From NCBI GenBank assembly GCA_029775925.1, contig JARVKB010000004.1, positions 1-64,000 of the forward strand: 64,000 bases of DNA, read 5' to 3'. The notes under the pieces are model-generated. The model searched no databases and was not told where the DNA came from. It saw only the letters and a program-made list of their open reading frames with translations. This document shows positions 1 to 64,000 of the stretch, piece after piece. This DNA is from Nitrososphaeria archaeon (GTDB lineage: Archaea; Thermoproteota; Nitrososphaeria; Nitrososphaerales; JACAEJ01). How positions within the stretch are numbered: the stretch's first letter is position 1; each line of letters begins with the position of its first letter. Both the position numbers and the translations under genes were made by a program.

Positions 1-281
1 AAATTCTTGAAGACTCTTTCTTCCAAATTTTTCCATAATGCCACTCCGACTTTATCATGGCTTATCCAAGCCTCGCTTTTTTCACCTAAAGTTACCTGAA
101 TTAAAGAACCATTTTCATCAGCCTCAAAAGGTAGGACTTTGTTCTTCCTTATAATTATCTTTTCTCCAATATTCATTTTGATGCCTAGAACAGACAAGCC
201 TTTACTCTCAGCTTTAACAGATGCTGGGCCTTTCACAAGTAAAACTTCGCCCTTATTTATTTTATACGATTTGGTCTCCAA
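1..281 (-). CDS. Clp1/GRC3-like polynucleotide 5'-kinase, N-terminal fragment (runs off the window edge)
   Basis: Hand translation of the minus strand from TTG at 281: METKSYKINKGEVLLVKGPASVKAESKGLSVLGIKMNIGEKIIIRKNKVLPFEADENGSLIQVTLGEKSEAW, resembling the archaeal Clp1 N-terminal domain. Confidence 0.6.
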   Translation of the reverse strand, partial: METKSYKINKGEVLLVKGPASVKAESKGLSVLGIKMNIGEKIIIRKNKVLPFEADENGSLIQVTLGEKSEAWISHDKVGVALWKNLEERVFKN

Positions 282-903
282 AGTACCTTTTTCCTTGCCT
301 AAGGGCAATCATCATGGCAGATCTTTGATCTCTTACAACTTTCTTGCTGGACTTTATTTTTGAGAGAGAAGAAGTCCCTCTCTCATCCACTAACTCAATT
401 ATTATATCTCTGAGTCGTTTTGAGAGTTCTTTCGCTATCTTCTCTGCCATCTCTGGTTTGCCATTTCCAATTCTTACTATCTTCTTCTTTACATGAGAAC
501 TTGAAATCAATCTCACTACTTTTGTTATGACCTCGTCCATAGAATTTGATATATCTCCCATCAACTCCTTTTGCTTATAATAGACCGCTATGCCTGTCCT
601 CTTTCCAGGATCAATACCTACTATTATTGATTCATCGCCATATTCGTAAAGATTATCTATTATCTTTTCTTTAGCAAGGTAAGGATCTTTGCTCAATTCT
701 TCTAAAGATAAGACTTTTTCATGATTTATCAGGTTTCTTTCTTTCTCAGTAGTTATAACTAGCTTTATGCTAGGACTAAAAGTCTGCCCTAGCATAACAT
801 TATCGAATTTTAGTCCCATCTCTTTTAAAATACTTGTAATTTTGTAATAAGCCCTACCATCAAGAGTCGTTACAGCTATTTCGTTAGGCAATAATATCAC
901 CAT
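262..903 (-). CDS. Conserved archaeal protein with RNase H/RuvC-like motif (VGIDPGKRTGIAVYY)
   Basis: ORF 213 aa; DPGxxTG motif. Confidence 0.6.
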   Translation of the reverse strand: MVILLPNEIAVTTLDGRAYYKITSILKEMGLKFDNVMLGQTFSPSIKLVITTEKERNLINHEKVLSLEELSKDPYLAKEKIIDNLYEYGDESIIVGIDPGKRTGIAVYYKQKELMGDISNSMDEVITKVVRLISSSHVKKKIVRIGNGKPEMAEKIAKELSKRLRDIIIELVDERGTSSLSKIKSSKKVVRDQRSAMMIALRQGKRYFGDQIV

Positions 904-967
904 AAGTGTTTTTATATTAAAATTTTGATGTTTAAAAGTAAAATAAATATATTACACTTAATATAAT

Positions 968-1759
968 GTGATTTTGAGTAAAGGTATTTATTTACCACCA
1001 TTTTTTACAATAGATTGTGATTTTTTGATAGAGATAGAATTAAGGGAATTCAAGAAGATGAAACTTGACGGCGCTACCATAGTCGATGGTTTTCCAACTA
1101 TTGGGTTAACAAATACCATTGCTGCTAACTATCTAGTCGCAGCGCTTGACTTAGATCAAATAGCAGCGATAGACTCTGACTGCTTCCCAGCTGTATCCAT
1201 GATTTATGCTACTAAGCCAAAATTTCCAGCAAGAATTTATGCTAGCGAAGAATTGAAGATAGTTGTATTCTTATCTGAGTTTAGAATTCTCCCATATCTC
1301 TATAGACCGTTGGCAAAGACTTTACTTAAATGGGCTAAAGAACAAAAATGTTCCTTAATAATATCTCCGGTAGGATATCCTATGGAGCTTCTTCCTATGG
1401 AAAAAGAGCCTGATGTAATGGGCGTTGGAAGCACAGAGAGCGCTAGACAGAAACTTATTTCAAATCATATAAAGCAATTGGATATCGGGATAATACCTGG
1501 CATATCGGGTCTTCTTCTCAATGAAGGAAGGTGGACCAATTTTGATGTAATCAGCCTAGTAATACCAATACAACCAGATATGCCTGAAGTAAAGGCTGCT
1601 GTAAAAGCTGTAGAGATAATAGATAAGCTTATTCCAGAAATTAGAGTTGACATTGTTCCTCTCCAACAAGAGGCTGAAAGAATCGCGGAAAGATTAAAGG
1701 TTCTTCGCAAGCAAGCTAAGCCTGTGGAATCTCAACCTCCCTTGGGAGTTTATGAGTAA
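968..1759 (+). CDS. PAC2 family protein (proteasome assembly chaperone-like)
   Basis: ORF 263 aa; VDGFPTIGLTNTIAANYLVAAL and GISGLLLNEG motifs typical of PAC2. Confidence 0.75.
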   Translation: MILSKGIYLPPFFTIDCDFLIEIELREFKKMKLDGATIVDGFPTIGLTNTIAANYLVAALDLDQIAAIDSDCFPAVSMIYATKPKFPARIYASEELKIVVFLSEFRILPYLYRPLAKTLLKWAKEQKCSLIISPVGYPMELLPMEKEPDVMGVGSTESARQKLISNHIKQLDIGIIPGISGLLLNEGRWTNFDVISLVIPIQPDMPEVKAAVKAVEIIDKLIPEIRVDIVPLQQEAERIAERLKVLRKQAKPVESQPPLGVYE

Positions 1760-1802
1760 AATCAATCTTTTAAAATTTTTAATAATGCCTCAAATATCTG
1801 TA

Positions 1803-2561
1803 TTAAAGACAAGTTGCCTTATTTATTTCGGATAAATAAAATGAAGAGTCTTTCGATTCAATTATCGCTCTTCCAATGATTATAAAATCAGCCCCTGCCC
1901 TTAACGCTTTTATAGCATCTCCGCCTTGAACCCCGATTCCAGGGGAGAATATCAACAACTTTCCTTTCACTTTTGACGCTATAGATGATAATATTTGTAA
2001 ATTAGTAGCTCCCACAATTATCCCATCAGCTTGCCAATCAATAGCTCTTTTAACGAATAATTCATAGATCTTCTCTTGCTTCAAATTTTGGTCGATAACT
2101 GTCAATTCGTAACCTTCTTTTGAACCTTTATGGCTCATATAAGCTAGTAGAATTACTCCTTTGTTAAACTCATGGGCTCTTTTTATGACAGGCTCAATTC
2201 CTTCTTCATAACCTATGAATGGATTAGCTATAACCGCATCAAAGCCTGCTTTCCATATATAATCACAAGCTACTAAATTTGTTGATGCTATATCATTAAT
2301 CTTCAAATCAGCTATAGCTTGTAATTCATGCTTATGTATATGATTAATTATTCTTTTAATATCTGTGAGGCTTAAAGGTAAAAGAAGATGATAGTTTAAC
2401 TTTACCGCAACAATATAAGGTGATAATTCATCCAATAATGATAATGCTCTTTCTATTAACAAAGATCTTTTATCAGCAATTATATCGAGGGCTAAGACTA
2501 TCCTACTAGAACGTTCCTTCGATGAGATTATAATTTTTTCTACAAAACTTTTCCCTTTCAT
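1803..2561 (-). CDS. pyrF: Orotidine 5'-phosphate decarboxylase
   Basis: ALDI..., VAVKLNYHLL, IADLKINDIAST and PGIGVQGGD motifs. Confidence 0.85.
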   Translation of the reverse strand: MKGKSFVEKIIISSKERSSRIVLALDIIADKRSLLIERALSLLDELSPYIVAVKLNYHLLLPLSLTDIKRIINHIHKHELQAIADLKINDIASTNLVACDYIWKAGFDAVIANPFIGYEEGIEPVIKRAHEFNKGVILLAYMSHKGSKEGYELTVIDQNLKQEKIYELFVKRAIDWQADGIIVGATNLQILSSIASKVKGKLLIFSPGIGVQGGDAIKALRAGADFIIIGRAIIESKDSSFYLSEINKATCL

Positions 2562-3268
2562 TTTTCTAACTCTACTAACGGGTGGCTTTTTGCTAATTTT
2601 ATTATCTTGATGTAAATGCTTCCATGTTCATCAACCTTATTGGTAAAAGTAGCTTCTCCAATCTTCAGAGCAGAATATTTGAGAAAATTATAAACGGGTA
2701 ATTCATCCAATATTGTATAGAAAAAGATAGAATTCTCGTTGGCCTCGTTTATACGAGTAAAGACTCCTATGATATTTTCTCCATTCGATTTGAACGTGAA
2801 AAGAGGTAATGGTGGCTCTTCGAATAGAACTTTATAAGAACTTATCTTTGCTAAGCTAGCTATCTCTTTAATTTGAATTGAGAGGCATTTGTCAATTTTG
2901 CCCTTTATAGATTCGAAACCTTTTTGGAATAGTTTTGGAAGTTTCTTCAAGTGTATTATTGGAGCATAGATATACGCAGGGAAGAGAGGAGAATCTACTG
3001 AAACAATTTCTTCAATTCCTCCAGAGTTCTTATAACCAAGAAATTGCTTTTCATCTATGGCTTTAGCGTAATAGAAAATTGGTCTTCCCATAAATATGTC
3101 TGCTTGGGTGAAAAGGTAAATGTTGTTGTTATAATGAAAGGAGAATAAAGGCATAGGTGTTTTTTCAAAAGCGCAAGTTAACCTTGCTAAATCTTTTAAA
3201 TCTGAAAGCTCGACAAAGCAAGGGGTCCTTATTCTTCTTAGGCCTGTCTTGGTAGGCATGTTTATCAT
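2558..3268 (-). CDS. Conserved hypothetical protein
   Basis: ORF 236 aa overlapping the pyrF start by 4 nt; no family recognised. Confidence 0.6.
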   Translation of the reverse strand: MINMPTKTGLRRIRTPCFVELSDLKDLARLTCAFEKTPMPLFSFHYNNNIYLFTQADIFMGRPIFYYAKAIDEKQFLGYKNSGGIEEIVSVDSPLFPAYIYAPIIHLKKLPKLFQKGFESIKGKIDKCLSIQIKEIASLAKISSYKVLFEEPPLPLFTFKSNGENIIGVFTRINEANENSIFFYTILDELPVYNFLKYSALKIGEATFTNKVDEHGSIYIKIIKLAKSHPLVELEK

Positions 3269-3326
3269 TAGAAAAATCTTTCTATATTAATATTAATTCA
3301 TCTATGATTAAATAGAACGGATTAAA

Positions 3327-4310
3327 GTGATGAAATTGGAAATAATTACAGGATGTTGTGGTAATGCAGGTCTTGGACTTAAGGATTATTCTGAAAATTT
3401 TAAGACGATAGAGATTCAATCAACTTTTTACAGGTTGCCATTATTAAAGACAGCAGAGAATTGGCGCCAGCAGGTTAAAAAAGACTTTATCTTCAATGTT
3501 AAAGCCTTTCAAGGAATGACCCATCCTATAAGTAGCCCTACTTGGAAAAAGGCTGGTAAACAAAAGCCTGTAGAAAAAATTGAGAATTATGGTCATTTAA
3601 AGCCAAACGATCAGAATTTTGAATGTTGGACCAATACTGTTAAAATTTGCAAAGCATTAAACGCTAGAGTTTGTGTTGTTCAGCTCCCGCCATCTTTTAT
3701 ATGTAACGAAGAAAATGCCAAGAATATTGTAGAATTTTTCAAAAATGTTGAACGACCATTCACTATAGCTATTGAAGTTAGGCATAGATCATGGGATGAA
3801 CATAGAGAAATGTTAAAGCAATCGCTAAAAAAGATAGACGCTATACATATAGTAGACCCCCTTGTAAAAAAGCCTTTTCTAAAGAGTGAAATAGGTTATT
3901 ATCGTTTGCATGGGTTGAGTAAAAATCTCGATTATAAGTATCAATATCGCGATGAAGATTTTCTTAAACTTTTGGAAGAAATCAAAAGAATAGGTTGCCA
4001 AGAAAGTTTTGTCATGTTCAACAATTTAACTATGCGTGAAGATGCTACAAGATTTAAAGTACTGGTAAAAGAAGGTTTTTTACCAACTCTTGAAGGAAAA
4101 AATTTAGAAGATAGGTTAAAAATAATTTTAAAAGGAATAAGATTTCCTATTAAGGCAAAAGAAATATCTAATAAAAGAGGTTATCTTTTATTAAGAATTA
4201 ATAATAAGACTTTCACTCTCGCTGAAGCTATAAAAATGATAAATTTAGAAGAAATCAAATCATTTGACGAGTTATTAAATACGATAAAGGTCGGTCTACT
4301 TGAAAAATAA
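3327..4310 (+). CDS. DUF72 (YecE-like) family protein
   Basis: N-terminal ...STFYRLP, FNVKAFQGMTH, EVRHRSW motifs. Confidence 0.8.
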   Translation: MMKLEIITGCCGNAGLGLKDYSENFKTIEIQSTFYRLPLLKTAENWRQQVKKDFIFNVKAFQGMTHPISSPTWKKAGKQKPVEKIENYGHLKPNDQNFECWTNTVKICKALNARVCVVQLPPSFICNEENAKNIVEFFKNVERPFTIAIEVRHRSWDEHREMLKQSLKKIDAIHIVDPLVKKPFLKSEIGYYRLHGLSKNLDYKYQYRDEDFLKLLEEIKRIGCQESFVMFNNLTMREDATRFKVLVKEGFLPTLEGKNLEDRLKIILKGIRFPIKAKEISNKRGYLLLRINNKTFTLAEAIKMINLEEIKSFDELLNTIKVGLLEK

Positions 4311-4674
4311 AAGGATTGATAAAGTAAAGGCTTTGATAAATGATGCTATTAGAATAAATGATAAAGCTATTATGATGTTATCAAAAGGTAATGATATAAT
4401 AAATTTGGCTGATAAGGTATGGGAAGCGTATAGTAAGTTAGAGTGTGCCATAATCCTTCTTAAACTTAATCTTGATAATGATTCTACTCAGGATAAAGAA
4501 TTTCAAGGATCCTTGAAAGAAAACTGTTTTGATGTTGGAGGATTATTAGTTAGAGCATATGATGCTCTAACTAATACTCTAGATAAGATTGACTCTGATC
4601 TTATTACTACTCTTATGAACACAAGATTGGCTAGGGACTCATTAAGATTAGTATTATCTCGCCTTAAAAAGTAA
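4300..4674 (+). CDS. Hypothetical helical protein
   Basis: ORF 124 aa overlapping the end of the DUF72 ORF. Confidence 0.5.
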   Translation: MKNKRIDKVKALINDAIRINDKAIMMLSKGNDIINLADKVWEAYSKLECAIILLKLNLDNDSTQDKEFQGSLKENCFDVGGLLVRAYDALTNTLDKIDSDLITTLMNTRLARDSLRLVLSRLKK

Positions 4675-4677
4675 TTT

Positions 4678-4944
4678 TTAAATTCTCTCTTCACTCTTTA
4701 ATTTATTAAACCTCAATTTATTGCCCTCTACTAATACTCTATAGCCTTTTCTTAAACCGTTTATGTGGAGATACCTCTTAAGATAAACCTTCAAAATATC
4801 CTTTTTCAACTTAACCTTTGATTTTGTATCATTCAAGACTATTAAACCTCCTTCCATGGATGGTTTAATTCTAAGTCTTTTTTCCAGGAAGGCCATCAAA
4901 TCTTCATTCTTATCCTTTAAATCTCCTAGCTCTATCTTTAGCAT
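4678..4944 (-). CDS. Candidate eukaryotic-type ribosomal protein L22e homologue
   Basis: FLEKRLRIKPSMEGGLIVLNDTKSKVKLKKDILKVYLKRYLHINGLRKGYRVLVEGNKLRFNKL aligned by eye to remembered RPL22 ([62 protein letters not shown]...YELRYFQI). Confidence 0.6.
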   Translation of the reverse strand: MLKIELGDLKDKNEDLMAFLEKRLRIKPSMEGGLIVLNDTKSKVKLKKDILKVYLKRYLHINGLRKGYRVLVEGNKLRFNKLKSEERI

Positions 4945-5032
4945 ATCATGGCATTAAAAAGAAGACCATTAAATTTTTTCTAAATTAGAATTAATTTAAT
5001 AGTAAGTTTGACTAAACCTTGTTGGCGATCAA

Positions 5033-6052
5033 ATGCCTGTAATGGTAGTAGTTGGTGGTTTTTTTGGTGATGAAGGAAAGGGTAAGATAATTTCCTACCT
5101 GGCAATGAAAGATAATCCTTCTGCAACAGTCAGAGGAGGAGTAGGTCCAAATGCAGGTCACACAGTAGTTCATGAAGGAAAATCATACAAACTTAGGATG
5201 CTTCCAAGTGCTATATTGAACAAACAAACAAAGTTGATGATAGGCGCTGGAGTTTTAATTAATCCTGATGTATTGTTAGATGAAATAAAGAGATTTGATG
5301 TTGGATCAAGAGTTTTAATTGATTCACAATGTGCTATAATAGAAAGTGTTCACATAGAACGTGATAAAGGCGGCTATTTAAAGGAAAGAATTGGTACTAC
5401 GGGTTCTGGTACTGGTCCAGCAAATTCTGACAGAGTTTTGAGAATTGCAAAGATGGCTAGAGAAATCTACTCCTTGAAGGATTACTTGGGTGATGTGGCT
5501 TTTGAAGTAAATAAATTAATAGATGAAGGTGCATCAATAATACTTGAAGGGACTCAGGGTACTTTTCTATCCCTTTACCATGGGACTTATCCTTATGTTA
5601 CATCTAAGGACGTGACTGCGTCTGCCATATGTTCAGATGTTGGGATAGGCCCTAAGAAAGTAGAAGACGTTTTAGTTGTCTTTAAATCTTATGTTACAAG
5701 AGTCGGGGAAGGGTTCTTGCCAGGTGAACTAAGTGAAGAAGAGACAATTAAGAAGGGGTGGAGAGAGGTAGCTACTGTTACTGGAAGGGTGAGACGGGCA
5801 GCTCCTTTTAACTTAGAACTAGCTAAGAGGGCTGTTATGCTAAACAGTGCAACTCAAATCGCTTTAACAAAATTGGATGTCGTCTTCCCTGATGCTAAGG
5901 GTAAAACTAGCTTTGAAGCCTTGCCAAGAGAAGCTAAAAAATTCATTGAAGATATTGAAAATTCATTAAAAGTACCTTTATCGATAATCAGTACTGGCCC
6001 AGAAGTCTTTGATACAATTGATAGAAGAAATCAATTGAAAATCATGGCTTAA
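5033..6052 (+). CDS. purA: Adenylosuccinate synthetase
   Basis: GGFFGDEGKGKI, GPNAGHTVVHEG, GTTGSGTGPANSDR motifs. Confidence 0.9.
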   Translation: MPVMVVVGGFFGDEGKGKIISYLAMKDNPSATVRGGVGPNAGHTVVHEGKSYKLRMLPSAILNKQTKLMIGAGVLINPDVLLDEIKRFDVGSRVLIDSQCAIIESVHIERDKGGYLKERIGTTGSGTGPANSDRVLRIAKMAREIYSLKDYLGDVAFEVNKLIDEGASIILEGTQGTFLSLYHGTYPYVTSKDVTASAICSDVGIGPKKVEDVLVVFKSYVTRVGEGFLPGELSEEETIKKGWREVATVTGRVRRAAPFNLELAKRAVMLNSATQIALTKLDVVFPDAKGKTSFEALPREAKKFIEDIENSLKVPLSIISTGPEVFDTIDRRNQLKIMA

Positions 6053-6296
6053 TAGGAGAAGCAACGTGAATTAAAGCTTTTGAGCCTAATACGCTCTCAA
6101 TTTTTGATATAAAATGCCTGGCAACCTCTTCATCTGTTGCTGAAAACATTATAATTGCATCAAACGATCCTATAAGCATGTAGGCAGATAGAATCTCGAT
6201 TCCAGGCTCTAAGTCTGAAAATATTAGCCTTTTTATCAGATCCGATAAAGCATCAGACTTGCCTATTCCTGCTTTTAATATTGCAACAATTAGCAT
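6042..6296 (-). CDS. Small Lrp/AsnC effector-domain or GYD-like protein
   Basis: ORF 84 aa; LSAYMLIGSFDAIIMFSATDEEVARHFISKIESVLG pattern, no HTH. Confidence 0.5.
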   Translation of the reverse strand: MLIVAILKAGIGKSDALSDLIKRLIFSDLEPGIEILSAYMLIGSFDAIIMFSATDEEVARHFISKIESVLGSKALIHVASPIKP

Positions 6297-6633
6297 ATGA
6301 TTTTCAACCAGCTTTTAAATAGAAGTTTATCAATATAAAATCATTTACATCATTATTTGTTAAGGAAAGATCTGACTATCAATTCTATTCGAATTCTTTC
6401 TAGCTACTTTGGCTTATTCCGAACCTTTCAATTATAGAAAAACTCCATAAAGAGCTATGTTGATATTGAAGAAGCATTAACTTATTGAGTGTCGTTTATT
6501 GTTAGAATAAGCCTATTTAATTAGTAAAGCATCATGTATTTGGATGTAATGATGATCGGGATGGGATTCAGAAGAAATATAAATGGAACAATTAGTAAGA
6601 CATATTAATTAAAAAATTTTAGGGGTAATCAAT

Positions 6634-7026
6634 TTGAAGATAAACTCCAAATTAATCATAAGCTTAAGTATTCTCTTCTTAATAACTGGTGTAGCGTGGA
6701 TAATTTTTGCAATTCTTAATGAGGGAACTATACTTCTTCTAGAACCTGGAATAGCAAATCTCATTACTGGAATTCTATTATTAACAAAATTTGGAGGAAG
6801 ATACGCTAGAGCTTTAGTCTTAGCGTCTGGAGTATATAGCCTCATAATATGTTCTTATCAGCTCTATGCTTCTATTAATATATTGAGGATAGGCTTAACG
6901 ATATTCACAATTGCTTCTTTGTTAGGCTATACTTTAGGCTCATTAGCTTTCCTTTCCGTTATAATAGTAGCATATATGAATTCCCAGGCTTTTATATCGT
7001 CTACCAATCAAAAAGATAAGAGTTAA
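6634..7026 (+). CDS. Membrane protein of unknown function
   Basis: ORF 130 aa with several hydrophobic helices. Confidence 0.55.
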   Translation: MKINSKLIISLSILFLITGVAWIIFAILNEGTILLLEPGIANLITGILLLTKFGGRYARALVLASGVYSLIICSYQLYASINILRIGLTIFTIASLLGYTLGSLAFLSVIIVAYMNSQAFISSTNQKDKS

Positions 7027-7038
7027 GATCGATAGTTC

Positions 7039-7365
7039 TTACTTCTTTAATTCAACCTTTATTTCTCTTATTAAGTTGATCCCTAAAGAAGCTATCTTTC
7101 CTCCGGCCATCATGATAAAGAACATAAGTAAAAACCAAAAGAGCATGGCTAAAAGCTTACCTATTTCTTCACCGGAGAATACCAGCATTTCTCCTCCATC
7201 AGGTGTAGTGATATAAATGTTATGGAAGTTGAACAACCTTGGTGGAGGAGTAACACCAGTAAAGACGCTAAACATAAAGTAAACAGAAGTAAGGATCATT
7301 ACAACTCCGAGCGTAAGAAGAATATATCCAACAACTTTCTCATATTTTGACTCCATTCCTCTCAT
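7039..7365 (-). CDS. Membrane protein of unknown function
   Basis: ORF 108 aa, two hydrophobic segments. Confidence 0.55.
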   Translation of the reverse strand: MRGMESKYEKVVGYILLTLGVVMILTSVYFMFSVFTGVTPPPRLFNFHNIYITTPDGGEMLVFSGEEIGKLLAMLFWFLLMFFIMMAGGKIASLGINLIREIKVELKK

Positions 7366-7474
7366 TAATCAAATTTTAGTAAAGTATAAAAAGATGGTTT
7401 TAATATAAAACTTGCCAAATAGTAAATTCTTTTTAATAGCCTAATTTAGTTTTATAAGCAATCTTGGAAGATCG

Positions 7475-8545
7475 GTGCTAAGTATGGACATAGAAGAAAA
7501 AATGAACATAATCAACAGACCACCTACTGAGGAAATAGTCACTATCAATGATCTTAGGTTGCTTTTAGAAAATAAAGAGCATCCAACACATTATATAGGT
7601 TTTGAGATTTCAGGGCTTATGCATATAGGTACTTTATTAATATCAGGCTTTAAAATAAACGATTTCATAAAGGCAGGAATTGATTGTAGAGTATTCTTAG
7701 CAGATTGGCATAGCTATATCAACAATAAGTTTGGTGGGGATTGGGATAAAATAAGAATAGCATCTAAATATTATGAAGAAGCCTTCAAATTTTTTTGTCC
7801 TGGAGTTAAGGTAGTTCATGGATCGGAGCTATATAGTGGAAATGATGAGTACTGGAAGAATCTAGTAAAATTTTCAAAGCATATAACGTTAGCAAGAAAT
7901 ATTAGATGCTTAACAATTATGGGAAGAAGTAAGAAGGAAAAGTTAGATTTTGCCCAATATTTATACCCTCCTATGCAAGCTATAGATATTAAGGCTATGG
8001 ATATCGATATAGCTCACGCTGGGATGGATCAGCGTAAAGTTCATATGCTGGCACGAGAAGTATTCCCGAAGTTAAGATGGAAAGTACCTGTAGCTATTCA
8101 TCATAGCTTGCTTCCAGGGTTGTCTGAACCTTCTCGTTTAGGATTGGACGAAAATTCTAAGCTTGATACAATTTTCTCCAGTAAGATGAGTAAATCTAAA
8201 CCCTCTACTTGTATATTCATTCATGACGATGCCGATGAAATTGAGAAGAAAATACAAAAGGCATGGTGCCCGGAAGGCATCGTAGAGTATAACCCGATAT
8301 TAGAGATGGCAAAGCAAATAATCTTTCATGAGTTTAATACTTTAGAAATCGATAGGCCTGCAAAATTCGGTGGAAAGATAATTTTTGAAGATTTTTACGA
8401 GTTAGAAAAGGCTTATAAAGAAAAAAGACTTCATCCAGCAGATTTGAAAGCAGGAGTAGCAAAAGCTATTGATAAGATAGTAGCACCAATAAGGTCTCAT
8501 TTTAAGGGTAAGCCTGAACTACTAGAAGTCTTTAAATCTGATTAA
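7475..8545 (+). CDS. tyrS: Tyrosyl-tRNA synthetase
   Basis: Class I aaRS; HIGTL and KMSKSKP motifs, ...AHAGMDQRKVHMLARE. Confidence 0.85.
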   Translation: MLSMDIEEKMNIINRPPTEEIVTINDLRLLLENKEHPTHYIGFEISGLMHIGTLLISGFKINDFIKAGIDCRVFLADWHSYINNKFGGDWDKIRIASKYYEEAFKFFCPGVKVVHGSELYSGNDEYWKNLVKFSKHITLARNIRCLTIMGRSKKEKLDFAQYLYPPMQAIDIKAMDIDIAHAGMDQRKVHMLAREVFPKLRWKVPVAIHHSLLPGLSEPSRLGLDENSKLDTIFSSKMSKSKPSTCIFIHDDADEIEKKIQKAWCPEGIVEYNPILEMAKQIIFHEFNTLEIDRPAKFGGKIIFEDFYELEKAYKEKRLHPADLKAGVAKAIDKIVAPIRSHFKGKPELLEVFKSD

Positions 8546-8553
8546 ATAGTAAA

Positions 8554-9111
8554 TTATCGATAATATTCTGGTTCTATCCTTCTAAGGAAGTAAAAAGTGT
8601 AAAAGGATATTATTGTTATTGAGAGAAATATTTTCGTAGCAAAGACAAGATTAAAACGCACTTCAGGGTTAGGAAAAGGATTGATAAGTATGTCAGGGTT
8701 TAGCTCGCCCAATATTTCGCTGGCACTCATAAGACTTCCCCAAAGAGTAAAGTTGAACAGAACCTCGTACAAAGCCATGGATCCTGCAAAGAAAGCGATT
8801 AACATGAATAAGTGTCTAGCGAATTTGGGAAATTTTGATATCATTTCCTTATTTAATTCAAGGAGTGAAAACCAAAAGACAATTAAAGATGCCATAAACC
8901 AGGTTATAGGTTTGGCGTAAATTGGAAAAATTGTAGGAGGAGGAAATTCTGTATTAACGAAAGTCTCTCCGACGACCTTTACCCCATACATTAACGTAGT
9001 AATTGCGCCATAAACTGTAACTGTAATTAAGATGATAAAAGAAATGAGACAGATTATTTTGTACATGATTCTGATTTTATTTTCTTCTTTAGATGAATTC
9101 ATCAATCTCAA
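8554..9111 (-). CDS. Membrane protein of unknown function
   Basis: ORF 185 aa, about four hydrophobic helices. Confidence 0.55.
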   Translation of the reverse strand: MRLMNSSKEENKIRIMYKIICLISFIILITVTVYGAITTLMYGVKVVGETFVNTEFPPPTIFPIYAKPITWFMASLIVFWFSLLELNKEMISKFPKFARHLFMLIAFFAGSMALYEVLFNFTLWGSLMSASEILGELNPDILINPFPNPEVRFNLVFATKIFLSITIISFYTFYFLRRIEPEYYR

Positions 9112-9165
9112 ATTTATTCCTTGATGACTTTTATGTACTTAAAAACTTTGCTTCTCCTATATCAC

Positions 9166-9195
9166 TTTATTATAGGAATTAATTCCTATAATAAA
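9166..9195. repeat. 30-bp perfect palindrome TTTATTATAGGAATT/AATTCCTATAATAAA
   Basis: Read directly; intergenic between the divergent 8554-9111(-) and 9734-10393(+) genes. Confidence 0.9.
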
Positions 9196-9653
9196 ATTAT
9201 TAAAATCAAAAATATTCGTAAGAAACAAATTTTTTATAGCTATTGGCAAGATTAATAAAGCCTGAAAAATTAGTTATTTATATTAAGATGTTGATAACAA
9301 ATAAGCTTATTTAGTGTAATGTCGGTCCATCATTTTAGATAAATTCAATGCATACAACTTTGCTCTCTAATAGATTAATCATCACCGAATTTATCCATCA
9401 TTGCTAAATCGATCTAGGTACGAAAGAAGGACTAACAACATAAGCAATTTATTATCCTTTTACTAAATTGGATCTAACTATAAAGGGAAGCAAGTGAATG
9501 TGTTGTAAATTTTTGTTATAAATTGCCCATATTAATCTAAATTTCTAGAAGTGAAAGTTCGTGAACGAATCGAATAAAAAATTAGCATTAGTAAATAGCT
9601 AAAGGAAATGAAGAATAAGGTGTGAATCTTTTTGGTGTTTAGGATGTATTAAT

Positions 9654-9675
9654 CAAGTGCAAAAATATTTTTGCA
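9654..9675. promoter_or_regulatory. Candidate operator CAAGTGCAAAAATATTTTTGCA (contains 18-bp palindrome at 9658-9675)
   Basis: Identical 22-nt string occurs at 56618-56639, upstream of the second methyltransferase operon. Confidence 0.65.
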
Positions 9676-9733
9676 TCAAGGAAGAATAGAAGAAAAATTT
9701 AAAAAAAACAACGTTATTTATAATCGAAAACAA

Positions 9734-10393
9734 ATGTCCCAGGAAGAAATTTTAGCCGAACTTGCTAAAGCAGTGATAGACGGTGACGTGGACAAGGCAA
9801 AGTATTTGGCACATAAAGTATTGGAGTTAAAAATAGATCCTTATAAAGCTATCATGGATGGATGCGCTGCAGGAATGAGGATAGTGGGGGAAAAATATCA
9901 AAATGGCGAAATGTTCATTCCTGAGTTACTATATTCAGCTGAAGCGATGTATGCTGCAACAGACGTCTTAAGCCCTCACATAAAAGCAGAAAAAATTCCA
10001 TATAGCGGTAAGGTAGTAATAGGTGTTGTTGAGGGCGATATACATGATATTGGCAAGAACATCTTGGTAACACTTTTAAAGGCAAGTGGGTTTGAAGTTG
10101 TAGACTTAGGCAGAGATGTGCCGACAAAAGATTTTGTGCAAAAAGCAAAGGATGAAAAAGCAGAAATCATAGCCATGTCAACTTTGATGACCACAACAGC
10201 TCCAGGAATGAAAAAGGTCATAGATGTATTGTATGAGGAGGGTATAAGAGATAAGGTAAAGACTATTATTGGAGGAGCAGCCGTTTCAAAAGAATTTGCT
10301 AAGGCTATAGGTGCAGATGCTTATGGAGAAGAGGTAGTCGACGGCGTAGAGATGGTCAAAAATCTTATGAGTTCTATTAAGAGAGGGGGATGA
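9734..10393 (+). CDS. Corrinoid (B12-binding) methyltransferase corrinoid protein, MtaC/MtbC/MttC family
   Basis: MSQEEILAELAKAVIDGD..., GDIHDIGKN B12-binding motif, ...IIGGAAVS. The track start at TTG 9671 falls inside the palindrome; ATG 9734 preferred. Confidence 0.88.
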   Translation: MSQEEILAELAKAVIDGDVDKAKYLAHKVLELKIDPYKAIMDGCAAGMRIVGEKYQNGEMFIPELLYSAEAMYAATDVLSPHIKAEKIPYSGKVVIGVVEGDIHDIGKNILVTLLKASGFEVVDLGRDVPTKDFVQKAKDEKAEIIAMSTLMTTTAPGMKKVIDVLYEEGIRDKVKTIIGGAAVSKEFAKAIGADAYGEEVVDGVEMVKNLMSSIKRGG

Positions 10394-11457
10394 AAAGTTT
10401 GGTAAAACCAATTGAAAGAGTTGTAGCTGCCTTAACATATAAGGATCCGGATAGGGTTCCTGCTGCACCATTAGTTTGTGGAGCATCAAGAAGAGTTTAT
10501 GGAGTTACATACGATGTTTGGTCTAGGGACCCTGTTATTGCTGCCAAATCTCTTATTGCTGCACAAGAGTTGATAGGTTTTGATGGTTTCTTGACATTAG
10601 TGGACTTGAGCGTAGAGCCCGCTGCCTTCGGTCAAAAAGTCTTATATCCTGTCGAAAGTACTGCTTTATCCGCAGCTTTCAAAGGTGATATGTTAATAAA
10701 GAGCGTAGACGATTACGATAAACTCGAATATGTAGACCCTAAAAAAGCTGACAGGATGAGAGATGTGATAAAAATCTGTGAGATACTTGTTCAAGCGAAA
10801 GGAAAAGAAGTTCCAACTTTGGGATTTGTATACGGTCCTGCCGGAACCCTATCTATGATGAGAACTTTAGAGAAGCTTAGTTTAGACCTAGTGAAAAATA
10901 AGTCAGCAGTTCTTAAAGGGCTGAAAATCGTAAATGATGTGCTATTTGATTACGCAAAAGCTCAGTGTGAAACAGGAGTTCCAGGGGTCGTTCTAGACGT
11001 TCTTTACGCATCAAAAATGATATGGAGTAGAAAGACATACGATGAGTTTGAAGGTCAGTTATGTTCAAAAATCGCTGATGAAATAAGAAAGCATAATGCT
11101 CTTGTAGTACTTCATAACTGTGGCCATGGGCCCTTCTTTGACACGATGATAAGCTGGTATAAGCCTGCCGCAATATCGTTCCACTATGTTCCTGATGATT
11201 GCAAAGACTATGCTGACACAAAGGAGAAGTATGGGAAAAAGACTGTACTGATAGGTCAAGCTGACAATCCTAAAGTAATCTACCCAGGTACTCCTGAAGA
11301 AGTTATGAACCATTGTGCGGAACAAATTAAAGTATATGGTCCCGGTAGTGGTTTCATACTTGCCACAGGTTGTGAATTTCCACCTAACGCTTCATTACTG
11401 AACGCTAGAGCAATGATAGAGGCTGCTGAGAAGTATGGTAAGTATCCAATGGCTTAA
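10390..11457 (+). CDS. Uroporphyrinogen decarboxylase-family methyltransferase (MtaA/MtbA/MtoB-like)
   Basis: UroD fold; HNCGHGP zinc-type motif; C-terminal GFILATGCEFPPNASLLNARAMIEAAEKYG; ATG overlaps the stop of the corrinoid gene. Confidence 0.85.
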   Translation: MKSLVKPIERVVAALTYKDPDRVPAAPLVCGASRRVYGVTYDVWSRDPVIAAKSLIAAQELIGFDGFLTLVDLSVEPAAFGQKVLYPVESTALSAAFKGDMLIKSVDDYDKLEYVDPKKADRMRDVIKICEILVQAKGKEVPTLGFVYGPAGTLSMMRTLEKLSLDLVKNKSAVLKGLKIVNDVLFDYAKAQCETGVPGVVLDVLYASKMIWSRKTYDEFEGQLCSKIADEIRKHNALVVLHNCGHGPFFDTMISWYKPAAISFHYVPDDCKDYADTKEKYGKKTVLIGQADNPKVIYPGTPEEVMNHCAEQIKVYGPGSGFILATGCEFPPNASLLNARAMIEAAEKYGKYPMA

Positions 11458-11975
11458 CCATTGGGTACTTCATTTTTCTTTTTTTGAATTATCAATCGAA
11501 TCAAAGATGGATTTATTCCTTCTAACCATTCATTAGGTGCTTTTTCAACACTCGAGAGTGGGGCAAGCTTCACTATTCTTTGTTTTGCTCCAAGTTTGAT
11601 GAGCTCTACAACAAGAAATAAGAAAATCTTTCCATTCATTATGCCTATGTCCATGGCATACGTTCTGAAACCTTCTTTTATACGATACCTTCTTGCCGTT
11701 ATTCTGGCTAGAAATCTTGCTTCAAGCTTAGAGTAAAGTGAAGGACTTACAGTAGGAGGGAGTTTACTTGGAACTTCTCTTAGTTCATCTATTCTTTTTT
11801 CAAGTTCTAATAACATCTTCCGAATCTCTTCAGGGTTTTGCCTATTTTCTAATCTAAATCCTTCTATAGTGATATTCTCGTACTGTGATTCTTCTATCAA
11901 GGGATAAATTTCTATAGCTGAAGGGTAGTCCTGACAAAAAATGATATGTATTTCTTCATCCTTTGTTTCTGACAT
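11454..11975 (-). CDS. Hypothetical protein, last gene of the methyltransferase accessory operon
   Basis: ORF 173 aa, convergent with the UroD-type methyltransferase (4-nt overlap). Confidence 0.6.
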   Translation of the reverse strand: MSETKDEEIHIIFCQDYPSAIEIYPLIEESQYENITIEGFRLENRQNPEEIRKMLLELEKRIDELREVPSKLPPTVSPSLYSKLEARFLARITARRYRIKEGFRTYAMDIGIMNGKIFLFLVVELIKLGAKQRIVKLAPLSSVEKAPNEWLEGINPSLIRLIIQKKKNEVPNG

Positions 11976-12006
11976 GAAACATCATCTTAAAATATGAATT
12001 AAATTA

Positions 12007-12498
12007 TTACTCATTCTTTTTTCGTTCCTCTTCCTTTGGTTGTATTGGAATGTCGAACTTATCAAAATACTCATGCTCTTTCTCAATTTCTATATTAAAA
12101 CCATAATTCAACAATACTTCATTCGAAGCCTCAAGAGTCGCCATCTTGACTTGAGATTTGTCTATTCCCTGTACTATGCTATTTATAACAAGGTACGCTT
12201 GAGTTATAGGCTCTGTTATGCTACTTTCAACATAAACTCCTTTTTCTAAGCCTATCGTATCTGCTTTTAGGTACCCGTGTTTGGTCTTCATATAGGATTT
12301 TATATGACCGATGAATTTTGCACCTTTCTCAATACAATAGGAAGCTATTCTTAACATTAACTTATTACCCATCTCTTTGATAGCATCTATATTGATAGGC
12401 TCTGATCGAGTAAGCCTAAAAGCAACAGCGTAGCCACTTACGCCAAAGGGCTCATAGCATGCTTTAGTTGAACTGCTTTCAACCTTTTCTGAACTCAT
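12007..12498 (-). CDS. Hypothetical protein in the accessory operon
   Basis: ORF 163 aa between 11454 and the CobW-like gene; family not recognised. Confidence 0.6.
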   Translation of the reverse strand: MSSEKVESSSTKACYEPFGVSGYAVAFRLTRSEPINIDAIKEMGNKLMLRIASYCIEKGAKFIGHIKSYMKTKHGYLKADTIGLEKGVYVESSITEPITQAYLVINSIVQGIDKSQVKMATLEASNEVLLNYGFNIEIEKEHEYFDKFDIPIQPKEEERKKNE

Positions 12499-12512
12499 GA
12501 ATTAATCACCTT

Positions 12513-13148
12513 TTATCTTATCTGATAAGCTGGATATTCTACAGGCTCTGTAATAAGCTTCGCCAATTCTACCATACCGTCTCCTCTAATAGAGGATATT
12601 CTCATGATTTTTGCTTTCTGGTTTATCTTTTTAACTTCCTGCTCACAATCAACTAACTGCTCCTCATTTACAACATCGATCTTACTTATGGCTATAATAT
12701 CTGCATCAGAGATTTGCCTGATCACTATGTTTCCTAATATGTCATTGAAGAGCAGCTCTTCCGGTCTTGTCGCATCGAATAAAACAACAGCCGGTCCCAA
12801 ATTTATGTCACAATCTCTTTTTGCCATAAGGGCGGCCAACTTAACTTGATTTGGTATAGCTACTCCTGTCGGCTCTACTAAAATAAAGTCAGGTTTAAAG
12901 GTTTGAGATAGTAAAATGAGTGTATTAGTAAAGCTTGTGGCTATCTCACAACAAATGCAACCTCCACCTAAGTCTTTAACTCTTAACCCATACTCTTCTA
13001 CAACCTTGCCATCTACAGGAATCTCTCCAATTTCGTTTACAACCAGAGCAACTCTCTTTTTAAAATCACCACTTAAAGTTCTAGCCAAGGATATTATGGC
13101 TGATGTTTTTCCAGAACCAAGAAAGCCTGCTATCTGAATTATTCTCAT
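12513..13148 (-). CDS. CobW/HypB/UreG-like P-loop GTPase (metallochaperone type)
   Basis: GFLGSGKTSAI Walker A, GGGCICCE metal motif, SKIDVV. Confidence 0.8.
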   Translation of the reverse strand: MRIIQIAGFLGSGKTSAIISLARTLSGDFKKRVALVVNEIGEIPVDGKVVEEYGLRVKDLGGGCICCEIATSFTNTLILLSQTFKPDFILVEPTGVAIPNQVKLAALMAKRDCDINLGPAVVLFDATRPEELLFNDILGNIVIRQISDADIIAISKIDVVNEEQLVDCEQEVKKINQKAKIMRISSIRGDGMVELAKLITEPVEYPAYQIR

Positions 13149-13173
13149 AACTAGGATAAAGAGTATTTCCCTC

Positions 13174-15123
13174 TTATATTTTTCTTATAACTGGTCGTCC
13201 AATGGCTGATACTTTTATTTCTGACCAAACGAAACCTACTTTTGGGAATATTCCATCTCTCCTATCTATCTTAATCTTTAAGTCCTCTGCACCAGATCTT
13301 TTAGCTAACTTTGTAGCTTCTTCTGTCCCCATCTTTATTGCAAAGTTTATGGCTTCTTCTATGGTTCCAAAAATATATCTTCCTGGGAATACCACATACC
13401 TATCAGGTTTTACCTCTTTTGCTATGTACATCTCAAAAGAACCTATCACACTCCCAACAAGGGAACCTACAGCTGCTCCAACTTCATGATGTTCAGGTAT
13501 GATTGCTAAAGTTCCAAGCCTTCTAGCCACTTCTGGTAAAAATAGGTAGACTGGTGCACCTATGCCTATCAATGGTATATCCAGCTTTGCTAGAACTCGA
13601 AAATCTCCATCATTATTTCCATCAGAAATCTTTCTTATTATTTCAGAGCATGCTATACATTTTTGATTTAAATCCCATTTATTTAGCTTTAACATCATCT
13701 TTTCAAATATTCTCGATACCAACTTTTCTACAATCAATTGCCATATCTTTTTTTGAAGCTCGTCAAGCGTCATTCCATTCTTTCTGGCGAAAAGGTCGGC
13801 ACCCAGGATAGCAGCATCAACGTCTCCTGCAGTATAAATCCCCTTTGCATGCATGATATCTGTTGGAGTTAAGCCTATCCCAATTATGTACCCTCTCTCC
13901 ATCAGGAACGAAATCAACAAATCAGCGATGGGGAAATCTGTCATATTATTGCTTATCTCAAGAAGGGTTGTTGGCTCCAGCTCTTGAACCGTCTTTAGAA
14001 ACTTTTCAGACAATCCGCCTATGTTTTCGGCTTTCCGAGGTGCCTGACTGACGGTAATAAAATCTGTAGTCTTGTATTGTTCCATCTTCTTTAGTAAATT
14101 AGGAAATATTGATGCAGCAAATGCAAGAGGTATAACTCTTTGTGGACCTAAATCGATACCTTTTTCAGGATCTATATGTATCCATCCATCTCCTCCTATT
14201 CCCCAAGCATCAGCATCTACTGCCTTTACTCTTGTCTTCCAGCCTGCAATACGAACTCCGTCCTCAACCACGTGAGGGGCATTCCCTTTGGAAGTTGTTA
14301 TTATCGATGTTGTACTTCCCATGTCTATTACTACGGCATCTTCTTTGCCAGCTAGGAATAGCCCACCAAGTACACTTGCTGCAGGTCCTGACTGAATTCC
14401 TTCTATCGGTCTTTCTAAAGCAACTTCTTCATTCATAAGAGAACCGTCACCTTTTACTATCATTAAGGGTACATTCAAGCCCTTCTGATCTAATGCATCT
14501 CTTATTTCTCTTATGAGATTTTGGACTATAGGAATTAGCCTTGCGTTAAGGACCGCTGTAACAGTCCTCTCATAAATTCCGAGCTCTGTTGCAAGTTCAT
14601 ATCCACAAGTGACTGGTTTTCCAGTCTTTTTCTTTATCCATTCTTTGACAGTCAATTCATGCATCGGATTTCTTACGCTAAAGTATCCTGATACTGCAAA
14701 GGAGTCAACATTTTTATTCATATTTTCAATGGTTAAGATGACTTCATCTATATCTAACTGTGCTTGTTCAACACCGTCAGGTCCATGGCCTCCTTTAACA
14801 GTCATGATTGTTGCTGCAGGTATGTCCCAAGTTTTCTCAGGTTCAAATCCAATTAAAATCAAGCCGACCTTTGCACCTTTTCCTTCAATGACAGCATTTG
14901 TGGCAAGAGTTGAAGCAAGAGAAACCAAAACAATTTCATTCGCAGGAATACCGCTGATCGATAAAACCTTATTTATCGATTCAATGATTCCAACAGATAA
15001 ATCATAATGCGTTGTCCTTGATTTTGTCTTTGCAACTATTTTCTTATCGTCCATTCTCATAATTACTGCATCTGTATGAGATCCGCCCGTGCTTACACCT
15101 ATCCCAAACAATAATCTCACCAT
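13174..15123 (-). CDS. Hydantoinase/oxoprolinase-family ASKHA protein, candidate corrinoid-protein reactivase
   Basis: GVSTGGSHTDAVIM, ...STLATNAVIEGKGAKVGLIL, VIDMGSTTSIITTSKG motifs; adjacent to the corrinoid methyltransferase genes. Confidence 0.75.
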   Translation of the reverse strand: MVRLLFGIGVSTGGSHTDAVIMRMDDKKIVAKTKSRTTHYDLSVGIIESINKVLSISGIPANEIVLVSLASTLATNAVIEGKGAKVGLILIGFEPEKTWDIPAATIMTVKGGHGPDGVEQAQLDIDEVILTIENMNKNVDSFAVSGYFSVRNPMHELTVKEWIKKKTGKPVTCGYELATELGIYERTVTAVLNARLIPIVQNLIREIRDALDQKGLNVPLMIVKGDGSLMNEEVALERPIEGIQSGPAASVLGGLFLAGKEDAVVIDMGSTTSIITTSKGNAPHVVEDGVRIAGWKTRVKAVDADAWGIGGDGWIHIDPEKGIDLGPQRVIPLAFAASIFPNLLKKMEQYKTTDFITVSQAPRKAENIGGLSEKFLKTVQELEPTTLLEISNNMTDFPIADLLISFLMERGYIIGIGLTPTDIMHAKGIYTAGDVDAAILGADLFARKNGMTLDELQKKIWQLIVEKLVSRIFEKMMLKLNKWDLNQKCIACSEIIRKISDGNNDGDFRVLAKLDIPLIGIGAPVYLFLPEVARRLGTLAIIPEHHEVGAAVGSLVGSVIGSFEMYIAKEVKPDRYVVFPGRYIFGTIEEAINFAIKMGTEEATKLAKRSGAEDLKIKIDRRDGIFPKVGFVWSEIKVSAIGRPVIRKI

Positions 15124-15135
15124 ATTTACAATAAT

Positions 15136-15387
15136 CTATTCTAAACCTTGTTTTTGCTCTTTATCTAATTTTAATTTTCGTCTAAACTTTTGGTTAATGT
15201 TAAATCCTGTATCTATAAGTTTTGTTACCTGATTAGTGGCTTCGACCAACTGTCTTTTTAAGATTGTTCGATTGTTTATAACAGTTGGAAAGCAATAGGA
15301 GATGCGTAATAAGTTATAAGAAGGCATCCAATGTTGCATTTCCTTCATTTCACCGCCATTATTCGGTGATTTACGTTTGGATAACAA
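15136..15387 (-). CDS. Hypothetical small protein
   Basis: ORF 83 aa directly upstream of the ASKHA gene; may be non-coding. Confidence 0.3.
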   Translation of the reverse strand: MLSKRKSPNNGGEMKEMQHWMPSYNLLRISYCFPTVINNRTILKRQLVEATNQVTKLIDTGFNINQKFRRKLKLDKEQKQGLE

Positions 15388-15608
15388 TTATGAGTTTGCC
15401 AATTTTGCCATCTTCTCATATTCACTAAGAGTATCATCTCCATCTGCTTTAACTAAAAATAGTCTTTTAACCTTTTTTTATAAAGATTTACTAGTGAAAA
15501 GATAAATTAGACTTTTACTCGAAGTTAAATTAAGCATAAAAATTAAGTGCAAATTTTTTGAAGCAAATATCAAAAGGGTTAATTTATTGCTATTAAAAGA
15601 ACGAGCCG

Positions 15609-16316
15609 ATGATATTTACAAATCGTGAAGAACTCATAGAATTTTTAAAAGGATCGCCATTGGGTAGAATTATCTCCATAGAGCCTGATGATTGCCAATG
15701 GATGCTGGAGAGATCAACCTTAAATGTAATTTTGAGCAAGGACAATTTTATCAAAACATTGTTTATTGGTAATATATTAGATTCTTATTTAAAAGAAGGT
15801 TCAGTTATTTATATCGACTTTGATACCATCTTCTCAGCATTTTTAAATCTGATTATTAAAGATACTAAATATTTGGATAATCTGCTAATTTTAAAGCCTA
15901 GCGATGGAGATAGTGAGAATATTATGGCTTATGCCTGCTCTCTTTTTTCACCTTATATAAAGCTCATAGTTCTTGACTCAATAACAACTCTTTATTACCT
16001 TCTTAACAGTAGGGCATCTTCAGATGTCAATAGGAAGATAGGGGTTTATCTGAGCTTATTAGAGGGCTTGGCCAATAAACTCAATATACCTATTATAGTT
16101 ACAAGCATGATAAGAGCAAAGAAATTTAAGCAAACTGAATCTTGGCTCGCTTCTCCAACAGGTGGTAGAGTTTTGTTGAGATCGAATATAGTTTTAAAAT
16201 TGGATAAAATCTTTGAGCATATAGAGATCAACGTGATAAAGCATAAAAACGATGCATTTATCGGTAAAACCTTCAAAATTCCTATAATATTAAGTTGGAG
16301 TGATAATATTGGTTAA
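15609..16316 (+). CDS. RecA/RadA/KaiC-superfamily protein with degenerate P-loop
   Basis: IKLIVLDSITTLYY...RKIGVYLSLLEGLANKLNIPIIVTSMIRAKKFKQTESWLASPTGGRVLLRSNIVLKLDK resembles RadA; no GxxxxGKT at the expected N-terminal position (VILSKDNFIKT). Confidence 0.65.
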   Translation: MIFTNREELIEFLKGSPLGRIISIEPDDCQWMLERSTLNVILSKDNFIKTLFIGNILDSYLKEGSVIYIDFDTIFSAFLNLIIKDTKYLDNLLILKPSDGDSENIMAYACSLFSPYIKLIVLDSITTLYYLLNSRASSDVNRKIGVYLSLLEGLANKLNIPIIVTSMIRAKKFKQTESWLASPTGGRVLLRSNIVLKLDKIFEHIEINVIKHKNDAFIGKTFKIPIILSWSDNIG

Positions 16317-17109
16317 TACTAAAAAGATTGAATATATACCCATTCGCGTTGACATTAAGAAGGAAAGGTTCAATTTATTCCAGACGATTTTAAGTGAAGT
16401 GGAAAAGAATGGTGAAAGAATAGAAGATGGGGACGTATTGGTAATATCAAGTAAGTTCGTAGCCATGTCAGAGGGTAGAATAGTGAAATTATCGGATGTA
16501 ATTCCAAGCCCTGAAGCTGAAGATTTAGCATCAAAGATACATGTGCCAAGCAAACTTGCTGAACTAATATTAAGAGAAGCCGACTTAGTCTTTGCTGGTT
16601 TGCCTGGTTTCGCTCTAACGATAAAGGATGGTGTTTTTACTCCTAACGCTGGAATAGATCGATCTAATGTGCAAGAAGGTTGGGCGATACTTTACCCAAG
16701 AGAACCCTTTAAAAAAGCTGAAATGCTAAGAAGAAGAATACTGTTAGAGACTGGTAAAAAAGTTGGGATAATAATAACGGATAGTAGGTTGTTGCCGTTA
16801 AGATCTGGTACTACTGGAATCGCTATAGGCGTGGCTGGCTTTGATCCAGTTAAAGATGAGAGAGGAAGGAAAGATCTTTTCAACAACATATTAAGAGTTA
16901 CTTTGCGTGCCATAGCTGATGATATAAGTGCAGGAGCTCAATTATTAATGGGCGAAGCTGATGAAGGAACGCCAATTGTCATAGTCAGAAATAGTGGCAT
17001 AAAATTGCACGATAAGCCAATAGATTATGAACAGATGGTTGTCAATCATCATGAGTGCATTTACGTGCGAGGTTTATCTCATAAAAATATCTCTTTAATA
17101 AAAAATTAA
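16300..17109 (+). CDS. cofE: Coenzyme F420-0:L-glutamate ligase
   Basis: DVLVISSKFVAMSEGR, NAGIDRSNVQEGWAILYP, GIIITDSRLLPLRSGTTGIAIGVAG motifs. Confidence 0.85.
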   Translation: MIILVNTKKIEYIPIRVDIKKERFNLFQTILSEVEKNGERIEDGDVLVISSKFVAMSEGRIVKLSDVIPSPEAEDLASKIHVPSKLAELILREADLVFAGLPGFALTIKDGVFTPNAGIDRSNVQEGWAILYPREPFKKAEMLRRRILLETGKKVGIIITDSRLLPLRSGTTGIAIGVAGFDPVKDERGRKDLFNNILRVTLRAIADDISAGAQLLMGEADEGTPIVIVRNSGIKLHDKPIDYEQMVVNHHECIYVRGLSHKNISLIKN

Positions 17110-17116
17110 AAGATAA

Positions 17117-17359
17117 TTGTGTTTAAGGTTAAAGGAATACAACCGAATTACTTTTATCCAAGCCTTTTTCATTTGTTATGAATTGCCTTTCGAGATAGTC
17201 TGTGATAATTGTGGTGCCTCTTTATATTATGGGGTAGATTTAAAGTATGCCAGTAACATTTTAAAGCTTTACAATGGCAAGTGCAAAAAATGTGGTGCTT
17301 TCTTATCTTTTCGAGATTTTAAATTAGATATAGAGCCTATAGAAAACATAGGGAAATAA
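17117..17359 (+). CDS. Small zinc-ribbon protein
   Basis: CDNCGASLYYG...CKKCGAFLSF; start codon uncertain. Confidence 0.5.
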   Translation: MCLRLKEYNRITFIQAFFICYELPFEIVCDNCGASLYYGVDLKYASNILKLYNGKCKKCGAFLSFRDFKLDIEPIENIGK

Positions 17360-17407
17360 TAAATAAAGTGGAAATTCGTTCAAAACTCATAATTAGTAAG
17401 TGGTTTT

Positions 17408-19513
17408 ATGGGCTACACTCTGTTAATAGCTGAAAAGCCAGATGCTATGAGAAAGATAGCAGAATCTCTGGCAGAAGATGGAACACTAAAGAGATTGTCA
17501 ACCAATGAGAATGTGGATTATTATGAGTTTATAAGGAATGGAAAGAAGCACATAATAGTTGCAGCGGTAGGGCATCTCTTCAACTTAAGCCCTACCGGAA
17601 GAGGTGAATGGATCTATCCTATATTTGATGCTGAATGGAAACCCGTTTTCGAAGTTAGGAAACAATCCAGCTTTTCTAAAAGATACTTTGAAGTGATAAG
17701 AGAAGTAGCAAAAAATGCATCAGATTTCATTATATGTTGCGATTATGATACAGAAGGAAGCGTCATAGGCTTTAACGTTCTGAAGTTTTTATGTAAAGCT
17801 AAGGATGCAAAAAGAATGAAGTTCAGCACGTTGACAAAAGAAGAACTTATCGATTCTTATGAGAACATGTCCGATCATTTGGACTATGGGCAGATAGAAG
17901 CAGGTCTGACTAGACATTGGTTAGATTGGCTTTGGGGTTTGAATTTGACCCGTGCATTAACTTTAGCGATGAAAAATCAAGTAGAAAAAGGGTTCAAGAT
18001 TCTCTCAACAGGTAGAGTTCAAGGTCCAACATTGGCTTTACTTCTTGAGAGGGAGTTGGAGATACGAAGATTCATTCCAAAGCCTTATTGGCAGTTAGAG
18101 CTACATTGCAAAGTTGATGGTAATGAGATATTAGCCATGCATGAAAAAGATCGATTTTGGGATAAGGGTGAAGCTGATAAAATATTAAGAGATTGTGAAG
18201 GAAGAGACGCTGTAGTTAAAGACATAGTAAAAAGACAACATAGGCAAATGCCACCTCATCCCTTCAACACAACAGATTTACAATCTGAGTCTTACTCCCA
18301 ATTTAAGTTCTCTCCATCACAAACTCTCAATATCGCTGAAAGCCTTTATCAAATGGGAGCTATATCATATCCAAGGACTTCAAGTCAAAAACTACCTATA
18401 GAAATAGGTTATTTGAAAATACTAAAAGCTTTATCACTTTTAGAGGATTACTCTGATCTCTGTGAAGATCTTTTAAAGAAGGATAAACTAATTCCTTATG
18501 AAGGACCTAAAGAAGACCCTGCCCATCCCGCTATATATCCAACTTCCGAAGTTCCTGATTTGAGAAAGTTAACTACTCAACAAAGAAAAATTTATGATTT
18601 AATTGTAAGGAGGTTCATGGCTACGTTCGCTGATCCTGCTGTAAGAGAGAGTATAAACCTAACTTTAGCCATTGATGAAAATATTTTCATAGCAATGGGG
18701 AGAAGAAACGTTTCACTAGGCTGGGTAAAATTTTACTCTCCTTACACAACTCTTGAAGAGCAGATCTTGCCAGAAGTTAGAATAGGCCAAAGATTAGAGA
18801 ATTTAGTGATAAATATGCTTGAAAAATGGACAGAGCCTCCAGATAGATATAGCCAAGGATCTATCATAAAAGAGATGGAGAAAAGAAATCTTGGTACAAG
18901 AGCCACGAGGGCCGAAATACTTCAAACCCTTTATGAAAGAAATTATATAACTGGAAAGAGCATAAAGGTCACAAAATTAGGTGAAACAGTCACTAACGTA
19001 CTAAAAGATTTTTGCCCTAGAATAATAAGTGAAGAGTTGACAAAAAACTTTGAGGAAGAGATGGAACTCGTAATGCAAGGAAAGAAAAATAGGAATGAAG
19101 TTATAGAAGATGCCATAGTTTTCTTGATGGAAGTTCTTAGTGAAATAAAAAGAAATGAGAGAAAGATGGGAGAAGCATTACTAAAAGGTTTAATGGAATC
19201 TAGGGAAGAAGAGAGAAGGATTGGTGTTTGTCCAAAATGCAAAGGTGAATTAAGAATTATAAGATCTAAAAAGAGTGGAAAAGTATTCGTTGGATGCAAA
19301 TCATATCCTGATTGTGGAAATTCTTATCCATTGCCACAAAATACAAAGATAATTCCTTTGGGTAAATTATGTGAAAAGTGCTCAACTCCAATTATTCAAG
19401 TAAATAGAAGGGGAAAGAAACCTTTTTCAATGTGTCTTGATCCTAATTGCCCAACAAAGACAAATTCATCGTATAAGAATGTATTTAAAAATCAAAGTAA
19501 CGATAATGCTTAA
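17408..19513 (+). CDS. topA: Type IA DNA topoisomerase, archaeal TopA
   Basis: LLIAEKPDAMRKIAE Toprim, CDYDTEGSVIG, MGAISYPRTSSQKLP active-site Tyr, C-terminal zinc fingers. Confidence 0.9.
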   Translation: MGYTLLIAEKPDAMRKIAESLAEDGTLKRLSTNENVDYYEFIRNGKKHIIVAAVGHLFNLSPTGRGEWIYPIFDAEWKPVFEVRKQSSFSKRYFEVIREVAKNASDFIICCDYDTEGSVIGFNVLKFLCKAKDAKRMKFSTLTKEELIDSYENMSDHLDYGQIEAGLTRHWLDWLWGLNLTRALTLAMKNQVEKGFKILSTGRVQGPTLALLLERELEIRRFIPKPYWQLELHCKVDGNEILAMHEKDRFWDKGEADKILRDCEGRDAVVKDIVKRQHRQMPPHPFNTTDLQSESYSQFKFSPSQTLNIAESLYQMGAISYPRTSSQKLPIEIGYLKILKALSLLEDYSDLCEDLLKKDKLIPYEGPKEDPAHPAIYPTSEVPDLRKLTTQQRKIYDLIVRRFMATFADPAVRESINLTLAIDENIFIAMGRRNVSLGWVKFYSPYTTLEEQILPEVRIGQRLENLVINMLEKWTEPPDRYSQGSIIKEMEKRNLGTRATRAEILQTLYERNYITGKSIKVTKLGETVTNVLKDFCPRIISEELTKNFEEEMELVMQGKKNRNEVIEDAIVFLMEVLSEIKRNERKMGEALLKGLMESREEERRIGVCPKCKGELRIIRSKKSGKVFVGCKSYPDCGNSYPLPQNTKIIPLGKLCEKCSTPIIQVNRRGKKPFSMCLDPNCPTKTNSSYKNVFKNQSNDNA

Positions 19514-19554
19514 AACCAAGAATCTTATAAGTAGGGTGTAGTTTAGTATTCGAA

Positions 19555-19992
19555 GTGGAAATAATGGGAATAAAAAAGATGTTTTTAGGGCTTTCCAATA
19601 TAATTTTAGAAAGAATACAACAAATAATAGGCAAGAAAAGGCTTTTTAGATTTTATAGTATGTTTGGCATAAGAAGAATAATAGAAATGGCCTACTTATT
19701 TACTTTATTATTTTTATTCGCTGGCATAATAAATGCTCTATTAGAAATCGAGACTGTGAGCAAGTATTCCTCTGAATGGTCATTAGTTCGTTCCTTTGGA
19801 ATCCAAAGTTTCATGGATACCTTTTTGAACTTTTTACTGATTTCTATTGGTACTTTAGGAGTATATCTCATGTATATTGGTGGAAGAAAGACTGGTACAA
19901 GAATACCGAGCCTTTATGTTTTATCCGGTATAATTATAATTATATTAAATATGTTCATATTGTTATTCATAATAAGTTATAAAGGTGGATAA
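19555..19992 (+). CDS. Membrane protein of unknown function
   Basis: ORF 145 aa, hydrophobic segments. Confidence 0.55.
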   Translation: MEIMGIKKMFLGLSNIILERIQQIIGKKRLFRFYSMFGIRRIIEMAYLFTLLFLFAGIINALLEIETVSKYSSEWSLVRSFGIQSFMDTFLNFLLISIGTLGVYLMYIGGRKTGTRIPSLYVLSGIIIIILNMFILLFIISYKGG

Positions 19993-20041
19993 ATTTTCAA
20001 TTGATAATGTATAAAAATGACGATTTTTTATAATTAATAAA

Positions 20042-20281
20042 ATGAAGATATTTACTAAAGAAGAATTAAAAGAATACAATGGTAAAAATGGAAAGCCTGC
20101 ATACATAGCATATAAAGGTAAGGTCTACGATGTAACTGAAAGTTACCTTTGGGAAGGAGGGGAACATCAATCTCAACACCTTGCAGGGAAGGATCTGACC
20201 ATTGAGATTGAATATGCCCCTCATGGTGTGGAGGTCTTAGAAAGGTTTCCTATAGTTGGAGAGTTAAGGGATGGTAAATAG
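20042..20281 (+). CDS. Cytochrome b5-like heme/steroid-binding domain protein
   Basis: FTKEELKEYNGKNGKPAYIAYKGKVYDVTES...HLAGKDLT...HGVEVLERFPIVGEL. Confidence 0.75.
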   Translation: MKIFTKEELKEYNGKNGKPAYIAYKGKVYDVTESYLWEGGEHQSQHLAGKDLTIEIEYAPHGVEVLERFPIVGELRDGK

Positions 20282-20309
20282 CTATAAAAAGTTAATATAT
20301 TGATTGCTC

Positions 20310-20606
20310 TTAAGTAGAGTTCTCTTTTATACCAGTTATCTTTTGCCATAATTTGTGATGAGCATAGGCTTTTTCTCTGAATTCTTGAGCAATATCTTGA
20401 TACCCTTCTTCCATAAAGGCATTGCTTTCTTCCATCTCATAAGCTATTAGGAAGGATAGGGCATCGGCTATGGCGTTTTTCTCTTCTTCAGTCAGTCTTT
20501 GTAACTTTATCTCTGGCATCTTAATCTTACTCATTTCTTCTCGAATCTTTCTCAACTTTTCCTTTTTAACTCTCATTGGCTCATACCTCCAATTAATGAT
20601 AATCAC
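20310..20606 (-). CDS. Hypothetical protein
   Basis: ORF 98 aa directly upstream of the PurM-like gene. Confidence 0.5.
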   Translation of the reverse strand: MIIINWRYEPMRVKKEKLRKIREEMSKIKMPEIKLQRLTEEEKNAIADALSFLIAYEMEESNAFMEEGYQDIAQEFREKAYAHHKLWQKITGIKENST

Positions 20607-20621
20607 AAATAAACCGTCTCT

Positions 20622-21998
20622 TTAATCCATCGATCTAATATATTTGACAATAAAATCTCTTTTTTCAATAGCCTTTTTCACACTCTTCTCGACTTTAATC
20701 TTTAACTCTTCAAGATCATAGGGAGCATCTTCCCCCACCACCTTTTTAATCCTTGTGTAAGCAGACTCTCTGAACTTTAAGTTCAAATCTTTTTCTCCTT
20801 CTGAGGTCATCAAAGTTACCTTAGGTGTGCCTTTCTCGACAAATCCAATCTCCTCTATTTTTACTCTGGCTTTCCTAACTTCTGCCATTATATCCTCAAC
20901 ATAATCTTCAGGGACAAAAATCATTAAAGCGTCTAAAGAAACTCCAAGGTAGTCTATGCCCTTGCTTTCCAGCAAATCTAAAACTTTAGGGTTGACTAAA
21001 CTCTTAATTTCTTTTTCGTAAAAATAGAGTGCTGTGTTCGATAGCTTTGACATCTCATTCGCATCCCCTCTTATACCACCATTTGTAACATCTGTCATTG
21101 CACAAATTTTTCCTATTAAACCTGAGTTCAATAGCGCTTTACATGCCTTTACAAATTGGACATTCAAAGTTTCTAAGACCACGTCATGCCTCCCTGAGTA
21201 TATGGCTGATGTGCAAATCGTTCCGCCACCAGCACCCTCTGTCATAAGTATGATATTGCCTGGCTTTACTTTATGCCTTGCAGCAAGCATAGATGAGTCT
21301 TCGGCTATGCCAAAAGCGCCGACACAACCAGTCATCCTATCGCCTATGACCATATCTCCACCAATCCTTAAGGTGCTTCCTGTCAAGATTGGAATCTCGG
21401 TTAGCATTGATACAGCACTGACCCCTGCCTCAAAATCAAATAGTTTACCAACATCACCATCATCAGCAAGGTGAAGATCTATGAGCATGCCGATAGGTCT
21501 TGCTCCTTTGACATAAATATCTCTTAAAGTGGCTCTAGATGCATGGAAGCCAGCTAGGAAAGGAAAATCGCTAAGCCTTGAGTGCATACCATCTACAGCA
21601 GCGACTAAAACTCTACCATTAACTTCGATAGCCCCTGCATCATCATGATAAATTGGATGCAATAATACTCTTCTATCAGAAGGTTTGCCTGCTATCTCCG
21701 CTAATTTTTTATGTATAAAAAAATCTCCCTCTCCTCTCGAGCCAACGCCCATAAGTCCCATGCTAACCCCTGATTTAGGATAATTTAATACTGGTCTCAA
21801 AATGTTTGATTCAGGAATGATATTTGAATCTTTAACTTCCTCGATGATAGCATTAGCTAAGCATTCTGCAGATTTTTTACTTAAATTATCCTTATAGGTT
21901 AATATCTCATTTATTAACCTATTCTTCACTTCTTCTATACTCTTTCTCTTCGCTATCAGCTTTCTAGTTAAACCTTCAAGATCAGACAAAAGAATCAA
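20622..21998 (-). CDS. AIR synthase/PurM-related protein (methanogenesis-marker-2/SelD/HypE superfamily)
   Basis: GVGSRGEGDFFIH, DDAGAIEVNGRVLVAAVDGMH, TGCVGAFGIAE, GAGGGTICTSAIYS motifs. Confidence 0.75.
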   Translation of the reverse strand: MILLSDLEGLTRKLIAKRKSIEEVKNRLINEILTYKDNLSKKSAECLANAIIEEVKDSNIIPESNILRPVLNYPKSGVSMGLMGVGSRGEGDFFIHKKLAEIAGKPSDRRVLLHPIYHDDAGAIEVNGRVLVAAVDGMHSRLSDFPFLAGFHASRATLRDIYVKGARPIGMLIDLHLADDGDVGKLFDFEAGVSAVSMLTEIPILTGSTLRIGGDMVIGDRMTGCVGAFGIAEDSSMLAARHKVKPGNIILMTEGAGGGTICTSAIYSGRHDVVLETLNVQFVKACKALLNSGLIGKICAMTDVTNGGIRGDANEMSKLSNTALYFYEKEIKSLVNPKVLDLLESKGIDYLGVSLDALMIFVPEDYVEDIMAEVRKARVKIEEIGFVEKGTPKVTLMTSEGEKDLNLKFRESAYTRIKKVVGEDAPYDLEELKIKVEKSVKKAIEKRDFIVKYIRSMD

Positions 21999-22277
21999 TA
22001 TTGAATGAGTTTACCTTGATTTATATATTATTGTATTAAACTCTGAACTTTACATGACCTAATTCTTATTACTAATTGATTTACATAAAATTTAAAATCT
22101 AGAATCAGCTACCTTCCATACCTTTTTGATTAAAATGATTCGAGCTTTAGCTTGGAGAGTAGCTAAAGTAAGCTTTTTCTAACGATCCTTACCAATCATT
22201 AAAATTTTTATGCTGCCTCATCTTATACTTACATAAAATTTAACTACTAGTCTTATTTGAGCCTTCGATGAATTTTT

Positions 22278-23312
22278 ATGGGGAAAAGTGTTGCGTTGAT
22301 ACGTGGGGATGGTACAGGACCAGAGCTAGTAAATGCTATGATAAAAGTTCTGGAAGCGAGTAAGGCTGATGTAGAGCTCATCCCATGTGATGCGGGACTG
22401 GAATGGTGGGAGAAGCATGGAGGTGATTCATTCATACCTCCTGAAACTTGGAAGATACTTGAAAAATCAGCCGCCTGTTTTAAAGGTCCCACAACAACTA
22501 TACCGAAGCCAGGGACTCCAAAGAGCGTTGCAGTAAGTATCAGGCAAAGGTTCAATCTTTTCGCAAATGTTAGACCTATAAAGACATTTCCTAATATAGT
22601 TGGTCCTCTCGGTGCTGTAGACTTTATATGTGTTCGTGAAGCAACAGAAGGTCTCTATACAGGCATAGAATTCCGCTTTGATGATATCGCTATTGCAATA
22701 AGGAAGATCAGTAAGAAGGCCTCTGAGCGTGTAGCAAAATATGCCTTTAATTTAGCGAGAGAAAAAGGTTGGAAGAACCTAATAGTAATAACTAAAGCTA
22801 ACATAATGAAAGAGACTTGTGGACTATTCAGAGAAGTTGTAGGGGAAGTTGCAAAACAGTACCCTGAAATTACTGTAGAGGACTATTTTATAGACAATTT
22901 CGCTCAACAACTCATAAAGAACCCTCAAAGGTTCAATCAGAATGTAATCTTGAGCACAAACCTATTTATGGATATAATATCCGAGGAAGCTTCTGCTCTT
23001 ATAGGAAGTATAGGGTGTGTATACTCTGCCAACATAGGCGATAATTATGCCATGTTTGAGCCAGCTCATGGCAGTTCACCAAAGTATAAAGGGATGGATA
23101 AAGTAAACCCGACTGCTACTATCCTTGCTGGTGCATGGATGTTAGACTATATTGGTGAAAAGGAAGCTTCCAAAGCAATTTTTAAGGCTACTGAAGAAAT
23201 AATATCTGAGGGTAAAACCTTAACCTATGATTTAGGTGGTAATGCAAAACTATCTGAAATGGCTGGCGCTATAGCTCAAAGGACCAAAGAGATCATAAAT
23301 AAGATTAGATAA
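22278..23312 (+). CDS. Isocitrate/3-isopropylmalate (or homoisocitrate) dehydrogenase family
   Basis: LIRGDGTGPELV, FANVRPIKTFPN, HGSSPKYKGMDKVNPTATILAGAWML. Confidence 0.85.
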   Translation: MGKSVALIRGDGTGPELVNAMIKVLEASKADVELIPCDAGLEWWEKHGGDSFIPPETWKILEKSAACFKGPTTTIPKPGTPKSVAVSIRQRFNLFANVRPIKTFPNIVGPLGAVDFICVREATEGLYTGIEFRFDDIAIAIRKISKKASERVAKYAFNLAREKGWKNLIVITKANIMKETCGLFREVVGEVAKQYPEITVEDYFIDNFAQQLIKNPQRFNQNVILSTNLFMDIISEEASALIGSIGCVYSANIGDNYAMFEPAHGSSPKYKGMDKVNPTATILAGAWMLDYIGEKEASKAIFKATEEIISEGKTLTYDLGGNAKLSEMAGAIAQRTKEIINKIR

Positions 23313-23323
23313 GAAAATTCAGA

Positions 23324-23602
23324 TCAATAAACTATCTCAAAATTTGTAAAATTACCTTCATACTTTTCCCATTTGACATCAACATTTGTTACTTGGGCTC
23401 TCGGAGGTCCTACTTTGCACCACTCTAACATCTTTAAAACTTTGTCTTTATCTCCCTCAAAAATTGCCTCAACTCTTCCATCTTCAAGATTTCTGACATA
23501 TCCTTTCAGATCGAGCTTTAGAGCCATCTTTCGTGTATTAGATCTAAAGAAGACTCCTTGCACAAAACCTGAAATATAAACATGAGCTCTGACTTTATCC
23601 AT
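23324..23602 (-). CDS. acyP: Acylphosphatase
   Basis: VRAHVYISGFVQGVFFRSNTRKMALKLDLKGYVRNLEDGRVEAIFEG. Confidence 0.9.
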   Translation of the reverse strand: MDKVRAHVYISGFVQGVFFRSNTRKMALKLDLKGYVRNLEDGRVEAIFEGDKDKVLKMLEWCKVGPPRAQVTNVDVKWEKYEGNFTNFEIVY

Positions 23603-23614
23603 TATCGATCTAAA

Positions 23615-24124
23615 TCATTCCCATGGAAACTTTCCAAACTTTTTATAATATTCTATAAGGCCGCCAACCTCGAGCATTCTCTCTAAGAAATCAGGTTGTT
23701 TGTTTATTTTTATAACCTTACCATTCGAAAGATTTTTGACCGTTCCTTCCTTCAAATCCAACTCTATTAAATCACCTTCATTAGTTTCTTTTGAAATACC
23801 TTTACAAACAATTGCTGGAAGACCTATATTTATAGCGTTTCTATAAAATATCCTTGCAAAGCTCTCTGCTATGACCGCAGAAATTCCACAGGCTTTAATA
23901 GCTACAGGAGCTTGCTCTCTACTTGATCCACAGCCAAAATTTCTTCCTGCAACGATGAAATCACCTTTTTTGACTTTCTTAGAAAATTCAGGATCGATTC
24001 CTTCCATGCAATGCTCGGCTAACTCTTTTGGATCTATGCTTCTCGCTTTATACTTATAAGGTATTATAACATCTGTATCAATATTGTCGGAAAATTTCCA
24101 AACTCTTCCTATCAAAGATATCAC
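23615..24124 (-). CDS. leuD: 3-isopropylmalate/homoaconitate dehydratase small subunit
   Basis: [42 protein letters not shown]. Confidence 0.85.
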
Positions 24125-25440
24125 CTCAAATAATCTCTCGGATCTGCTATTTTTCCTTTGATGGCTGAAGCGATTACTGTTGCCGGAGATGCCAGATAAA
24201 CTTTAGATTCAGTTGAACCCATTCTTCCTATGAAATTTCTGTTACTACTTGATATACAAACTTCACCAGCTCCGAGTACACCACAATGAGTACCAACACA
24301 TGCTCCACAAGTTGGGGATGTTATAAAGGCTCCAGCTTCCATCAAGATATTTGCTATCTCATTCCTTAAAGCGAATTTATAAACTGACTTTGATGCTGGT
24401 GTAACTATAAGTCTTACACCTTCTTTCACTTTTCTACCCTTGAGCATCCTTGCAGCTATCATAAGGTCTTCGGGTCTAGCGTTCGTACAGCTTCCAAGAA
24501 AAGCTTGATCTATAGGTATTCCCTCAACTTCTCTAACAGGTTTAACATTATCGACGCTATTGGGTAATGCTACATAAGGCTCCATTTGTTCCACATCTTC
24601 TTCCAAAACTTTATCGTATATTGCTTCTTTACCTGCATGTACCTCGAGCATCGGCTCCCTTCCCAAAGCCATCAAATATTCTTTTGTAACATTGTCCATT
24701 TCGACTATTCCTGCTTTAGCTCCTGCTTCAGTGGTCATGTTACAAAGAGTTGCTCTAGAGTCTATTGAAAACTCTTTTATTACACTACCTGTAAACTCTA
24801 TAGTCTTATAATTCGCTCCTTCACATGAAATTTTTCCTATTGTAAATAGAATCAAATCCTTAGCATATACGCCCTTTGGTAAACTACCGTTGAATATAAC
24901 TTTTATAGACTCAGGAACTTTTAACCAAATCTTACCGCCAGCCCATATGGCAGCTATCTCTGTGCTTCCCATACCGGTAGCGAAAGCACCCAAACATCCT
25001 TGGGTATTTGTATGAGAATCTGCACCTATTATCAGCATTCCTGGTACTACGAATTTCTCAATCATATATTGATGGCATATATTCCCTTCTTGTATGTGAC
25101 ATCCTTGAGCTTTTGCAAACTTTCTCATAATTGAATGGAAATTGGCTATCTGCTCAGAAGAAGAAGGATAGGTATGATCTATGTGCAAAATGACTTTGCT
25201 GCTATCCCATACATTTTTTATCCCTAATTCGTTAAGAACCTTTATGGCTAAGGGCGCAGTTCCATCATGAGCCATTGACAAGTCGACTTTTGCCACCATT
25301 ATCTCATTTGCATTCGCTACTTTTCCTGGCTCATCAGACCTTTTTAGAGAGAGGATCTTTTCGCTGAAGGTCAGCCCTTCATCTGCCAAAACTTTATCCT
25401 GAAAATCTTTATTGGCTATATTCATGCGCTGCATTATCAA
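24121..25440 (-). CDS. leuC: 3-isopropylmalate/homoaconitate dehydratase large subunit
   Basis: [50 protein letters not shown]; 4-nt overlap with the small subunit. Confidence 0.85.
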
Positions 25441-25615
25441 AGACCCTATTTACAATTGTTGATAAACTCTTCGGTAATACAATTTATAGCATTTCATAAA
25501 AATAAAATTTATGTAATAAACATCCTTCATGAACAGGCAGAATTCTAATTTATGATCCGACCTATGGTAAATAATTATGGTCCATCATAATAAGTACTGA
25601 TAATGTAACTATTTT

Positions 25616-26212
25616 TTATTTCTTAGAAGCTTCATCGAATCTATTTGCAACTATAGACCAATCTATTGCTTTAAAAAATGCTTCGATATAGTCTGCTCGC
25701 TTTAATCCATAATCAATCATAAATGCATGCTCAAAAACATCCATGATCAATATTGGAATAGTTCCAGAAAGATGACCTACATCATGTTCGTTAATCCATG
25801 CATTAAGGAGTCGATCAGCCATTTTATCGTAATAAAGAACTACCCAACCTATCCCGCGCATCGTACCAGTGCTCTTGAAATCTTTCTCCCAATTTTCATA
25901 TGTTCTAAAATCCTCTGTAATCTTTTTGAATAGTTTTGAATTCTTATCAAGTTCTTTACCATCTTTTATCATATTTCCAAAATAGTATTCATGAAGTCTC
26001 ATCCCATTGAATTCCCATCCAAACCTTCGCTTCAATTCTGCGTATTCTAGAGTGCTTGTCTTTCCTTCTTTTAAAAGTGCATCCAACAATTCAGCTATTT
26101 TATTTGTGTTGTTAACATAGCCTTGGTACAGTGTAAAATGGTTTTTTAATAGCTGATCGCTAAAACCTTTAGTCCCTAGCAAATGCTCAAAATTCTTAGC
26201 TTCGTACGGCAT
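25616..26212 (-). CDS. sod: Fe/Mn-family superoxide dismutase
   Basis: LLKNHFTLYQGYVNNTN, GIGWVVLYYD, IMDVFEHAFMIDYGLKRADYIEAFFKAIDW. Confidence 0.85.
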   Translation of the reverse strand: MPYEAKNFEHLLGTKGFSDQLLKNHFTLYQGYVNNTNKIAELLDALLKEGKTSTLEYAELKRRFGWEFNGMRLHEYYFGNMIKDGKELDKNSKLFKKITEDFRTYENWEKDFKSTGTMRGIGWVVLYYDKMADRLLNAWINEHDVGHLSGTIPILIMDVFEHAFMIDYGLKRADYIEAFFKAIDWSIVANRFDEASKK

Positions 26213-26229
26213 ATTCTCACTAATATAAA

Positions 26230-26682
26230 TTAATCGGTTCTTGATAAAAGAATTTTCAACTCAGATATATGTTCTTGTTCATCCATGATGACATGCCTTA
26301 CATCATGTTCTAATGTTAAATGTTCGTAAGGTAAACTATCCTTCAGTTCGTTTATTCTCTTTAGAATGCCTGTATAAACATCGACTGCGTGTTTCTCATC
26401 CTTAAGGTTCACTTCTAGAATCTCTTGTATGTTTTTTGCACTATGTGTTTCTGCCATGCTCATTGTTGGCTCTCCGTCAAGCATGCTTATCAATTTTCTG
26501 AAAATATCTTCATGTTTTTTCTCATCTTCTGCAATCTCTTTTAGCCTTTCGATGATTGGTTCTGCGTTCAATCCACTCACAAGCTCTGCATGAGCCAAGT
26601 ACTGTATCCTTGCAGCATGCTCAAGTTGTAAGGCTTGATTCAACAATTTAATTATTTCTTCTTTTACTTTTGTTCTTTCCAT
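26230..26682 (-). CDS. Ferritin-like/bacterioferritin-type diiron protein
   Basis: Ferritin-like helices with EHAARIQY...EDEKKHED...EQEHISEL. Confidence 0.75.
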   Translation of the reverse strand: MERTKVKEEIIKLLNQALQLEHAARIQYLAHAELVSGLNAEPIIERLKEIAEDEKKHEDIFRKLISMLDGEPTMSMAETHSAKNIQEILEVNLKDEKHAVDVYTGILKRINELKDSLPYEHLTLEHDVRHVIMDEQEHISELKILLSRTD

Positions 26683-26833
26683 AGGTCTTTTTATAAAAAG
26701 CTTTTTTATATTCTTTACTAAAAATTGTTAAAAATAAGCCATAAAGACAAATTTATACATTATTCATAAGAAAATATTATATTGCTTTTGTTTTAGATTA
26801 AAGTTTAAAATCATGTGATACAAAATCATAACT

Positions 26834-27424
26834 ATGAGCTTTACAGAAGAAGAAATAAAGAGGGCAGCAGATCTAAGACTGTGGATAGAAACAAGAATCT
26901 CTGAGCTAGAGAGAGAAATTGAGAAATTAAGAGAGGCTTTGTCAATAATAGATAGCATATTGCGTACTACAAGCTTTAAAGTAGCATTGGAGCTCGCTCC
27001 CCAGCCCGTCTCTAAAGAGGAACCTGTTATGATAGTTGCTGAAAAGTTAAAACCATCTGAGGAAGAATTCAAAGAAGTCCGTCAACTGAAGAGAAGTAAA
27101 GATGGCTATATATTGGGTAATGCATATATTTCAAACTCAAAGTTAGTAATAATCCCTGCGAGTGATGTTAGATTAGAAGTTTCTACACCTCCCTTTAAGT
27201 CATTCTTTATAAATAGAATACTTGAAGGGATGAAAAGTAAGGATCAAGAAAGTTTGTCACAAGGCAAGATAAAAAGCGAAGAAATGATAAATTATAGTGT
27301 TGAAGAAGAAAATAACGTGATAAAGAAAATCATAATAGAAAATTATAGAGATAAGAACAGGTTAAATGAGATTATAAACACCATCACATGGGCTTTTACA
27401 AGAATGTTGGAGAAGACAAAATAA
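26834..27424 (+). CDS. Conserved archaeal coiled-coil protein of unknown function
   Basis: ORF 196 aa, upstream of the S3Ae gene. Confidence 0.55.
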   Translation: MSFTEEEIKRAADLRLWIETRISELEREIEKLREALSIIDSILRTTSFKVALELAPQPVSKEEPVMIVAEKLKPSEEEFKEVRQLKRSKDGYILGNAYISNSKLVIIPASDVRLEVSTPPFKSFFINRILEGMKSKDQESLSQGKIKSEEMINYSVEEENNVIKKIIIENYRDKNRLNEIINTITWAFTRMLEKTK

Positions 27425-27467
27425 ATTGAAGCAATTTATATTTAGTAAGTTTTAAGAGCCTGAATCG

Positions 27468-28109
27468 ATGGAGGTTAAAGTCATGGTCAAGACTAAGAAG
27501 GTTAAAGTCAAAGACAAATGGCGTGAAAAGAGATGGTTGATGGTTGAGGCTCCTGAGAGTTTTGGAGGTATGGTCCTTGCTTCTATTCCTACTACAGATC
27601 CCGATAAGGCTGTAGGAAGGGTTTTAGAGACAACGCTTTTTGACTTATTAAAACAAGATATTCAACAATATACAATAAAATTATACTTCCAAATAGTAAA
27701 AGTGGAAGGCGACCGAGCTTTCACAATCTTAAAGGGCCAAGAATATTCAAGGGATTATTTAAGAAGTCTTGTCCGGCGCGGTTCATCTATGGTCAACATG
27801 ATAAGGGATTACACAACAAAAGACGGCTTTAAGGTTAGGGTGTATGTTGTAGCCTTCACACAATTCAGAATAAACTCTTCGAGGAAAAGGGGGATAAGAG
27901 AAGCTGCCGATAAAGTTGTAAGTGATAAAGCAAAGAATATGACATATGATCAATTTTCACAAGAAGTCGTTTATGGAAAGATGGCCACAGACATACTGAG
28001 TGAAGCGAAAAAGATAACTCCGCTAAGGCACATCGGGATTAGAAAGATGAAATTAATATCTAGTGGAAAACCCGAAATAAAAGTGGAGCAAGTCACACAA
28101 ACCGCCTAA
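27468..28109 (+). CDS. rps3ae: 30S ribosomal protein S3Ae
   Basis: KVKDKWREKRWLMVEAPESFGGMVLASIP...GRVLETTLFDLLKQD. Confidence 0.9.
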   Translation: MEVKVMVKTKKVKVKDKWREKRWLMVEAPESFGGMVLASIPTTDPDKAVGRVLETTLFDLLKQDIQQYTIKLYFQIVKVEGDRAFTILKGQEYSRDYLRSLVRRGSSMVNMIRDYTTKDGFKVRVYVVAFTQFRINSSRKRGIREAADKVVSDKAKNMTYDQFSQEVVYGKMATDILSEAKKITPLRHIGIRKMKLISSGKPEIKVEQVTQTA

Positions 28110-28114
28110 TTATC

Positions 28115-29320
28115 TTAACCTCTCTTAGCAGTCGATACAATTTTTATCACATCTTTATCCTTTAATATGTAATCGGCACTGAGACGATTTCCTCTTTTTG
28201 CATCTATAGCATACAAGAAACCTTCGCCCAACTCTGTATGGATTTTATATGCTAAGTCTCTAGCAGTAGAACCTTCCCTCATGACATATGCATCTGGTAA
28301 AACACGCCCTGATTTATCTGAGAATTTTTTTTCATCTTCAACAGGATAAACCACGATGCTTTTTAGCAAGTCAAAGTATGCAGAATTGATTATTTTTTGA
28401 ACGCCTGTACTGCCCCATGGCTTAAGGATTTTTTCATTTACAAGATCGAAAGCCTTTTTTTGCTCTGATGTCAGTTTATCAGGGTTAACGATACGGAACG
28501 AACTATCTCCTGGTATATATTCTATTAAGCCTTTCTCAGCTGCTCTTCTTAAAAGTAGCTCTGCCTCGGCTGCACAAGGTATGACCAAACGTTTTTTAGC
28601 TTTCAACCTCTCTATATTCTTTGCTGATGTGGGTAAGTCGGCCTTGTTGGCGGCTATGATTATGGGCTTTGATGTCAATCTTATATAACGGCATAGATTG
28701 AAAAGGTCTTCATCAGTCCATGAAGCCGGTTTTTCACGAATTAGTTTAAGAGCATCTATAGATCCAATTATCTGTTTTTCTGTTATCGATAATCCACTAA
28801 GCCTCTCTGCAATCATGGTGCTTATCTTCCCAGTGCCAGCCTCAGCAGTACGAGATATCCTTTGCCAGTCCCTTTTGATGATTTGCAATAACCATAAATC
28901 AAACTCTTTCTCTACAAAATCAACATCCAATAAAGGGTCATGGGTACCTAAAGCAATAATTCTACCTTCTTCGTCAGTCCCTCCAGAAGCATCCACAACA
29001 TGAATTAACGCATCAGCCCTTCTTAAATCATCTAAAAATTTATTTCCTAAGCCTCTACCCTTCCAAGCATCCGGAACTAATCCTGCAACATCCACTAATT
29101 CTACAGGTATAAAGCGATTACCATTAATGCAAATTGAATTGATAGGATTATCTTTGACTCCTAATTCTTTATGCACACAATCAACTCTCAAATAAGTTAT
29201 GCCTACGTTAGGATTGATCGTAGTAAAAGGATAGCTTGCTACTTGTGCATGTGATAAAGTTGCAGCATTAAAGAATGTAGTCTTACCAGTGTTAGGCTTA
29301 CCTATTATACCTACTCTCAT
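28115..29320 (-). CDS. ychF: YchF/OLA1-type GTPase with TGS domain
   Basis: GIIGKPNTGKTTFFNAAT...LVDVAGLVPDAWKGRGLGNKFLDDLR; C-terminal TGS-like end. Confidence 0.85.
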   Translation of the reverse strand: MRVGIIGKPNTGKTTFFNAATLSHAQVASYPFTTINPNVGITYLRVDCVHKELGVKDNPINSICINGNRFIPVELVDVAGLVPDAWKGRGLGNKFLDDLRRADALIHVVDASGGTDEEGRIIALGTHDPLLDVDFVEKEFDLWLLQIIKRDWQRISRTAEAGTGKISTMIAERLSGLSITEKQIIGSIDALKLIREKPASWTDEDLFNLCRYIRLTSKPIIIAANKADLPTSAKNIERLKAKKRLVIPCAAEAELLLRRAAEKGLIEYIPGDSSFRIVNPDKLTSEQKKAFDLVNEKILKPWGSTGVQKIINSAYFDLLKSIVVYPVEDEKKFSDKSGRVLPDAYVMREGSTARDLAYKIHTELGEGFLYAIDAKRGNRLSADYILKDKDVIKIVSTAKRG

Positions 29321-29375
29321 TAGTTTGATTTATGATTGGTCATATATTAATAAACTTGGTCTTTGAATTTAACTA

Positions 29376-30914
29376 TTAACAAGGCTCTATAGTTGATGGT
29401 GGCTTTGAGGATATAGCATAAGATACCCACGTTACGTTAGGTACTTCATTTGTAATTCTATTGCTAATCTTCTCTAAAATTTCATAGGGTAATTTGACCC
29501 AATTAGCAGTCATACCATCTACAGATTCAACCACTCTTATCGTAACTATATGCCCAAATATTTTCTTATCACCTACTACTCCTACTGCCTTATCATCCCC
29601 TACTATGGCAAAGGCTTGCCAAACCTTATCATAAAGACCTGCTCTCTTCAATTCATCTTCAACTATATAGTTTGCTTCTCTACATATCTTTATCTTCTCT
29701 TCAGTTACTTCGCCCATTATCCTAACAGATAAGCCTGGTCCTGGAAAAGGATGTCTTCTTATGATATCTTCTGGCAATCCTAGTAAACGAGCTACTTTTC
29801 TAACTTCATCTTTGTACAGCATTCTTAATGGTTCTAATAGTTTAAATTCCATCCAGTCAGGAAGACCTGCAACATTATGATGAGTCTTTATTCTCGATGC
29901 AATACTGCCTGCTTTAGCACTTTCTATTACATCAGGGTATAGGGTTCCTTGGGCAAGCCATTGAAAACCTCCAAGATTTTTGCTTTCTTCAGTAAAAACT
30001 TTAATGAATTCTTCTCCTATTATTCTTCGTTTTTCTTCTGGATCGTTTACCCCCTTTAATCTACTTAAGAACCTTTTAGATGCATCGATGTAGATCAAAT
30101 TCATCTTAAAGTTATCATTAAATATCTTAATTATCTGCTGAGCTTCATCCTTTCTTAAAAGACCATGATCTATAAAGATACAAGTGAGATTTTCTCCTAT
30201 AGCCCTATAAATTAAAGCAGCTGTAGTAAAAGAATCGATACCACCACTCAAAGCACAAAGAACTTTTTCATTTCCTACTTTGCATTTTATTTCAGATATT
30301 GCTTTTTCTATAAATGACTCTATTTTCCATGTTGACTTACAATTACATATGTTAAAGATAAAATTCTTAAGAATATCAATGCCTCTCTCTGTATGGAAAA
30401 CTTCAGGATGAAACTGAAGACCGAAGATTTTCTTATCTTTACTTCTCATAGCTGCAATAGGACTGTTCTCTGATTCCGCTATAACATCAAAGCCTTTTGG
30501 GACACTATCAACGTAATCTCCATGACTCATCCAGACTATAGTTTTATCATTAAATCCTTGAAAAAGATCAGATTTATCTTTAATGATAAGTTCTGTCTTC
30601 CCATACTCTCTCTTCTTACCTTTTTTCACAGATCCACCTAAAATATAGGCAATAATTTGCATGCCATAACATATACCAAGGATAGGTATTCCTAAATCGA
30701 AAATCTTCTTATCACATAAAGGAGCATCTTTATCATAAACACTAGCAGGGCTTCCAGATAAAACTATTCCTTTAGGATCCATTAAGGTTAACTCTTTTGC
30801 AGGAGTATCGAAAGGAAATATATCCGATCTAACTTCATTCTCTCTTATACGCCTAGCTATTAGATGCGTATATTGGCTTCCGAAATCAAGTACGGCTATT
30901 ATATCTTCCATCAT
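29376..30914 (-). CDS. guaA: GMP synthase (glutamine-hydrolysing)
   Basis: LDFGSQYTHLIARRIRE, GICYGMQ, ALSGGIDSFTTAALI, RHPFPGPGLSVRI. Confidence 0.92.
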   Translation of the reverse strand: MMEDIIAVLDFGSQYTHLIARRIRENEVRSDIFPFDTPAKELTLMDPKGIVLSGSPASVYDKDAPLCDKKIFDLGIPILGICYGMQIIAYILGGSVKKGKKREYGKTELIIKDKSDLFQGFNDKTIVWMSHGDYVDSVPKGFDVIAESENSPIAAMRSKDKKIFGLQFHPEVFHTERGIDILKNFIFNICNCKSTWKIESFIEKAISEIKCKVGNEKVLCALSGGIDSFTTAALIYRAIGENLTCIFIDHGLLRKDEAQQIIKIFNDNFKMNLIYIDASKRFLSRLKGVNDPEEKRRIIGEEFIKVFTEESKNLGGFQWLAQGTLYPDVIESAKAGSIASRIKTHHNVAGLPDWMEFKLLEPLRMLYKDEVRKVARLLGLPEDIIRRHPFPGPGLSVRIMGEVTEEKIKICREANYIVEDELKRAGLYDKVWQAFAIVGDDKAVGVVGDKKIFGHIVTIRVVESVDGMTANWVKLPYEILEKISNRITNEVPNVTWVSYAISSKPPSTIEPC

Positions 30915-31250
30915 GTGCTATTATATTCTAAAACACTAAAATAAGAGCATTTTGAAGTATTTCTAATGCTAGCGTGGTTTTTTCCTGTTATAAGAAAACT
31001 ATTAAATTCGTAAGGAATTCTTGGTACACTTGTCAAATTATCTATTAACACATCTTGTTAAGAAGATCTAAGATTTCTTCGGTAATAATCAATCTTTAAG
31101 TTCAGGTTGTTTTTTATACCTTTACGGGATTCGATCAAATTAAACTTCTTCGCTAAGTTGCCTTCCAAGACAACTCTTATTACTATTTTTATCACTTAAA
31201 GTGTCTCTTTGTCCCGTTTTAACACCTTAAGTCCTAAAAAGAGACAAAAA

Positions 31251-31260
31251 GTATATAAAC
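31251..31260 (+). promoter_or_regulatory. Candidate archaeal TATA box (GTATATAAAC)
   Basis: 24-33 nt upstream of ATG 31284, consistent with a leaderless start. Confidence 0.55.
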
Positions 31261-31283
31261 TTTAGAGAAGAGAAGCCTAGTTT

Positions 31284-31421
31284 ATGATAAAAAGTAGTAT
31301 AGAAGATATAGGGATTGATCAGACCGAGAAAATCCTGAGAGTCTCGGATAGGGTAAAAACCCCCAGCATTAGGCTCTCTATACAGGAATCAAAGAACCTC
31401 TTGAGACTCTGGAAAAGATGA
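31284..31421 (+). CDS. Candidate 45-aa microprotein / leader ORF upstream of the glutamate synthase genes
   Basis: ATG...TGA: MIKSSIEDIGIDQTEKILRVSDRVKTPSIRLSIQESKNLLRLWKR; placed just after a TATA-like element. Confidence 0.4.
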   Translation: MIKSSIEDIGIDQTEKILRVSDRVKTPSIRLSIQESKNLLRLWKR

Positions 31422-31451
31422 GAAAGAATTGCACTAAACTTTGGTGAGATA

Positions 31452-33059
31452 ATGACAGAACGAGTTTTAAGGAATTCTTCTTATCTAAATGGAAAGTCTA
31501 CAGTTGGAACTACAACGAGGGTTAAGGATGTTAGCCCTACGAGTGGTATGTGTCCAATCTGCATAAGAAACTGTCCAATTTTATGTGAGATAAGCCTTTC
31601 AGCTTTTAGAGGACGAGAAGCCCTTTATCCTGATCCTACTCAATATGGAACTAGCACAGCTGGAGCCCTCAAAGATTTTAGACTAGATTGGTCAGACTTT
31701 AACATACAATCAGATTTATTGAATGTCGAAGGAATAGCTCCTGATCCTGATGTAGCTCTATTCCCTAACGTTAAACTTGAAACCAAAGTTGGAGGAATTT
31801 CCCTCAAGTTACCAATAGTGATAGGTGCTTACGGATCAACCGATGTAGCAAGACTGAACTGGGATGGACTAGCGATTGGAGCTGCTCTGTCTGGAATCAT
31901 AATAACTATTGGTGAAAATGTAGTTGGGATGGATCCAGAAGCCAAGATCGATTCAGGGAAGGTAACCTTCTCCAAGGAACTGAAAAGGAGAGTAGATGTT
32001 TTCAGAGAATTCTGGGATGGTAAATATGGAGAGGTAGCCGTTCAAACAAATGTTGAAGATCAAAGGCTAGGAGTCGATACATACGCCATTTCGAAGCTTG
32101 AGGTCAATATAATAGAAAGGAAGTGGGGGCAAGGAGCCAAGGCTATAGGTGGCGAGACTAGAATCAATGAATTAAATAAGGCATTATTGCTAAAGAGAAG
32201 AGGGTATTTGGTAATCCCTGATCCAGAGGATAAATCAGTTCAAGAAGCCTTCAAAGATGGTGTCTTTCATAGTTTTGAGAGACATAGCAGGGTTGGAATA
32301 CCCAATGAGAAGAGTTTTATCGAGGATATTGAATGGCTCAGGGAACAAGGAGCTAAGAAAGTTTTCCTAAAGACTGGAGCTTATAGGCCTTCAGTAGTGG
32401 CTTTTACCATGAAAGTTGCTTCAGAAGCAAGAATTGATGCTGTTACGTTTGATGGAGCAGGTGGAGGAACTGGCATGAGCCCAGTTCCTATGATGGATGA
32501 AATGAGTACTCCTACTGTATATCTACAGGCACAAGTCATGAAGTGTGCAGAAATCTTAAGAAAGAAGGGAAGATACATACCTGATATAATAATGGCTGGT
32601 GGCTTCATAAGTGAAACACAAATATTCAAATCCATAGCTATGAGTAATTTTGGTGAGGGTCCTTACGTAAAAGCGATACTAATGGCAAGAGCCCCTCTAA
32701 CAGCAGTAATGAAGTCATCTTATTTTGTCGAACTATCCGAAAAAGGGCAGTTGCCAAAGACTTTTGCAGATAGATATGGTTCAAAACCTGAAAACTTCTT
32801 TATTTCCACAACGGAGCTTAAGAGGAAAATTGGCGATAGGTTCAGAAAAGTACCATGGTCCGCAGTAGGACTCTACGGTTTCCTTCATGATAGGATAGGA
32901 GTTGGTTTACAACAGTTAATGGCTGGTGCAAGAAAGTGGAACTTAAGTTTGTTGAATAGGGGAGATCTAGTTTCTCTCACAGAGAGGGCAAAAAGGGTTA
33001 CTGGTATTCCTTTAGTCGAGGAAGCAGAAGCAGATATAATGGAAAGAATGCTCGAATAA
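31452..33059 (+). CDS. FMN-binding glutamate synthase domain protein with N-terminal Cys cluster
   Basis: CPICIRNCPILC at N-terminus; DGAGGGTGMSPVPMMDE, IIMAGGFISETQIFKSIAM. Confidence 0.8.
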   Translation: MTERVLRNSSYLNGKSTVGTTTRVKDVSPTSGMCPICIRNCPILCEISLSAFRGREALYPDPTQYGTSTAGALKDFRLDWSDFNIQSDLLNVEGIAPDPDVALFPNVKLETKVGGISLKLPIVIGAYGSTDVARLNWDGLAIGAALSGIIITIGENVVGMDPEAKIDSGKVTFSKELKRRVDVFREFWDGKYGEVAVQTNVEDQRLGVDTYAISKLEVNIIERKWGQGAKAIGGETRINELNKALLLKRRGYLVIPDPEDKSVQEAFKDGVFHSFERHSRVGIPNEKSFIEDIEWLREQGAKKVFLKTGAYRPSVVAFTMKVASEARIDAVTFDGAGGGTGMSPVPMMDEMSTPTVYLQAQVMKCAEILRKKGRYIPDIIMAGGFISETQIFKSIAMSNFGEGPYVKAILMARAPLTAVMKSSYFVELSEKGQLPKTFADRYGSKPENFFISTTELKRKIGDRFRKVPWSAVGLYGFLHDRIGVGLQQLMAGARKWNLSLLNRGDLVSLTERAKRVTGIPLVEEAEADIMERMLE

Positions 33060-33098
33060 ATTTCTTCTTTTATTTTTTATTTTAATGGTGAAGAAAAA

Positions 33099-34013
33099 AT
33101 CTGCGGTATAATTGGCCTTTCAATTTGTAATGATAAGGATACTCGACTTGGAAAGCTATTAATCAAAATGATGGATGCTCTTCAGCATCGTGGGAAGGAT
33201 TCTGCAGGCATAGCTATATATAACAAAAGTCCTTCCGCTAGTGATGAATACATACTGAGACTATTTACTCAAGATGTTATAGGGGCTGCCAGCCAAGTCT
33301 CAACTGCTATAGCAAAAGCAGGCGGAGACATCAGAAGCATCCAGTTAAATCACGTTAACGGCTTTGGGTTTGATAGATATTTAATCAAGACAAGAAAAGA
33401 AAATCTCGAAGAAATAGTCCACGAAATCAATTCAACCAAAGTTTCTCGAGTTCTCAGTGTAGGACGTTCTATGGAGATAATAAAGGATGTTTGTACTGTA
33501 GAAGAATTAGATAAAAGGTTTAAGATTTCTAATTTAAATGGGACTCATGGAATCGGACATGTACGCTTCTCTACTGAAAGTAAAGTGGACCTCTTTCATG
33601 CTCATCCTTTCCAGTCTTTCAATTATCCAGATATAGCTGTTGTCCATAACGGGCAGATCACAAACTATTATAAAACAAGAGATAAGCTTGAGAGAAGAGG
33701 ACATAAATTTGAGACAGAGAACGATTCAGAGCTAATCGTCCATTATGTAGCTGATAAACTTGAGAATGGTTCAGACCTTGAGGAAGCTTTGAGTGAATCT
33801 GTGAAAGACCTTGATGGACCTTTCTCTTACATAATTTCAACGTCAGATGCTATAGGTGTAGCAAAAGACAAGTTAGGATTAAGGCCAGCTCTTGTAATGG
33901 AAAGTGATGAAATCTTTGCTATTGCATCTGAAGAGGTTGCTCTAAGAACCCTTGAGCATATTGGAACTATCCGTAATTTAAAGCCAGGAGAGGTGTTGAC
34001 ATGGAGAAAGTAG
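33099..34013 (+). CDS. Class II glutamine amidotransferase (glutamate synthase GATase subunit); probable non-canonical AUC start
   Basis: In-frame extension (M)CGIIGLSICNDKDTRLGKLLIKMMDALQHRGKDSAGIAIYN; ATC at 33099 preceded by GGTGA at 33087-33091. The ORF-track start at 33168 would remove the catalytic Cys. Confidence 0.75.
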   Translation: MCGIIGLSICNDKDTRLGKLLIKMMDALQHRGKDSAGIAIYNKSPSASDEYILRLFTQDVIGAASQVSTAIAKAGGDIRSIQLNHVNGFGFDRYLIKTRKENLEEIVHEINSTKVSRVLSVGRSMEIIKDVCTVEELDKRFKISNLNGTHGIGHVRFSTESKVDLFHAHPFQSFNYPDIAVVHNGQITNYYKTRDKLERRGHKFETENDSELIVHYVADKLENGSDLEEALSESVKDLDGPFSYIISTSDAIGVAKDKLGLRPALVMESDEIFAIASEEVALRTLEHIGTIRNLKPGEVLTWRK

Positions 34014-36136
34014 TGAATTCTACTATGGAAGAGACGATAGAAGCAAGAGACCTTACTACTCGTCAATTAAATAAAGCGCTAAAAGAACTATTAAAAAAGA
34101 CTAAAAGGATTATCATAAACGATCCTAAAGGCAAGCATCATATAGCAGCTGGACTTTGCCAAAAAGCTGAGATCGATATAAACGGTTCTGTTGGTTACTT
34201 TATAGGAACTATGATAGATGGACCAACGATAAGGGTTCATGGCAACGCTGGATGGTTTGCTGGAGATAATATAACATCAGGGGAAGTAATAATCGATGGG
34301 CATGCAGGTAATGGTGCTGGTCAAGGAATTTACGGTGGAGTTGTAGCAATAAAAGGAGACGCTGGCGATCGTGTAGGATCTTTAATGAAACGTGGAACTG
34401 TCATAATAGGTGGAAGCACTGGGATAATGACAGGGTTATACATGATGGGTGGGAAGATAATAGTCCTGGGTAACCTTGGAGACTATGCTGGTGAGTCTAT
34501 AATTGGTGGATGCATAATCTTCACAGGTAATGCCACAAGTTTGGGTAAAAATGCAAAAATAGTCGAATTAGATCAAAATGAGGATAAAGCGATACGCATA
34601 TTGCTTGAGAAATATGGTTTCGAAGCACCTTCATATTTTAGGAAGATAGTCCCAGAAAAACCCCGTCCTTTCCATAAAGAAGTTGAAAAAATAAAAGCGA
34701 AAGTAAGAAGAACTCATATGCACTACCAAGTTTCTATAAACCAAACTCTTTGTAACAAATGCAAAGTCTGTATAAGTTTTTGTCCTAAAAAAGTGTTTGA
34801 TCTTGTAGGAGAGAGAGTAGTCCCAGTCCGAAGCATAGAGTGTGTTGGATGTAGAGTATGCATAGAATACTGCCCAACTCATGCCATAGAGGTCGTGCCT
34901 ATTCCATTAGATTCTAAATATATATGGAATAATTATAGCATTGATGAAATACATCGTAAAGCAGAGTTAGGGTATCCTTTAGTTAGGGGGATGGGGGCCT
35001 GGAGGAAGTTTCCTCATTTTGATGATTTAATTATACTTTGCGCTCAGACATCAAGACCACCTATAGATCATTACAGAGAGCCTTGCAACACCGAAACTGT
35101 AATTGGGACAAGGTTTGCTGAAAGGCCTTTAAAGCTTAAAGCACCAATACTCATAGGAGCAATGTCATTTGGTGCCATAAGTAAAGAAGCCAAGATAGCT
35201 ATAGCAAAGGCTGCCTCGAACGTTGGGATAGCTGTTAATACAGGAGAAGGAGGAATGTTGCCTGAAGAAAGGGAGAATGCGTCGATCTTAATTTCTCAGT
35301 ATGCTTCAGGAAGATTCGGCGTTTCAGCCCGTTATCTTCAGGTATCAGATGCTGTTGAGATAAAGATAGGTCAAGGTGCTAAACCAGGTCAAGGAGGACT
35401 ATTATTAGGAGAGAAAGTAAGTGAGGAGATAGCTAGCGTTAGAGGGATACCTATAGGTACTGATGCCATAAGCCCAGCGCGCCATCTAGACATAGTAGGT
35501 CCTGAAGATTTGAAGATGAAGATAGAGCAGTTAAGAGAAGTTACAGATTGGAAAGTGCCTATAATGGTCAAGTACTCAGCAGGTAGAGTATCTGATGATG
35601 TAAAGATAGCAGCTAAAGCTGGAGCTGACATAGTTGTAGTGGATGGTAAACAAGCAGGTACAGGGGCTGCACCAGAGATTGTTCTTGAACAAGCAGGAAT
35701 GCCAACACTTCTAGCTCTAGTAGAAGCGAACAAAGCCTTGAAGGATTTAGGTCTTAGAGATGAAGTCAACTTGGTAATATCAGGTGGAATAAAAAATGGT
35801 GCAGATATAGCAAAAGCTATAGCGTTAGGAGCTGATGCAGTGGCCATGTCCACATCAATTCTCATATCTATGGGATGCACTGTGTGTGGATTATGTAACA
35901 CTGGTCTTTGTCCAAGGGGAATAGCTACTCAAGATCCTAATTTGAGAAAGAGATTGAAAGTAGATGTTGCTGCAATAAGAGTTGAGAATTATCTAAGAGC
36001 TACTATAGAAGAGCTTAGGATGCTGGCACAGCTAGCTGGGAAGACAGATGTTAGAAACTTTGAACCAGAGGACCTTAGGGCTATTACAGTTGATGTTGCT
36101 GCTATAACAGGTGTCAAGCTAGCTGGAAGAGGCTAA
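34001..36136 (+). CDS. Glutamate synthase: GXGXG domain + 2x[4Fe-4S] ferredoxin + FMN-binding GltB domain fusion
   Basis: GXGXG repeats (GNAGWFAGDN, GHAGNGAGQGIYGG...), CNKCKVCISFCP and CVGCRVCIEYCP, then AMSFGAISKEAK...GQGAKPGQGG...CTVCGLCNTGLCPRGIATQDP. Confidence 0.88.
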   Translation: MEKVVNSTMEETIEARDLTTRQLNKALKELLKKTKRIIINDPKGKHHIAAGLCQKAEIDINGSVGYFIGTMIDGPTIRVHGNAGWFAGDNITSGEVIIDGHAGNGAGQGIYGGVVAIKGDAGDRVGSLMKRGTVIIGGSTGIMTGLYMMGGKIIVLGNLGDYAGESIIGGCIIFTGNATSLGKNAKIVELDQNEDKAIRILLEKYGFEAPSYFRKIVPEKPRPFHKEVEKIKAKVRRTHMHYQVSINQTLCNKCKVCISFCPKKVFDLVGERVVPVRSIECVGCRVCIEYCPTHAIEVVPIPLDSKYIWNNYSIDEIHRKAELGYPLVRGMGAWRKFPHFDDLIILCAQTSRPPIDHYREPCNTETVIGTRFAERPLKLKAPILIGAMSFGAISKEAKIAIAKAASNVGIAVNTGEGGMLPEERENASILISQYASGRFGVSARYLQVSDAVEIKIGQGAKPGQGGLLLGEKVSEEIASVRGIPIGTDAISPARHLDIVGPEDLKMKIEQLREVTDWKVPIMVKYSAGRVSDDVKIAAKAGADIVVVDGKQAGTGAAPEIVLEQAGMPTLLALVEANKALKDLGLRDEVNLVISGGIKNGADIAKAIALGADAVAMSTSILISMGCTVCGLCNTGLCPRGIATQDPNLRKRLKVDVAAIRVENYLRATIEELRMLAQLAGKTDVRNFEPEDLRAITVDVAAITGVKLAGRG

Positions 36137-36174
36137 TCTTAAAAGCTATCAATGTAAAGAATTCTATCGATATT

Positions 36175-36816
36175 ATGAAAGTTGACAAGGCAATACTGAG
36201 CCTGCTTGATAGAATACAAGAGATTATAGCAGAAGCACATAAACTTGAAAACTTGGGTAAGAATCAAATAAATAACGTTTGTGCAGTAGATGTATCTTAT
36301 AATAAAAAAGCGGTAGCTGTAGCAGTAATATGGAGTTGCTTAGAAAAGAAAGTAATAGAGGTAGCAAAATACATTGGCAAACCCTTTTTCCCTTACGTAT
36401 CTGGCTATCTTTTCATGCGTGAAGCTCCTCTTATGATTTCAGCAATTAAAGCTCTTAAAGAGAATATAGATCTGATTTTGGTTGATGGGCATGGTATAGC
36501 TCATCCAAGAAGAGCAGGTCTAGCTGTTTTTGTAGGACTCACTTTAGAAATTCCTACTCTTGGCATTGCAAAGTCTCTTTTAGTTGGGAAGATAGGATCA
36601 TTTGAAGGTATAATTGCTCCAATCTTGTTAAACAATTCCGTAGTTGGAATAGCTTTTAGAGTTCCTGAGACGGGTAAGATCTATTTCGCAAGTCCTGGGC
36701 ATAAGTTAACTGTTGAAGATTCTATTAATATAATTAAACATGAATACAAGAACCTAATAAAGGCTCTAAAGCTAGCTCATCACTCATCAAAATCTCTTTT
36801 AAAGGAAAGTAAATAA
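36175..36816 (+). CDS. nfi: Endonuclease V
   Basis: CAVDVSYN, FPYVSGYLFMREAP, ILVDGHGIAHPRRAGLA. Confidence 0.9.
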   Translation: MKVDKAILSLLDRIQEIIAEAHKLENLGKNQINNVCAVDVSYNKKAVAVAVIWSCLEKKVIEVAKYIGKPFFPYVSGYLFMREAPLMISAIKALKENIDLILVDGHGIAHPRRAGLAVFVGLTLEIPTLGIAKSLLVGKIGSFEGIIAPILLNNSVVGIAFRVPETGKIYFASPGHKLTVEDSINIIKHEYKNLIKALKLAHHSSKSLLKESK

Positions 36817-36826
36817 GCTTTAAGAT

Positions 36827-37549
36827 ATGATAATAAATAGCTTGAAGGATGAACCTAAGAATATAGATAGAGCATGGGAATTAAAGGTAGCGCATATACC
36901 TATACTTGTTGAGCTTTTACTATTAGGAGCAAAAGACACTCCTGTAAAGATTTCAACGATTGAAATCTCAAAAAGAATTGGTAAGTCTCAACAACTTGCC
37001 TCTAAGCATATATTAGAATTAGAGAGTGAAGGCTATATTGAAAGGTTTAAGAGTAATAGACAGTATAGCATAAAGCTAACTGAAAAAGGTTTAAACCAGC
37101 TCATGAAGCTTTATTTGACTTTAAAAGAAGTTTTTGAAGCTATTCCACAAACAATTGAAATTGAGGGTGAATTATTCTCAGGTATTGGTGAAGGTTCTTA
37201 TTATGTATCCTTAGAAGGTTATAGAAGACAATTCATTAATAAACTTGGTTTTGATCCGTATCTTGGAACTTTAAACCTAAGACTTACATCACAAAAAGAT
37301 AGAAAATTAAGGCGTGAGTTAGAGCATTATTTAGGGATAAGAATAGATAGCTTCAAAGATGAGCATAGAACCTATGGTGGAGCAAAGTGCTTTATGGCAG
37401 TTATTAGCGATCGAATTAAAGGTGCTGTAGGAATATTTGAGAGAACACATTATGATGATTCAGTCCTTGAAGTAATATCTCCAATAAACATAAGAAAGGA
37501 GTTAAACTTAAAAGATGGAGATAAAGTTAAGGTTAAGATCTTTTTATGA
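36827..37549 (+). CDS. ribK: CTP-dependent riboflavin kinase with N-terminal winged HTH (RibK/RbkR type)
   Basis: N-terminal wHTH, then GEGSYYVSLEGYRRQFINKLGFDPYLGTLNLRL...HRTYGGAKCF...RTHYDDSVLEVISP. Confidence 0.85.
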   Translation: MIINSLKDEPKNIDRAWELKVAHIPILVELLLLGAKDTPVKISTIEISKRIGKSQQLASKHILELESEGYIERFKSNRQYSIKLTEKGLNQLMKLYLTLKEVFEAIPQTIEIEGELFSGIGEGSYYVSLEGYRRQFINKLGFDPYLGTLNLRLTSQKDRKLRRELEHYLGIRIDSFKDEHRTYGGAKCFMAVISDRIKGAVGIFERTHYDDSVLEVISPINIRKELNLKDGDKVKVKIFL

Positions 37550-37560
37550 GTTATTAAAGC

Positions 37561-38202
37561 TTAAAATTCATCAATAATTTTTTTATTTCCAATTATCTTA
37601 GAAGTCTTAATATCTGGCATTTTAGTCCCAAGCCTCACAAATTTTATAGACAAATCATGCTTTTTGGCTTCTTTTTCCAATTCTAATTCATCATACTTCT
37701 GATCATAGCCTAATGCGATTATATCAGGCTTTACCTTAATAACACTCTCAAAAATATTAGCTTCGCTACCTAATATAGCAGCATCTACAAACTTTAACGA
37801 TTTAACCAATTCTAACCTTTGTTCTTCACTGTTAAAAGGGTTACGCCCTTTATTCTTCAAAACTGTCTTATCCCTTGCTATTACTACCACTAAGACATCA
37901 CCAAGACTCTTTGCAGAAGATAAAGTAAATACATGACCAGGGTGTATTACATCGAAAACTCCTCCAGTAAATACTACTTTAATATTCGATCTTCCTAAAT
38001 TAGTAAGCTTAAACTCATTGTTTAATTCTAAAATTAAGTCTTTTTCCTTCATTAAATCACATAACTTCCTCACATGATTTTCTTCTAGATTTAAATCCTT
38101 TGCTAACTCTTTAACAGTACTCTTCTTTCCAAGTAATGAGTTTAAATAAATTTTTATAATCAATTGCTTATATAATTCTTGCATTCTCTCGCCCAATTTC
38201 AA
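37561..38202 (-). CDS. ribL: Archaeal FAD synthase-type cytidylyltransferase with N-terminal HTH
   Basis: FTGGVFDVIHPGHVFTLSSAKSLGDVLVVVIARDKT...NPFNSEEQRLELVKSLKFVDAAILGSE; ~65-aa HTH-like N-terminus. Confidence 0.8.
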   Translation of the reverse strand: MKLGERMQELYKQLIIKIYLNSLLGKKSTVKELAKDLNLEENHVRKLCDLMKEKDLILELNNEFKLTNLGRSNIKVVFTGGVFDVIHPGHVFTLSSAKSLGDVLVVVIARDKTVLKNKGRNPFNSEEQRLELVKSLKFVDAAILGSEANIFESVIKVKPDIIALGYDQKYDELELEKEAKKHDLSIKFVRLGTKMPDIKTSKIIGNKKIIDEF

Positions 38203-38260
38203 TTCTATACATAAATCTAAATTGATTGATTAATATTGACAATATGCTAAGTTAAATTCA

Positions 38261-39310
38261 TTACCACTCTATCTCAAGTTCTTTAATAAATCTAAGAGAA
38301 TCTAAAAGACCTTCTGCATATCCTATGCTTAGAATAGCTAATTCATATTTACCCATGTTTAGAAACCTTTCTGCATCAGAAATGTAACACTCAACATTCT
38401 CAAAAAGATCGTTAAAATTCTTCTTTTCAGCTTCACTTCTCTCTCTAGCTTTTAATAAAGCCTTCCTAGCACTCATTACATATTTTTTTATCATATTGAC
38501 AGCTAAGATTTTTGCTTTAGAAGAATTATCAGTAATTTGCTCATCATCAATTTTCAATAAAGTTTTCAAGGCATCTATCTCTGTAAAATGGAGTTTTCCT
38601 GGTATTATTATAGCATGGGGAGGTTCACCATAATCCTTGTCGATTAAGCTTTTTATTTTTCCTCCTGATAAAATTTGGGATTCACTACCAATTCTTGAAG
38701 CTATTATCACAAAAGTTTCATCATCAATGATACCTTGTTTAAAATCTTTTTCCATATTCAGTAAAGATTCTAAAGCTTCATTAGGTTTTAGAAAAAAGCC
38801 AGTAGAATGATCGTACTCTAAAAGTATTATAGTATGGAGAAAATGTGTTAAATTTTCATGGATAACTTCATAAACTGTAGCCCTTGGAGTCGATCCTGAT
38901 TTCATTAAAGTTACTATCTTCCCAAATTTGTATACATGAAGACCTGTTTCACCAGGTAAAGCACAAAGAATTGATGAATTATGTATTACATGAGTTTTTA
39001 TACCATATTTCTCAGCTCTTAACCTCAAATCCATATGAGTAGTTGCTACCATAGGGTCTCCTAATGCTATTAAAACTACATCCTTTTTTCTTGCTTGATT
39101 TATTATTTCAAGCCCGTCTTCAATAAAATCTCTACCGACTGTTAATATTTCTTTGCCTATCAAGTTTTGAAGGGAATTTATTTCATATTGAGAAATAGGG
39201 CTCGTATATGCATCAAGATAGACCTTATCAGCCTTTTTTGCAATTTCTAAACTGATTAATGGTATTCCTTTTGCTCCATGTAACCCTAACCCTATGAAGA
39301 ATAATGTCAT
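38261..39310 (-). CDS. dphB: Diphthine synthase fused to a C-terminal DUF357-like helical domain
   Basis: FIGLGLHGAKGIPLISLEIAKKADKVYLDAYTS...ALGDPMVATTH...GETGLHVYKFGKIVTL; C-terminal ~95 aa YISDAERFLNMGKYELAILSIGYAEGLLDSLRF. Confidence 0.85.
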   Translation of the reverse strand: MTLFFIGLGLHGAKGIPLISLEIAKKADKVYLDAYTSPISQYEINSLQNLIGKEILTVGRDFIEDGLEIINQARKKDVVLIALGDPMVATTHMDLRLRAEKYGIKTHVIHNSSILCALPGETGLHVYKFGKIVTLMKSGSTPRATVYEVIHENLTHFLHTIILLEYDHSTGFFLKPNEALESLLNMEKDFKQGIIDDETFVIIASRIGSESQILSGGKIKSLIDKDYGEPPHAIIIPGKLHFTEIDALKTLLKIDDEQITDNSSKAKILAVNMIKKYVMSARKALLKARERSEAEKKNFNDLFENVECYISDAERFLNMGKYELAILSIGYAEGLLDSLRFIKELEIEW

Positions 39311-39404
39311 TTTAATCCATTTTATTCATAATCAAGATGCCTATAAATATCATGAAAGAGTGTTTCGTAGTAATTTTAAATAAGTGATTTTTCTTTTTGA
39401 AGAT

Positions 39405-39509
39405 GGGCCTGTGGCTCAGCCAGGTAGAGAGTCATCCTATAACGGCTGGCTCTTAACCAGACAGAGTAAATGGGTTAATAGGTCGTGGGTTCAAATCCCA
39501 CCAGGCCCG
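39405..39509 (+). tRNA. tRNA-Lys(CUU) with two insertions (candidate non-canonical introns 39430-39442 and ~39461-39478)
   Basis: Acceptor GGGCCTG/CAGGCCC, anticodon arm GCTGG-CTCTTAA-CCAG, T-arm GTGGG-TTCAAAT-CCCAC, discriminator G. Confidence 0.8.
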
Positions 39510-39617
39510 CTACTTTTGTTTTCATAATTTTATAGTATAGTCTTCTTTAATCTCTTAAATGAATTAAGGTCTTTTAGAACGAAGATTGTCTTAATTTCTT
39601 CATATATTTCTTAAATA

Positions 39618-39655
39618 TGTTAACTTATTGATTTGATGTTAACTTATTGATTTGA
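39618..39655. repeat. Tandem direct repeat, 2 x 19 nt TGTTAACTTATTGATTTGA
   Basis: Read directly in the intergenic region downstream of tRNA-Lys. Confidence 0.9.
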
Positions 39656-40096
39656 AACTGATTTTCATAAAATGCAAGCTCCATTCACTAAAGATAATGC
39701 AAACCTCATTTAGGATGAGAAATAGTATTTCTTAAGATCATATTAAAAAGAAGGAGTTTTCTGCTATAAATTTTAACAATATGGAGAGGGTATATAAAAA
39801 CAATAGAGGATACTAATAGCATTTTACAATTTTCTCCTTAAGCATTTATTCTTAACTTTGTAGAAGAATAATTGGACCAAACAAAGATTTATTAAAAATA
39901 ATTTTATAGGCTAGCTCCTAACTAAAAATACTGAACAAAGTTTTGATCTAAACTAATTTGTATTTAAACCTTAGACTTACTTGATAACTAATTAGTCAAA
40001 AATTTAATCCTTAAGAATATTGAAGAAGATTCAATTTTTATGATCTTTTAAAGAGATATGTTTTTATTTACTTAATAAAAGAATAAGGATGAGAAA

Positions 40097-40426
40097 ATGG
40101 CTTTAATAGAAGATGTATTTGGAATAATTTCAGGTAGCATTTCTGGCATACCAACTATAGTTATAATGATTTTTCCCTTCATAGTAGGGCTAATAATTGG
40201 TTTCTTCATAAAAAAACTTCTTAAAATAATGATAATCATAGCAATTTTAGCATTAATAGCATCTTTCCTTGGTATCATTAGTCTTACCAACATAGCTAAT
40301 GAGCTAGGATATCTTGTTTCACTTTACGGACCACAAGTTTACTATTACGTGTCTTTGGTTATAGGTATATTGCCACTTGGTATAGGATTCTTTATCGGCT
40401 TGATAATAGGATTTTTATTAAGTTAA
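40097..40426 (+). CDS. Small membrane protein
   Basis: ORF 109 aa, Gly/Ile-rich hydrophobic segments. Confidence 0.55.
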   Translation: MALIEDVFGIISGSISGIPTIVIMIFPFIVGLIIGFFIKKLLKIMIIIAILALIASFLGIISLTNIANELGYLVSLYGPQVYYYVSLVIGILPLGIGFFIGLIIGFLLS

Positions 40427-40479
40427 ATTCTCTTCTAATGATTAATATTCATAGCTTTTTATCAATATGAGATGAGAAC

Positions 40480-40782
40480 ATGGTCGAGGAGAGAGAAAAG
40501 ATCATAATTAGTGTATTGATAGGGTTGTCACTAACTTTATTGATTATGAGTACTTTTTCTCATATATCACAAGAAATCATAATCTCATTTAATACTTTTT
40601 CAATTATTCCAGTATCAAAAGAAGGATTATCAGAAGGCATTTTTAATCAGAATATAGACATAACTCGACCTAGTTTATTACATCAGCTATCACCATCCGC
40701 TCTTATTAATTTGGCTTTAACTCTAATATTTGCACTATTTTTAAGCTCCATATTATTCTTTATCATTAAGATAAAATCATAA
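40480..40782 (+). CDS. Small membrane protein
   Basis: ORF 100 aa, two terminal hydrophobic helices. Confidence 0.5.
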   Translation: MVEEREKIIISVLIGLSLTLLIMSTFSHISQEIIISFNTFSIIPVSKEGLSEGIFNQNIDITRPSLLHQLSPSALINLALTLIFALFLSSILFFIIKIKS

Positions 40783-40826
40783 AAAGAATTAAATTGAAGT
40801 AATCATTTTATTGATATGAATGATGA

Positions 40827-41750
40827 TTGTTAATAGAAGGAAATTACAGTAAATCTTCAAAGATTATCGTGCTATCATATATTACGCTTATTTTATTATT
40901 GATAAGTTTGATGATCCTTTCCTTTCCATTAGGTTTATACATAGTCTTTATTTCAGACCTTACAAAGAATTCGATTAACACTCTCGGAGAGTTCGCAGTT
41001 AACTTACTTAGAGGGTTGTTTACTATTCTTTGGCTCTTTTATTTAGTTCTTTTTATCAAAGCTATTCAAGGGCCTCGTTTACCATTGAATAAAGTTCCGA
41101 GATTCGCTTTAAACCATGGACTTAAGTACATTTTTGATAACACTATATCTACATTAGCTGTAACTTTTTCAGCTCTTTTCTTTATTATCTTTTTCATCGG
41201 ATTGCTACAAGAAAGTGCAGGTATTCCGACAGGCTCTCTTCCCCAATTAGATCCAATTTTAATGTTCTTTGCAACTTCTATTGCCCCTATAGAGGAAGAA
41301 ATAATTTTTAGAGTTGCTATTATTGGCACAATATCAATTATTCTTTTATTAGTAAAAGGAAGATATTTTAATCCCTTCAAGGTGTTATGGCATCCATCAA
41401 AGTACATCTTAGAGCTAGGAAAAAAAGCAGATATTAAGATCATTTACTTTTCTATCTTCATCAGTGGATTTTTATTCGGTTATGCACATATAGCATTTGG
41501 AGCAGGATGGGAGGTTGGTAAAGTAACCCAAGCCTCTTTAGCAGGCATTGTTCTAGGTTTGATCTATTTCTTTTACGGGTTTCACGGAGCGGTATTGCTC
41601 CATTGGTCTTTTAACTACTTTATGGATTCATTCTATTATTATGAAATTCTTACTTACTATGCTTTATTTATCTACATAATTATCTTTGGATTGGCTTCTA
41701 TTATATTCTTTTTAATTTATTTTCTTAAGGGCAAAAAAGAATTAGTATAG
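40827..41750 (+). CDS. CPBP-family intramembrane metalloprotease
   Basis: APIEEEIIFRVAIIG, SGFLFGYAHIAFG, HGAVLLHWSFNYFMDSF. Confidence 0.8.
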   Translation: MLIEGNYSKSSKIIVLSYITLILLLISLMILSFPLGLYIVFISDLTKNSINTLGEFAVNLLRGLFTILWLFYLVLFIKAIQGPRLPLNKVPRFALNHGLKYIFDNTISTLAVTFSALFFIIFFIGLLQESAGIPTGSLPQLDPILMFFATSIAPIEEEIIFRVAIIGTISIILLLVKGRYFNPFKVLWHPSKYILELGKKADIKIIYFSIFISGFLFGYAHIAFGAGWEVGKVTQASLAGIVLGLIYFFYGFHGAVLLHWSFNYFMDSFYYYEILTYYALFIYIIIFGLASIIFFLIYFLKGKKELV

Positions 41751-41812
41751 GATTTTATTATTTATTCTAAAATTTTTGATAGAATAGTTTAACACTAACC
41801 TTATGTATAGGT

Positions 41813-42349
41813 TTGCTGTGCCGTAATATGTGCATTTTGGGTAAAAGTGAGCTTATAAAACTGATAGAAAGATACAAGTGCATATACCCTTTCGATCTTG
41901 AGCTCGTGGATGGAGACGGTTATATTTTAACAGTAAAGGAAGAGACCACTTTAAACTATCTAGAGCATAAGAATCTTATATCTTATGAGATTGTATTCAC
42001 GCCACCCGGGTATGTTGCCCATTTAACTGCCAAGAGCAAATATGGACGAATGGGCTTATCTTTTTTAAACGCAGCAAAAGTTCATAGTGGCTTTGTTGGG
42101 AGATTAGCTCTTGAACTTGTCAACCTTAGTAATGATAGGCAACCTATAACAATCAAAAGAGGAGATCCATTAATGCATATAGAGTTTATGACGAGAAAGG
42201 GTGATCCTAACCCTTATACTGGACCTTATCTCTTTCAATATATGAATGATGAAGAGGTGAATATATACATAAACCTACTTTCCAGTGATTTTAAAGATCT
42301 TTATCCAAATCTAAAGATTTTAGCTGAGAAGAGATTAGGAAAAGCATGA
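41813..42349 (+). CDS. dCTP deaminase/dUTPase-family protein
   Basis: YPFDLELVDGDGYIL, PPGYVAHLTAKSKYGRMGLSFLNAAKVHSGFVGRLALELVNLS. Confidence 0.75.
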   Translation: MLCRNMCILGKSELIKLIERYKCIYPFDLELVDGDGYILTVKEETTLNYLEHKNLISYEIVFTPPGYVAHLTAKSKYGRMGLSFLNAAKVHSGFVGRLALELVNLSNDRQPITIKRGDPLMHIEFMTRKGDPNPYTGPYLFQYMNDEEVNIYINLLSSDFKDLYPNLKILAEKRLGKA

Positions 42350-42928
42350 TTGGGAAAAACGATATTAAATAATGATTCCATAATTTTGATAGAAATGACA
42401 AGCAAATTTAACGAAGACGGTAAATCGGCCGGTAAGACCGAAGATCAGATAAGAGAAGCAAAAATTTTTGCTTCAAGGCTTCAAAGAGCAATAAGCACAG
42501 GTCACACAACACAGAGTAAAATGAGAGAAGTTAATAAATTCATTAGCCATCGCTTGATCACTAAGACGGCTTCCATTCTTCAAAACATAGACAATCTTGC
42601 AAAAGAAACTCGAAGTATAACAATAAAGGAGGATTTTAACAGAATTTACATAAAACTTCTTAGTATTTTTAATGAGTTTAAGCTTATGGAAAGTAAGGGA
42701 TATGAGACCATGGTAAGATCAGGAAAGGTAGATGTAGATAGATTGAATGATTTAATAGATGTGGACACAGAATTATCAAACATGGTTGTTTTACTTTACG
42801 AGTTTGTTGAAAGATTATCGTTAAAAAAATCTACCAAAGTTAATGAACGTAAAGAAATTTTACATATGTTGGATGATGTGATTCTAGCTTTGAAGAGGCG
42901 TAATGAAATCATAAAAACAAAGATTTAG
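42350..42928 (+). CDS. Hypothetical helical protein
   Basis: ORF 192 aa; start uncertain (TTG or internal ATG). Confidence 0.5.
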   Translation: MGKTILNNDSIILIEMTSKFNEDGKSAGKTEDQIREAKIFASRLQRAISTGHTTQSKMREVNKFISHRLITKTASILQNIDNLAKETRSITIKEDFNRIYIKLLSIFNEFKLMESKGYETMVRSGKVDVDRLNDLIDVDTELSNMVVLLYEFVERLSLKKSTKVNERKEILHMLDDVILALKRRNEIIKTKI

Positions 42929-43153
42929 AATCAATTAACATGATGCAGAAACAATTGGATTCTTCACTAATATAATCGTCTAATAATAAACTTGTGAGCG
43001 AAAAGATATATTTCATTTTCTCTTTTATAATAATACCTTTTTCTAAAAGAATTTGGGAGTGGAGTTTTTAGTATCTTCCAAAAGTAATCCTTTAGATTTA
43101 AGTAGTTCGATGACCCTTCGATAACGCTTTCCAATCGCTTCTCCTGACAAGCG

Positions 43154-43400
43154 TTAACGTAATTTTTTCCAACATAAAGATAATATTAGGCAGTTGTTTC
43201 TAAGGATGCAGCCAGTTGCAACTTGCACACCATCCGCAAAACAGTTGTTGCACTCAATGATGGCCAGAACACCCTCCAACAGTCTCCGTTTCGCTAGCCT
43301 TTCCTACTCTAAGCCTTTTCATCGCGATCTCAGAAGCCCTCAAACCCAAAATCAAAAAGGGGCATATATGTCCATGAAGCTCCTTTGCCTTCTCAATCAA
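43154..43400 (-). pseudogene. FmdE-family (formylmethanofuran dehydrogenase subunit E-like) pseudogene
   Basis: Minus-strand translation LIEKAKELHGHICPFLILGLRASEIAMKRLRVGKASE...then shifted frame ECNNCFADGVQVATGCILRNNCLI. Confidence 0.7.
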
Positions 43401-43543
43401 AGCAAATGCTAATTTATTTTGGCGCGTGTGAATTTGAACCTTTTATGGATTGTGGGCTCTTACGAAAATCCCTTCTTTCAATATGCATAGTTAGCTGAAC
43501 TGAATAAAAAAATGTTAAATAACGATCAAATAGATTTATTTTC

Positions 43544-44482
43544 ATGAAATCTAGGGCAAATGCAATTCTCGTGCAAAATTTAACAAAGAAGTACGGCGAC
43601 GCGAGGTTCTCAGAAGTGTGGATCTGAAAATAGAGGAGGGTGAATTCTACGCATAATGGGACCAAACGGCTCTGGGAAAACTACGCTTACGTCTATAATT
43701 GCTTCGGTGAGAATACCAACGAGCGGAAGGGTTGAAATTTACGGTAAACCTCCCGAGAACGCAAAAGAACTTATTGCCTATATTCCTCAAGAAAACTTCT
43801 CTTCGACGTTGCTAACTGGAAGGGAGAATTTAATGTATTTCGCTGGTTTACTCGGCTACTCAAGAAACGAAGCAAAGAAGATGGTTTCAGAGATTCTGGA
43901 AAAAATTGAGCTTACTAAGGGTGCAGACAAGAGGGTCTATACATATTCTGGAGGAATGCGGAAAAGGCTTGAGATTGGGACAGCGCTTTTCCCATCAATT
44001 AAAATCTTCATTTTAGACGAGCCTACTACAGGTGTTGATCCGTTGGGTCGAAGAGATTTTCTCGGCATACTTAATGATTTGAGAAAGGAGGGCATAACCG
44101 TGCTAATGACCACCCACATAGGGGCAGATGCTGAAGCGGCATCAAAAGTTGGTTTGATGGACAAAGGTCGAATAATCGCAGAAGGCGAATCTGAGGAGTT
44201 GAAAAATAAAGTTGGACTTCAGAACGTGGTGAACGTGGAAACTTCGATAAAGAGCAAAAAAGTCTCTGACATCTTATCCGCTTCAACGAGGGCAAAATGC
44301 CACTTGAAACTGAGACAGGATACAGAATCTACTCAAATAAGGCAGAGGAATCTACTCCTAAAATAGTTAGAATGCTTGATGGAATAGGTTACAAGGTAAC
44401 CAAAATAGAAACGGTTAGACCGTCACTTGAAGATGTATTCTTCAAGTTAACTCAGAGAAGCCTAAAAAGTGGTGAGCCTTAA
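43544..44482 (+). pseudogene. ABC transporter ATP-binding protein, frameshifted
   Basis: Pieces in different frames: ILVQNLTKKYGDA / EVLRSVDLKIEEGEFYA / MGPNGSGKTTL...YSGGMRKRLEIGTAL...ILDEPTTGVDP / PLETETGYRIYSNKAEE...PSLEDVFFKLT. Confidence 0.8.
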
Positions 44483-45255
44483 TGGGTCAGATAACCGCCA
44501 CGTTTGTTAGGATAATTAAAGAGTTCTTTAGGGACAAGGTTATGGTGTTCTGGTCGATCTTCTTCCCTATTATATGGCTTATTATGGCTAACATTGTATT
44601 CTTAGCGAATGCGCCGGAAAGCGAGGCAGTGTTCTTTAGAGGAGTGTTCACTATTTCAATGATTGTTTATGCGGTAATGATTGCTGCGATGGTGGATCTA
44701 CCTGGCAACATTGCAGCTGATAGAAATAGAGGAATGCTCTCAAAACTTAAATCGATGCCAGTCAGCCAGTTTAAGGATTTTATAGGGCGTATTCTGGCGT
44801 TTCTCGTATTCTCTCTTATAGCCGTAGTTGCCGTCCTTTTAATCGGGGTACTTTTAGGGGCAAAGTTTTCAACCACAGAAATCGGCCTTTTCCAGTCTAT
44901 CGGCTATCTTTTGCTGTCAATCCTTGCCTCAAGTGGAATAGGGCTCATTTCGGGAACATTGATAAAAGGTGAACAAGGAGTTGTCTACACAGGAATAGGA
45001 GTGGCCATAATAACAAGCTTCATGTCAGGAATATTCACAACTTATGCCCAGCTTATTCCTGTTTTACAGTTCTTTTCACGCATCTACCCGATATCCGCAT
45101 CTAACTCTTCCCTTATCTACATTTTAATAGGAGAAAAAATGGCTGGCTACAATCCATTGGAGTTTAGCCAAATAACCCTCACAACATTATTATCGATCCT
45201 ACTTTTCATCATAGGTTTGGTAATATACGCAAAATATTGCTGGAGAAAAGACTGA
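44482..45255 (+). CDS. ABC-2 type transporter permease
   Basis: ORF 257 aa: FFRDKVMVFWSIFFPIIWLI, RGMLSKLKSMPVSQFKDFIGRIL, multi-helix; intact. Confidence 0.8.
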   Translation: MGQITATFVRIIKEFFRDKVMVFWSIFFPIIWLIMANIVFLANAPESEAVFFRGVFTISMIVYAVMIAAMVDLPGNIAADRNRGMLSKLKSMPVSQFKDFIGRILAFLVFSLIAVVAVLLIGVLLGAKFSTTEIGLFQSIGYLLLSILASSGIGLISGTLIKGEQGVVYTGIGVAIITSFMSGIFTTYAQLIPVLQFFSRIYPISASNSSLIYILIGEKMAGYNPLEFSQITLTTLLSILLFIIGLVIYAKYCWRKD

Positions 45256-45309
45256 TAATGCATGAGATGAAGGTTCATTTATATTGGGATAAGTTGGGTC
45301 TGAAAGTGG

Positions 45310-46092
45310 CAGTTTGTTGCTATTTTTTCTGATTGCCTTTGCTTGGCTCTGGCTCTTCTGGTTTTTGCAAATATGGGGTTTAAACCTTTATGTAGCGCCT
45401 TTCGGTCCATTCGTAGCGGCTTTTTTCCTTACATTTAGGAATAAGGGAAAATTAGGTGTTAAAGAATTATTCAAAAAGGGTTTTTGATCTTAGGATTGGA
45501 AAGATATGAGTATGTTCCGATTTTCTTGTTGATGTCCATTATTGCTGGTTTTTCTCTTTTTGTGGCATGGTTGAGCGAAAGGACGATTCCTGAATTGATG
45601 GCGTTATCTCAGTCTTGGCTTGTTCTGTGGAATTTTGTCTACATATTTTTCCTCAGAGGGCCACTTGAGGAAGAGTTCGGCTGGAGAGGCCATGCTCTTT
45701 CCCGGCTTCAACTATTGCATCCATCCCTTGGCTCAAGTATAACGCTTGGAATAAATGGGCTTTTTGGCATTTGCCTTTAAACTTAATGGCTCAACCTTCA
45801 GCCCCTCAATACGAAGCCACCATTGGAATGTTTTTAAGCTCAATTGTTACTATGGCTTCGTGTTGATACTGTTCACTTGGATTTATAACAACAATGGCGG
45901 CAGCGTAGCAGCGTTTTTGCCACTTTATTGTTTCACATGATAGTGAACCTGTCAACATACGTCGTGTTCTCATTCTTTGAAACACAAACCGGACTGCTAT
46001 ATTACTTAATTTCAATAATGGCCTTTGCCATCATAATCTTGGTGACATTTGGACCTAAAAGACTGACTCGAGAGAAGAAGCAGTTTTCTTGA
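45310..46092 (+). pseudogene. CPBP intramembrane metalloprotease, frameshifted
   Basis: RGPLEEEFGWRGHALSRLQ, WAFWHLPLNLM, TWIYNNNGGSV, LLFHMIVNLSTYVVFSFFETQTG in different frames. Confidence 0.7.
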
Positions 46093-46224
46093 AACTGAGC
46101 TAACGTAGAAGTATTTCTAGCTCTTGATTTTAAGGCTTAGAATCTGCACAAAATAGCAGATGCTCTTATGAAACTAAGTAAAAACGTCTTATTCAGACAA
46201 AATAAGGCAAAAAATCTTTGGAAG

Positions 46225-46327
46225 TGCGGGGGGTGGGATTTGAACCCACGAAGGCCTAAGCCAGAGGATCTTAAGTCCTCCCCCTTTGATCGTAGCCCTA
46301 CCTTTGACCTGGCTTGGGAACCCCCGC
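46225..46327 (-). tRNA. tRNA-Leu(UAA) with 18-nt insertion in the D-arm/anticodon-arm junction (46283-46300)
   Basis: Acceptor GCGGGGG/CCCCCGC, anticodon arm GAGGA-CTTAAGA-TCCTC, long variable arm, T-arm GTGGG-TTCAAAT-CCCAC. Confidence 0.85.
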
Positions 46328-46423
46328 CCATTATAATTTACCATTAAGAGTTAAAAAGTCTCACTATAAAAATTTCTATAAAGATTAAAAAATAAAAGAT
46401 TTAATAAAATTCTTGAGATAAAG

Positions 46424-46789
46424 ATGGCGACTTATTTTGAGTTTAAGATGGCAATAGTGATTAGATCGGATTTAAATATGAGTCCTGGTAAGATAGCAGC
46501 TCAAGCCTGTCATGCATGCTTAGAAGCTTATGAGATAGCACGAAGAAGAAAAGATGAGTATTGGAAGAAATGGAGAAAAGAAGGTGCAAAGAAAGTTATT
46601 CTTAAAGTCAAATCTTTAGAAGAACTTATCGAATTAGAGAGAAAGGCTAAGGGGCTGAGATTGCCTTGCGCATTAATAGTGGATAAAGGTTTAACAGAAA
46701 TTCCACCTGATACGCCTACAGCTTTAGGAATAGGACCATCGCTTTCACAATTGATAGATAAAGTTACTGGTCATCTCCCTCTATTATGA
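46424..46789 (+). CDS. pth2: Peptidyl-tRNA hydrolase, archaeal/eukaryotic Pth2 type
   Basis: KMAIVIRSDLNMSPGKIAAQACHACLEAY...GLTEIPPDTPTALGIGP. Confidence 0.9.
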   Translation: MATYFEFKMAIVIRSDLNMSPGKIAAQACHACLEAYEIARRRKDEYWKKWRKEGAKKVILKVKSLEELIELERKAKGLRLPCALIVDKGLTEIPPDTPTALGIGPSLSQLIDKVTGHLPLL

Positions 46790-46856
46790 GTAAATTTGAA
46801 TTATAGTTATGAAGTCAAATATTTGGAAATTCAGATTACATAATAGATAATAAAGT

Positions 46857-47294
46857 CTACCTTTTGAGATAGCTAGCTACAACTGGATGGTTAGGGTCTA
46901 CTAAAATTACTTCATACCAAACATATTTACCATCTCTATACAAAAAGTATGAATTAAGAACCTTAAGGTTTGGATATCTTTCAGATGCTCTTCTTTCTGC
47001 TACTTCGCGAGCGTTAACATTAGCCTTTATCTTAACGGTTCCAAGGTGCTTTGGTCTTCTACCAGACCTTGGTCTTTGCTTTCTCATACCTCCTCTTCCT
47101 ACTCTGACACGAACTACAATGAAACCTTGCTTTGCTTTATATCCCAATCTTCTCGCTTTATCTATTCTCGATGGTCTCTCAACCCTAACTATGGCTGGTT
47201 CTTTTCTCCAAACTATAGCTCTCTCTCTTATGCTCTCAGGCTTTTCCTTCCAAATTTTATGCCAAGCTTCATTAACATATTTGTACATATACAA
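46857..47294 (-). CDS. rpl15e: 50S ribosomal protein L15e
   Basis: RRLGYKAKQGFIVVRVRVGRGGMRKQRPRSGRRPKHLG. Confidence 0.9.
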   Translation of the reverse strand: MYMYKYVNEAWHKIWKEKPESIRERAIVWRKEPAIVRVERPSRIDKARRLGYKAKQGFIVVRVRVGRGGMRKQRPRSGRRPKHLGTVKIKANVNAREVAERRASERYPNLKVLNSYFLYRDGKYVWYEVILVDPNHPVVASYLKR

Positions 47295-47332
47295 TCAGCT
47301 CTATCTTTTACTATTGATAAACCTTTTCTTGA

Positions 47333-47929
47333 TTAAATTAAAATGCTATTTAATAAATCCTCTATTACTGGCCAACCGAAGTATCCAGCGTAAGCATAAA
47401 ACAAGTTCAAAATTATCTTTCCAGTTATTGCAGCCAAAAGAGCTTTAACCTTAGGGTATCCTATAAGCCCTAATGGTATCCAAATAAGATCGTCAGGAGT
47501 TAATGGAGTCAAAGCAAATAGTATTATAAGCCATAAGCCATATTTTTCTAATTTAAGACGCCACTTTGCTAAACTCTCTTTTCTCTTTTCAGACAAGACA
47601 TACCTACCTCCTACCCCAACATAATAATGGAGGTACTGTCCCAATCCTGCACCTAACCCAGCAAGTATCCCAACCAGTAATGGATTAAGAGAAGCAACAC
47701 CAACTAACAAAGGTATTATTATGTAAGATGGAAATACTGATAGGAATAATGTGCTTGTTGCGAGAAAACCAGATAAAAATGCACCAGCATAGCCCATACC
47801 TTTTATGATTTCGATAACTTCATCCAAGCTCATGATTGAAGCCTCCATGCTATAATATAGAACAATAGTCATAATGAATAATGATGTGATGATCACTCCA
47901 GTTAATAGAATCTTTTTCATTTTAATCAA
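47333..47929 (-). CDS. DedA/VTT-like SNARE-associated membrane protein
   Basis: Multi-helix ORF 198 aa, GLGAGLGQYLHYYVGVGGR and LTPLTPDDLIWIPLGLIGYP. Confidence 0.65.
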   Translation of the reverse strand: MIKMKKILLTGVIITSLFIMTIVLYYSMEASIMSLDEVIEIIKGMGYAGAFLSGFLATSTLFLSVFPSYIIIPLLVGVASLNPLLVGILAGLGAGLGQYLHYYVGVGGRYVLSEKRKESLAKWRLKLEKYGLWLIILFALTPLTPDDLIWIPLGLIGYPKVKALLAAITGKIILNLFYAYAGYFGWPVIEDLLNSILI

Positions 47930-47938
47930 AACAGTAAT

Positions 47939-48871
47939 TTATTTAGATAAAGTCTCTATTATCTTATCGACTAATAAAGTTGCTGCTAACTCTTGTGCTT
48001 CTTTAGTTTGTGCTCCTATATGAGGTGTTGCTATAATGTTATGGAGCTTAATTAATTCATTAGAGACTGGTGGTTCTATTTCAAATACATCTAGCGCTGC
48101 TCCTTTTATTAAACCTTCCTTAAGAGCGTTTAAAAGAGCTTTCTCATCAATAACTGAACCTCTAGAAGTGTTAATTAAATATGCATTTTTCTTCATCTTA
48201 CTTAACTTCTCTTCATTTATCATATGATAAGTTTCATCAGTTAGGGTAACATGTAAAGATACAAAGTCTGAAGATGAGAGTAGCTCATCTAAAGATACTA
48301 ACTTTGCTCCAAATTCATTAAGAATTTTTTCATCTAAATTAACGATATCATTAACAAGAATTTTCATTCCAAAAGCTTTTGCTAACCTTGCAACTTGAGT
48401 GCCTATTCTACCCATGCCTATTATCCCTAAAGTCTTCCCTCTCAATTCAAAACCTATTAATTCATCTTTAAGCCAATTACCTTGCTTCATACCAGAGTCT
48501 CCTTTTGAGATTCCTCGAGCAAGATCTATCATAAGCCCTATAGTTAGCTCAGCAACAGCATTTGTAGAAGATTCAGGAGTGTTAAAGACTTTTATTCCTT
48601 TAGATTCGGCTGCTTTTAAATCTATGTTGTCAAGCCCTATACCAGCTCTTCCTATCACTTTAAGCTTCTCTCCTTTTTCTATCACGTCTTTAGTTATCTT
48701 TGTTCTCCCTCTAACAATAACCACATCATAATCATGGATTTTATTCAACAGTTCTTGACTTGTTATTTTTGGTAAGTATGTTACATCAAATCTTGACTCT
48801 AGCCTTTTTATCCCATTCTCAGCAAAGCTATCACATATAAGTACTTTGTATTTAGCTCGCTCCAATTCCAA
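47939..48871 (-). CDS. serA: D-3-phosphoglycerate dehydrogenase-type 2-hydroxyacid dehydrogenase
   Basis: VIGRAGIGLDNIDLKAAESKGIKVFNTPESSTNAVAELTIGL, LGIIGMGRIGTQVARLAKAFGM, NTSRGSVIDEKALLNAL. Confidence 0.85.
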   Translation of the reverse strand: MELERAKYKVLICDSFAENGIKRLESRFDVTYLPKITSQELLNKIHDYDVVIVRGRTKITKDVIEKGEKLKVIGRAGIGLDNIDLKAAESKGIKVFNTPESSTNAVAELTIGLMIDLARGISKGDSGMKQGNWLKDELIGFELRGKTLGIIGMGRIGTQVARLAKAFGMKILVNDIVNLDEKILNEFGAKLVSLDELLSSSDFVSLHVTLTDETYHMINEEKLSKMKKNAYLINTSRGSVIDEKALLNALKEGLIKGAALDVFEIEPPVSNELIKLHNIIATPHIGAQTKEAQELAATLLVDKIIETLSK

Positions 48872-49225
48872 GCATTTTAGATTTATTTTGTACTTATAAG
48901 TATAAAGTTGACTATAAATGCTCTTATTTTAGTTTTTTAGTAGAAACAACAACGGACAGCACAAATTTTAATATAATAAATGAGATGGTTGACTGTGTTT
49001 ACTTCTCAACAAAAACTCGCTAAGCGTTCTTTATGAATATTGTCCTTGGCTTAAGGGTAAGATCGTTCTAAGCTCATAGGAGATAAGATTTTTTAGGAAT
49101 ATGTCAAGAAATTCCTGAAAGACTCTTAAATAGAGCCCAAGATCATCGCTGATGAGAATTATTTGGAAGTAATAAGAAAGTAATTCTATCCTGCCATTTT
49201 TCTAATGAGTCGACAATGTATTCGA

Positions 49226-49861
49226 CTATTTACTTTTTGATGAAAGCCTCTTAGAAAGCTTCTCCATGGACCTTATTATCTTAGATCTTCTTACCTCTTC
49301 AGTAACTGCAGATCTAGTATCTTCTATCAGTATTCTTGCTACATCCAACTTCCTTCTTATGCCTTGAGCTAAGTGATCATAAACTGCAAAAGGTAGTAAA
49401 AGAATATATAAGCGCTCCATTATGCTGAAGAGTGAAAAAGCTTCTTCGCTTTTTCCTCTTCTTATCTCATCATATGTGCGTCTTTTTAACTCTCCTATCG
49501 TATCCAATAAACCGAGAAGATAAGATACATTTGTTACTTCAAGCTCTTTATGTGATGGTATTGATTTCTTCATTGCTATTGAGTAAAGAACAGATGCTTC
49601 AACGTACTCTACTTCAGGTGCTATAAGATATTTTTGTAAATCATCGGTAACAACTTTTCTCAATTCTGCTAGAATACTTTTAGCAGAATTGAGTTTAGAA
49701 ATTGCTTCATTAAAGTTCGTTAAGTGAATGTTAGTTATCGCTTTAGCAGATAGAGATATAACATCTCTAGATTCACGTAGTATCCTCTCACGTTTTTTCT
49801 CGATTTCATCTAATTCTTTCGATATTTCTAAAAGAGATTCTTCAACTTGTTCTATACCCAT
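49226..49861 (-). CDS. Archaeal translin-family protein
   Basis: RESRDVISLSAKAITNIHL, EYVEASVLYSIAMKK, YLLGLLDTIGELKRRTYDEIRRG, LPFAVYDHLAQGIRRKLDVAR. Confidence 0.8.
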   Translation of the reverse strand: MGIEQVEESLLEISKELDEIEKKRERILRESRDVISLSAKAITNIHLTNFNEAISKLNSAKSILAELRKVVTDDLQKYLIAPEVEYVEASVLYSIAMKKSIPSHKELEVTNVSYLLGLLDTIGELKRRTYDEIRRGKSEEAFSLFSIMERLYILLLPFAVYDHLAQGIRRKLDVARILIEDTRSAVTEEVRRSKIIRSMEKLSKRLSSKSK

Positions 49862-49914
49862 AGAAGAATCTTATACCAAGTGAATAAAATAGATTTTGTT
49901 GTTAAAGAAGTATA

Positions 49915-51498
49915 TTAATGAGCTATAGTCTGGCTTTGCTCTCTTAGAAATTGTTGTAGATAATAAGGTCCTCCTGCTCCTTTTCCACTAGATCCGCTAA
50001 GTTTCCATCCTACAAAAGGCTGTGCTCCTACCATTGCTCCTGTTGTAGCCCCTATTTTTCTATTAGCATATATTACTCCTGCTTGAATTTCATCAAAGAA
50101 TTTCTTTATCTCTTTCTCATCTTCACTAAATATACCAGCTGTTAAGCCATAGTCTACATTATTAGATAGATTTATTGCTTCATCAAGAGAATCGACTTCA
50201 GCAATGCAAAGTATTGGCACAAAAAGCTCATCTTTAAAGAATTTATGATCTTTTGGAAGTTCATCAACTATAGTAGGCTCAACAAAATAACCATATTTGT
50301 GCTTTTCATCAGTTAAAATCCTTCCACCAGTTAAAACTTTACCATCTTTCTTTGCTATCTCTATATAATCCTGATAATTCTTATAGGCCCTTTGATTAAT
50401 CAACGGGCTTATGAAGCTATCTTTTAATGTTGGATCATCTATTACTAGCTCTTTTGTCCTCTTTACAAGCTTTTCTAAAAAATCTTTCTTTACCCTTTTA
50501 TCTACATAAACACGAGAACAAGCACTACATTTTTGACCACTATAACCAAAAGCTGCTCTTACTACTCCTTCTACAGCTTTATTTAGATCTGCTTTAGATG
50601 TAACTATAACTGGGTTCTTACCACCCATCTCAGCTATAAAGGGTCTTGGACGTTTTTCATTAAAAATTCTATATGATTTTACACCTACGTCCTTAGACCC
50701 TGTAAAGACTATTCCTTGTACATCATCATTATTCACTAATTCAGCTCCTACAATATCCCCTGAACCAGTCACATAATTGAATACTCCTTTTGGTAATCCT
50801 GCTTCATTAAGAATCTCGTAAATCTTAAATCCAGTCAGAGGAGTATCACTAGAAGGCTTAAAAACAACGGTATTGCCTGTAATTAATGCTCCTGAACTCA
50901 TGCCTATTGCTATAGCGAAAGGAAAGTTGAAGGGAGAGATTACTCCCCAGACCCCATAAGGCTTCATAACGCTCTTTGTTTCCTCATTAGGGAATGCTTT
51001 TCCCATTTTTTTCTCATATCCTTTATTTGCTTCCATCTCCTCACAATAGTATCTCATTAAATCTATTCCTTCATCTACATCTGCTATTGCTTCAAATCTA
51101 TTCTTTCCATTTTCTAAAGTTATTATTGCAGCTAATTCATATTTCTTTTGAGAAGATATATCTGCAGCCTTTCTAAATATCTTCGTTCTCTCATAATATG
51201 GTATTGAACTCCAAAGTTTGAAGGCTTTCTTCGCTGCCTCTACAGCCTTCTTTACATCATCCTTTGTTCCTTTTTGAAAGTATCCTATAACTATTCTTGT
51301 ATCAGATGGACTCGTCTTGATAAATTCTCCTTCTTTAGAGTAAACTTCTTTTCCATTTATTATATTTGGGTATTTTTTCCCAAGTTCCTTCTTAACTTTT
51401 TCTAAGGCTTCTTCATAATTTTTATGAAATTCTTCAGCCTTACCAGAATTTAAGGCTTTAAACCATGTTAGCTCATTCTCAAAGACCATTCTAATCAC
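49915..51498 (-). CDS. 1-pyrroline-5-carboxylate dehydrogenase (aldehyde dehydrogenase family)
   Basis: SPFNFPFAIAIGMSSGALITGNTVVFKPSSDTPLT, EMGGKNPVIV, GYSGQKCSACSRVYV. Confidence 0.85.
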   Translation of the reverse strand: MIRMVFENELTWFKALNSGKAEEFHKNYEEALEKVKKELGKKYPNIINGKEVYSKEGEFIKTSPSDTRIVIGYFQKGTKDDVKKAVEAAKKAFKLWSSIPYYERTKIFRKAADISSQKKYELAAIITLENGKNRFEAIADVDEGIDLMRYYCEEMEANKGYEKKMGKAFPNEETKSVMKPYGVWGVISPFNFPFAIAIGMSSGALITGNTVVFKPSSDTPLTGFKIYEILNEAGLPKGVFNYVTGSGDIVGAELVNNDDVQGIVFTGSKDVGVKSYRIFNEKRPRPFIAEMGGKNPVIVTSKADLNKAVEGVVRAAFGYSGQKCSACSRVYVDKRVKKDFLEKLVKRTKELVIDDPTLKDSFISPLINQRAYKNYQDYIEIAKKDGKVLTGGRILTDEKHKYGYFVEPTIVDELPKDHKFFKDELFVPILCIAEVDSLDEAINLSNNVDYGLTAGIFSEDEKEIKKFFDEIQAGVIYANRKIGATTGAMVGAQPFVGWKLSGSSGKGAGGPYYLQQFLREQSQTIAH

Positions 51499-52314
51499 TC
51501 ACGCCTTACTTAATTCCTTTGCCCTTTCTGTTGCTTTTATTACAGCATCTATAATTGTTGCTCTAACTCTTCCTCTCTCCATTTCTAACAATCCCTCTAT
51601 CGTAGTTCCTCCTGGTGTTACAACCATGTCCTTAAGCTTTGCGGGATGTTCATTAATTTCCAAAACCATCTTTCCTGCTCCTAAAATAGTTTGAGCGCTA
51701 AGGGTTATAGCAATATCTCTGGGCAAACCTAGTCTAACACCTGCATCGCTTAGCGCCTCAATTATTAAATATATGTAAGCTGGTCCGCTTCCAACCAAGC
51801 CAGTTACTGCATCAAAGTATTTTTCATCAAGAATTATCGTTCTTCCCAAAATGCTAAGTACTTCTTTTACAGCTTCTAACTTCTCTTTTGGCGTATTGTC
51901 TGATGGACAAATGGCGATCATACCTTCTCTTACAAAGCATGCAATGTTGGGCATAACTCTTATAATAGGAATTCCTTCTGGCAGATTTTTTCTTATAAAA
52001 TCTAATTTAATCCCTGCAGCAATGCTAACAAGTATTTTTTCAGGGGTTATATTATCTCTTATACTCTCAAGGACATCTTTCACATTATGAGGTTTAACAG
52101 ATATTATTATCAAATCGCTACGCTCTACCAATTTTTTTGTATCATCAAAGCTTTCAATATGGTAATTATCAGTAATGTATTTACGGCGCTTTTCTATTAT
52201 CTCTGATGCGTAAACGTCTTGTGGAGAAAATATCTTTGATTTAAGGAAACCTGAAATCAAGGCTTCTCCCATATTTCCTGCTCCAATAATGCCTATTTTC
52301 TTAATTTTGTTCAA
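51499..52314 (-). CDS. proC: Pyrroline-5-carboxylate reductase
   Basis: IGIIGAGNMGEALISGFL, IIRVMPNIACFVREGM, GLVGSGPAYIYLIIEALSDAGVRLGLPRD, VVTPGGTTIEGL. Confidence 0.9.
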   Translation of the reverse strand: MNKIKKIGIIGAGNMGEALISGFLKSKIFSPQDVYASEIIEKRRKYITDNYHIESFDDTKKLVERSDLIIISVKPHNVKDVLESIRDNITPEKILVSIAAGIKLDFIRKNLPEGIPIIRVMPNIACFVREGMIAICPSDNTPKEKLEAVKEVLSILGRTIILDEKYFDAVTGLVGSGPAYIYLIIEALSDAGVRLGLPRDIAITLSAQTILGAGKMVLEINEHPAKLKDMVVTPGGTTIEGLLEMERGRVRATIIDAVIKATERAKELSKA

Positions 52315-52746
52315 AGTCTGTCGCCTACATCAATAGGCAACTTAAAAGTTTTTCTAAGTATTAAAACTTTAATTAATGATTGTCAAATTTTGATTTCCCT
52401 TAACATAAATGAAAAAGAAGATTGTCCGCCAAATTTAACTAAAGAAGTTAAAACCCAATGTAAGTGAGAACGGAAATCTGGAAGTTAAACTTCAAAAGAC
52501 GACTCAATCAAAATAGAATAAAAATTTCTTTTTAGTTCATTTTTTCTATGTGCTTTTTGCTCTCAAGATTTAGAAGGAATTTATGATTTTCTGCTTTTTC
52601 GTCAAGTTTCGAAGCAGACATTGCTACCAGATGAACTATTGGCCAAAATTTTATTTAAATTTAATTTAAGCCTTGTTAAATATGGATTTCTTGGCACATA
52701 ACACTTTGAATCTTCATCCTAAAAAGGAATCATTCGATAATTTAGT

Positions 52747-54126
52747 TTAATTTATATTAGTCTTTGAGAAAGTTTTTTCCCTGTAAAGAGATTTTCCATC
52801 TATGCTTGTAATATTGAAAAGGCAGAACGGTATGAGTTTCTTGTCAGGCGTAACAACATGTATGCAGCATTCTTGAACTCTTTCTAATTCAACGTTCCAT
52901 ACGTCTTGGAAGGCCATCGTTGAAACTGTTAAGTAATTTTCTGACATCCTTTTTATTAAATCCATCCAAGTCCCTGGCTCACACCCACATAATAAGTTAT
53001 CTCCTAAACCCAACTGTTCCATAATAGATTCTTCTGGGAACTTCCAAAGATCTTTAATAGCATCACGAGTCTTCTTTGATATATCTTCTACTTCACACGA
53101 TGGGCAGGAAAGATTGCTAGTAAGTGGTAAAAGCTTACCATTCTCTAAAACGACAGAGTAGCTTCTAGCATCACAATGCACGTTAGGGCAAGAAGTAGGA
53201 GTAAAGTTCTCAACTTTTAGCTCTCCCCTTGTTTGGGCCTCTATAGCTTTTAGGATATCAGGTATGGTCACTCTATCGTTATTATTTGGTAGAGAAGGGT
53301 ATCTGCCAAAATAACTTAGAGGTTGAAAATGAACACCGTTTACCGTTGGAACCCATTTTTTAGCAAAATTTATTATATCACCTATTTGATCATAATTGAC
53401 TCCTTTTTCAATCACAGGTACGAGTACTACACCTATCTCTAACTTTGAACAGTTTTCAAGAGCTTTAAGTTTAACATCAAGAAGGTCTAAACCACACCTT
53501 TTTTCATATACGTCCTTAGTTAAGCCATCAAAAGAGAAATAAAGTGCATCCACACCTTTCTCTTTCAATTCTTTAAAATAATCAAAATCTTTACTCAATC
53601 TTATGGCATTTGTGTTCAACTCTATATAATCTATGCCCATTTCCTTTCCCATAGCAACTATTTCTGGGAGATCATCTCTCACTGTGGGTTCGCCACCGCT
53701 TATTTGAACACATATGGGTTTAGGACAGTTTTTTAATAATGTCTCATACATTCCTTCAATAGTTTGGATGTCTGGATGATAATTGTATGATTTAGCACTT
53801 GCAAAGCAATAGGGGCAATTTAAATTACATCTATTTGTAATTTCTAAGACTGCAACACAAGTTCTTTGTTTATGAGCAGGGCACAGTCCACAATCGTTTG
53901 GGCATCCATTCTTAGAGTCAGTGATTGTCTGATCTGGTTTCTTCTTTTTGACGTTAAACTTAAAGCGGTCTATATAAGAGGTTACCCCTCTCCAAATGAT
54001 CGTTTTAAAAGATCCGTGATCTGGGCAAGATTTTTCAAGAAAAACATCATCCTTCTCAACAACTTTTCTAGCAGGAATCTTTCTTAAACATTTTGGACAG
54101 AGACTTTCAGTCTCACCTATTAGCAT
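52747..54126 (-). CDS. Radical SAM protein with N-terminal Cys motifs (TrsS/tetraether-synthase-like architecture)
   Basis: LCPKCLRKIPAR...KSCPDHGSFKTIIW; CPNDCGLCPAHKQRTCVAVLEITNRCNLNCPYCFAS; C-terminal CCIHVVTPDKKLIPFCLFN. Confidence 0.82.
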   Translation of the reverse strand: MLIGETESLCPKCLRKIPARKVVEKDDVFLEKSCPDHGSFKTIIWRGVTSYIDRFKFNVKKKKPDQTITDSKNGCPNDCGLCPAHKQRTCVAVLEITNRCNLNCPYCFASAKSYNYHPDIQTIEGMYETLLKNCPKPICVQISGGEPTVRDDLPEIVAMGKEMGIDYIELNTNAIRLSKDFDYFKELKEKGVDALYFSFDGLTKDVYEKRCGLDLLDVKLKALENCSKLEIGVVLVPVIEKGVNYDQIGDIINFAKKWVPTVNGVHFQPLSYFGRYPSLPNNNDRVTIPDILKAIEAQTRGELKVENFTPTSCPNVHCDARSYSVVLENGKLLPLTSNLSCPSCEVEDISKKTRDAIKDLWKFPEESIMEQLGLGDNLLCGCEPGTWMDLIKRMSENYLTVSTMAFQDVWNVELERVQECCIHVVTPDKKLIPFCLFNITSIDGKSLYREKTFSKTNIN

Positions 54127-54171
54127 ATTAACAATAAATGCATGAAATCTTAAATACTTTTTTAGATCTAT

Positions 54172-54549
54172 TTATCTAAATGGATTTTCTCCAACATCAT
54201 TATAATATTCTAATAGTACTTTATTAGCCCTTCTAGATACTCTCCTTTTTTCAAATTTTGAATAAACGATACGAAGTGTTCTAAGATCCCATTCTGTATC
54301 GCATTTCGGACATCTAGCAAGCTCACAACCTCTGACACTACCTGGGCAGCCTTGGCAACTTATGGCTCTGGCCCATAAAAGGCTAAATTCAGCGTTGCAT
54401 TCTGGGCATCTTACTAATTTGGCAGTCTTCCAAACCATGCCGGTAGGGTCGATCTGGTTTAAGCAAGTAGGAGTCTCGTAGAAGGATCTATGAACGTTAA
54501 AATCTTTCCTTCTTTCTTCATACAATTTCCTTAATTGTGAAGTTTTCAT
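54172..54549 (-). CDS. Cys-rich zinc-ribbon/redox-type small protein
   Basis: RCPECNAEF...CQGCPGSVRGCELARCPKCDTEW; 125 aa; within the operon. Confidence 0.65.
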   Translation of the reverse strand: MKTSQLRKLYEERRKDFNVHRSFYETPTCLNQIDPTGMVWKTAKLVRCPECNAEFSLLWARAISCQGCPGSVRGCELARCPKCDTEWDLRTLRIVYSKFEKRRVSRRANKVLLEYYNDVGENPFR

Positions 54550-54610
54550 AATCGATCAATATTGATAATAAAGATATTTAAAGCTATCTAAAAAAATAAA
54601 AGGTGGTGCC

Positions 54611-55096
54611 TTATGCCCTCTTCTTTTCGAAGAGCATTTCAGCCACAGCAACTGGCTTTGCCGCTATGTCTTCTTCAATATAACTTTCTTGACATTTAGG
54701 GCAGGTAAGAGTTGGGGCCATTCTAACGATGCCCATGTATTCTAGATCGAACTGTCCTCGGACTGTTTGGACATCGTCCTTGGCACACCACCAGTCCTTT
54801 ACTTCTTCTGGGACTGTATAGACTAAGTTCTTCATACGCATCTTATGGCTATAGACCTTCTTGATTACATATGCTGTGACTGGGTGGGTTCCGGGAGCTG
54901 CTGGAGCATACATTACATATAGGGTTATATTATCCATGATCTTTTTTGCTAAATTTTCTCCAGTGACTTTATTGATGAGCTTTGCCTTCTTCTCTTCAGC
55001 TTCATAAACTAATTTTTTGCACATATCAGCAGAGATGCCCTTTTGGGCTAGGGCATTCTCAATCTCTTTTGGAACCAAAACATCTATCATTACCAT
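54611..55096 (-). CDS. Small redox-type protein with C-terminal CPKC...EEDIA motif (resembles the DVU_1557-type family, by eye)
   Basis: LTCPKCQESYIEEDIAAKPVAVAEMLFEKKRA; 161 aa. Confidence 0.55.
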   Translation of the reverse strand: MVMIDVLVPKEIENALAQKGISADMCKKLVYEAEEKKAKLINKVTGENLAKKIMDNITLYVMYAPAAPGTHPVTAYVIKKVYSHKMRMKNLVYTVPEEVKDWWCAKDDVQTVRGQFDLEYMGIVRMAPTLTCPKCQESYIEEDIAAKPVAVAEMLFEKKRA

Positions 55097-55099
55097 TTT

Positions 55100-56317
55100 T
55101 CACCACGTCCCATACGTTCCATAATCCTTACACGCTTTTACCGCTGCTAATGTACAGCCAGGATTTGTAATCAAAGGAGTCTCACAAGTAGTTCCCAATA
55201 TACATCCTCTAGGCGAATCCCTTGCTTTGAGGAGTTGACTCTTGCTTTGTTCGTATATGAAAGAGAAGTTCGGTTCTATCATCCTCTTCCCATCTACCGT
55301 TGTGAGTAGAGTCATCCTATTGCCAAATTCCTTCTTTAATAGATCCCCTGGGAATACATCATCACCATAGTATCCTATGTGTATAACTGTGAAAGGCGTG
55401 GTAATAACATCTCTCCACATCGGGTAATCTCTTGAATGATCTCCACAAAGATGATACCATAATTGAGGGCCACCACCACCTGCAAGCGCCCTTCTTACAA
55501 AGTCTCTTTGATGATCGAAGGAGAATTCCTTTACGTACTTCGGTGGTAAGACTGTGGAGTTGGCTAAAACACTACCTATTACCATCATGTCAAACCCATA
55601 TCTATCAGCTGTAAGAGATGCCCCATTCGCACTAGTGTAAGCAAGGGCATCAAGAATCTTATGGCAAGCCTTAGGTTCTTTTCTAGTCCATATGATGAAC
55701 TTCTCAGGACCTACTAACTCAGCAGCCATTGAGAATAAGCAGAATACATTATGCATAGGTAACATCATGTCAGGTATGTTGGCTTTTTCATAATCAAAAG
55801 CTCTCCAATGAAGCTCGGTTGTCTTGCATTTATCTGGCGTCAAATCTTCTTTCTCAAACTTCTGTATTTTATCAGCATCTTCAGGATTCTTTATCGGTCT
55901 ATCTCCTACAACGATCCATGGAAGTGTATTGGTTGTTTGTAGCTTAACCCCGTACTTCTCCAAGAATACGTTAGAATAGAAGAAGTGGGCGACTGGTAAA
56001 AGATCAAACAGCTCATTAAAATATGCTACACAATGAACAGCAATCTCGGGATACTCATAGAAATCTCTGTTAGTGAAACCTAGCAAAGTGGTTGCGTGTG
56101 CCATGACTATAGGATCGAAATCTATTCTATCTTTGAATACATCAACGAAAGGAGATGCAAAACGTGTAACAGACCCTGTGTGCCATTTTTTATGTGATTC
56201 AGTATCATGTGAGATGAAGTGAGATGGTAGTTTATCAATTGGAACAGTAGGTTGGTAGCTCATATTCTTTCGGAAAAGAAATATCGACTCCCTTATATAA
56301 GAATTTTGAATTAACAT
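55100..56317 (-). CDS. Uroporphyrinogen decarboxylase-family methyltransferase (second copy)
   Basis: WYHLCGDHSRD HxCG motif; C-terminal CILGTTCETPLITNPGCTLAAVKACKDYGTYG parallels 10390-11457. Confidence 0.8.
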   Translation of the reverse strand: MLIQNSYIRESIFLFRKNMSYQPTVPIDKLPSHFISHDTESHKKWHTGSVTRFASPFVDVFKDRIDFDPIVMAHATTLLGFTNRDFYEYPEIAVHCVAYFNELFDLLPVAHFFYSNVFLEKYGVKLQTTNTLPWIVVGDRPIKNPEDADKIQKFEKEDLTPDKCKTTELHWRAFDYEKANIPDMMLPMHNVFCLFSMAAELVGPEKFIIWTRKEPKACHKILDALAYTSANGASLTADRYGFDMMVIGSVLANSTVLPPKYVKEFSFDHQRDFVRRALAGGGGPQLWYHLCGDHSRDYPMWRDVITTPFTVIHIGYYGDDVFPGDLLKKEFGNRMTLLTTVDGKRMIEPNFSFIYEQSKSQLLKARDSPRGCILGTTCETPLITNPGCTLAAVKACKDYGTYGTW

Positions 56318-56326
56318 CGTTATATT

Positions 56327-56599
56327 CTAAATCGCTTCTTTTAACTTCTTCTTTGCATAAAAGTAGGTCCTTCTACTTATCAACCCATTCCGAAAGTCAT
56401 CTTCAAGAAGACTTATGGCCAGAGTAGTCCCTCTTAATTCAAGATATTTTTGGATTTTGCTCTTTCTTCCAATCTTAGCGTCTAACTTTTGTATAATATT
56501 TAATACAGGCTCTCTCTCGATAACAGCAAGATTGTAAACTCTTTCAAGAATAGCAGTGAAAGCCTTCTCCCCAAGTTTCTCCAATAGTCTTCGAAACAT
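56327..56599 (-). CDS. Small basic protein, first gene of the second methyltransferase operon
   Basis: MFRRLLEKLGEKAFTAILERVYNLAVIEREP...; the track start at TTG 56626 is inside the palindrome, so ATG 56599 is preferred. Confidence 0.55.
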   Translation of the reverse strand: MFRRLLEKLGEKAFTAILERVYNLAVIEREPVLNIIQKLDAKIGRKSKIQKYLELRGTTLAISLLEDDFRNGLISRRTYFYAKKKLKEAI

Positions 56600-56618
56600 A
56601 TATTCTAATTTTCTTTCC

Positions 56619-56642
56619 AAGTGCAAAAATATTTTTGCACTT
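56619..56642. promoter_or_regulatory. 24-bp perfect palindrome AAGTGCAAAAATATTTTTGCACTT, candidate operator
   Basis: Centre is ~31 nt upstream of ATG 56599; 22 nt (56618-56639) identical to 9654-9675. Confidence 0.7.
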
Positions 56643-56798
56643 TGATAATTAAAATTTTTCTTTTTATGGTCTGAATGATATTAAAACAAGACTTAACTTC
56701 TACCAAGGATTTTCGATTATCTTGATTTATCTTTGTGCTATTCTCTTTTATTTTTCAATATGGTTAAACTGTATATTCTGTTTTTAGTTTTTCAGAGT

Positions 56799-57368
56799 TT
56801 AAACAATTAACACCATTCCATATACGTCAAAATCTTCGGTTGTAGAAGTATGCACTTTGGTCTTATATCCAGCTTTTCTTACAGTCTCATCCACATCTAT
56901 CCCTAAAGATTCCATAGCTGGTCTGGCAATATTAGGATTCTTACACTTCCCTGGTTGAAGAACGCACTCATCACATAAAAGGCAAGGTCCACAAACTGTA
57001 GCAAAAGCTGATTGATACCCAGATAGGAAGATCTGTCTCTCTAACTCTGCAGCTGTTTTTTGTAATATTACCATGTTTTTTATTGAGTGAGTTCCACTTT
57101 GAAAGACGCCTTCTGGTACTTTTGATGAAAAGCGCATAGTGAATAGAAGCGCCCAGTTGTATTCTTTAATGAATTTTCTTGTCTGGTCTGGTGTGGGACT
57201 AAAGGGTGGGCAAGTTAAATAATGATTATAGAAAGGACAACCATACTGGCATTTAAGCCTTGTTCTATCATTTATGACTATATTATCTGTGCTTATGATC
57301 TTTGCATCGAATGCTCCAAGCTTTCTTGCCAATTCACAAAACTTTGTCAAATCTTCTAGAATTTCCAT
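56799..57368 (-). CDS. DUF2284-type Cys-rich metal-binding protein
   Basis: CQYGCPFYNHYLTCPPFSPTPDQTRKFIKEYNWALL...CGPCLLCDECVLQPGKCKNPNIARPAMESLGIDV. Confidence 0.8.
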   Translation of the reverse strand: MEILEDLTKFCELARKLGAFDAKIISTDNIVINDRTRLKCQYGCPFYNHYLTCPPFSPTPDQTRKFIKEYNWALLFTMRFSSKVPEGVFQSGTHSIKNMVILQKTAAELERQIFLSGYQSAFATVCGPCLLCDECVLQPGKCKNPNIARPAMESLGIDVDETVRKAGYKTKVHTSTTEDFDVYGMVLIV

Positions 57369-57764
57369 AGTTAATTTCTTTTCTGAGATTTTGATTTAAA
57401 GTTTATGTCAAATATCCATTATAAGCATTAATAATTCTTTTAATTAGAGTTTTACAAACTATACAGAGCCAGTATCAAGAAAAGCCATAATTATTGAGCC
57501 TCTCCGATCTGTTCGTTTTGGCTAGTAAAGACCATGTTAACCCTTCTATTAGCTTTTATAAATGGAGATAAAGCTGATGGAAGCTATAAAAGTAATCATC
57601 TATTAACTGCTCTGCTTCTTCTAGATTATTAAGATGTCATTATAAGCAAAATCCTTTCTATTGAGGATTATACAGTTTATTTGTAATATTCTCTAACAAT
57701 CTGCTTTAGATTTTATTCATATCTTTAAGGATTATATAGCTAAAGCATAGATACTAATGTTAAA

Positions 57765-59054
57765 TTGAAGTTTGTAGCTGAAATAAGGGATCCTGTACAT
57801 GGATATATACATATAACAGATGTAGAAAAAGAAATAATAGATACAAATGTCTTTCAAAGACTGAGAAGAATCAAGCAACTTGCAGGAGCGAATCTAACTT
57901 ATCCTGGCGCCCAGCACACTCGTTTTGAACACTCTTTAGGAGCGATGTATCTTGCTGGTTTAGCTGGTTCTTCTCTTTCATCTAAAATTCATATTTCAGA
58001 CGATAATATACAAGAATTAAGATTATCTGCTCTGCTACACGATATTGGCCACGGTCCTTTTTCTCATCTTTTTGAAGAGGCTTTGACAGAAAAGAGGAAT
58101 ATAACACATGAAGATATTTCAAAAAGGATCATAAAAGAGACGGAGATCAAAGATATATTAAATAAGAATGGCTTTGACCCCGATGACGTATCTGAATTAT
58201 CTTTAGGATTATCTTCAAGGAAGCCCAAATTCATGAACGATATAATTGCAGGAGGTCTGAGCGTTGATATAATGGATTATCTTCTTCGAGACTCTTACTT
58301 TACTGGCGTAGAATATGGTAGAGTGGATGTTCATAGGCTTATCAACTCGTTTGAGATCATAGATGAAAAACTGGCGATGGATCAGGCTGCTCTTTACGCT
58401 TTTGAAGCCTTTACAATAGCTCGTTATGAAATGTTTAAAGCAGTATACTTCCATAAAACAGTAAGAGCAGCCCAAGCAATGCTGGCCCGTTCAATAATCC
58501 TTGCCGATAACGAATTGAACTTGACAGATGTTAGTGATTTGGAAAATTATCTTCAACTTACAGATGAGACAACACTTCTAAAACTTATCGATTTAGAGCC
58601 TAAGAGTAAAGAGTTGATCAGAGCCAAGCAACTTGCCATAGGCTATAGGGATAGGAAGCTTATAAAGTGTGTTTTTGAGAAGATAGTTCAAAGGGAAGAT
58701 AGGTTCATTGAGAAAATTCTCAATCAGAAGAGCATAAGAGACAAGATTGCTACAGAGATTGCTAAGGAAGCGGATATTGATCCTGATCTTGTATTCTTCG
58801 ATGTTCCAACAACTCCTTCTGTTCCTTACACATCGTCACGCCAATCTTTATCATCTATAACTTTAGTCTACAAGACTATAGAAGGCAGGCGCTATGAAAT
58901 CATCCCTGTAAAGAAACTCGCATTAGTCGGAGCCATTACGGGATACATGGACATAATAAGAATATACACACAATCAGAGCATAGATCAAAAGTTGAAAAA
59001 GCTGTAGAAGCTTTCTTTGGCAGGGAAGGGTATGCCACTAAGGTATCTATGTAA
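57765..59054 (+). CDS. HD-domain phosphohydrolase (dNTPase/SAMHD1-like)
   Basis: IRDPVHGYIHIT, QRLRRIKQLAGANLTYPGAQHTRFEHSLGAMYLA, LLHDIGHGPFSHLFE; TTG start. Confidence 0.85.
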   Translation: MKFVAEIRDPVHGYIHITDVEKEIIDTNVFQRLRRIKQLAGANLTYPGAQHTRFEHSLGAMYLAGLAGSSLSSKIHISDDNIQELRLSALLHDIGHGPFSHLFEEALTEKRNITHEDISKRIIKETEIKDILNKNGFDPDDVSELSLGLSSRKPKFMNDIIAGGLSVDIMDYLLRDSYFTGVEYGRVDVHRLINSFEIIDEKLAMDQAALYAFEAFTIARYEMFKAVYFHKTVRAAQAMLARSIILADNELNLTDVSDLENYLQLTDETTLLKLIDLEPKSKELIRAKQLAIGYRDRKLIKCVFEKIVQREDRFIEKILNQKSIRDKIATEIAKEADIDPDLVFFDVPTTPSVPYTSSRQSLSSITLVYKTIEGRRYEIIPVKKLALVGAITGYMDIIRIYTQSEHRSKVEKAVEAFFGREGYATKVSM

Positions 59055-59216
59055 AAATTCGATAATAAGGGAAGCGATATTTGAAGGAGTATAAGTGATA
59101 GTAGCATCAAAATATGAAGAAGTTCATTTTTAATGAACTAAATCCTATAGATTAAGTATATCCCAAAATAAAGATGAAAAACATGATGCGAAGATAATAG
59201 CAAGGTGAATTAAAAT

Positions 59217-59495
59217 GAAAAGCTCAGAGCGAAAGTGCTTAATAGAAAAGCCTGTAATCCAAAAAACAAACTAGATCGAATATTAGAAACACTAGCATTT
59301 GCAGCTAGGACAAAGCATTGTTGATATCGGAGCTGGAGGCGGTTATTTCTCTATTCGATTTGCTGATGTAGTAAGAATAGAAGGACAGGCATGCGTAGTA
59401 GATACAAATAGAATTCTTGGAAACTATCAGAAATAGTGCTAAGGAGAAAAGGATTGAATAATGTTAAAACAATCCCTGCCTATAGGTGGTAAATT
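59217..59495 (+). pseudogene. Class I SAM-dependent methyltransferase remnant
   Basis: LDRILETLAFA... and in another frame LGQSIVDIGAGGGYFSIRFADVVRIEGQACVVDTN, interrupted by stops. Confidence 0.6.
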
Positions 59496-59529
59496 AATTT
59501 TTGTCCAATTATTTTTGCTGTTTAATCAA

Positions 59530-60189
59530 CTAAATTTCCATTCCGCCACAAAATTTCGTTATGTATTCTACTGCTATATTTTTAGCATTTATCAAACTAT
59601 CTTTGCTTATTCCAGGAACGCCACATACCATTAGCAAAACATTCCTTGTTTTCTCATTCAATTTAGACTCGTCGGCATCTCTGTATGGGTAAATTGCCAC
59701 CAACTTTACATCATCTGAGACTACTATTTCTCCCCCTTGTAATTCTTTTGGTTTATCCATACCTATGCCAAAGAATTTCTCTCCCTTCCTTGCAAATCTC
59801 ATGACTAAGTTACCTTGAACTTTATCTTCATCGAAGGCAGCTAACGCTATTTCAGTCTTTATAGATGCAAGATTATAAGCATCTACTATATTGTTTATGC
59901 TAGGTATAGATTTGCCTCCGAGAATCCTTCTTATCAAAGCTTCAGCAGCAGGTCTAACCTTGGTAGGATCTATGCCAACTCTCCAGAAGAAATCTCTATA
60001 AGCTCTAAAAGTTGGTAAATCTCTTAATCTCTCAATATCATACTTTTCTTTTACTTCTTTTATGATCTTATCCTTGAAAACTTCCAAATCAGTATTGCTT
60101 TTTTCAACTTTTACTCCTTTTATACTGGTGATAAGGGCTTGTAAACCAGTAAAACGCTCTGCCAAATCTGGCAAGATTTTTAATTCCAT
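59530..60189 (-). CDS. B3/B4 tRNA-binding domain protein
   Basis: LPTFRAYRDFFWRVGIDPTKVRPAAEALIRRILGGKSIPSINNIVDAYNLASIKTEIALAAFD. Confidence 0.75.
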   Translation of the reverse strand: MELKILPDLAERFTGLQALITSIKGVKVEKSNTDLEVFKDKIIKEVKEKYDIERLRDLPTFRAYRDFFWRVGIDPTKVRPAAEALIRRILGGKSIPSINNIVDAYNLASIKTEIALAAFDEDKVQGNLVMRFARKGEKFFGIGMDKPKELQGGEIVVSDDVKLVAIYPYRDADESKLNEKTRNVLLMVCGVPGISKDSLINAKNIAVEYITKFCGGMEI

Positions 60190-60224
60190 AAAACTTTGGT
60201 GTTAACGATAAAATAAAAACTTAT

Positions 60225-60623
60225 TCAATATATTATCACAGAACCGTTGCTTCCATTCACCATAAGAAAATCTCCTTTTCTGATAAGAGATAATCCTTCA
60301 ACCATATCTACAAGGGGTATTTTAGCAATAGCGCAGCCAGAGACGGTGATACTGTCAGATCTTAGGTTGATAATTGCAGAAGGTGCTTTATCATTTTTCT
60401 TCAACCTATAAAGAACATAGGCTCCAACACTACTGCCAATACTATAAGGGAATATTAAGACCTTTTTATCTATACTAGATCCAAAGAGTTCATGATGCCT
60501 ATCGATAATCTTGCCTTGCTCGGGGTTTACACCTTCTAGAAAAGATATAGGAGATTTTGAAATTAATGCTTTGCCAGATCCTAAACCATCAACAAGGCCT
60601 CTCCCTCTAAACACACCTTTCAT
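60225..60623 (-). CDS. Aconitase X swivel domain (DUF126), phosphomevalonate dehydratase small subunit
   Basis: RGRGLVDGLGSGKALIS, SISFLEGVNPEQGKIIDRHHELFG, LIFPYSIGSSVGAYVLYRLKKNDKAPSAIINL. Confidence 0.85.
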   Translation of the reverse strand: MKGVFRGRGLVDGLGSGKALISKSPISFLEGVNPEQGKIIDRHHELFGSSIDKKVLIFPYSIGSSVGAYVLYRLKKNDKAPSAIINLRSDSITVSGCAIAKIPLVDMVEGLSLIRKGDFLMVNGSNGSVIIY

Positions 60624-60624
60624 A

Positions 60625-61338
60625 TCATTTAAAACTCTCCTTTAGAATTTCATTGCTATCTTTAAGATTTATTTTAACTTTATGGAATCTTTTAATGTAA
60701 TGGGCGGCTTTGCATGAATTTGTAGCAATTCTTTCAACTTCAAGACTTGAGATTATGGGCGTAAAAACAGCGCAAGTATTACAAATGAATTTTGCTCCCG
60801 CTTTTTCGATTTTGTTAATATAACCTTTTCTCTTTGCTTCTTCGTAAGTCTTTCTCGAACAGAATATTAAGCATTTTTTATTTAATTTTTTATCTCCAAT
60901 AAATTCAGAGATTTCATTTATCTCATCGACATTAAGATGTGGACAACCTAAAATTATTACATCTCCCTTTTCAACATCATTAAGCTCGTCGTAAACATCT
61001 TTTAGTTCATAATTAGTAAAATCTATTCTTTCAATTTTATTCATATCATCATTCATCGTGAACATTCCAGAAGCTCCTGATGTTCCTATAGCTGCACAGA
61101 TAGCTTTAGCTTCGGATGAATTTAGATTTTTTATGTTTTGAAAAGCTATAGTTCCTCTTGTAATCTTTCCAGCAAAATATCCCAAAAGACCAAATTTCAC
61201 CGAACCTGAAAACTTATCAATTTTAATTCGAATTGAGAGATTTGGTTTTCTTAATTCATCGATATGCAATTCTGAATAAGGAGTTTTACCAGTAATTGCG
61301 CTTGCTAGAGCGCTTAAAGCGCTCTCACGACTATTCAT
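60625..61338 (-). CDS. Aconitase X catalytic domain, C-terminal part (phosphomevalonate dehydratase large subunit)
   Basis: MNSRESALSALASAITGKTPYSELH, CPHLNVDEI, FICNTCAVFTPI, ATNSCKAAHYI; starts immediately after an in-frame TAG. Confidence 0.82.
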   Translation of the reverse strand: MNSRESALSALASAITGKTPYSELHIDELRKPNLSIRIKIDKFSGSVKFGLLGYFAGKITRGTIAFQNIKNLNSSEAKAICAAIGTSGASGMFTMNDDMNKIERIDFTNYELKDVYDELNDVEKGDVIILGCPHLNVDEINEISEFIGDKKLNKKCLIFCSRKTYEEAKRKGYINKIEKAGAKFICNTCAVFTPIISSLEVERIATNSCKAAHYIKRFHKVKINLKDSNEILKESFK

Positions 61339-61788
61339 CTAACCTAGAATAGAGTTTGCATAAATAGATGCTGAACTCTCGGCCCAGCTTACATGACTGC
61401 CTTTTGGTGGTAGATAGAAACCTTCGTAAGGTGTACATGTAAAAGATTCGACCACTCCTAATCTTTTATAGGCTTCAATTATCTTTGTCTGTTCTGAAAT
61501 ATAATCATTATCGAGATTAAAATCATATGGATTTTGGGCATCTAATCCAGCAGGATTTACAGTAGTAGGAACAGAAACCCTGGCTTTAAGACTAACATTC
61601 TCCAGGAAATCTTTTCCATAATCCCCAATAGTTGAATATGAAACTCCTGACACATGGGCTGATGAAATTTTAATTAAATGGCTCGCACCAGTTAAACGCC
61701 CTATGGATGACAATATTCTGTAAGCAATCTCAAGAGCTTCTCCGTACTCTCCTTCAAGCGCTCGCTCTTCATAATTATTAAGGTACAA
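61339..61788 (-). CDS. Aconitase X catalytic domain, N-terminal part (phosphomevalonate dehydratase large subunit)
   Basis: MYLNNYEERALEGEYGEALEIAYRILSSIGRLTGASHLIKISSAHVSGVSYSTIGDYG...CTPYEGFYLPPKGSHVSWAESSASIYANSILG-stop. Confidence 0.82.
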   Translation of the reverse strand: MYLNNYEERALEGEYGEALEIAYRILSSIGRLTGASHLIKISSAHVSGVSYSTIGDYGKDFLENVSLKARVSVPTTVNPAGLDAQNPYDFNLDNDYISEQTKIIEAYKRLGVVESFTCTPYEGFYLPPKGSHVSWAESSASIYANSILG

Positions 61789-61890
61789 TACCCGCCGCCA
61801 AAATTGGATAATTTTTGTTTCTAATAAGCATAAATTCTTTTATTACTTTTAAATACATATTTTGTTAAGCTCGATCAAACAAAATAATAG

Positions 61891-63252
61891 GTGAATGGTT
61901 TGAATGAAAAAACTAACCCATCAGATTTAAGGTATTTCTTGCAAATGTTGGAACTGGATAACCAATTGATGAAAATAAAGAGGGAAGTATCTTATTTATA
62001 TGAAGCAGCAGCCATCATGAAGAAGTTAGATAAAGGCCCGGTTTTATTCTTTGAAAAGATAAAAGATTCGAACTATCCTTTAGTTAGTGGTTTATGTAGC
62101 ACAAAGGAAAGGATTTGTTCAGCAATTAATATAAATTCAAATGAGTTCAACGAAAAGATTTCATCAGCAATAAAAAATCCAATAAATCCAAGAATTATTG
62201 AGAAGGCCCCATTTAAAGAATGTTCAGAAAAACCAAAATTAAGCGATTTACCAATAATTAAGCACTATGAGAAAGATGCTGGAAGATATATAACGGCAGG
62301 CATAGTCTTTGCAAAAAATATAGAGACAAAGACCCAGAATGCATCAATACATCGCTTACTTCTTCTTGACGATGAACACTTAGTCATAAGAGTGGTAGAG
62401 GGGAGACATCTATGGAAATGCTTACAATTATCGAAGCAAGAAAAAAAACCTCTAGAAGTAGCAATAGCAATAGGAGTCCATCCAGCAATATCATTAGCAG
62501 CCGCGTGTCAAGCGCCTTATGGTGTTGACGAGATGGGGATTGCAAATTATCTTTTAAATAATAATTTGACGATGTCAAAGTGCAATAAAGTAAACTTATT
62601 CGTCCCATCTTGTTCTGAGATAGTTTTAGAGGGTGAATTTATGATGGAGAGGGAAGAGTTAGAATTTATGACAGATATGCTCGGCACGTATGATCATCCT
62701 AGAAAACAACCTGTTATTAGAATAAAAAATATTTCTCATAGAAAAAGTCCAATTTATCAAGGATTATTACCGGCTGGCCGTGAACATCGTTTGCTCATGT
62801 CTCTTCCAGTAGAAGTTAAGCTTTTTCAAGGAGTGAAGAACACAGTGCCATCGACCAAGGTCGTTCATCTTACTGATGGTGGTTGTAATTGGTTACATGC
62901 AGTAATTCAAATAAAAAAATCTTATGAAGGAGAACCAAAAAATGCTATATTGTCGGCCTTTGCCAATCATCCATCATTAAAATTAGCCATAGTTGTTGAT
63001 GATGATATAAATCCATTTGACATAAAAAGTGTGGAGTTTGCTATTGCCACACGATTTCAAGGTGATAAAAGTTTAATTATAATACCTAATACAAAAGGTT
63101 CAAGTTTAGACCCATCGAGCGATCAAGATAACCTTCTTACCACAAAGGTTGGAATAGATGCAACGATAAGTCTTTTCAAGAAAAAAGAAAGGTTTGAGAT
63201 AGCAAAGATACCTGGTGAAGATTTGATGAACATTCAAGAATACATAACTTAA
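61891..63252 (+). CDS. UbiD-family decarboxylase, probable trans-anhydromevalonate 5-phosphate decarboxylase
   Basis: UbiD family: DLRYFLQMLE, YITAGIVFAKN, GVHPAISLAAA, EIVLEGEF, DDDINPFDIKSVEFAIATRFQGDK; divergent from the aconitase X genes. Confidence 0.82.
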   Translation: MNGLNEKTNPSDLRYFLQMLELDNQLMKIKREVSYLYEAAAIMKKLDKGPVLFFEKIKDSNYPLVSGLCSTKERICSAININSNEFNEKISSAIKNPINPRIIEKAPFKECSEKPKLSDLPIIKHYEKDAGRYITAGIVFAKNIETKTQNASIHRLLLLDDEHLVIRVVEGRHLWKCLQLSKQEKKPLEVAIAIGVHPAISLAAACQAPYGVDEMGIANYLLNNNLTMSKCNKVNLFVPSCSEIVLEGEFMMEREELEFMTDMLGTYDHPRKQPVIRIKNISHRKSPIYQGLLPAGREHRLLMSLPVEVKLFQGVKNTVPSTKVVHLTDGGCNWLHAVIQIKKSYEGEPKNAILSAFANHPSLKLAIVVDDDINPFDIKSVEFAIATRFQGDKSLIIIPNTKGSSLDPSSDQDNLLTTKVGIDATISLFKKKERFEIAKIPGEDLMNIQEYIT

Positions 63253-63463
63253 GCTTTATAAAGGCCTTTTACTTCTTCTAATAAACTTCTTATAATTTAG
63301 GCATCTAGGCCTTAAAGTATGTAAGGATGCTATGACAATTAACATCAACCATCATAAATAAACTCTTAAATAATATTTTTAAGAAAACGTCTAAACTTAT
63401 TAGGGCGATTATATTAGAATCATTTTTAGCTTTTATTATTAAAAATTTTTGAAAATGAGCTTT

Positions 63464-63721
63464 TCATTCTTTATTACTTAGAGAGTTAATCGTATTTATT
63501 ATTAAGTTTATTAGCCTCAAATAAGAGTTCATCCCGGCCCTTAATCGGGATATATCTTCTCCTTTTATACTTATGATTAGTTTATCTTTATCATAAGAAG
63601 ATTTAATCAGTAAGTTTGATTTTGGAGCCTTGTCTATGTCAGGTTTTAGAGCATAATAAGCAATTTTAGCCAAATCATTACCTAAGTTAACTTCTATCTT
63701 GGCATCTATTTCATTAATCAT
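63464..63721 (-). CDS. pcc1: KEOPS complex subunit Pcc1
   Basis: ALKPDIDKAP...LIISIKGEDISRLRAGMNSYLRLINLI; next to rpl37ae. Confidence 0.75.
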   Translation of the reverse strand: MINEIDAKIEVNLGNDLAKIAYYALKPDIDKAPKSNLLIKSSYDKDKLIISIKGEDISRLRAGMNSYLRLINLIINTINSLSNKE

Positions 63722-63732
63722 ATTCTTTTCTC

Positions 63733-63963
63733 TTAAGATGGAGAGATTGTTGGAGGAACGATGTCATAAGCTCTTCCTGCAATAGCTAAGCCACACGATT
63801 TACACGCCCATATGCCCTTACCTTTTCTCCTTAAATTCCATGAACCGCATTTAGGACAATTCCTCTTCATCTTTAAAATCCTAAATATTCCGCTATACTT
63901 CTTTCTTAAAGTTGAACCATACTTGGCACCAAGTCCTTTTAATCCTTTATCAGCCTTTGGCAT
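63733..63963 (-). CDS. rpl37ae: 50S ribosomal protein L37Ae
   Basis: GLGAKYGSTLRKKYSGIFRILKMKRNCPKCGSWNLRRKGKGIWACKSCGLAIAGRAY. Confidence 0.9.
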   Translation of the reverse strand: MPKADKGLKGLGAKYGSTLRKKYSGIFRILKMKRNCPKCGSWNLRRKGKGIWACKSCGLAIAGRAYDIVPPTISPS

Positions 63964-64000
63964 TTTTCATGACCTCCTTTTTTATAATTTCTCTTATTTC
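63950..64000 (-). CDS. C-terminal end of an upstream gene, possibly exosome subunit Rrp42 (off the window edge)
   Basis: Minus-strand ...EIREIIKKEVMKNAKG-stop; identity inferred from the usual archaeal rrp42-rpl37ae-pcc1 order. Confidence 0.35.
   Translation of the reverse strand, partial: EIREIIKKEVMKNAKG

Follow-up and report, generated by a model that had tools for sequence, protein, structure and literature searches.

A conserved palindrome as a putative operator linking corrinoid and UroD-type methyltransferase loci in uncultured Nitrososphaeria

Most of what is known about how corrinoid methyltransferases are regulated comes from cultured methanogens. Archaeal activators usually bind upstream of the TATA box, and operators that overlap the transcription start are familiar from archaeal repressors of, for example, the Lrp, MDR1 and Phr types. 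In Methanosarcina, according to the work cited in PMC11218639, the Msr regulators MsrA/B activate mtaCB1, and MsrD/E activate mtaCB2 and repress mtaCB3. In the same genus, HdrR binds a palindromic motif in the hdrBCA promoters (PMC11218639). The type 1 mlp gene clusters encode MtaA/CmuA-like methyltransferases (PMC10418091).

The palindrome described here may work in the manner of the Msr and HdrR cases, by analogy and with no claim of membership in either system. As with the Msr proteins, it would involve archaeal control of corrinoid methyltransferase operons, some of them activated and others repressed; unlike them, the host belongs to the Nitrososphaeria, a winged-helix protein of the DUF4443 family is the candidate regulator, and a TrsS/UroD operon would be among the targets. 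The HdrR case, for which a dedicated bound regulator is described, likewise has a conserved palindrome at an archaeal promoter that serves methyl/one-carbon metabolism, but the target genes and the organism are different, and the likeness is one of description rather than of site sequence. The resemblance to operators of the Lrp, MDR1 and Phr types is likewise one of position and not of sequence, one copy of the palindrome (copy 2, below) lying between the TATA box and the transcription start that are predicted there. The type 1 mlp clusters provide a further parallel, being UroD-type methyltransferases in non-methanogens that are partly linked to methyl-sulfur/methyl-selenium metabolism (PMC10418091), although the TrsS-UroD operon found here is not assigned to a type 1 cluster.

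The window, i.e., the whole 64,000-nt stretch of DNA analysed, comes from a group of Nitrososphaeria known from metagenome assemblies, with relatives in JARVKD01, CALLJF01 and JACAEJ01. The genome of the window is termed G000; G001 and G002 belong to the same genus and G006 to another. The genome-wide tests were pattern searches. An exact search of the window placed the 22-mer CAAGTGCAAAAATATTTTTGCA at 9654-9675 and 56618-56639, and thus confirmed the two copies given in the earlier note, except that the end assigned there to the first copy (9676) lies one base too far. The 18-bp palindrome that had been noticed inside the 22-mer, TGCAAAAATATTTTTGCA, is indeed present at both places (9658-9675 and 56622-56639). 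Both copies show dyad symmetry: copy 2 extends to a perfect 24-bp palindrome (56619-56642), and copy 1 is perfectly palindromic over 18 bp and is extended on its left side only, by the same AAG as in copy 2. The 22 nt comprise the whole identical stretch, and outside the palindrome the two copies share nothing.

The palindrome is rare. The window was said to hold no other full copy, which agrees with our search at up to 3 mismatches to the 22-mer, where the sole additional match is copy 2 read on the reverse strand. Dinucleotide-shuffled sequences gave no match at the same tolerance, and a Markov-1 null predicts about 0.01 perfect palindromes of at least 24 bp per window. The whole assembly (1.40 Mb in 34 contigs) contains only 2 sites, versus 0.036 expected per 1.4 Mb for the 22-mer with up to 3 mismatches, a rough figure derived from a Markov-1 null built from the window and resting on a single match in 39 Mb. 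One further match to the 18-mer, with 2 mismatches, occurs in the assembly at C4:53739; it lies within a coding ORF and was dismissed as a regulatory site.

Each copy precedes the first gene of a UroD operon, as had been proposed, with the clarification that the UroD gene is the second gene in both cases; the first gene encodes a corrinoid protein at copy 1 and an unannotated basic ORF at copy 2. The features of the copy-2 locus are as follows:

56648..56653, minus strand: TTTAAT, TATA box of the copy-2 operon, predicted from the sequence
56619..56642, no strand assigned: putative operator copy 2, AAGTGCAAAAATATTTTTGCACTT, a perfect 24-bp palindrome conserved in G001, G002 and G006
56330..56626, minus strand: small basic all-helical protein, first gene (97-99 aa, pI 9.9), whose TTG start lies within the palindrome or at its edge
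55100..56317, minus strand: UroD-family protein of 405 aa, second gene (PF01208, 2.7e-15), conserved in 4 genomes
54611..55096, minus strand: DUF7479 protein (DVU_1557-like redox protein), below the NCBIfam cut-off
54172..54549, minus strand: 125-aa cysteine-rich, zinc-ribbon-like protein (weak matches only), conserved in 4 genomes
52747..54126, minus strand: TrsS-type radical SAM protein (NF045646, 552.9 bits; cut-off 490)

In each of the four genomes, the predicted TATA box, TTTAAT, begins exactly 14 nt ahead of the TGCA core. Since the distance between an archaeal TATA box and the transcription start is fairly standard, the copy-2 transcript is predicted to begin inside the palindrome, which would overlap both the predicted transcription start and the TTG start codon. 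The codons of the small ORF that precede its first ATG (HLERKLEY) show only synonymous changes between genomes, so that the TTG within the palindrome, or at its end, is the probable start of translation; the predicted mRNA is apparently leaderless or nearly so. The gene upstream of copy 2 differs (DUF2284 in the window versus DUF169 in the other genomes), and the site therefore belongs to the downstream operon. The UroD, DUF7479, 125-aa and TrsS genes form an operon (52747-56317, minus strand) conserved in four genomes. In bacteria, TrsS is counted among the selenoprotein families (PMC13188914); the literature searched contains no description of a Trs system beyond a table entry, and the TrsS-UroD operon itself is undescribed.

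The copy-1 locus comprises the following features:

9655..9678, no strand assigned: putative operator copy 1, AAGTGCAAAAATATTTTTGCATCA, with the perfect 18-bp palindrome at 9658-9675 and a diverged orthologue in G001 (L044:4108)
9696..9704, plus strand: AATTTAAAA, TATA box predicted for the copy-1 operon, about 33 nt ahead of the ATG
9734..10393, plus strand: corrinoid (B12-binding) protein, first gene (PF02310/PF02607; TIGR02370 over the cut-off)
10390..11457, plus strand: UroD-family (MtaA/CmuA-like) methyltransferase, second gene (PF01208, 1.3e-50; below the MtaA/CmuA cut-off)

The sole close orthologue of this operon is found in G001 (81% identity), where the site has diverged to AGTGCGAAAATAATTATGCACT (3 mismatches in 22). 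The outer AGTGC/GCACT arms of the G001 site are intact and its AT-rich middle has drifted, which suggests that the arms are the points of contact. The centre of the site lies 67.5 nt from the ATG in the window versus 70.5 nt in G001, and the upstream gene is a divergent membrane gene in the former versus DsrE in the latter. In both genomes the predicted TATA box falls between the palindrome and the ATG, the G001 counterpart, CTTAAATA, being equally far from its ATG. About 30 bp separate copy 1 from the predicted TATA box that follows it, and the site would thus lie upstream of the promoter, in an activator-like position. The copy-1 transcript is predicted to start about 8 nt before the ATG at 9734. 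Across this group, TATA-like hexamers show a mild enrichment 25-44 nt before ATGs, as would be expected if leaders are short.

Two additional features were observed around the copy-1 operon. A perfect 30-bp palindrome, TTTATTATAGGAATTAATTCCTATAATAAA, occupies 9166-9195, about 55 nt upstream of where the membrane gene on the minus strand (8554-9111) begins, and is longer than every palindrome in the null sequences. Convergent to the operon (11454-15123, minus strand) are the genes for two unannotated proteins, a CobW-type GTPase and a hydantoinase/oxoprolinase A-like protein, a group that also adjoins the corrinoid operon in G001.

The distribution of the motif among relatives was assessed with the 22-mer at up to 3 mismatches. 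The motif occurs in four of the seven genomes of the family, with 2 sites in G000, 3 in G001, 2 in G002 and 1 in G006, and its conservation thereby spans two genera. The three remaining genomes, all of genus g2, contain no site at this tolerance; the copy-2 operon is also missing from them, and the DUF7479 and small basic proteins are absent as well. Among approximately 297 other genomes of the order, 7 single strays were found (about 0.024 per genome), in agreement with the Markov null of 0.036 per 1.4 Mb, and the reversed-pattern control gave no matches. A UroD-family gene is located within about 1 kb of all eight sites in the four genomes, a distance within which only about 1.4% of the sequence falls; the association amounts to ~3e-6 when the three orthologous locus groups are taken as independent units. 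Every genome with the copy-2 operon, four in all, keeps copy 2 at that promoter, and copy 1 is kept in both genomes with a close orthologue of its operon, such an orthologue being absent from G002 and G006.

The earlier note had proposed a scan of this genome and its relatives with mismatches, and had named random scatter, or absence from orthologous loci, as evidence against its reading. The sites proved to be confined to methyltransferase loci in the four genomes rather than scattered (eight of eight near UroD), and the motif recurs at the orthologous loci, intact in the case of copy 2 and diverged in the only other close orthologue of the copy-1 operon.

A third site, outside the window, is situated between convergent genes in G000, G001 and G002, flanked by a RACo-UroD operon and a DUF4443 winged-helix gene. 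The corresponding cluster in G000 (L043, C21:12000-28000, at 7803-15496) encodes MtaB (PF12176, 1e-190), RACo and the DUF4443 winged-helix protein, together with two corrinoid and two UroD proteins, and represents a methanol-methyltransferase-type system. In G001 and G002 the third site is full, forms part of a palindrome of about 32 nt and lies between convergent protein genes. In G000 the palindrome, AATAGTGCAAAAATTTTTGCACTATT, is 2 bp shorter, directly follows the DUF4443 stop codon and has T-rich tracts on both flanks. The DUF4443 orthologue of G006 has no palindrome beside it. The third site does not fit a simple promoter operator, and its convergent setting outside the window qualifies that reading; it could terminate transcription, act as a roadblock or serve as promoter for a non-coding RNA. 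Within the window, a perfect 20-bp palindrome, GAAGCAAAAATTTTTGCTTC, occurs at 42455-42474 inside an ORF (42350-42928), and its core, GCAAAAATTTTTGC, equals the core of the 2-bp shorter third site.

The palindrome, a rare and conserved site associated with methyltransferase loci, is probably the operator of one dimeric transcription factor that coordinates corrinoid/UroD methyltransferase operons in this Nitrososphaeria lineage. The factor would recognise the AGTGC/GCACT half-sites, with 12 bp of AT-rich DNA between them. At copy 2 the site separates the predicted TATA box from the predicted mRNA start, so that binding would block initiation, and such repression would be lifted by an inducer; at copy 1, where the predicted TATA box comes about 30 bp after the site, the factor may activate. 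The two sites take up different positions with respect to the predicted promoters, so the sign of control may not be the same at both. We infer the binding of a protein, its likely identity and the sign of its control from the sequence and its setting; the proposal that one regulator controls both loci is a strong one, and it is plausible that the two methyltransferase loci act in one pathway. An operator and a regulon of this familiar kind are well supported, and the regulator and this particular regulon are undescribed. Several observations argue against the operator: copy 1 is present in only two genomes, copies 1 and 2 sit differently relative to their predicted promoters, and the third site, between convergent genes, offers no obvious job for an operator and is 2 bp shorter in G000.

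The leading candidate for the regulator, put forward tentatively, is the DUF4443 winged-helix protein (DUF4443/PH0730-like; L043:12041-12694, plus strand), which has recognised N-terminal DNA-binding domains and is encoded within the methanol cluster, adjoining the third site. A close orthologue is found only in the four motif-bearing genomes, among which the helix-turn-helix stretch is well conserved; the literature searched contains no mention of DUF4443. The small basic protein, encoded at the most conserved site (copy 2), is a second and rather doubtful candidate. It has no family match above cut-off, no Pfam match and no match in a PDB sequence search, and a fold search with a model of modest quality (pLDDT 73.6, pTM 0.42) returned nothing below E 1. 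Its assignment as an HTH_45 winged helix was rejected, given no PF14947/Pfam match and an hhalign probability below 1%; the only such hint, E 0.005 in one of 400 genomes, is expected by chance at that number. Both candidates and the copy-2 operon share a single presence/absence pattern, and therefore co-occurrence cannot separate the candidates; the regulator is possibly some third, unseen protein. It is unlikely that the small protein represents a new archaeal transcription factor family and uses the one palindrome both to repress its own TrsS-UroD operon and to activate the corrinoid operon; if true, this would link an undescribed radical-SAM/UroD pathway to a corrinoid methyltransferase.

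Alternatively, the palindrome might be transcribed and act as RNA, either as a terminator or 3'-end hairpin or as a hairpin that hides the copy-2 start codon. The convergent position of the third site in three genomes, its placement in G000 right after the DUF4443 stop codon between T-rich tracts, and the overlap of the copy-2 palindrome with the TTG start would all suit such a role. An intrinsic or bidirectional terminator should follow a gene at every copy, however, and copy 1 of the window resides in a divergent intergenic region with no gene ending upstream. Moreover, conservation extends beyond the pairing to the sequence itself, even to the central ATAT, which a hairpin loop could do without, and the internal mismatches of the G001 copy 1 would leave only a short stem, so that we regard a role as RNA as quite improbable.

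It is very improbable that both promoters have the AT-rich centre, AAAAATATTTTT, as their TATA box and that the palindrome is a strong basal promoter element without a dedicated regulator. The core is AT-rich, and at copy 2 the palindrome centre lies 30 nt before the first ATG of the small ORF (56599), but the synonymous-only HLERKLEY codons indicate that translation probably starts before that ATG, inside or at the end of the palindrome, and a separate TTTAAT occurs at fixed spacing upstream. Basal elements would also be expected at many promoters, whereas this motif is unique, and GTGC/GCAC arms are, to our knowledge, no feature of TATA or BRE elements. Chance similarity or a recent short duplication with no common function, which would account for an identity of only 22 nt and nothing common beyond the palindrome, is scarcely credible, as the motif is rare, has been kept over two genera and lies near UroD genes at eight of eight sites; the comparison with relatives already contradicts it.

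A conserved putative operator thus ties methyltransferase loci together in uncultured Nitrososphaeria. It groups the undescribed TrsS-UroD operon with a corrinoid protein-UroD pair, and the two may share a methyl route. The 24-bp palindrome could serve as bait for finding the regulator.

Follow-up and report, generated by a model that had tools for sequence, protein, structure and literature searches.

A proposed corrinoid methyl-transfer module encoded by a six-gene locus in a hot-spring-type archaeon: methyl carrier, methyltransferase, two-chain metal-delivery GTPase and altered ATPase

The window analysed here is a stretch of 64,000 nucleotides from a Nitrososphaeria archaeon (genome G000) and contains six genes in two facing groups (Table 1). 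A first-pass annotation of this DNA had described two coupled plus-strand genes converging with a four-gene minus-strand operon, and all six open reading frames were confirmed at the coordinates it gave. The start of the UroD gene overlaps the end of the MtaC-like gene by ATGA. On the minus strand, the gaps are 25 bp between the ASKHA and CobW genes, 14 bp between the CobW and 163-aa genes, and 31 bp between the 163-aa and 173-aa genes. The 3' ends of the UroD and 173-aa genes share 4 bp. Comparison with a sister genome (G002) revealed purifying selection on all six genes, with dN/dS from 0.055 to 0.106 (the ASKHA value covers its C-terminal 190 codons only). Thus, the small open reading frames are real genes. 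Domain searches matched B12-binding, B12-binding_2, URO-D, cobW, Hydant_A_N, and Hydantoinase_A. Its statement that the window holds no substrate methyltransferase (MT1) or MtrH-like protein is correct for the 27 window proteins scanned with Pfam (of 96 listed open reading frames), none of which matched MtaB, MtmB, MttB, MtrH, or RamA. It does not extend to the whole genome, where MtaB, RamA, and RACo are present elsewhere, beside other corrinoid proteins.

Table 1. Genes of the locus, with positions in the window
Gene product	Position	Strand	Basis
MtaC/MtmC-type corrinoid protein, 219 aa, GDIHDIGKN	9734..10393	+	TIGR02370, PF02310, PF02607; nearest solved structure 7xcn
UroD-type methyltransferase, 355 aa, MtaA-like HxC...C zinc ligands (HNC + GCE)	10390..11457	+	PF01208, 172.8 bits; aligned to MtaA 4ay7 and paralogs; own well-supported clade
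173-aa protein, no family; strong match only in G000 and sister G002	11454..11975	-	no Pfam/NCBIfam match; dN/dS 0.106
163-aa protein, homologue of fused-CobW C-terminal domain	12007..12498	-	homology; AlphaFold model, alpha/beta ferredoxin-like
Short COG0523/CobW-type G3E GTPase, 211 aa; GFLGSGKT, CICC, EPTG, SKID	12513..13148	-	PF02492, 113 bits; motifs
HyuA-type ASKHA protein, 649 aa, Ser11 in place of the phosphate-1 Asp, without HyuB partner	13174..15123	-	PF05378 and PF01968; alignments

In two Methanomethylicia-like genomes (G112, locus L050, and G119, locus L051), which belong to a different class from the window genome, a single strand carries the genes for the corrinoid protein, UroD, ASKHA, CobW, and the 163-aa protein in that order. 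In G112 the gaps among these five genes are 72 bp or less. The sister genome keeps all six genes (L056). Orthologs of the window UroD were found in 3 of 398 genomes of the phylum and ASKHA orthologs above 600 bits in five; a scan of genome contigs for relatives beyond the phylum returned only the sister MAG. The annotation had said that its proposal of one methyl-transfer module would be refuted if the minus-strand operon were usually unlinked to such methyltransferases; instead, the ASKHA gene adjoins the UroD ortholog in all three genomes. Counting against a module, two genomes (G160 and G281) contain the ASKHA gene without the other module genes adjoining. The sister genome retains this linkage, and so do the two genomes from the other class, where the genes are oriented differently; gene arrangement thus supports the reading of the corrinoid protein, UroD, and minus-strand operon as one module.

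The corrinoid protein passes the TIGR02370 cut-off (220.6 versus 215.3 bits) and contains the DxHxxG cobamide-binding motif as GDIHDIGKN. Its nearest solved relative is a trimethylamine corrinoid protein and, judged by its family, it would carry the methyl group. The window UroD shares membership of the URO-D family and the HxC...C zinc ligands with MtaA (PDB 4ay7), a methylcobamide:CoM methyltransferase, and these ligands are retained in all eight UroD proteins aligned. By contrast with MtaA, it lies in a separate clade and is below every MtaA, MtbA, and CmuA cut-off (TIGR01463, 100.4 versus 235.4; PRK06252, 113.6 versus 244; MtaA, 79 versus 400; MtbA, 82.5 versus 600), which counts against our main reading. 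A UroD protein with an MtaA-like zinc site would be predicted to move methyl groups between a thiol and a corrinoid. None of the clusters showed a separate MT1, and this UroD therefore probably catalyzes both half-reactions, as MtsA does with MtsB on methylated sulfur compounds. The methylthiol:coenzyme M methyltransferase MtsA/MtsB consists of a UroD-type enzyme and a small corrinoid protein with no separate MT1. The window pair has the same composition, a likeness that concerns the described components rather than compared sequences. MtsA and MtsB are both named by Kountz and Balskus (PMC10418091), who describe type 1 mlp gene clusters that also pair UroD-type Mlps with a corrinoid protein and whose presumed substrates are methyl-S or methyl-Se compounds. 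Those clusters, as described, encode both Mlp2 and Mlp3 along with a Ram/RACE activase, whereas the window has one UroD and no RACE adjoining.

The substrate of the module is perhaps a methylated sulfur compound. The hint comes from DsrE-family genes that lie 118 bp upstream of the MtaC-UroD pair on the same strand in the sister genome, and its presence in one genome counts against this reading. We found McrA matches in 22 of the 25 genomes asked, namely G002, G004, G005, G006, and all 18 genomes of group f20. There was no McrA match in the window's own genome, whose assembly is incomplete, so coenzyme M is only a putative acceptor there. The F430 gene TIGR03282 was matched in 1 of 11 genomes, even among McrA holders, and is therefore of no use for separating genomes by methyl acceptor. 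The lineage of the host would be one of methyl-reducing, H2-dependent methanogens or closely related to them.

The CobW protein has the cobW domain, P-loop, CxCC motif, and Walker B glutamate that are features of COG0523. It is below the cut-offs for the true CobW of cobalamin synthesis (TIGR02475, 68.3 versus 332.1) and for the CobW-related selenoprotein (NF041053, 132.2 versus 180), and has Cys in its CICC motif. The 163-aa protein, listed as an unknown by the annotation, is homologous to the C-terminal half of CobW proteins that carry both parts in one chain. Given this homology, it is no orphan and is probably a C-terminal CobW segment that has become a separate protein; neither CobW_C nor any other Pfam family matched it. 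Its AlphaFold model has a pLDDT of 84. The best VIA matches of the model (TON_0450, MoaC, and ferredoxin-like folds; Z about 8.6) score no higher than commonly occurring arrangements do, and we dropped any assignment of function from the fold. YjiA is absent from the best 50 VIA matches of this model and is in its Foldseek list at an E of 0.03. For the fused CobW-163aa form, the best Foldseek match is zinc-bound YjiA over 360 columns. VIA alignment of the fused model with YjiA covers the GTPase domain only, and this domain is equally close to MeaB (Z 13-14) and YjiA (Z 13). The most plausible reading of CobW and the 163-aa protein is a COG0523 metallochaperone in two chains, which together would form one GTPase.

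We examined where such pairs or fusions occur in 17 further regions and found that in eight they adjoin UroD, MtaC-UroD, or mtaB/RamA genes. The other nine have no UroD or corrinoid neighbour, which counts against the main reading; among these nine, one is truncated where its contig ends and another has nitrogenase-like genes of the F430 type alongside. The fused copy in the window's own genome adjoins an aldehyde ferredoxin oxidoreductase. Thus, the pair is not exclusive to methyltransferases. The annotation had viewed an ASKHA protein plus CobW as a different solution, but the linkage of COG0523 proteins to corrinoid methyltransferases was published in 2009. In Haas et al. 2009 (PMC2770081), COG0523 "subfamily 13" is placed beside mtaA, mtaB, mtaC, and ramM in methanogens, likewise a CobW-type GTPase linked to archaeal corrinoid methyltransferase genes. 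The window differs from subfamily 13 as described there in that the GTPase and its putative C-terminal domain are separate proteins and a HyuA-type ASKHA gene has joined; the word "hydantoinase" is absent from the main text of that paper.

Zinc delivery is the likeliest task of CobW because UroD retains the MtaA zinc ligands. Given the linkage, the two-chain GTPase would most likely supply the UroD site with zinc, the alternative being delivery of cobalt or cobamide to the carrier. It is possible, but rather unlikely, that the pair serves the corrinoid protein, either loading or guarding its cobamide in the manner of MeaB (compare methylmalonyl-CoA mutase) or bringing cobalt. The similarity of the GTPase domain to MeaB is consistent with this, as are the genes downstream of the G112 cluster on the same strand, where the 163-aa gene is followed by CbiM and further open reading frames, the last encoding an ABC transporter ATPase. 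However, cobalt-transporter genes follow the cluster in this one genome only, CobW/163aa adjoins UroD at two loci (L099 and L111) with no corrinoid-protein match within the stretch examined, and the family precedent in PMC2770081 points to zinc.

The ASKHA protein matched Hydant_A_N (93 bits) and Hydantoinase_A (85.9 bits), domains that it has in common with HyuA of hydantoinases and oxoprolinases (6yra, 7hk5) and with acetophenone and acetone carboxylase subunits. It differs from these in having no HyuB and a serine at the phosphate-1 aspartate. All five full-length members have Ser at this position, whereas RamA from the same genome and other HyuA proteins of the phylum retain Asp. HyuB (PF02538) was matched in none of the 12 genomes asked and the control was matched in 6 of 14. 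Like RamA and RACo, it is an ASKHA-type ATPase in a corrinoid cluster. Unlike them, it has no match to RACo_C_ter (PF14574) at E<=1, which the genome's own RamA and RACo do match, and no conserved Fe-S cysteines, with one invariant Cys (173) among the five full-length members. These two features exclude it as a RamA or RACo. A CxxC at 489-492 was discarded as an Fe-S or metal site since it is not conserved outside the genus.

We propose the ASKHA protein as a candidate ATPase-type accessory that would be dedicated to the module and act with CobW/163aa on the methyltransferase or the carrier. The annotation had suggested that ASKHA plus CobW provide a different means of reactivation. For CobW this did not hold, because CobW-163aa fusions also occur in clusters with RamA and CobW is therefore no RamA substitute. 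For ASKHA there is positional support: it occupies a place resembling that of RamA in the mtaB/RamA/CobW-163aa clusters of f20 (L107, L108, L109, and L114) and, by eye, the neighbours listed for the G000, G002, G112, and G119 clusters include no RACE-like gene. Still, we consider it doubtful that ASKHA is a new Fe-S-free, ATP-dependent corrinoid reactivator replacing RamA/RACo, given the absence of RACo_C_ter, the single invariant Cys, and the Ser where RamA keeps Asp. RamA and RACo are also encoded in the same genome, and a RamA from another locus may therefore do the activating. An MT1 and RamA elsewhere that clearly serve this corrinoid protein had been named as evidence against the suggestion; both occur in the genome, where they, like RACo, adjoin other corrinoid proteins. 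Similarly speculative is the broader idea that ASKHA, CobW, and the detached C-terminal domain would be a new ATP-/GTP-driven maturation or reactivation machine without the Fe-S clusters of RamA/RACo, a private kit with an Asp-to-Ser ASKHA that travels with one kind of UroD.

It is distinctly improbable that ASKHA is an active ATP-dependent amidohydrolase of the hydantoinase/oxoprolinase type freeing a methylated compound for the methyltransferase. The HyuA domains would fit, and HyuA-type genes lie near corrinoid methyltransferases in G229 (L054), at M. acetivorans MA4395-96 (PMC11619418), and in glycine betaine clusters (PMC9768040). The missing HyuB and the Asp-to-Ser change argue against it, and we rejected hydantoinase function, as the domain name implies, for the main reading. 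Least probable is that two unrelated operons lie side by side by chance; they converge in the window, but two genomes from a different class carry five of the genes in a row on a single strand.

The 173-aa protein was left without a family by the annotation, and our Pfam and NCBIfam searches also gave no match; matches to PHROGs were at chance level. It is genus-specific, with a strong match in 2 of the 30 genomes asked. A weak match in G011 (1.4e-4) is antisense to a membrane-protein open reading frame and has a stop, and was taken as chance.

We put the probability at about one half that the locus encodes a self-contained corrinoid methyl-transfer module in which UroD would catalyze both half-reactions, CobW/163aa would deliver metal, and ASKHA would be an accessory. 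Most of its parts are of known kinds and the ASKHA ATPase is an unexplained addition. Literature searches found no work joining corrinoid protein, hydantoinase, methyltransferase, CobW, and archaea, nor any joining Methanomethylicia, methyltransferase, and CobW, which is not proof of absence from print. For methyl-reducing methanogens outside the Euryarchaeota, the methyl substrates are in most cases a guess based on gene names. If this corrinoid module has a metallochaperone of its own, COG0523 GTPases would gain a testable link to methyltransferases and their zinc (or cobalt) sites, and a small archaeal family would supply the half that split CobW proteins lack. The ASKHA protein also raises the question of why a hydantoinase-type ATPase that has lost a nucleotide-loop aspartate and its partner subunit remains tied to a methyltransferase.

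All six genes called in the first-pass annotation are present in the window, and the domains it named were confirmed by Pfam and NCBIfam. The corrinoid protein and UroD genes are joined by an ATGA overlap, and the gaps along the minus-strand genes are 25, 14 and 31 bp. Comparison with the sister genome (G002) gave dN/dS values of 0.055 to 0.106 across all six genes, the ASKHA value covering the C-terminal 190 codons only because the G002 contig starts there.

Genes of the module in the window
Gene	Coordinates	Strand	Evidence or position
Corrinoid protein	9734-10393	+	Pfam/NCBIfam domains
UroD protein	10390-11457	+	Pfam/NCBIfam domains
ASKHA	13174-15123	-	Pfam/NCBIfam domains
CobW	12513-13148	-	Pfam/NCBIfam domains
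163-aa gene		-	next after CobW
173-aa gene		-	last of minus-strand genes

The window lies on contig C23 of a genome (G000) of 1.40 Mb in 34 contigs with a completeness of 96.35%. The sister locus is on JARVKD010000016.1 of Nitrososphaeria archaeon JZ2_bin.220247, reported to have an mcr complex and corrinoid methyltransferases and hence considered a potential H2-dependent methylotrophic methanogen (PMC10833072; see also PMC6783470 and, on the Methylarchaeales, PMC9478090). McrA was matched in 22 of the 25 genomes examined (G002, G004, G005, G006 and the 18 genomes from family f20, which we infer from its genes to be Methanomethylicia). Unlike other family members, G000, G001 and G003 gave no match, which may reflect loss or a missing contig. 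Methanogenesis marker 13 (nitrogenase-like, TIGR03282) was matched in G160 alone among 11 genomes examined; G002, G004-G006, G112, G119 and G281 have McrA yet lack this match.

The facing operons had been grouped into one module, and this was right. In two Methanomethylicia-like genomes of another class (G112 and G119) the MtaC-UroD-ASKHA-CobW-163aa genes are collinear on a single strand, and G002 keeps all six genes arranged as in the window; the convergent layout in the window is thus a rearranged form of one unit. In G112, CbiM and then more ORFs up to an ABC ATPase follow the cluster on the same strand. Among 398 phylum genomes, UroD orthologs (E <1e-40) occur in three (G000, G112 and G119) and ASKHA orthologs above 600 bits in five (these three, G160 and G281), the next best ASKHA match being 154 bits. 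In G160 and G281 the ASKHA gene has no other module gene adjoining, and in family f1 it is found in two of seven genomes examined, G000 and G002. The module therefore counts as an accessory trait.

TIGR02370 identifies four corrinoid proteins in G000. In one of its clusters, MtaB (634.9 bits) and RamA occur together with corrinoid proteins and UroD proteins. A second (L064, G000:C23:107000-124000) combines RACo and a corrinoid protein with two UroD proteins, of which one exceeds the PRK06252 cut-off; it resembles the type 1 mlp clusters described by Kountz and Balskus (PMC10418091) and may be one, here in a member of the Nitrososphaeria. A tree of 19 UroD proteins places the window protein with those of G002, G112 and G119 in a clade of their own (support 1.000), separate from UroD genes adjoining mtaB.

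Of the two small proteins that had been left as unknowns, the 163-aa one can now be assigned, since it matches the C-termini of fused CobW proteins. Its matches include the C-terminal portion of a CobW of 355 aa from G000 itself (C23:75035-75427, E 1.5e-12) and a small gene adjoining a second CobW in G002, and its profile has matches in 23 of 398 phylum genomes, mostly f20. The AlphaFold model of the 163-aa protein is confidently alpha/beta (pLDDT 84, pTM 0.75), and its structure matches go no further than a widespread ferredoxin-like arrangement. For the CobW-163aa fusion, whose model is only fair (pLDDT 73.6), the best Foldseek match was Zn-bound YjiA over 360 columns; the VIA alignment covered the GTPase domain only. 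We read CobW and the 163-aa protein as the two chains of one COG0523 protein.

Among 17 regions fetched from the profile matches, the CobW/163aa pair or fusion adjoins UroD, MtaC-UroD or mtaB/RamA genes in eight (L099, L100, L102, L107, L108, L109, L111, L114) and lacks such neighbours in nine (L098, L101, L103, L104, L105, L106, L110, L112, L113), of which L103 ends at a contig end. In L101 the pair is convergent to nitrogenase-like genes, read as F430 genes. A conserved 600-aa family without a Pfam match and a gene of ~586 aa adjoin the pair in L100, L102 and L103, and an Fe-S/CCG (HdrD-like) protein is upstream of the corrinoid protein in L100 and L102. Elsewhere in G000 (L055, G000:C23:66000-85900, at 6187-10118) a fused CobW-163aa lies beside an aldehyde ferredoxin oxidoreductase and a ferredoxin, together with a 194-aa family that has no Pfam match and recurs in the f20 mtaB/RamA clusters L107, L108, L109 and L114.

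According to Haas et al., the majority of COG0523 proteins in archaea are encoded close to corrinoid-dependent methyltransferases (mtaA, mtaB, mtaC, ramM), and MtaA and MtaB are zinc-dependent (PMC2770081). Aligned to MtaA (4ay7), the window UroD keeps the HxC...C ligands, as do all eight UroD proteins aligned, itself included. Together these make zinc delivery to UroD the most economical predicted task for CobW/163aa; less probably, the pair may serve cobalt or cobamide instead.

The ASKHA protein has the domain set of HyuA (Pfam), and its solved relatives are 5-oxoprolinase, N-methylhydantoinase and acetone/acetophenone carboxylase subunits. The Asp of the phosphate-1 loop probably matters for ATP chemistry. 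Its position is taken by Ser in all five full-length members (the G002 copy, cut to its C-terminal part, is not among them), whereas Asp stands there in four other phylum HyuA of 524-528 aa, in two longer ones of 703 and 705 aa and in the solved relatives aligned; two L062 rows, picked by length alone and by eye not HyuA, were excluded. With Ser for Asp and no HyuB in any of the 12 genomes examined, the protein does not fit a complete hydantoinase, and with a single invariant Cys it does not fit the RamA/RACo type of reductive activator. In another region (L054, G229:C53), S-Me-THD (DUF917) and a 526-aa HyuA adjoin a corrinoid protein as well as two genes of ~455-460 aa, of which Pfam identifies one as MtmB.

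Beside these observations of gene linkage, domain content, zinc ligands, Asp loss and HyuB absence, we propose a scheme in which the corrinoid protein would carry the methyl group, UroD, metallated by CobW/163aa, would move it between the corrinoid protein and a thiol, and ASKHA would assist with ATP. The reactivation or cofactor role put forward for ASKHA and CobW in the first-pass annotation is hypothetical. In G002, DsrE-family genes and, by eye, a TusA-like ORF (L056:4168-6074) lie 118 bp upstream of MtaC-UroD on the same strand; none were seen upstream of the pair in the window. None of the four clusters showed a substrate methyltransferase (MT1). From this and from these DsrE-family genes, our guess is that the substrate is a methylated sulfur compound. 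The linkage of CobW to corrinoid methyltransferases is not new, having been in print since 2009 (PMC2770081); what is new here is the fixed partnership of the module with a HyuA-type ASKHA protein that is altered and lacks its HyuB partner.

Follow-up and report, generated by a model that had tools for sequence, protein, structure and literature searches.

Our best reading of a five-gene operon in a 64,000-nucleotide stretch of archaeal DNA (the window) is that it encodes a module in which corrinoid-dependent methyl transfer at S or Se is coupled to Tes-type radical chemistry, amounting to the Trs system in corrinoid form. On balance, it is probable that the operon is the substrate-side half and the locus at 9734-11457 the corrinoid half of one methyl-transfer module under one palindromic operator, in which the methyltransferase UroD2 would act on sulfur or selenium and the radical SAM protein TrsS on the same substrate.

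A five-gene operon is conserved in related archaea

The initial annotation had placed a five-gene operon at 52747-56599. Five closely packed open reading frames were indeed found there, on the minus strand from 56626 to 52747, in the following order:

56327-56626, minus strand: gene 1, small basic protein of no known family, 99 aa from TTG (90 aa from ATG)
55100-56317, minus strand: gene 2, UroD2, predicted UroD-superfamily corrinoid methyltransferase with zinc motif H289, C291, C378
54611-55096, minus strand: gene 3, 161-aa protein with a C-terminal DUF7479 domain (DVU_1557 type) carrying CPKC
54172-54549, minus strand: gene 4, 125-aa zinc-ribbon protein, motif CPxC...CQGCPxSVxGCE...CPxC
52747-54126, minus strand: gene 5, TrsS, radical SAM protein with Tes-type metal sites

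The operon is complete in three related Nitrososphaeria MAGs, JZ2_bin.220 among them. Order and orientation of the five genes are kept in these relatives (L020, L021 and L022) at 73-92% identity, confirming the operon as real; identity for gene 1 is 73-82%, and gene 4 is conserved in L020-L023, L092 and L093. TTG 56626 is the most likely start of gene 1, in preference to ATG 56599, since all four differences between the window and L021 in the nine codons before the ATG are synonymous.

UroD2 carries the zinc motif of S/Se-methyltransferases

UroD2 scored 56.7 bits against the UroD superfamily (PF01208, gathering score 23.9) and fell below the cut-offs of the MtaA/CmuA models (TIGR01463, 31.5 of 235.4 bits; NF040654, 18.0 of 400 bits). 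Its predicted model is a TIM barrel with MtaA and UROD as best matches; the best solved fold was MtaA 4ay7 (Z 30.6, rmsd 3.0, 330 residues), with 17% identity over 330 aligned residues. The initial annotation had made methyl transfer by this protein depend on zinc residues. These are present: H289, C291 and C378 are invariant in eight homologues and align with the MtaA zinc motif. A His-Cys-Cys motif marks the S/Se-methyltransferases of the UroD superfamily (PMC10418091), and judged by its sequence UroD2 has this ligand set; we infer that its substrate would carry the methyl group on sulfur or selenium.

A PDB search with UroD2 alone gave no match, and a profile search with eight UroD2 homologues recovered MtaA and, as the second match, CdmB (9rui). 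A CdmB-like haloalkane enzyme is disfavoured because UroD2 has the zinc motif absent from CdmB. We take UroD2 to be a putative substrate-side rather than acceptor-side methyltransferase.

Gene 5 encodes TrsS and gene 3 a DUF7479 fusion

The guess that the radical SAM protein is TrsS proved right: it scored 552.9 bits against NF045646 over residues 5-449 (curated cut-off 490). Its metal-site residues C10/C13/C34/H37, C75/C79/C82, C100/C104/C107 and C318/C420/C421/C435, as well as M404, match the sites of 7tol (PMC9433317). The possibility that TrsS is Tes itself was rejected: the score against the Tes model NF045702 was 399.1 bits, under the curated cut-off of 450, and of the Tes residues Met439 and Tyr459 the former is kept as M404, the latter being replaced by V424 (PMC9433317). 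The CLJU_RS11820 family was absent among the NCBIfam matches listed for the five proteins (for TrsS, the best 25 of 62).

The parallel guess of a DVU_1557 protein for gene 3 held at the domain level and not at the family level. The protein reached 45.2 bits against DUF7479 (PF24292, gathering cut-off 27), and 30.0 bits over the full 60-position model of the DVU_1557 redox protein NF045645, below its cut-off of 60. Its N-terminal part matches the end of the dicluster-binding protein NF045663, and neither profile nor fold comparison gave a credible PDB relative for this fusion (best fold E 0.16). In the literature search TrsS appeared only as a table entry, as a selenoprotein family (PMC13188914), and the search on DVU1551-1557 locus tags found nothing.

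The operon and a corrinoid locus share a palindrome

The following features relate the operon to a distant part of the window:

56619-56642, no strand: perfect 24-bp palindrome AAGTGCAAAAATATTTTTGCACTT, putative operator of the operon, containing the TTG start of gene 1
9655-9676, no strand: second copy, core GTGCAAAAATATTTTTGCAT at 9657-9676, about 60 nt before the corrinoid-gene ATG at 9734
9734-10393, plus strand: B12-binding corrinoid protein with DIHDIG motif, proposed methyl carrier for UroD2
10390-11457, plus strand: UroD1, MtaA/MtbA-like methyltransferase gene overlapping the corrinoid gene, proposed second methyltransferase
11454-13148, minus strand: genes of two unknown proteins and of a GTPase of the CobW type, next to the corrinoid locus

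At up to three mismatches, the 20-bp core has two occurrences in the whole 1,401,784-bp genome, an exact one at 56621-56640 and one with a single mismatch at 9657-9676. About 0.0003 chance matches would be expected at up to one mismatch from base composition, and the backwards control pattern occurred nowhere in the genome. The palindrome stands at the operon in all four genomes (the window and L020-L022). G251, the second of the four with a 9734-type corrinoid gene, keeps at that gene a diverged copy, GTGCGAAAATAATTATGCAC, whose substitutions spare the outer arms. The proposal of an operator shared with the corrinoid locus was thus upheld, and co-regulation of the two loci through the palindrome is supported, with the palindrome as a presumed operator.

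The idea that coding sequence alone explains the conservation was rejected because, in the window, the left half of the palindrome lies ahead of any start codon available to gene 1, and elsewhere the copies stand in non-coding DNA. A third copy lies between two convergent genes in G196 and G251 (L069/L070), where an operator role is less obvious. A terminator was considered since this copy sits between two gene ends; it is disfavoured in the window because the copies there stand at the operon start and before the corrinoid gene.

UroD2 is found beside corrinoid genes in other genomes

The 9734 protein passed the model for methyltransferase-cognate corrinoid proteins (TIGR02370, 220.2 bits, cut-off 215.3). 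That UroD2 works with a corrinoid protein is supported by three neighbourhoods. In a distant member of the Thermoproteota (L092), UroD2 adjoins the gene of a corrinoid protein that has 55% identity to the 9734 one; these genes form one apparent operon with a DUF7479 protein and an MtbA-like UroD, divergent from the zinc ribbon and TrsS. The contig L023/L055 holds a corrinoid protein, a corrinoid activator, CobW, UroD2 and a DUF7479 protein within 14.8 kb. In Ca. Methanohalarchaeum (L024), the corrinoid gene directly follows a UroD2 relative (31%), with no TrsS nearby. Close to UroD2, L093 again has CobW and a 12007-12498-type protein, and L023 has CobW; no corrinoid gene was found within about 20 kb of UroD2 in G272.

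The initial interpretation was partly supported: co-regulation, corrinoid pairing and zinc residues speak for it, and strict co-occurrence of the two loci fails. Two of the four genomes, G196 and G250, have the operon, and their best corrinoid proteins are just 53% and 50% identical to the 9734 protein; other corrinoid proteins must therefore serve there, or the pairing is loose. A type 1 mlp cluster comprises two Mlps, a corrinoid protein and Ram, in one direction and within 2 kb. The operon has no Ram and lies 46 kb from the corrinoid protein and UroD1, which places it outside this type.

It could be argued that the two loci are functionally separate, share a regulator through the same global signal, and that UroD2 uses another corrinoid protein (C21 or C23). 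The genome holds four corrinoid proteins and seven UroD-family proteins, the 9734 type is missing from G196 and G250, and the corrinoid protein of L023/L055 is closer to the C21/C23 type (62% vs 53%). This separation is nevertheless unlikely: no other locus of this genome has the palindrome, and among the proteins compared, the UroD2-linked corrinoid protein of G265 comes closest to the 9734 protein beyond its own genus. In tree tests, a grouping of the UroD2-linked corrinoid proteins including that of L024 was rejected (p-AU 1e-5), so they are not one clade; a grouping of those from the window, G251 and G265 was compatible with the data, no more (p-AU 0.39). We infer that the operon and the 9734 locus would be partners in the cell.

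TrsS occurs with two kinds of methyltransferase

Among 398 Thermoproteota genomes, TrsS is present in five, UroD2 in four and both in three (hypergeometric P 3.8e-6, kinship ignored). Tight co-localisation with UroD2, the many small Cys-rich proteins and the presence of several families of peptide maturases among the radical SAM profile matches listed for TrsS would fit a role of TrsS, the DUF7479 protein and the zinc ribbon as maturation factors that act on UroD2 or on the corrinoid protein, building or repairing a metal site or modified residue there, with no small-molecule substrate. We consider this very unlikely, given that TrsS also occurs without UroD2, beside SAM-methyltransferases, that no TrsS was seen near the L024 UroD2 relative, and that the nearest solved relative of TrsS acts on lipids, not proteins (PMC9433317).

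The SAM-methyltransferase settings bear on the direction of methyl flow. In G478 (L090), a SAM-methyltransferase gene of the DVU_1556 type (144.7 bits, cut-off 155) ends within TrsS, near a DVU_1557-type fusion protein, and in G323 (L091) TrsS lies near an arsenite methyltransferase. Neither genome gave a UroD2 match, and TrsS neighbourhoods with UroD2 showed no SAM-methyltransferase of this kind. The UroD2 type comes with a ligase of the DVU_1553 type, encoded close to the operon in relatives and at a separate site in the genome of the window. CdhC (acetyl-CoA synthase) is present in this genome (G000) and its relatives, in favour of the preferred reading, and absent from G265 and G272; the methyl group therefore does not generally end up in acetyl-CoA, and a catabolic sink is not evident in those two genomes. 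This absence, the SAM-methyltransferase settings and the ligase would suit methylation rather than demethylation, that is, an archaeal Trs pathway in which methyl-corrinoid and UroD2 replace the SAM-dependent methyltransferase of other Trs clusters and TrsS modifies the methylated or acceptor molecule, yielding a cofactor or metabolite. The SAM type was seen in just two genomes of the phylum, however, and the Ca. Methanohalarchaeum UroD2 relative forms a bare methyltransferase-corrinoid pair, the typical layout of catabolic methyl donors in methyl-reducing methanogens. Methylation is possible but rather doubtful, and the methyl group may flow either way.

Under the preferred reading of a single two-locus module, the palindromic operator would control the operon and the corrinoid half at 9734-11457. 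UroD2, zinc-dependent through His-Cys-Cys, would transfer methyl between the corrinoid protein and a sulfur (or selenium) atom in a small substrate. UroD1, as second methyltransferase, may exchange the methyl group with a carrier thiol, for instance coenzyme M, or direct it to the Wood-Ljungdahl pathway. Together with the DUF7479 protein and the zinc ribbon, TrsS may perform or support radical chemistry on the substrate of UroD2; TrsS keeps the metal sites of the Tes type, among them the cluster that, in Tes, becomes joined to the substrate by a carbon-sulfur bond. In relatives, an adjoining gene encodes a DVU_1553-type adenylating enzyme, whose probable role is to activate a carboxylate. Tentatively, methyl-corrinoid and Tes-type radical chemistry might converge on one molecule in a Trs pathway: TrsS would make or break the C-S (or C-C) bond of a methylthio or methylseleno acid whose methyl group UroD2 and the corrinoid protein remove or add. 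We hold this version to be rather unlikely. If true, it would assign a function to the TrsS family and give Nitrososphaeria a previously unknown way to bring methyl groups into methanogenesis or the Wood-Ljungdahl pathway.

TrsS has a family name but no assigned function, and its association with a corrinoid methyltransferase that bears a zinc motif of the S/Se type suggests a testable substrate class. The window comes from an uncultured archaeon related to predicted methanogens. For JZ2_bin.220 (Ca. Methylarchaeum tengchongensis), the genome of L022, methyl-reducing methanogenesis has been predicted and mtaA, mtsA and mttBC are present (PMC6783470; PMC10833072); possible use of unknown methylated compounds was suggested for it (PMC6783470). 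UroD2 is a concrete candidate methyltransferase for such compounds.

Comparison with known systems

One close parallel is the TrsS/DVU_1557/DVU_1553 gene set, with which the operon shares TrsS above cut-off, the DUF7479 domain and the ligase, which lies close to the operon in relatives and also at another site in the genome of the window. It differs in having the UroD2/corrinoid pair where L090 has the DVU_1556-type SAM-methyltransferase, in having Cys rather than Sec (PMC13188914 lists a selenoprotein family), and in the fusion of the DVU_1557 domain to the end of a dicluster protein family.

UroD2 resembles the soluble methyl-CoM methyltransferases MtaA, MtbA and MtsA and the MtaA-like proteins of type 1 mlp clusters (PMC10418091) in its UroD fold, His-Cys-Cys motif and corrinoid partner. 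Unlike them, it has an extra N-terminus of about 60 residues, is just 17% identical to MtaA, and is encoded with a TrsS module and no Ram gene. The chloromethane methyltransferase CdmB (PDB 9rui; PMC13222342) is likewise of the UroD-superfamily substrate-side type with a corrinoid partner, but is zinc-independent and lacks in the alignment the HxC...C motif that UroD2 has. TrsS, finally, shares with the tetraether lipid synthase Tes/GDGT-MAS (PDB 7tol; PMC9433317) the sequence motifs for each of the four metallocofactors together with the labile Met, and is set apart by its score (399 vs the 450-bit cut-off), the non-conserved Tyr459 and a different genomic setting.

Conservation of the UroD2-TrsS operon

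The ORF map of the window contained five minus-strand genes running from 56626 to 52747. Their products were assigned to families using NCBIfam and Pfam profiles:

Gene 1 (probable start 56626, minus): small basic protein, no NCBIfam or Pfam family matched
Gene 2 (minus): UroD2, UroD superfamily PF01208, 56.7 bits
Gene 3 (minus): DUF7479 with a partial DVU_1557 match; N-terminal part matches the end of dicluster protein NF045663
Gene 4 (minus): weak zinc-ribbon matches
Gene 5 (minus): TrsS, 552.9 bits (cut-off 490)

This confirmed the five-gene operon of the initial annotation, and the gene order and orientation were identical in three related Nitrososphaeria MAGs (L020/G196, L021/G250 and L022/G251). 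The TrsS score bore out the family guessed for the radical SAM protein; the DVU_1557-type guess for the CxxC protein agreed with its DUF7479 domain, but the DVU_1557 match itself was partial. The differences between the window and L021 ahead of the ATG were all synonymous, which makes TTG 56626, a codon inside a palindrome, the probable start of gene 1. A DUF2284 metal-binding protein encoded directly upstream (56799-57368) may be part of the system; the L023 UroD2 cluster holds a 66% identical copy.

For one relative, JZ2_bin.220247 (L022), named Ca. Methylarchaeum tengchongensis (PMC9478090), published analyses report mcr, mtaA, mtsA, mttBC and mtrAH and predict methylotrophic methanogenesis that depends on hydrogen (PMC6783470, PMC10833072). 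CdhC is present in the window's own genome (G000).

UroD2 and corrinoid proteins

Among 398 Thermoproteota genomes, TrsS was found in 5, UroD2 in 4 and both in 3. The expected co-occurrence of the operon with the corrinoid gene at 9734-10393 (plus strand) held in G251, but a 9734-type protein was absent from G196 and G250. The proposed partnership of UroD2 with a corrinoid protein was backed by neighbourhoods elsewhere. L092, from another family of the phylum, encodes in a row a corrinoid protein (55% identical to the 9734 product versus 46% to that of C21, another G000 contig), UroD2, a DUF7479 protein and an MtbA-like UroD, with divergent zinc ribbon and TrsS. UroD2 precedes a corrinoid gene in Ca. 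Methanohalarchaeum (L024), and a single contig (L023/L055) carries a corrinoid protein, an AcsV/RACo-like activator, CobW, UroD2 and a DUF7479 protein. In L093, UroD2 and TrsS accompany relatives of the window 12007 and 12513 genes, themselves neighbours of the 9734 gene. The corrinoid partners do not form a single clade.

A hydantoinase/oxoprolinase-like ATPase-fold protein (13174-15123), adjoining the CobW gene and the corrinoid locus and kept in G251, has a possible role in corrinoid or metal activation. The 2.1-Mb Ca. Methanohalarchaeum genome (G253) gave about 20 corrinoid-protein matches, several with TAA within the matched stretch, possibly pseudogenes or stop-codon recoding.

A palindrome shared with the corrinoid locus

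AAGTGCAAAAATATTTTTGCACTT is a perfect 24-bp palindrome (56619-56642), whose core has one further genome copy at ≤3 mismatches, ahead of the corrinoid gene (9657-9676); a reversed control pattern gave 0 matches in the genome at this threshold. Each of the three relatives retains the palindrome at its operon. The second genome with a 9734-type locus, G251, has GTGCGAAAATAATTATGCAC at the matching place of its corrinoid gene, with the outer arms kept and the centre changed. G196 and G251 also have a third copy, next to a further methyltransferase locus that encodes a UroD, a Ram-like activator, a DUF4443 regulator, an MtbA-like UroD and a corrinoid protein. Almost every copy observed thus belongs to a corrinoid/UroD locus, the exception being one weak two-mismatch site inside an unrelated gene of G250. 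The presence of the palindrome at two loci and its retention in relatives provide comparative backing for the suggested co-regulation through a common putative operator.

One candidate for the regulator acting at the palindrome is the DUF4443 winged-helix protein encoded within the second methyltransferase locus (G000:C21:24040-24663 and L070:7687-8343); G196 and G251 have a palindrome copy just beyond the 3' end of its gene. The intergenic region that includes the corrinoid promoter also contains a second perfect 24-bp palindrome, ATTATAGGAATTAATTCCTATAAT (9169-9192), just upstream of minus-strand gene 8554-9111. A perfect 20-bp palindrome, GAAGCAAAAATTTTTGCTTC (42455-42474), has a similar AT core and different arms.

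Predicted roles of UroD2 and UroD1

The AlphaFold model of UroD2 (mean pLDDT 72, pTM 0.74; residues 1-61 unreliable) was closest to MtaA 4ay7 (Z 30.6, rmsd 3.0 over 330 residues, 17% identity), followed by uroporphyrinogen decarboxylases. The zinc/active-site residues sought in this protein are present: its WYHLCG motif (H289, C291) and C378 align with the MtaA zinc motif and do not vary among eight homologues. His-Cys-Cys marks S- and Se-methyltransferases within the UroD superfamily (PMC10418091), and the predicted substrate of UroD2, given this motif, is therefore a thiol, a thioether or a selenide. Unlike UroD2, the zinc-independent CdmB (PMC13222342) lacks this motif. UroD1 (10390-11457) would be the likelier acceptor-side enzyme, because it has the same zinc motif and matches CoM methyltransferases more closely (113.6 vs 32.3 bits). 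Overall, the initial interpretation of the operon was partly supported, and comparative evidence backs corrinoid partnership, zinc residues and co-regulation.

TrsS neighbourhoods and comparison with Tes

In the UroD2 genomes, TrsS is accompanied by a DUF7479 protein, a zinc ribbon, a DVU_1553-type ligase and DUF169. The TrsS gene of G478 comes after that of a DVU_1556-type SAM-methyltransferase and has a DVU_1557-type fusion close by, and G323 has TrsS near an arsenite methyltransferase. In these few genomes, methyl-handling enzymes look to have been exchanged around a common TrsS core, an apparent swap that is the most novel comparative result. The DVU_1553-type ligase and DUF169 genes adjoin the operon in G196, G250 and G251 and are on another contig in G000 (C21:3467-5500, L114); the cluster was thus split in G000.

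TrsS aligned with Tes/GDGT-MAS along most of its length. The rubredoxin motif (C10-x2-C13-x20-C34-x2-H37), N-terminal cluster motif (C75/C79/C82), radical SAM motif (C100/C104/C107) and C-terminal cysteines (C318/C420/C421/C435) are all present. The TrsS proteins of L092 (8847-10205) and L093 (9362-10747) have lost the N-terminal Fe-S cluster cysteines and kept the other metal-site residues. In Tes, the C-terminal cluster bonds to a substrate carbon (PMC9433317). The labile Met of Tes is kept in TrsS as M404, whereas Tes Tyr459 is absent.
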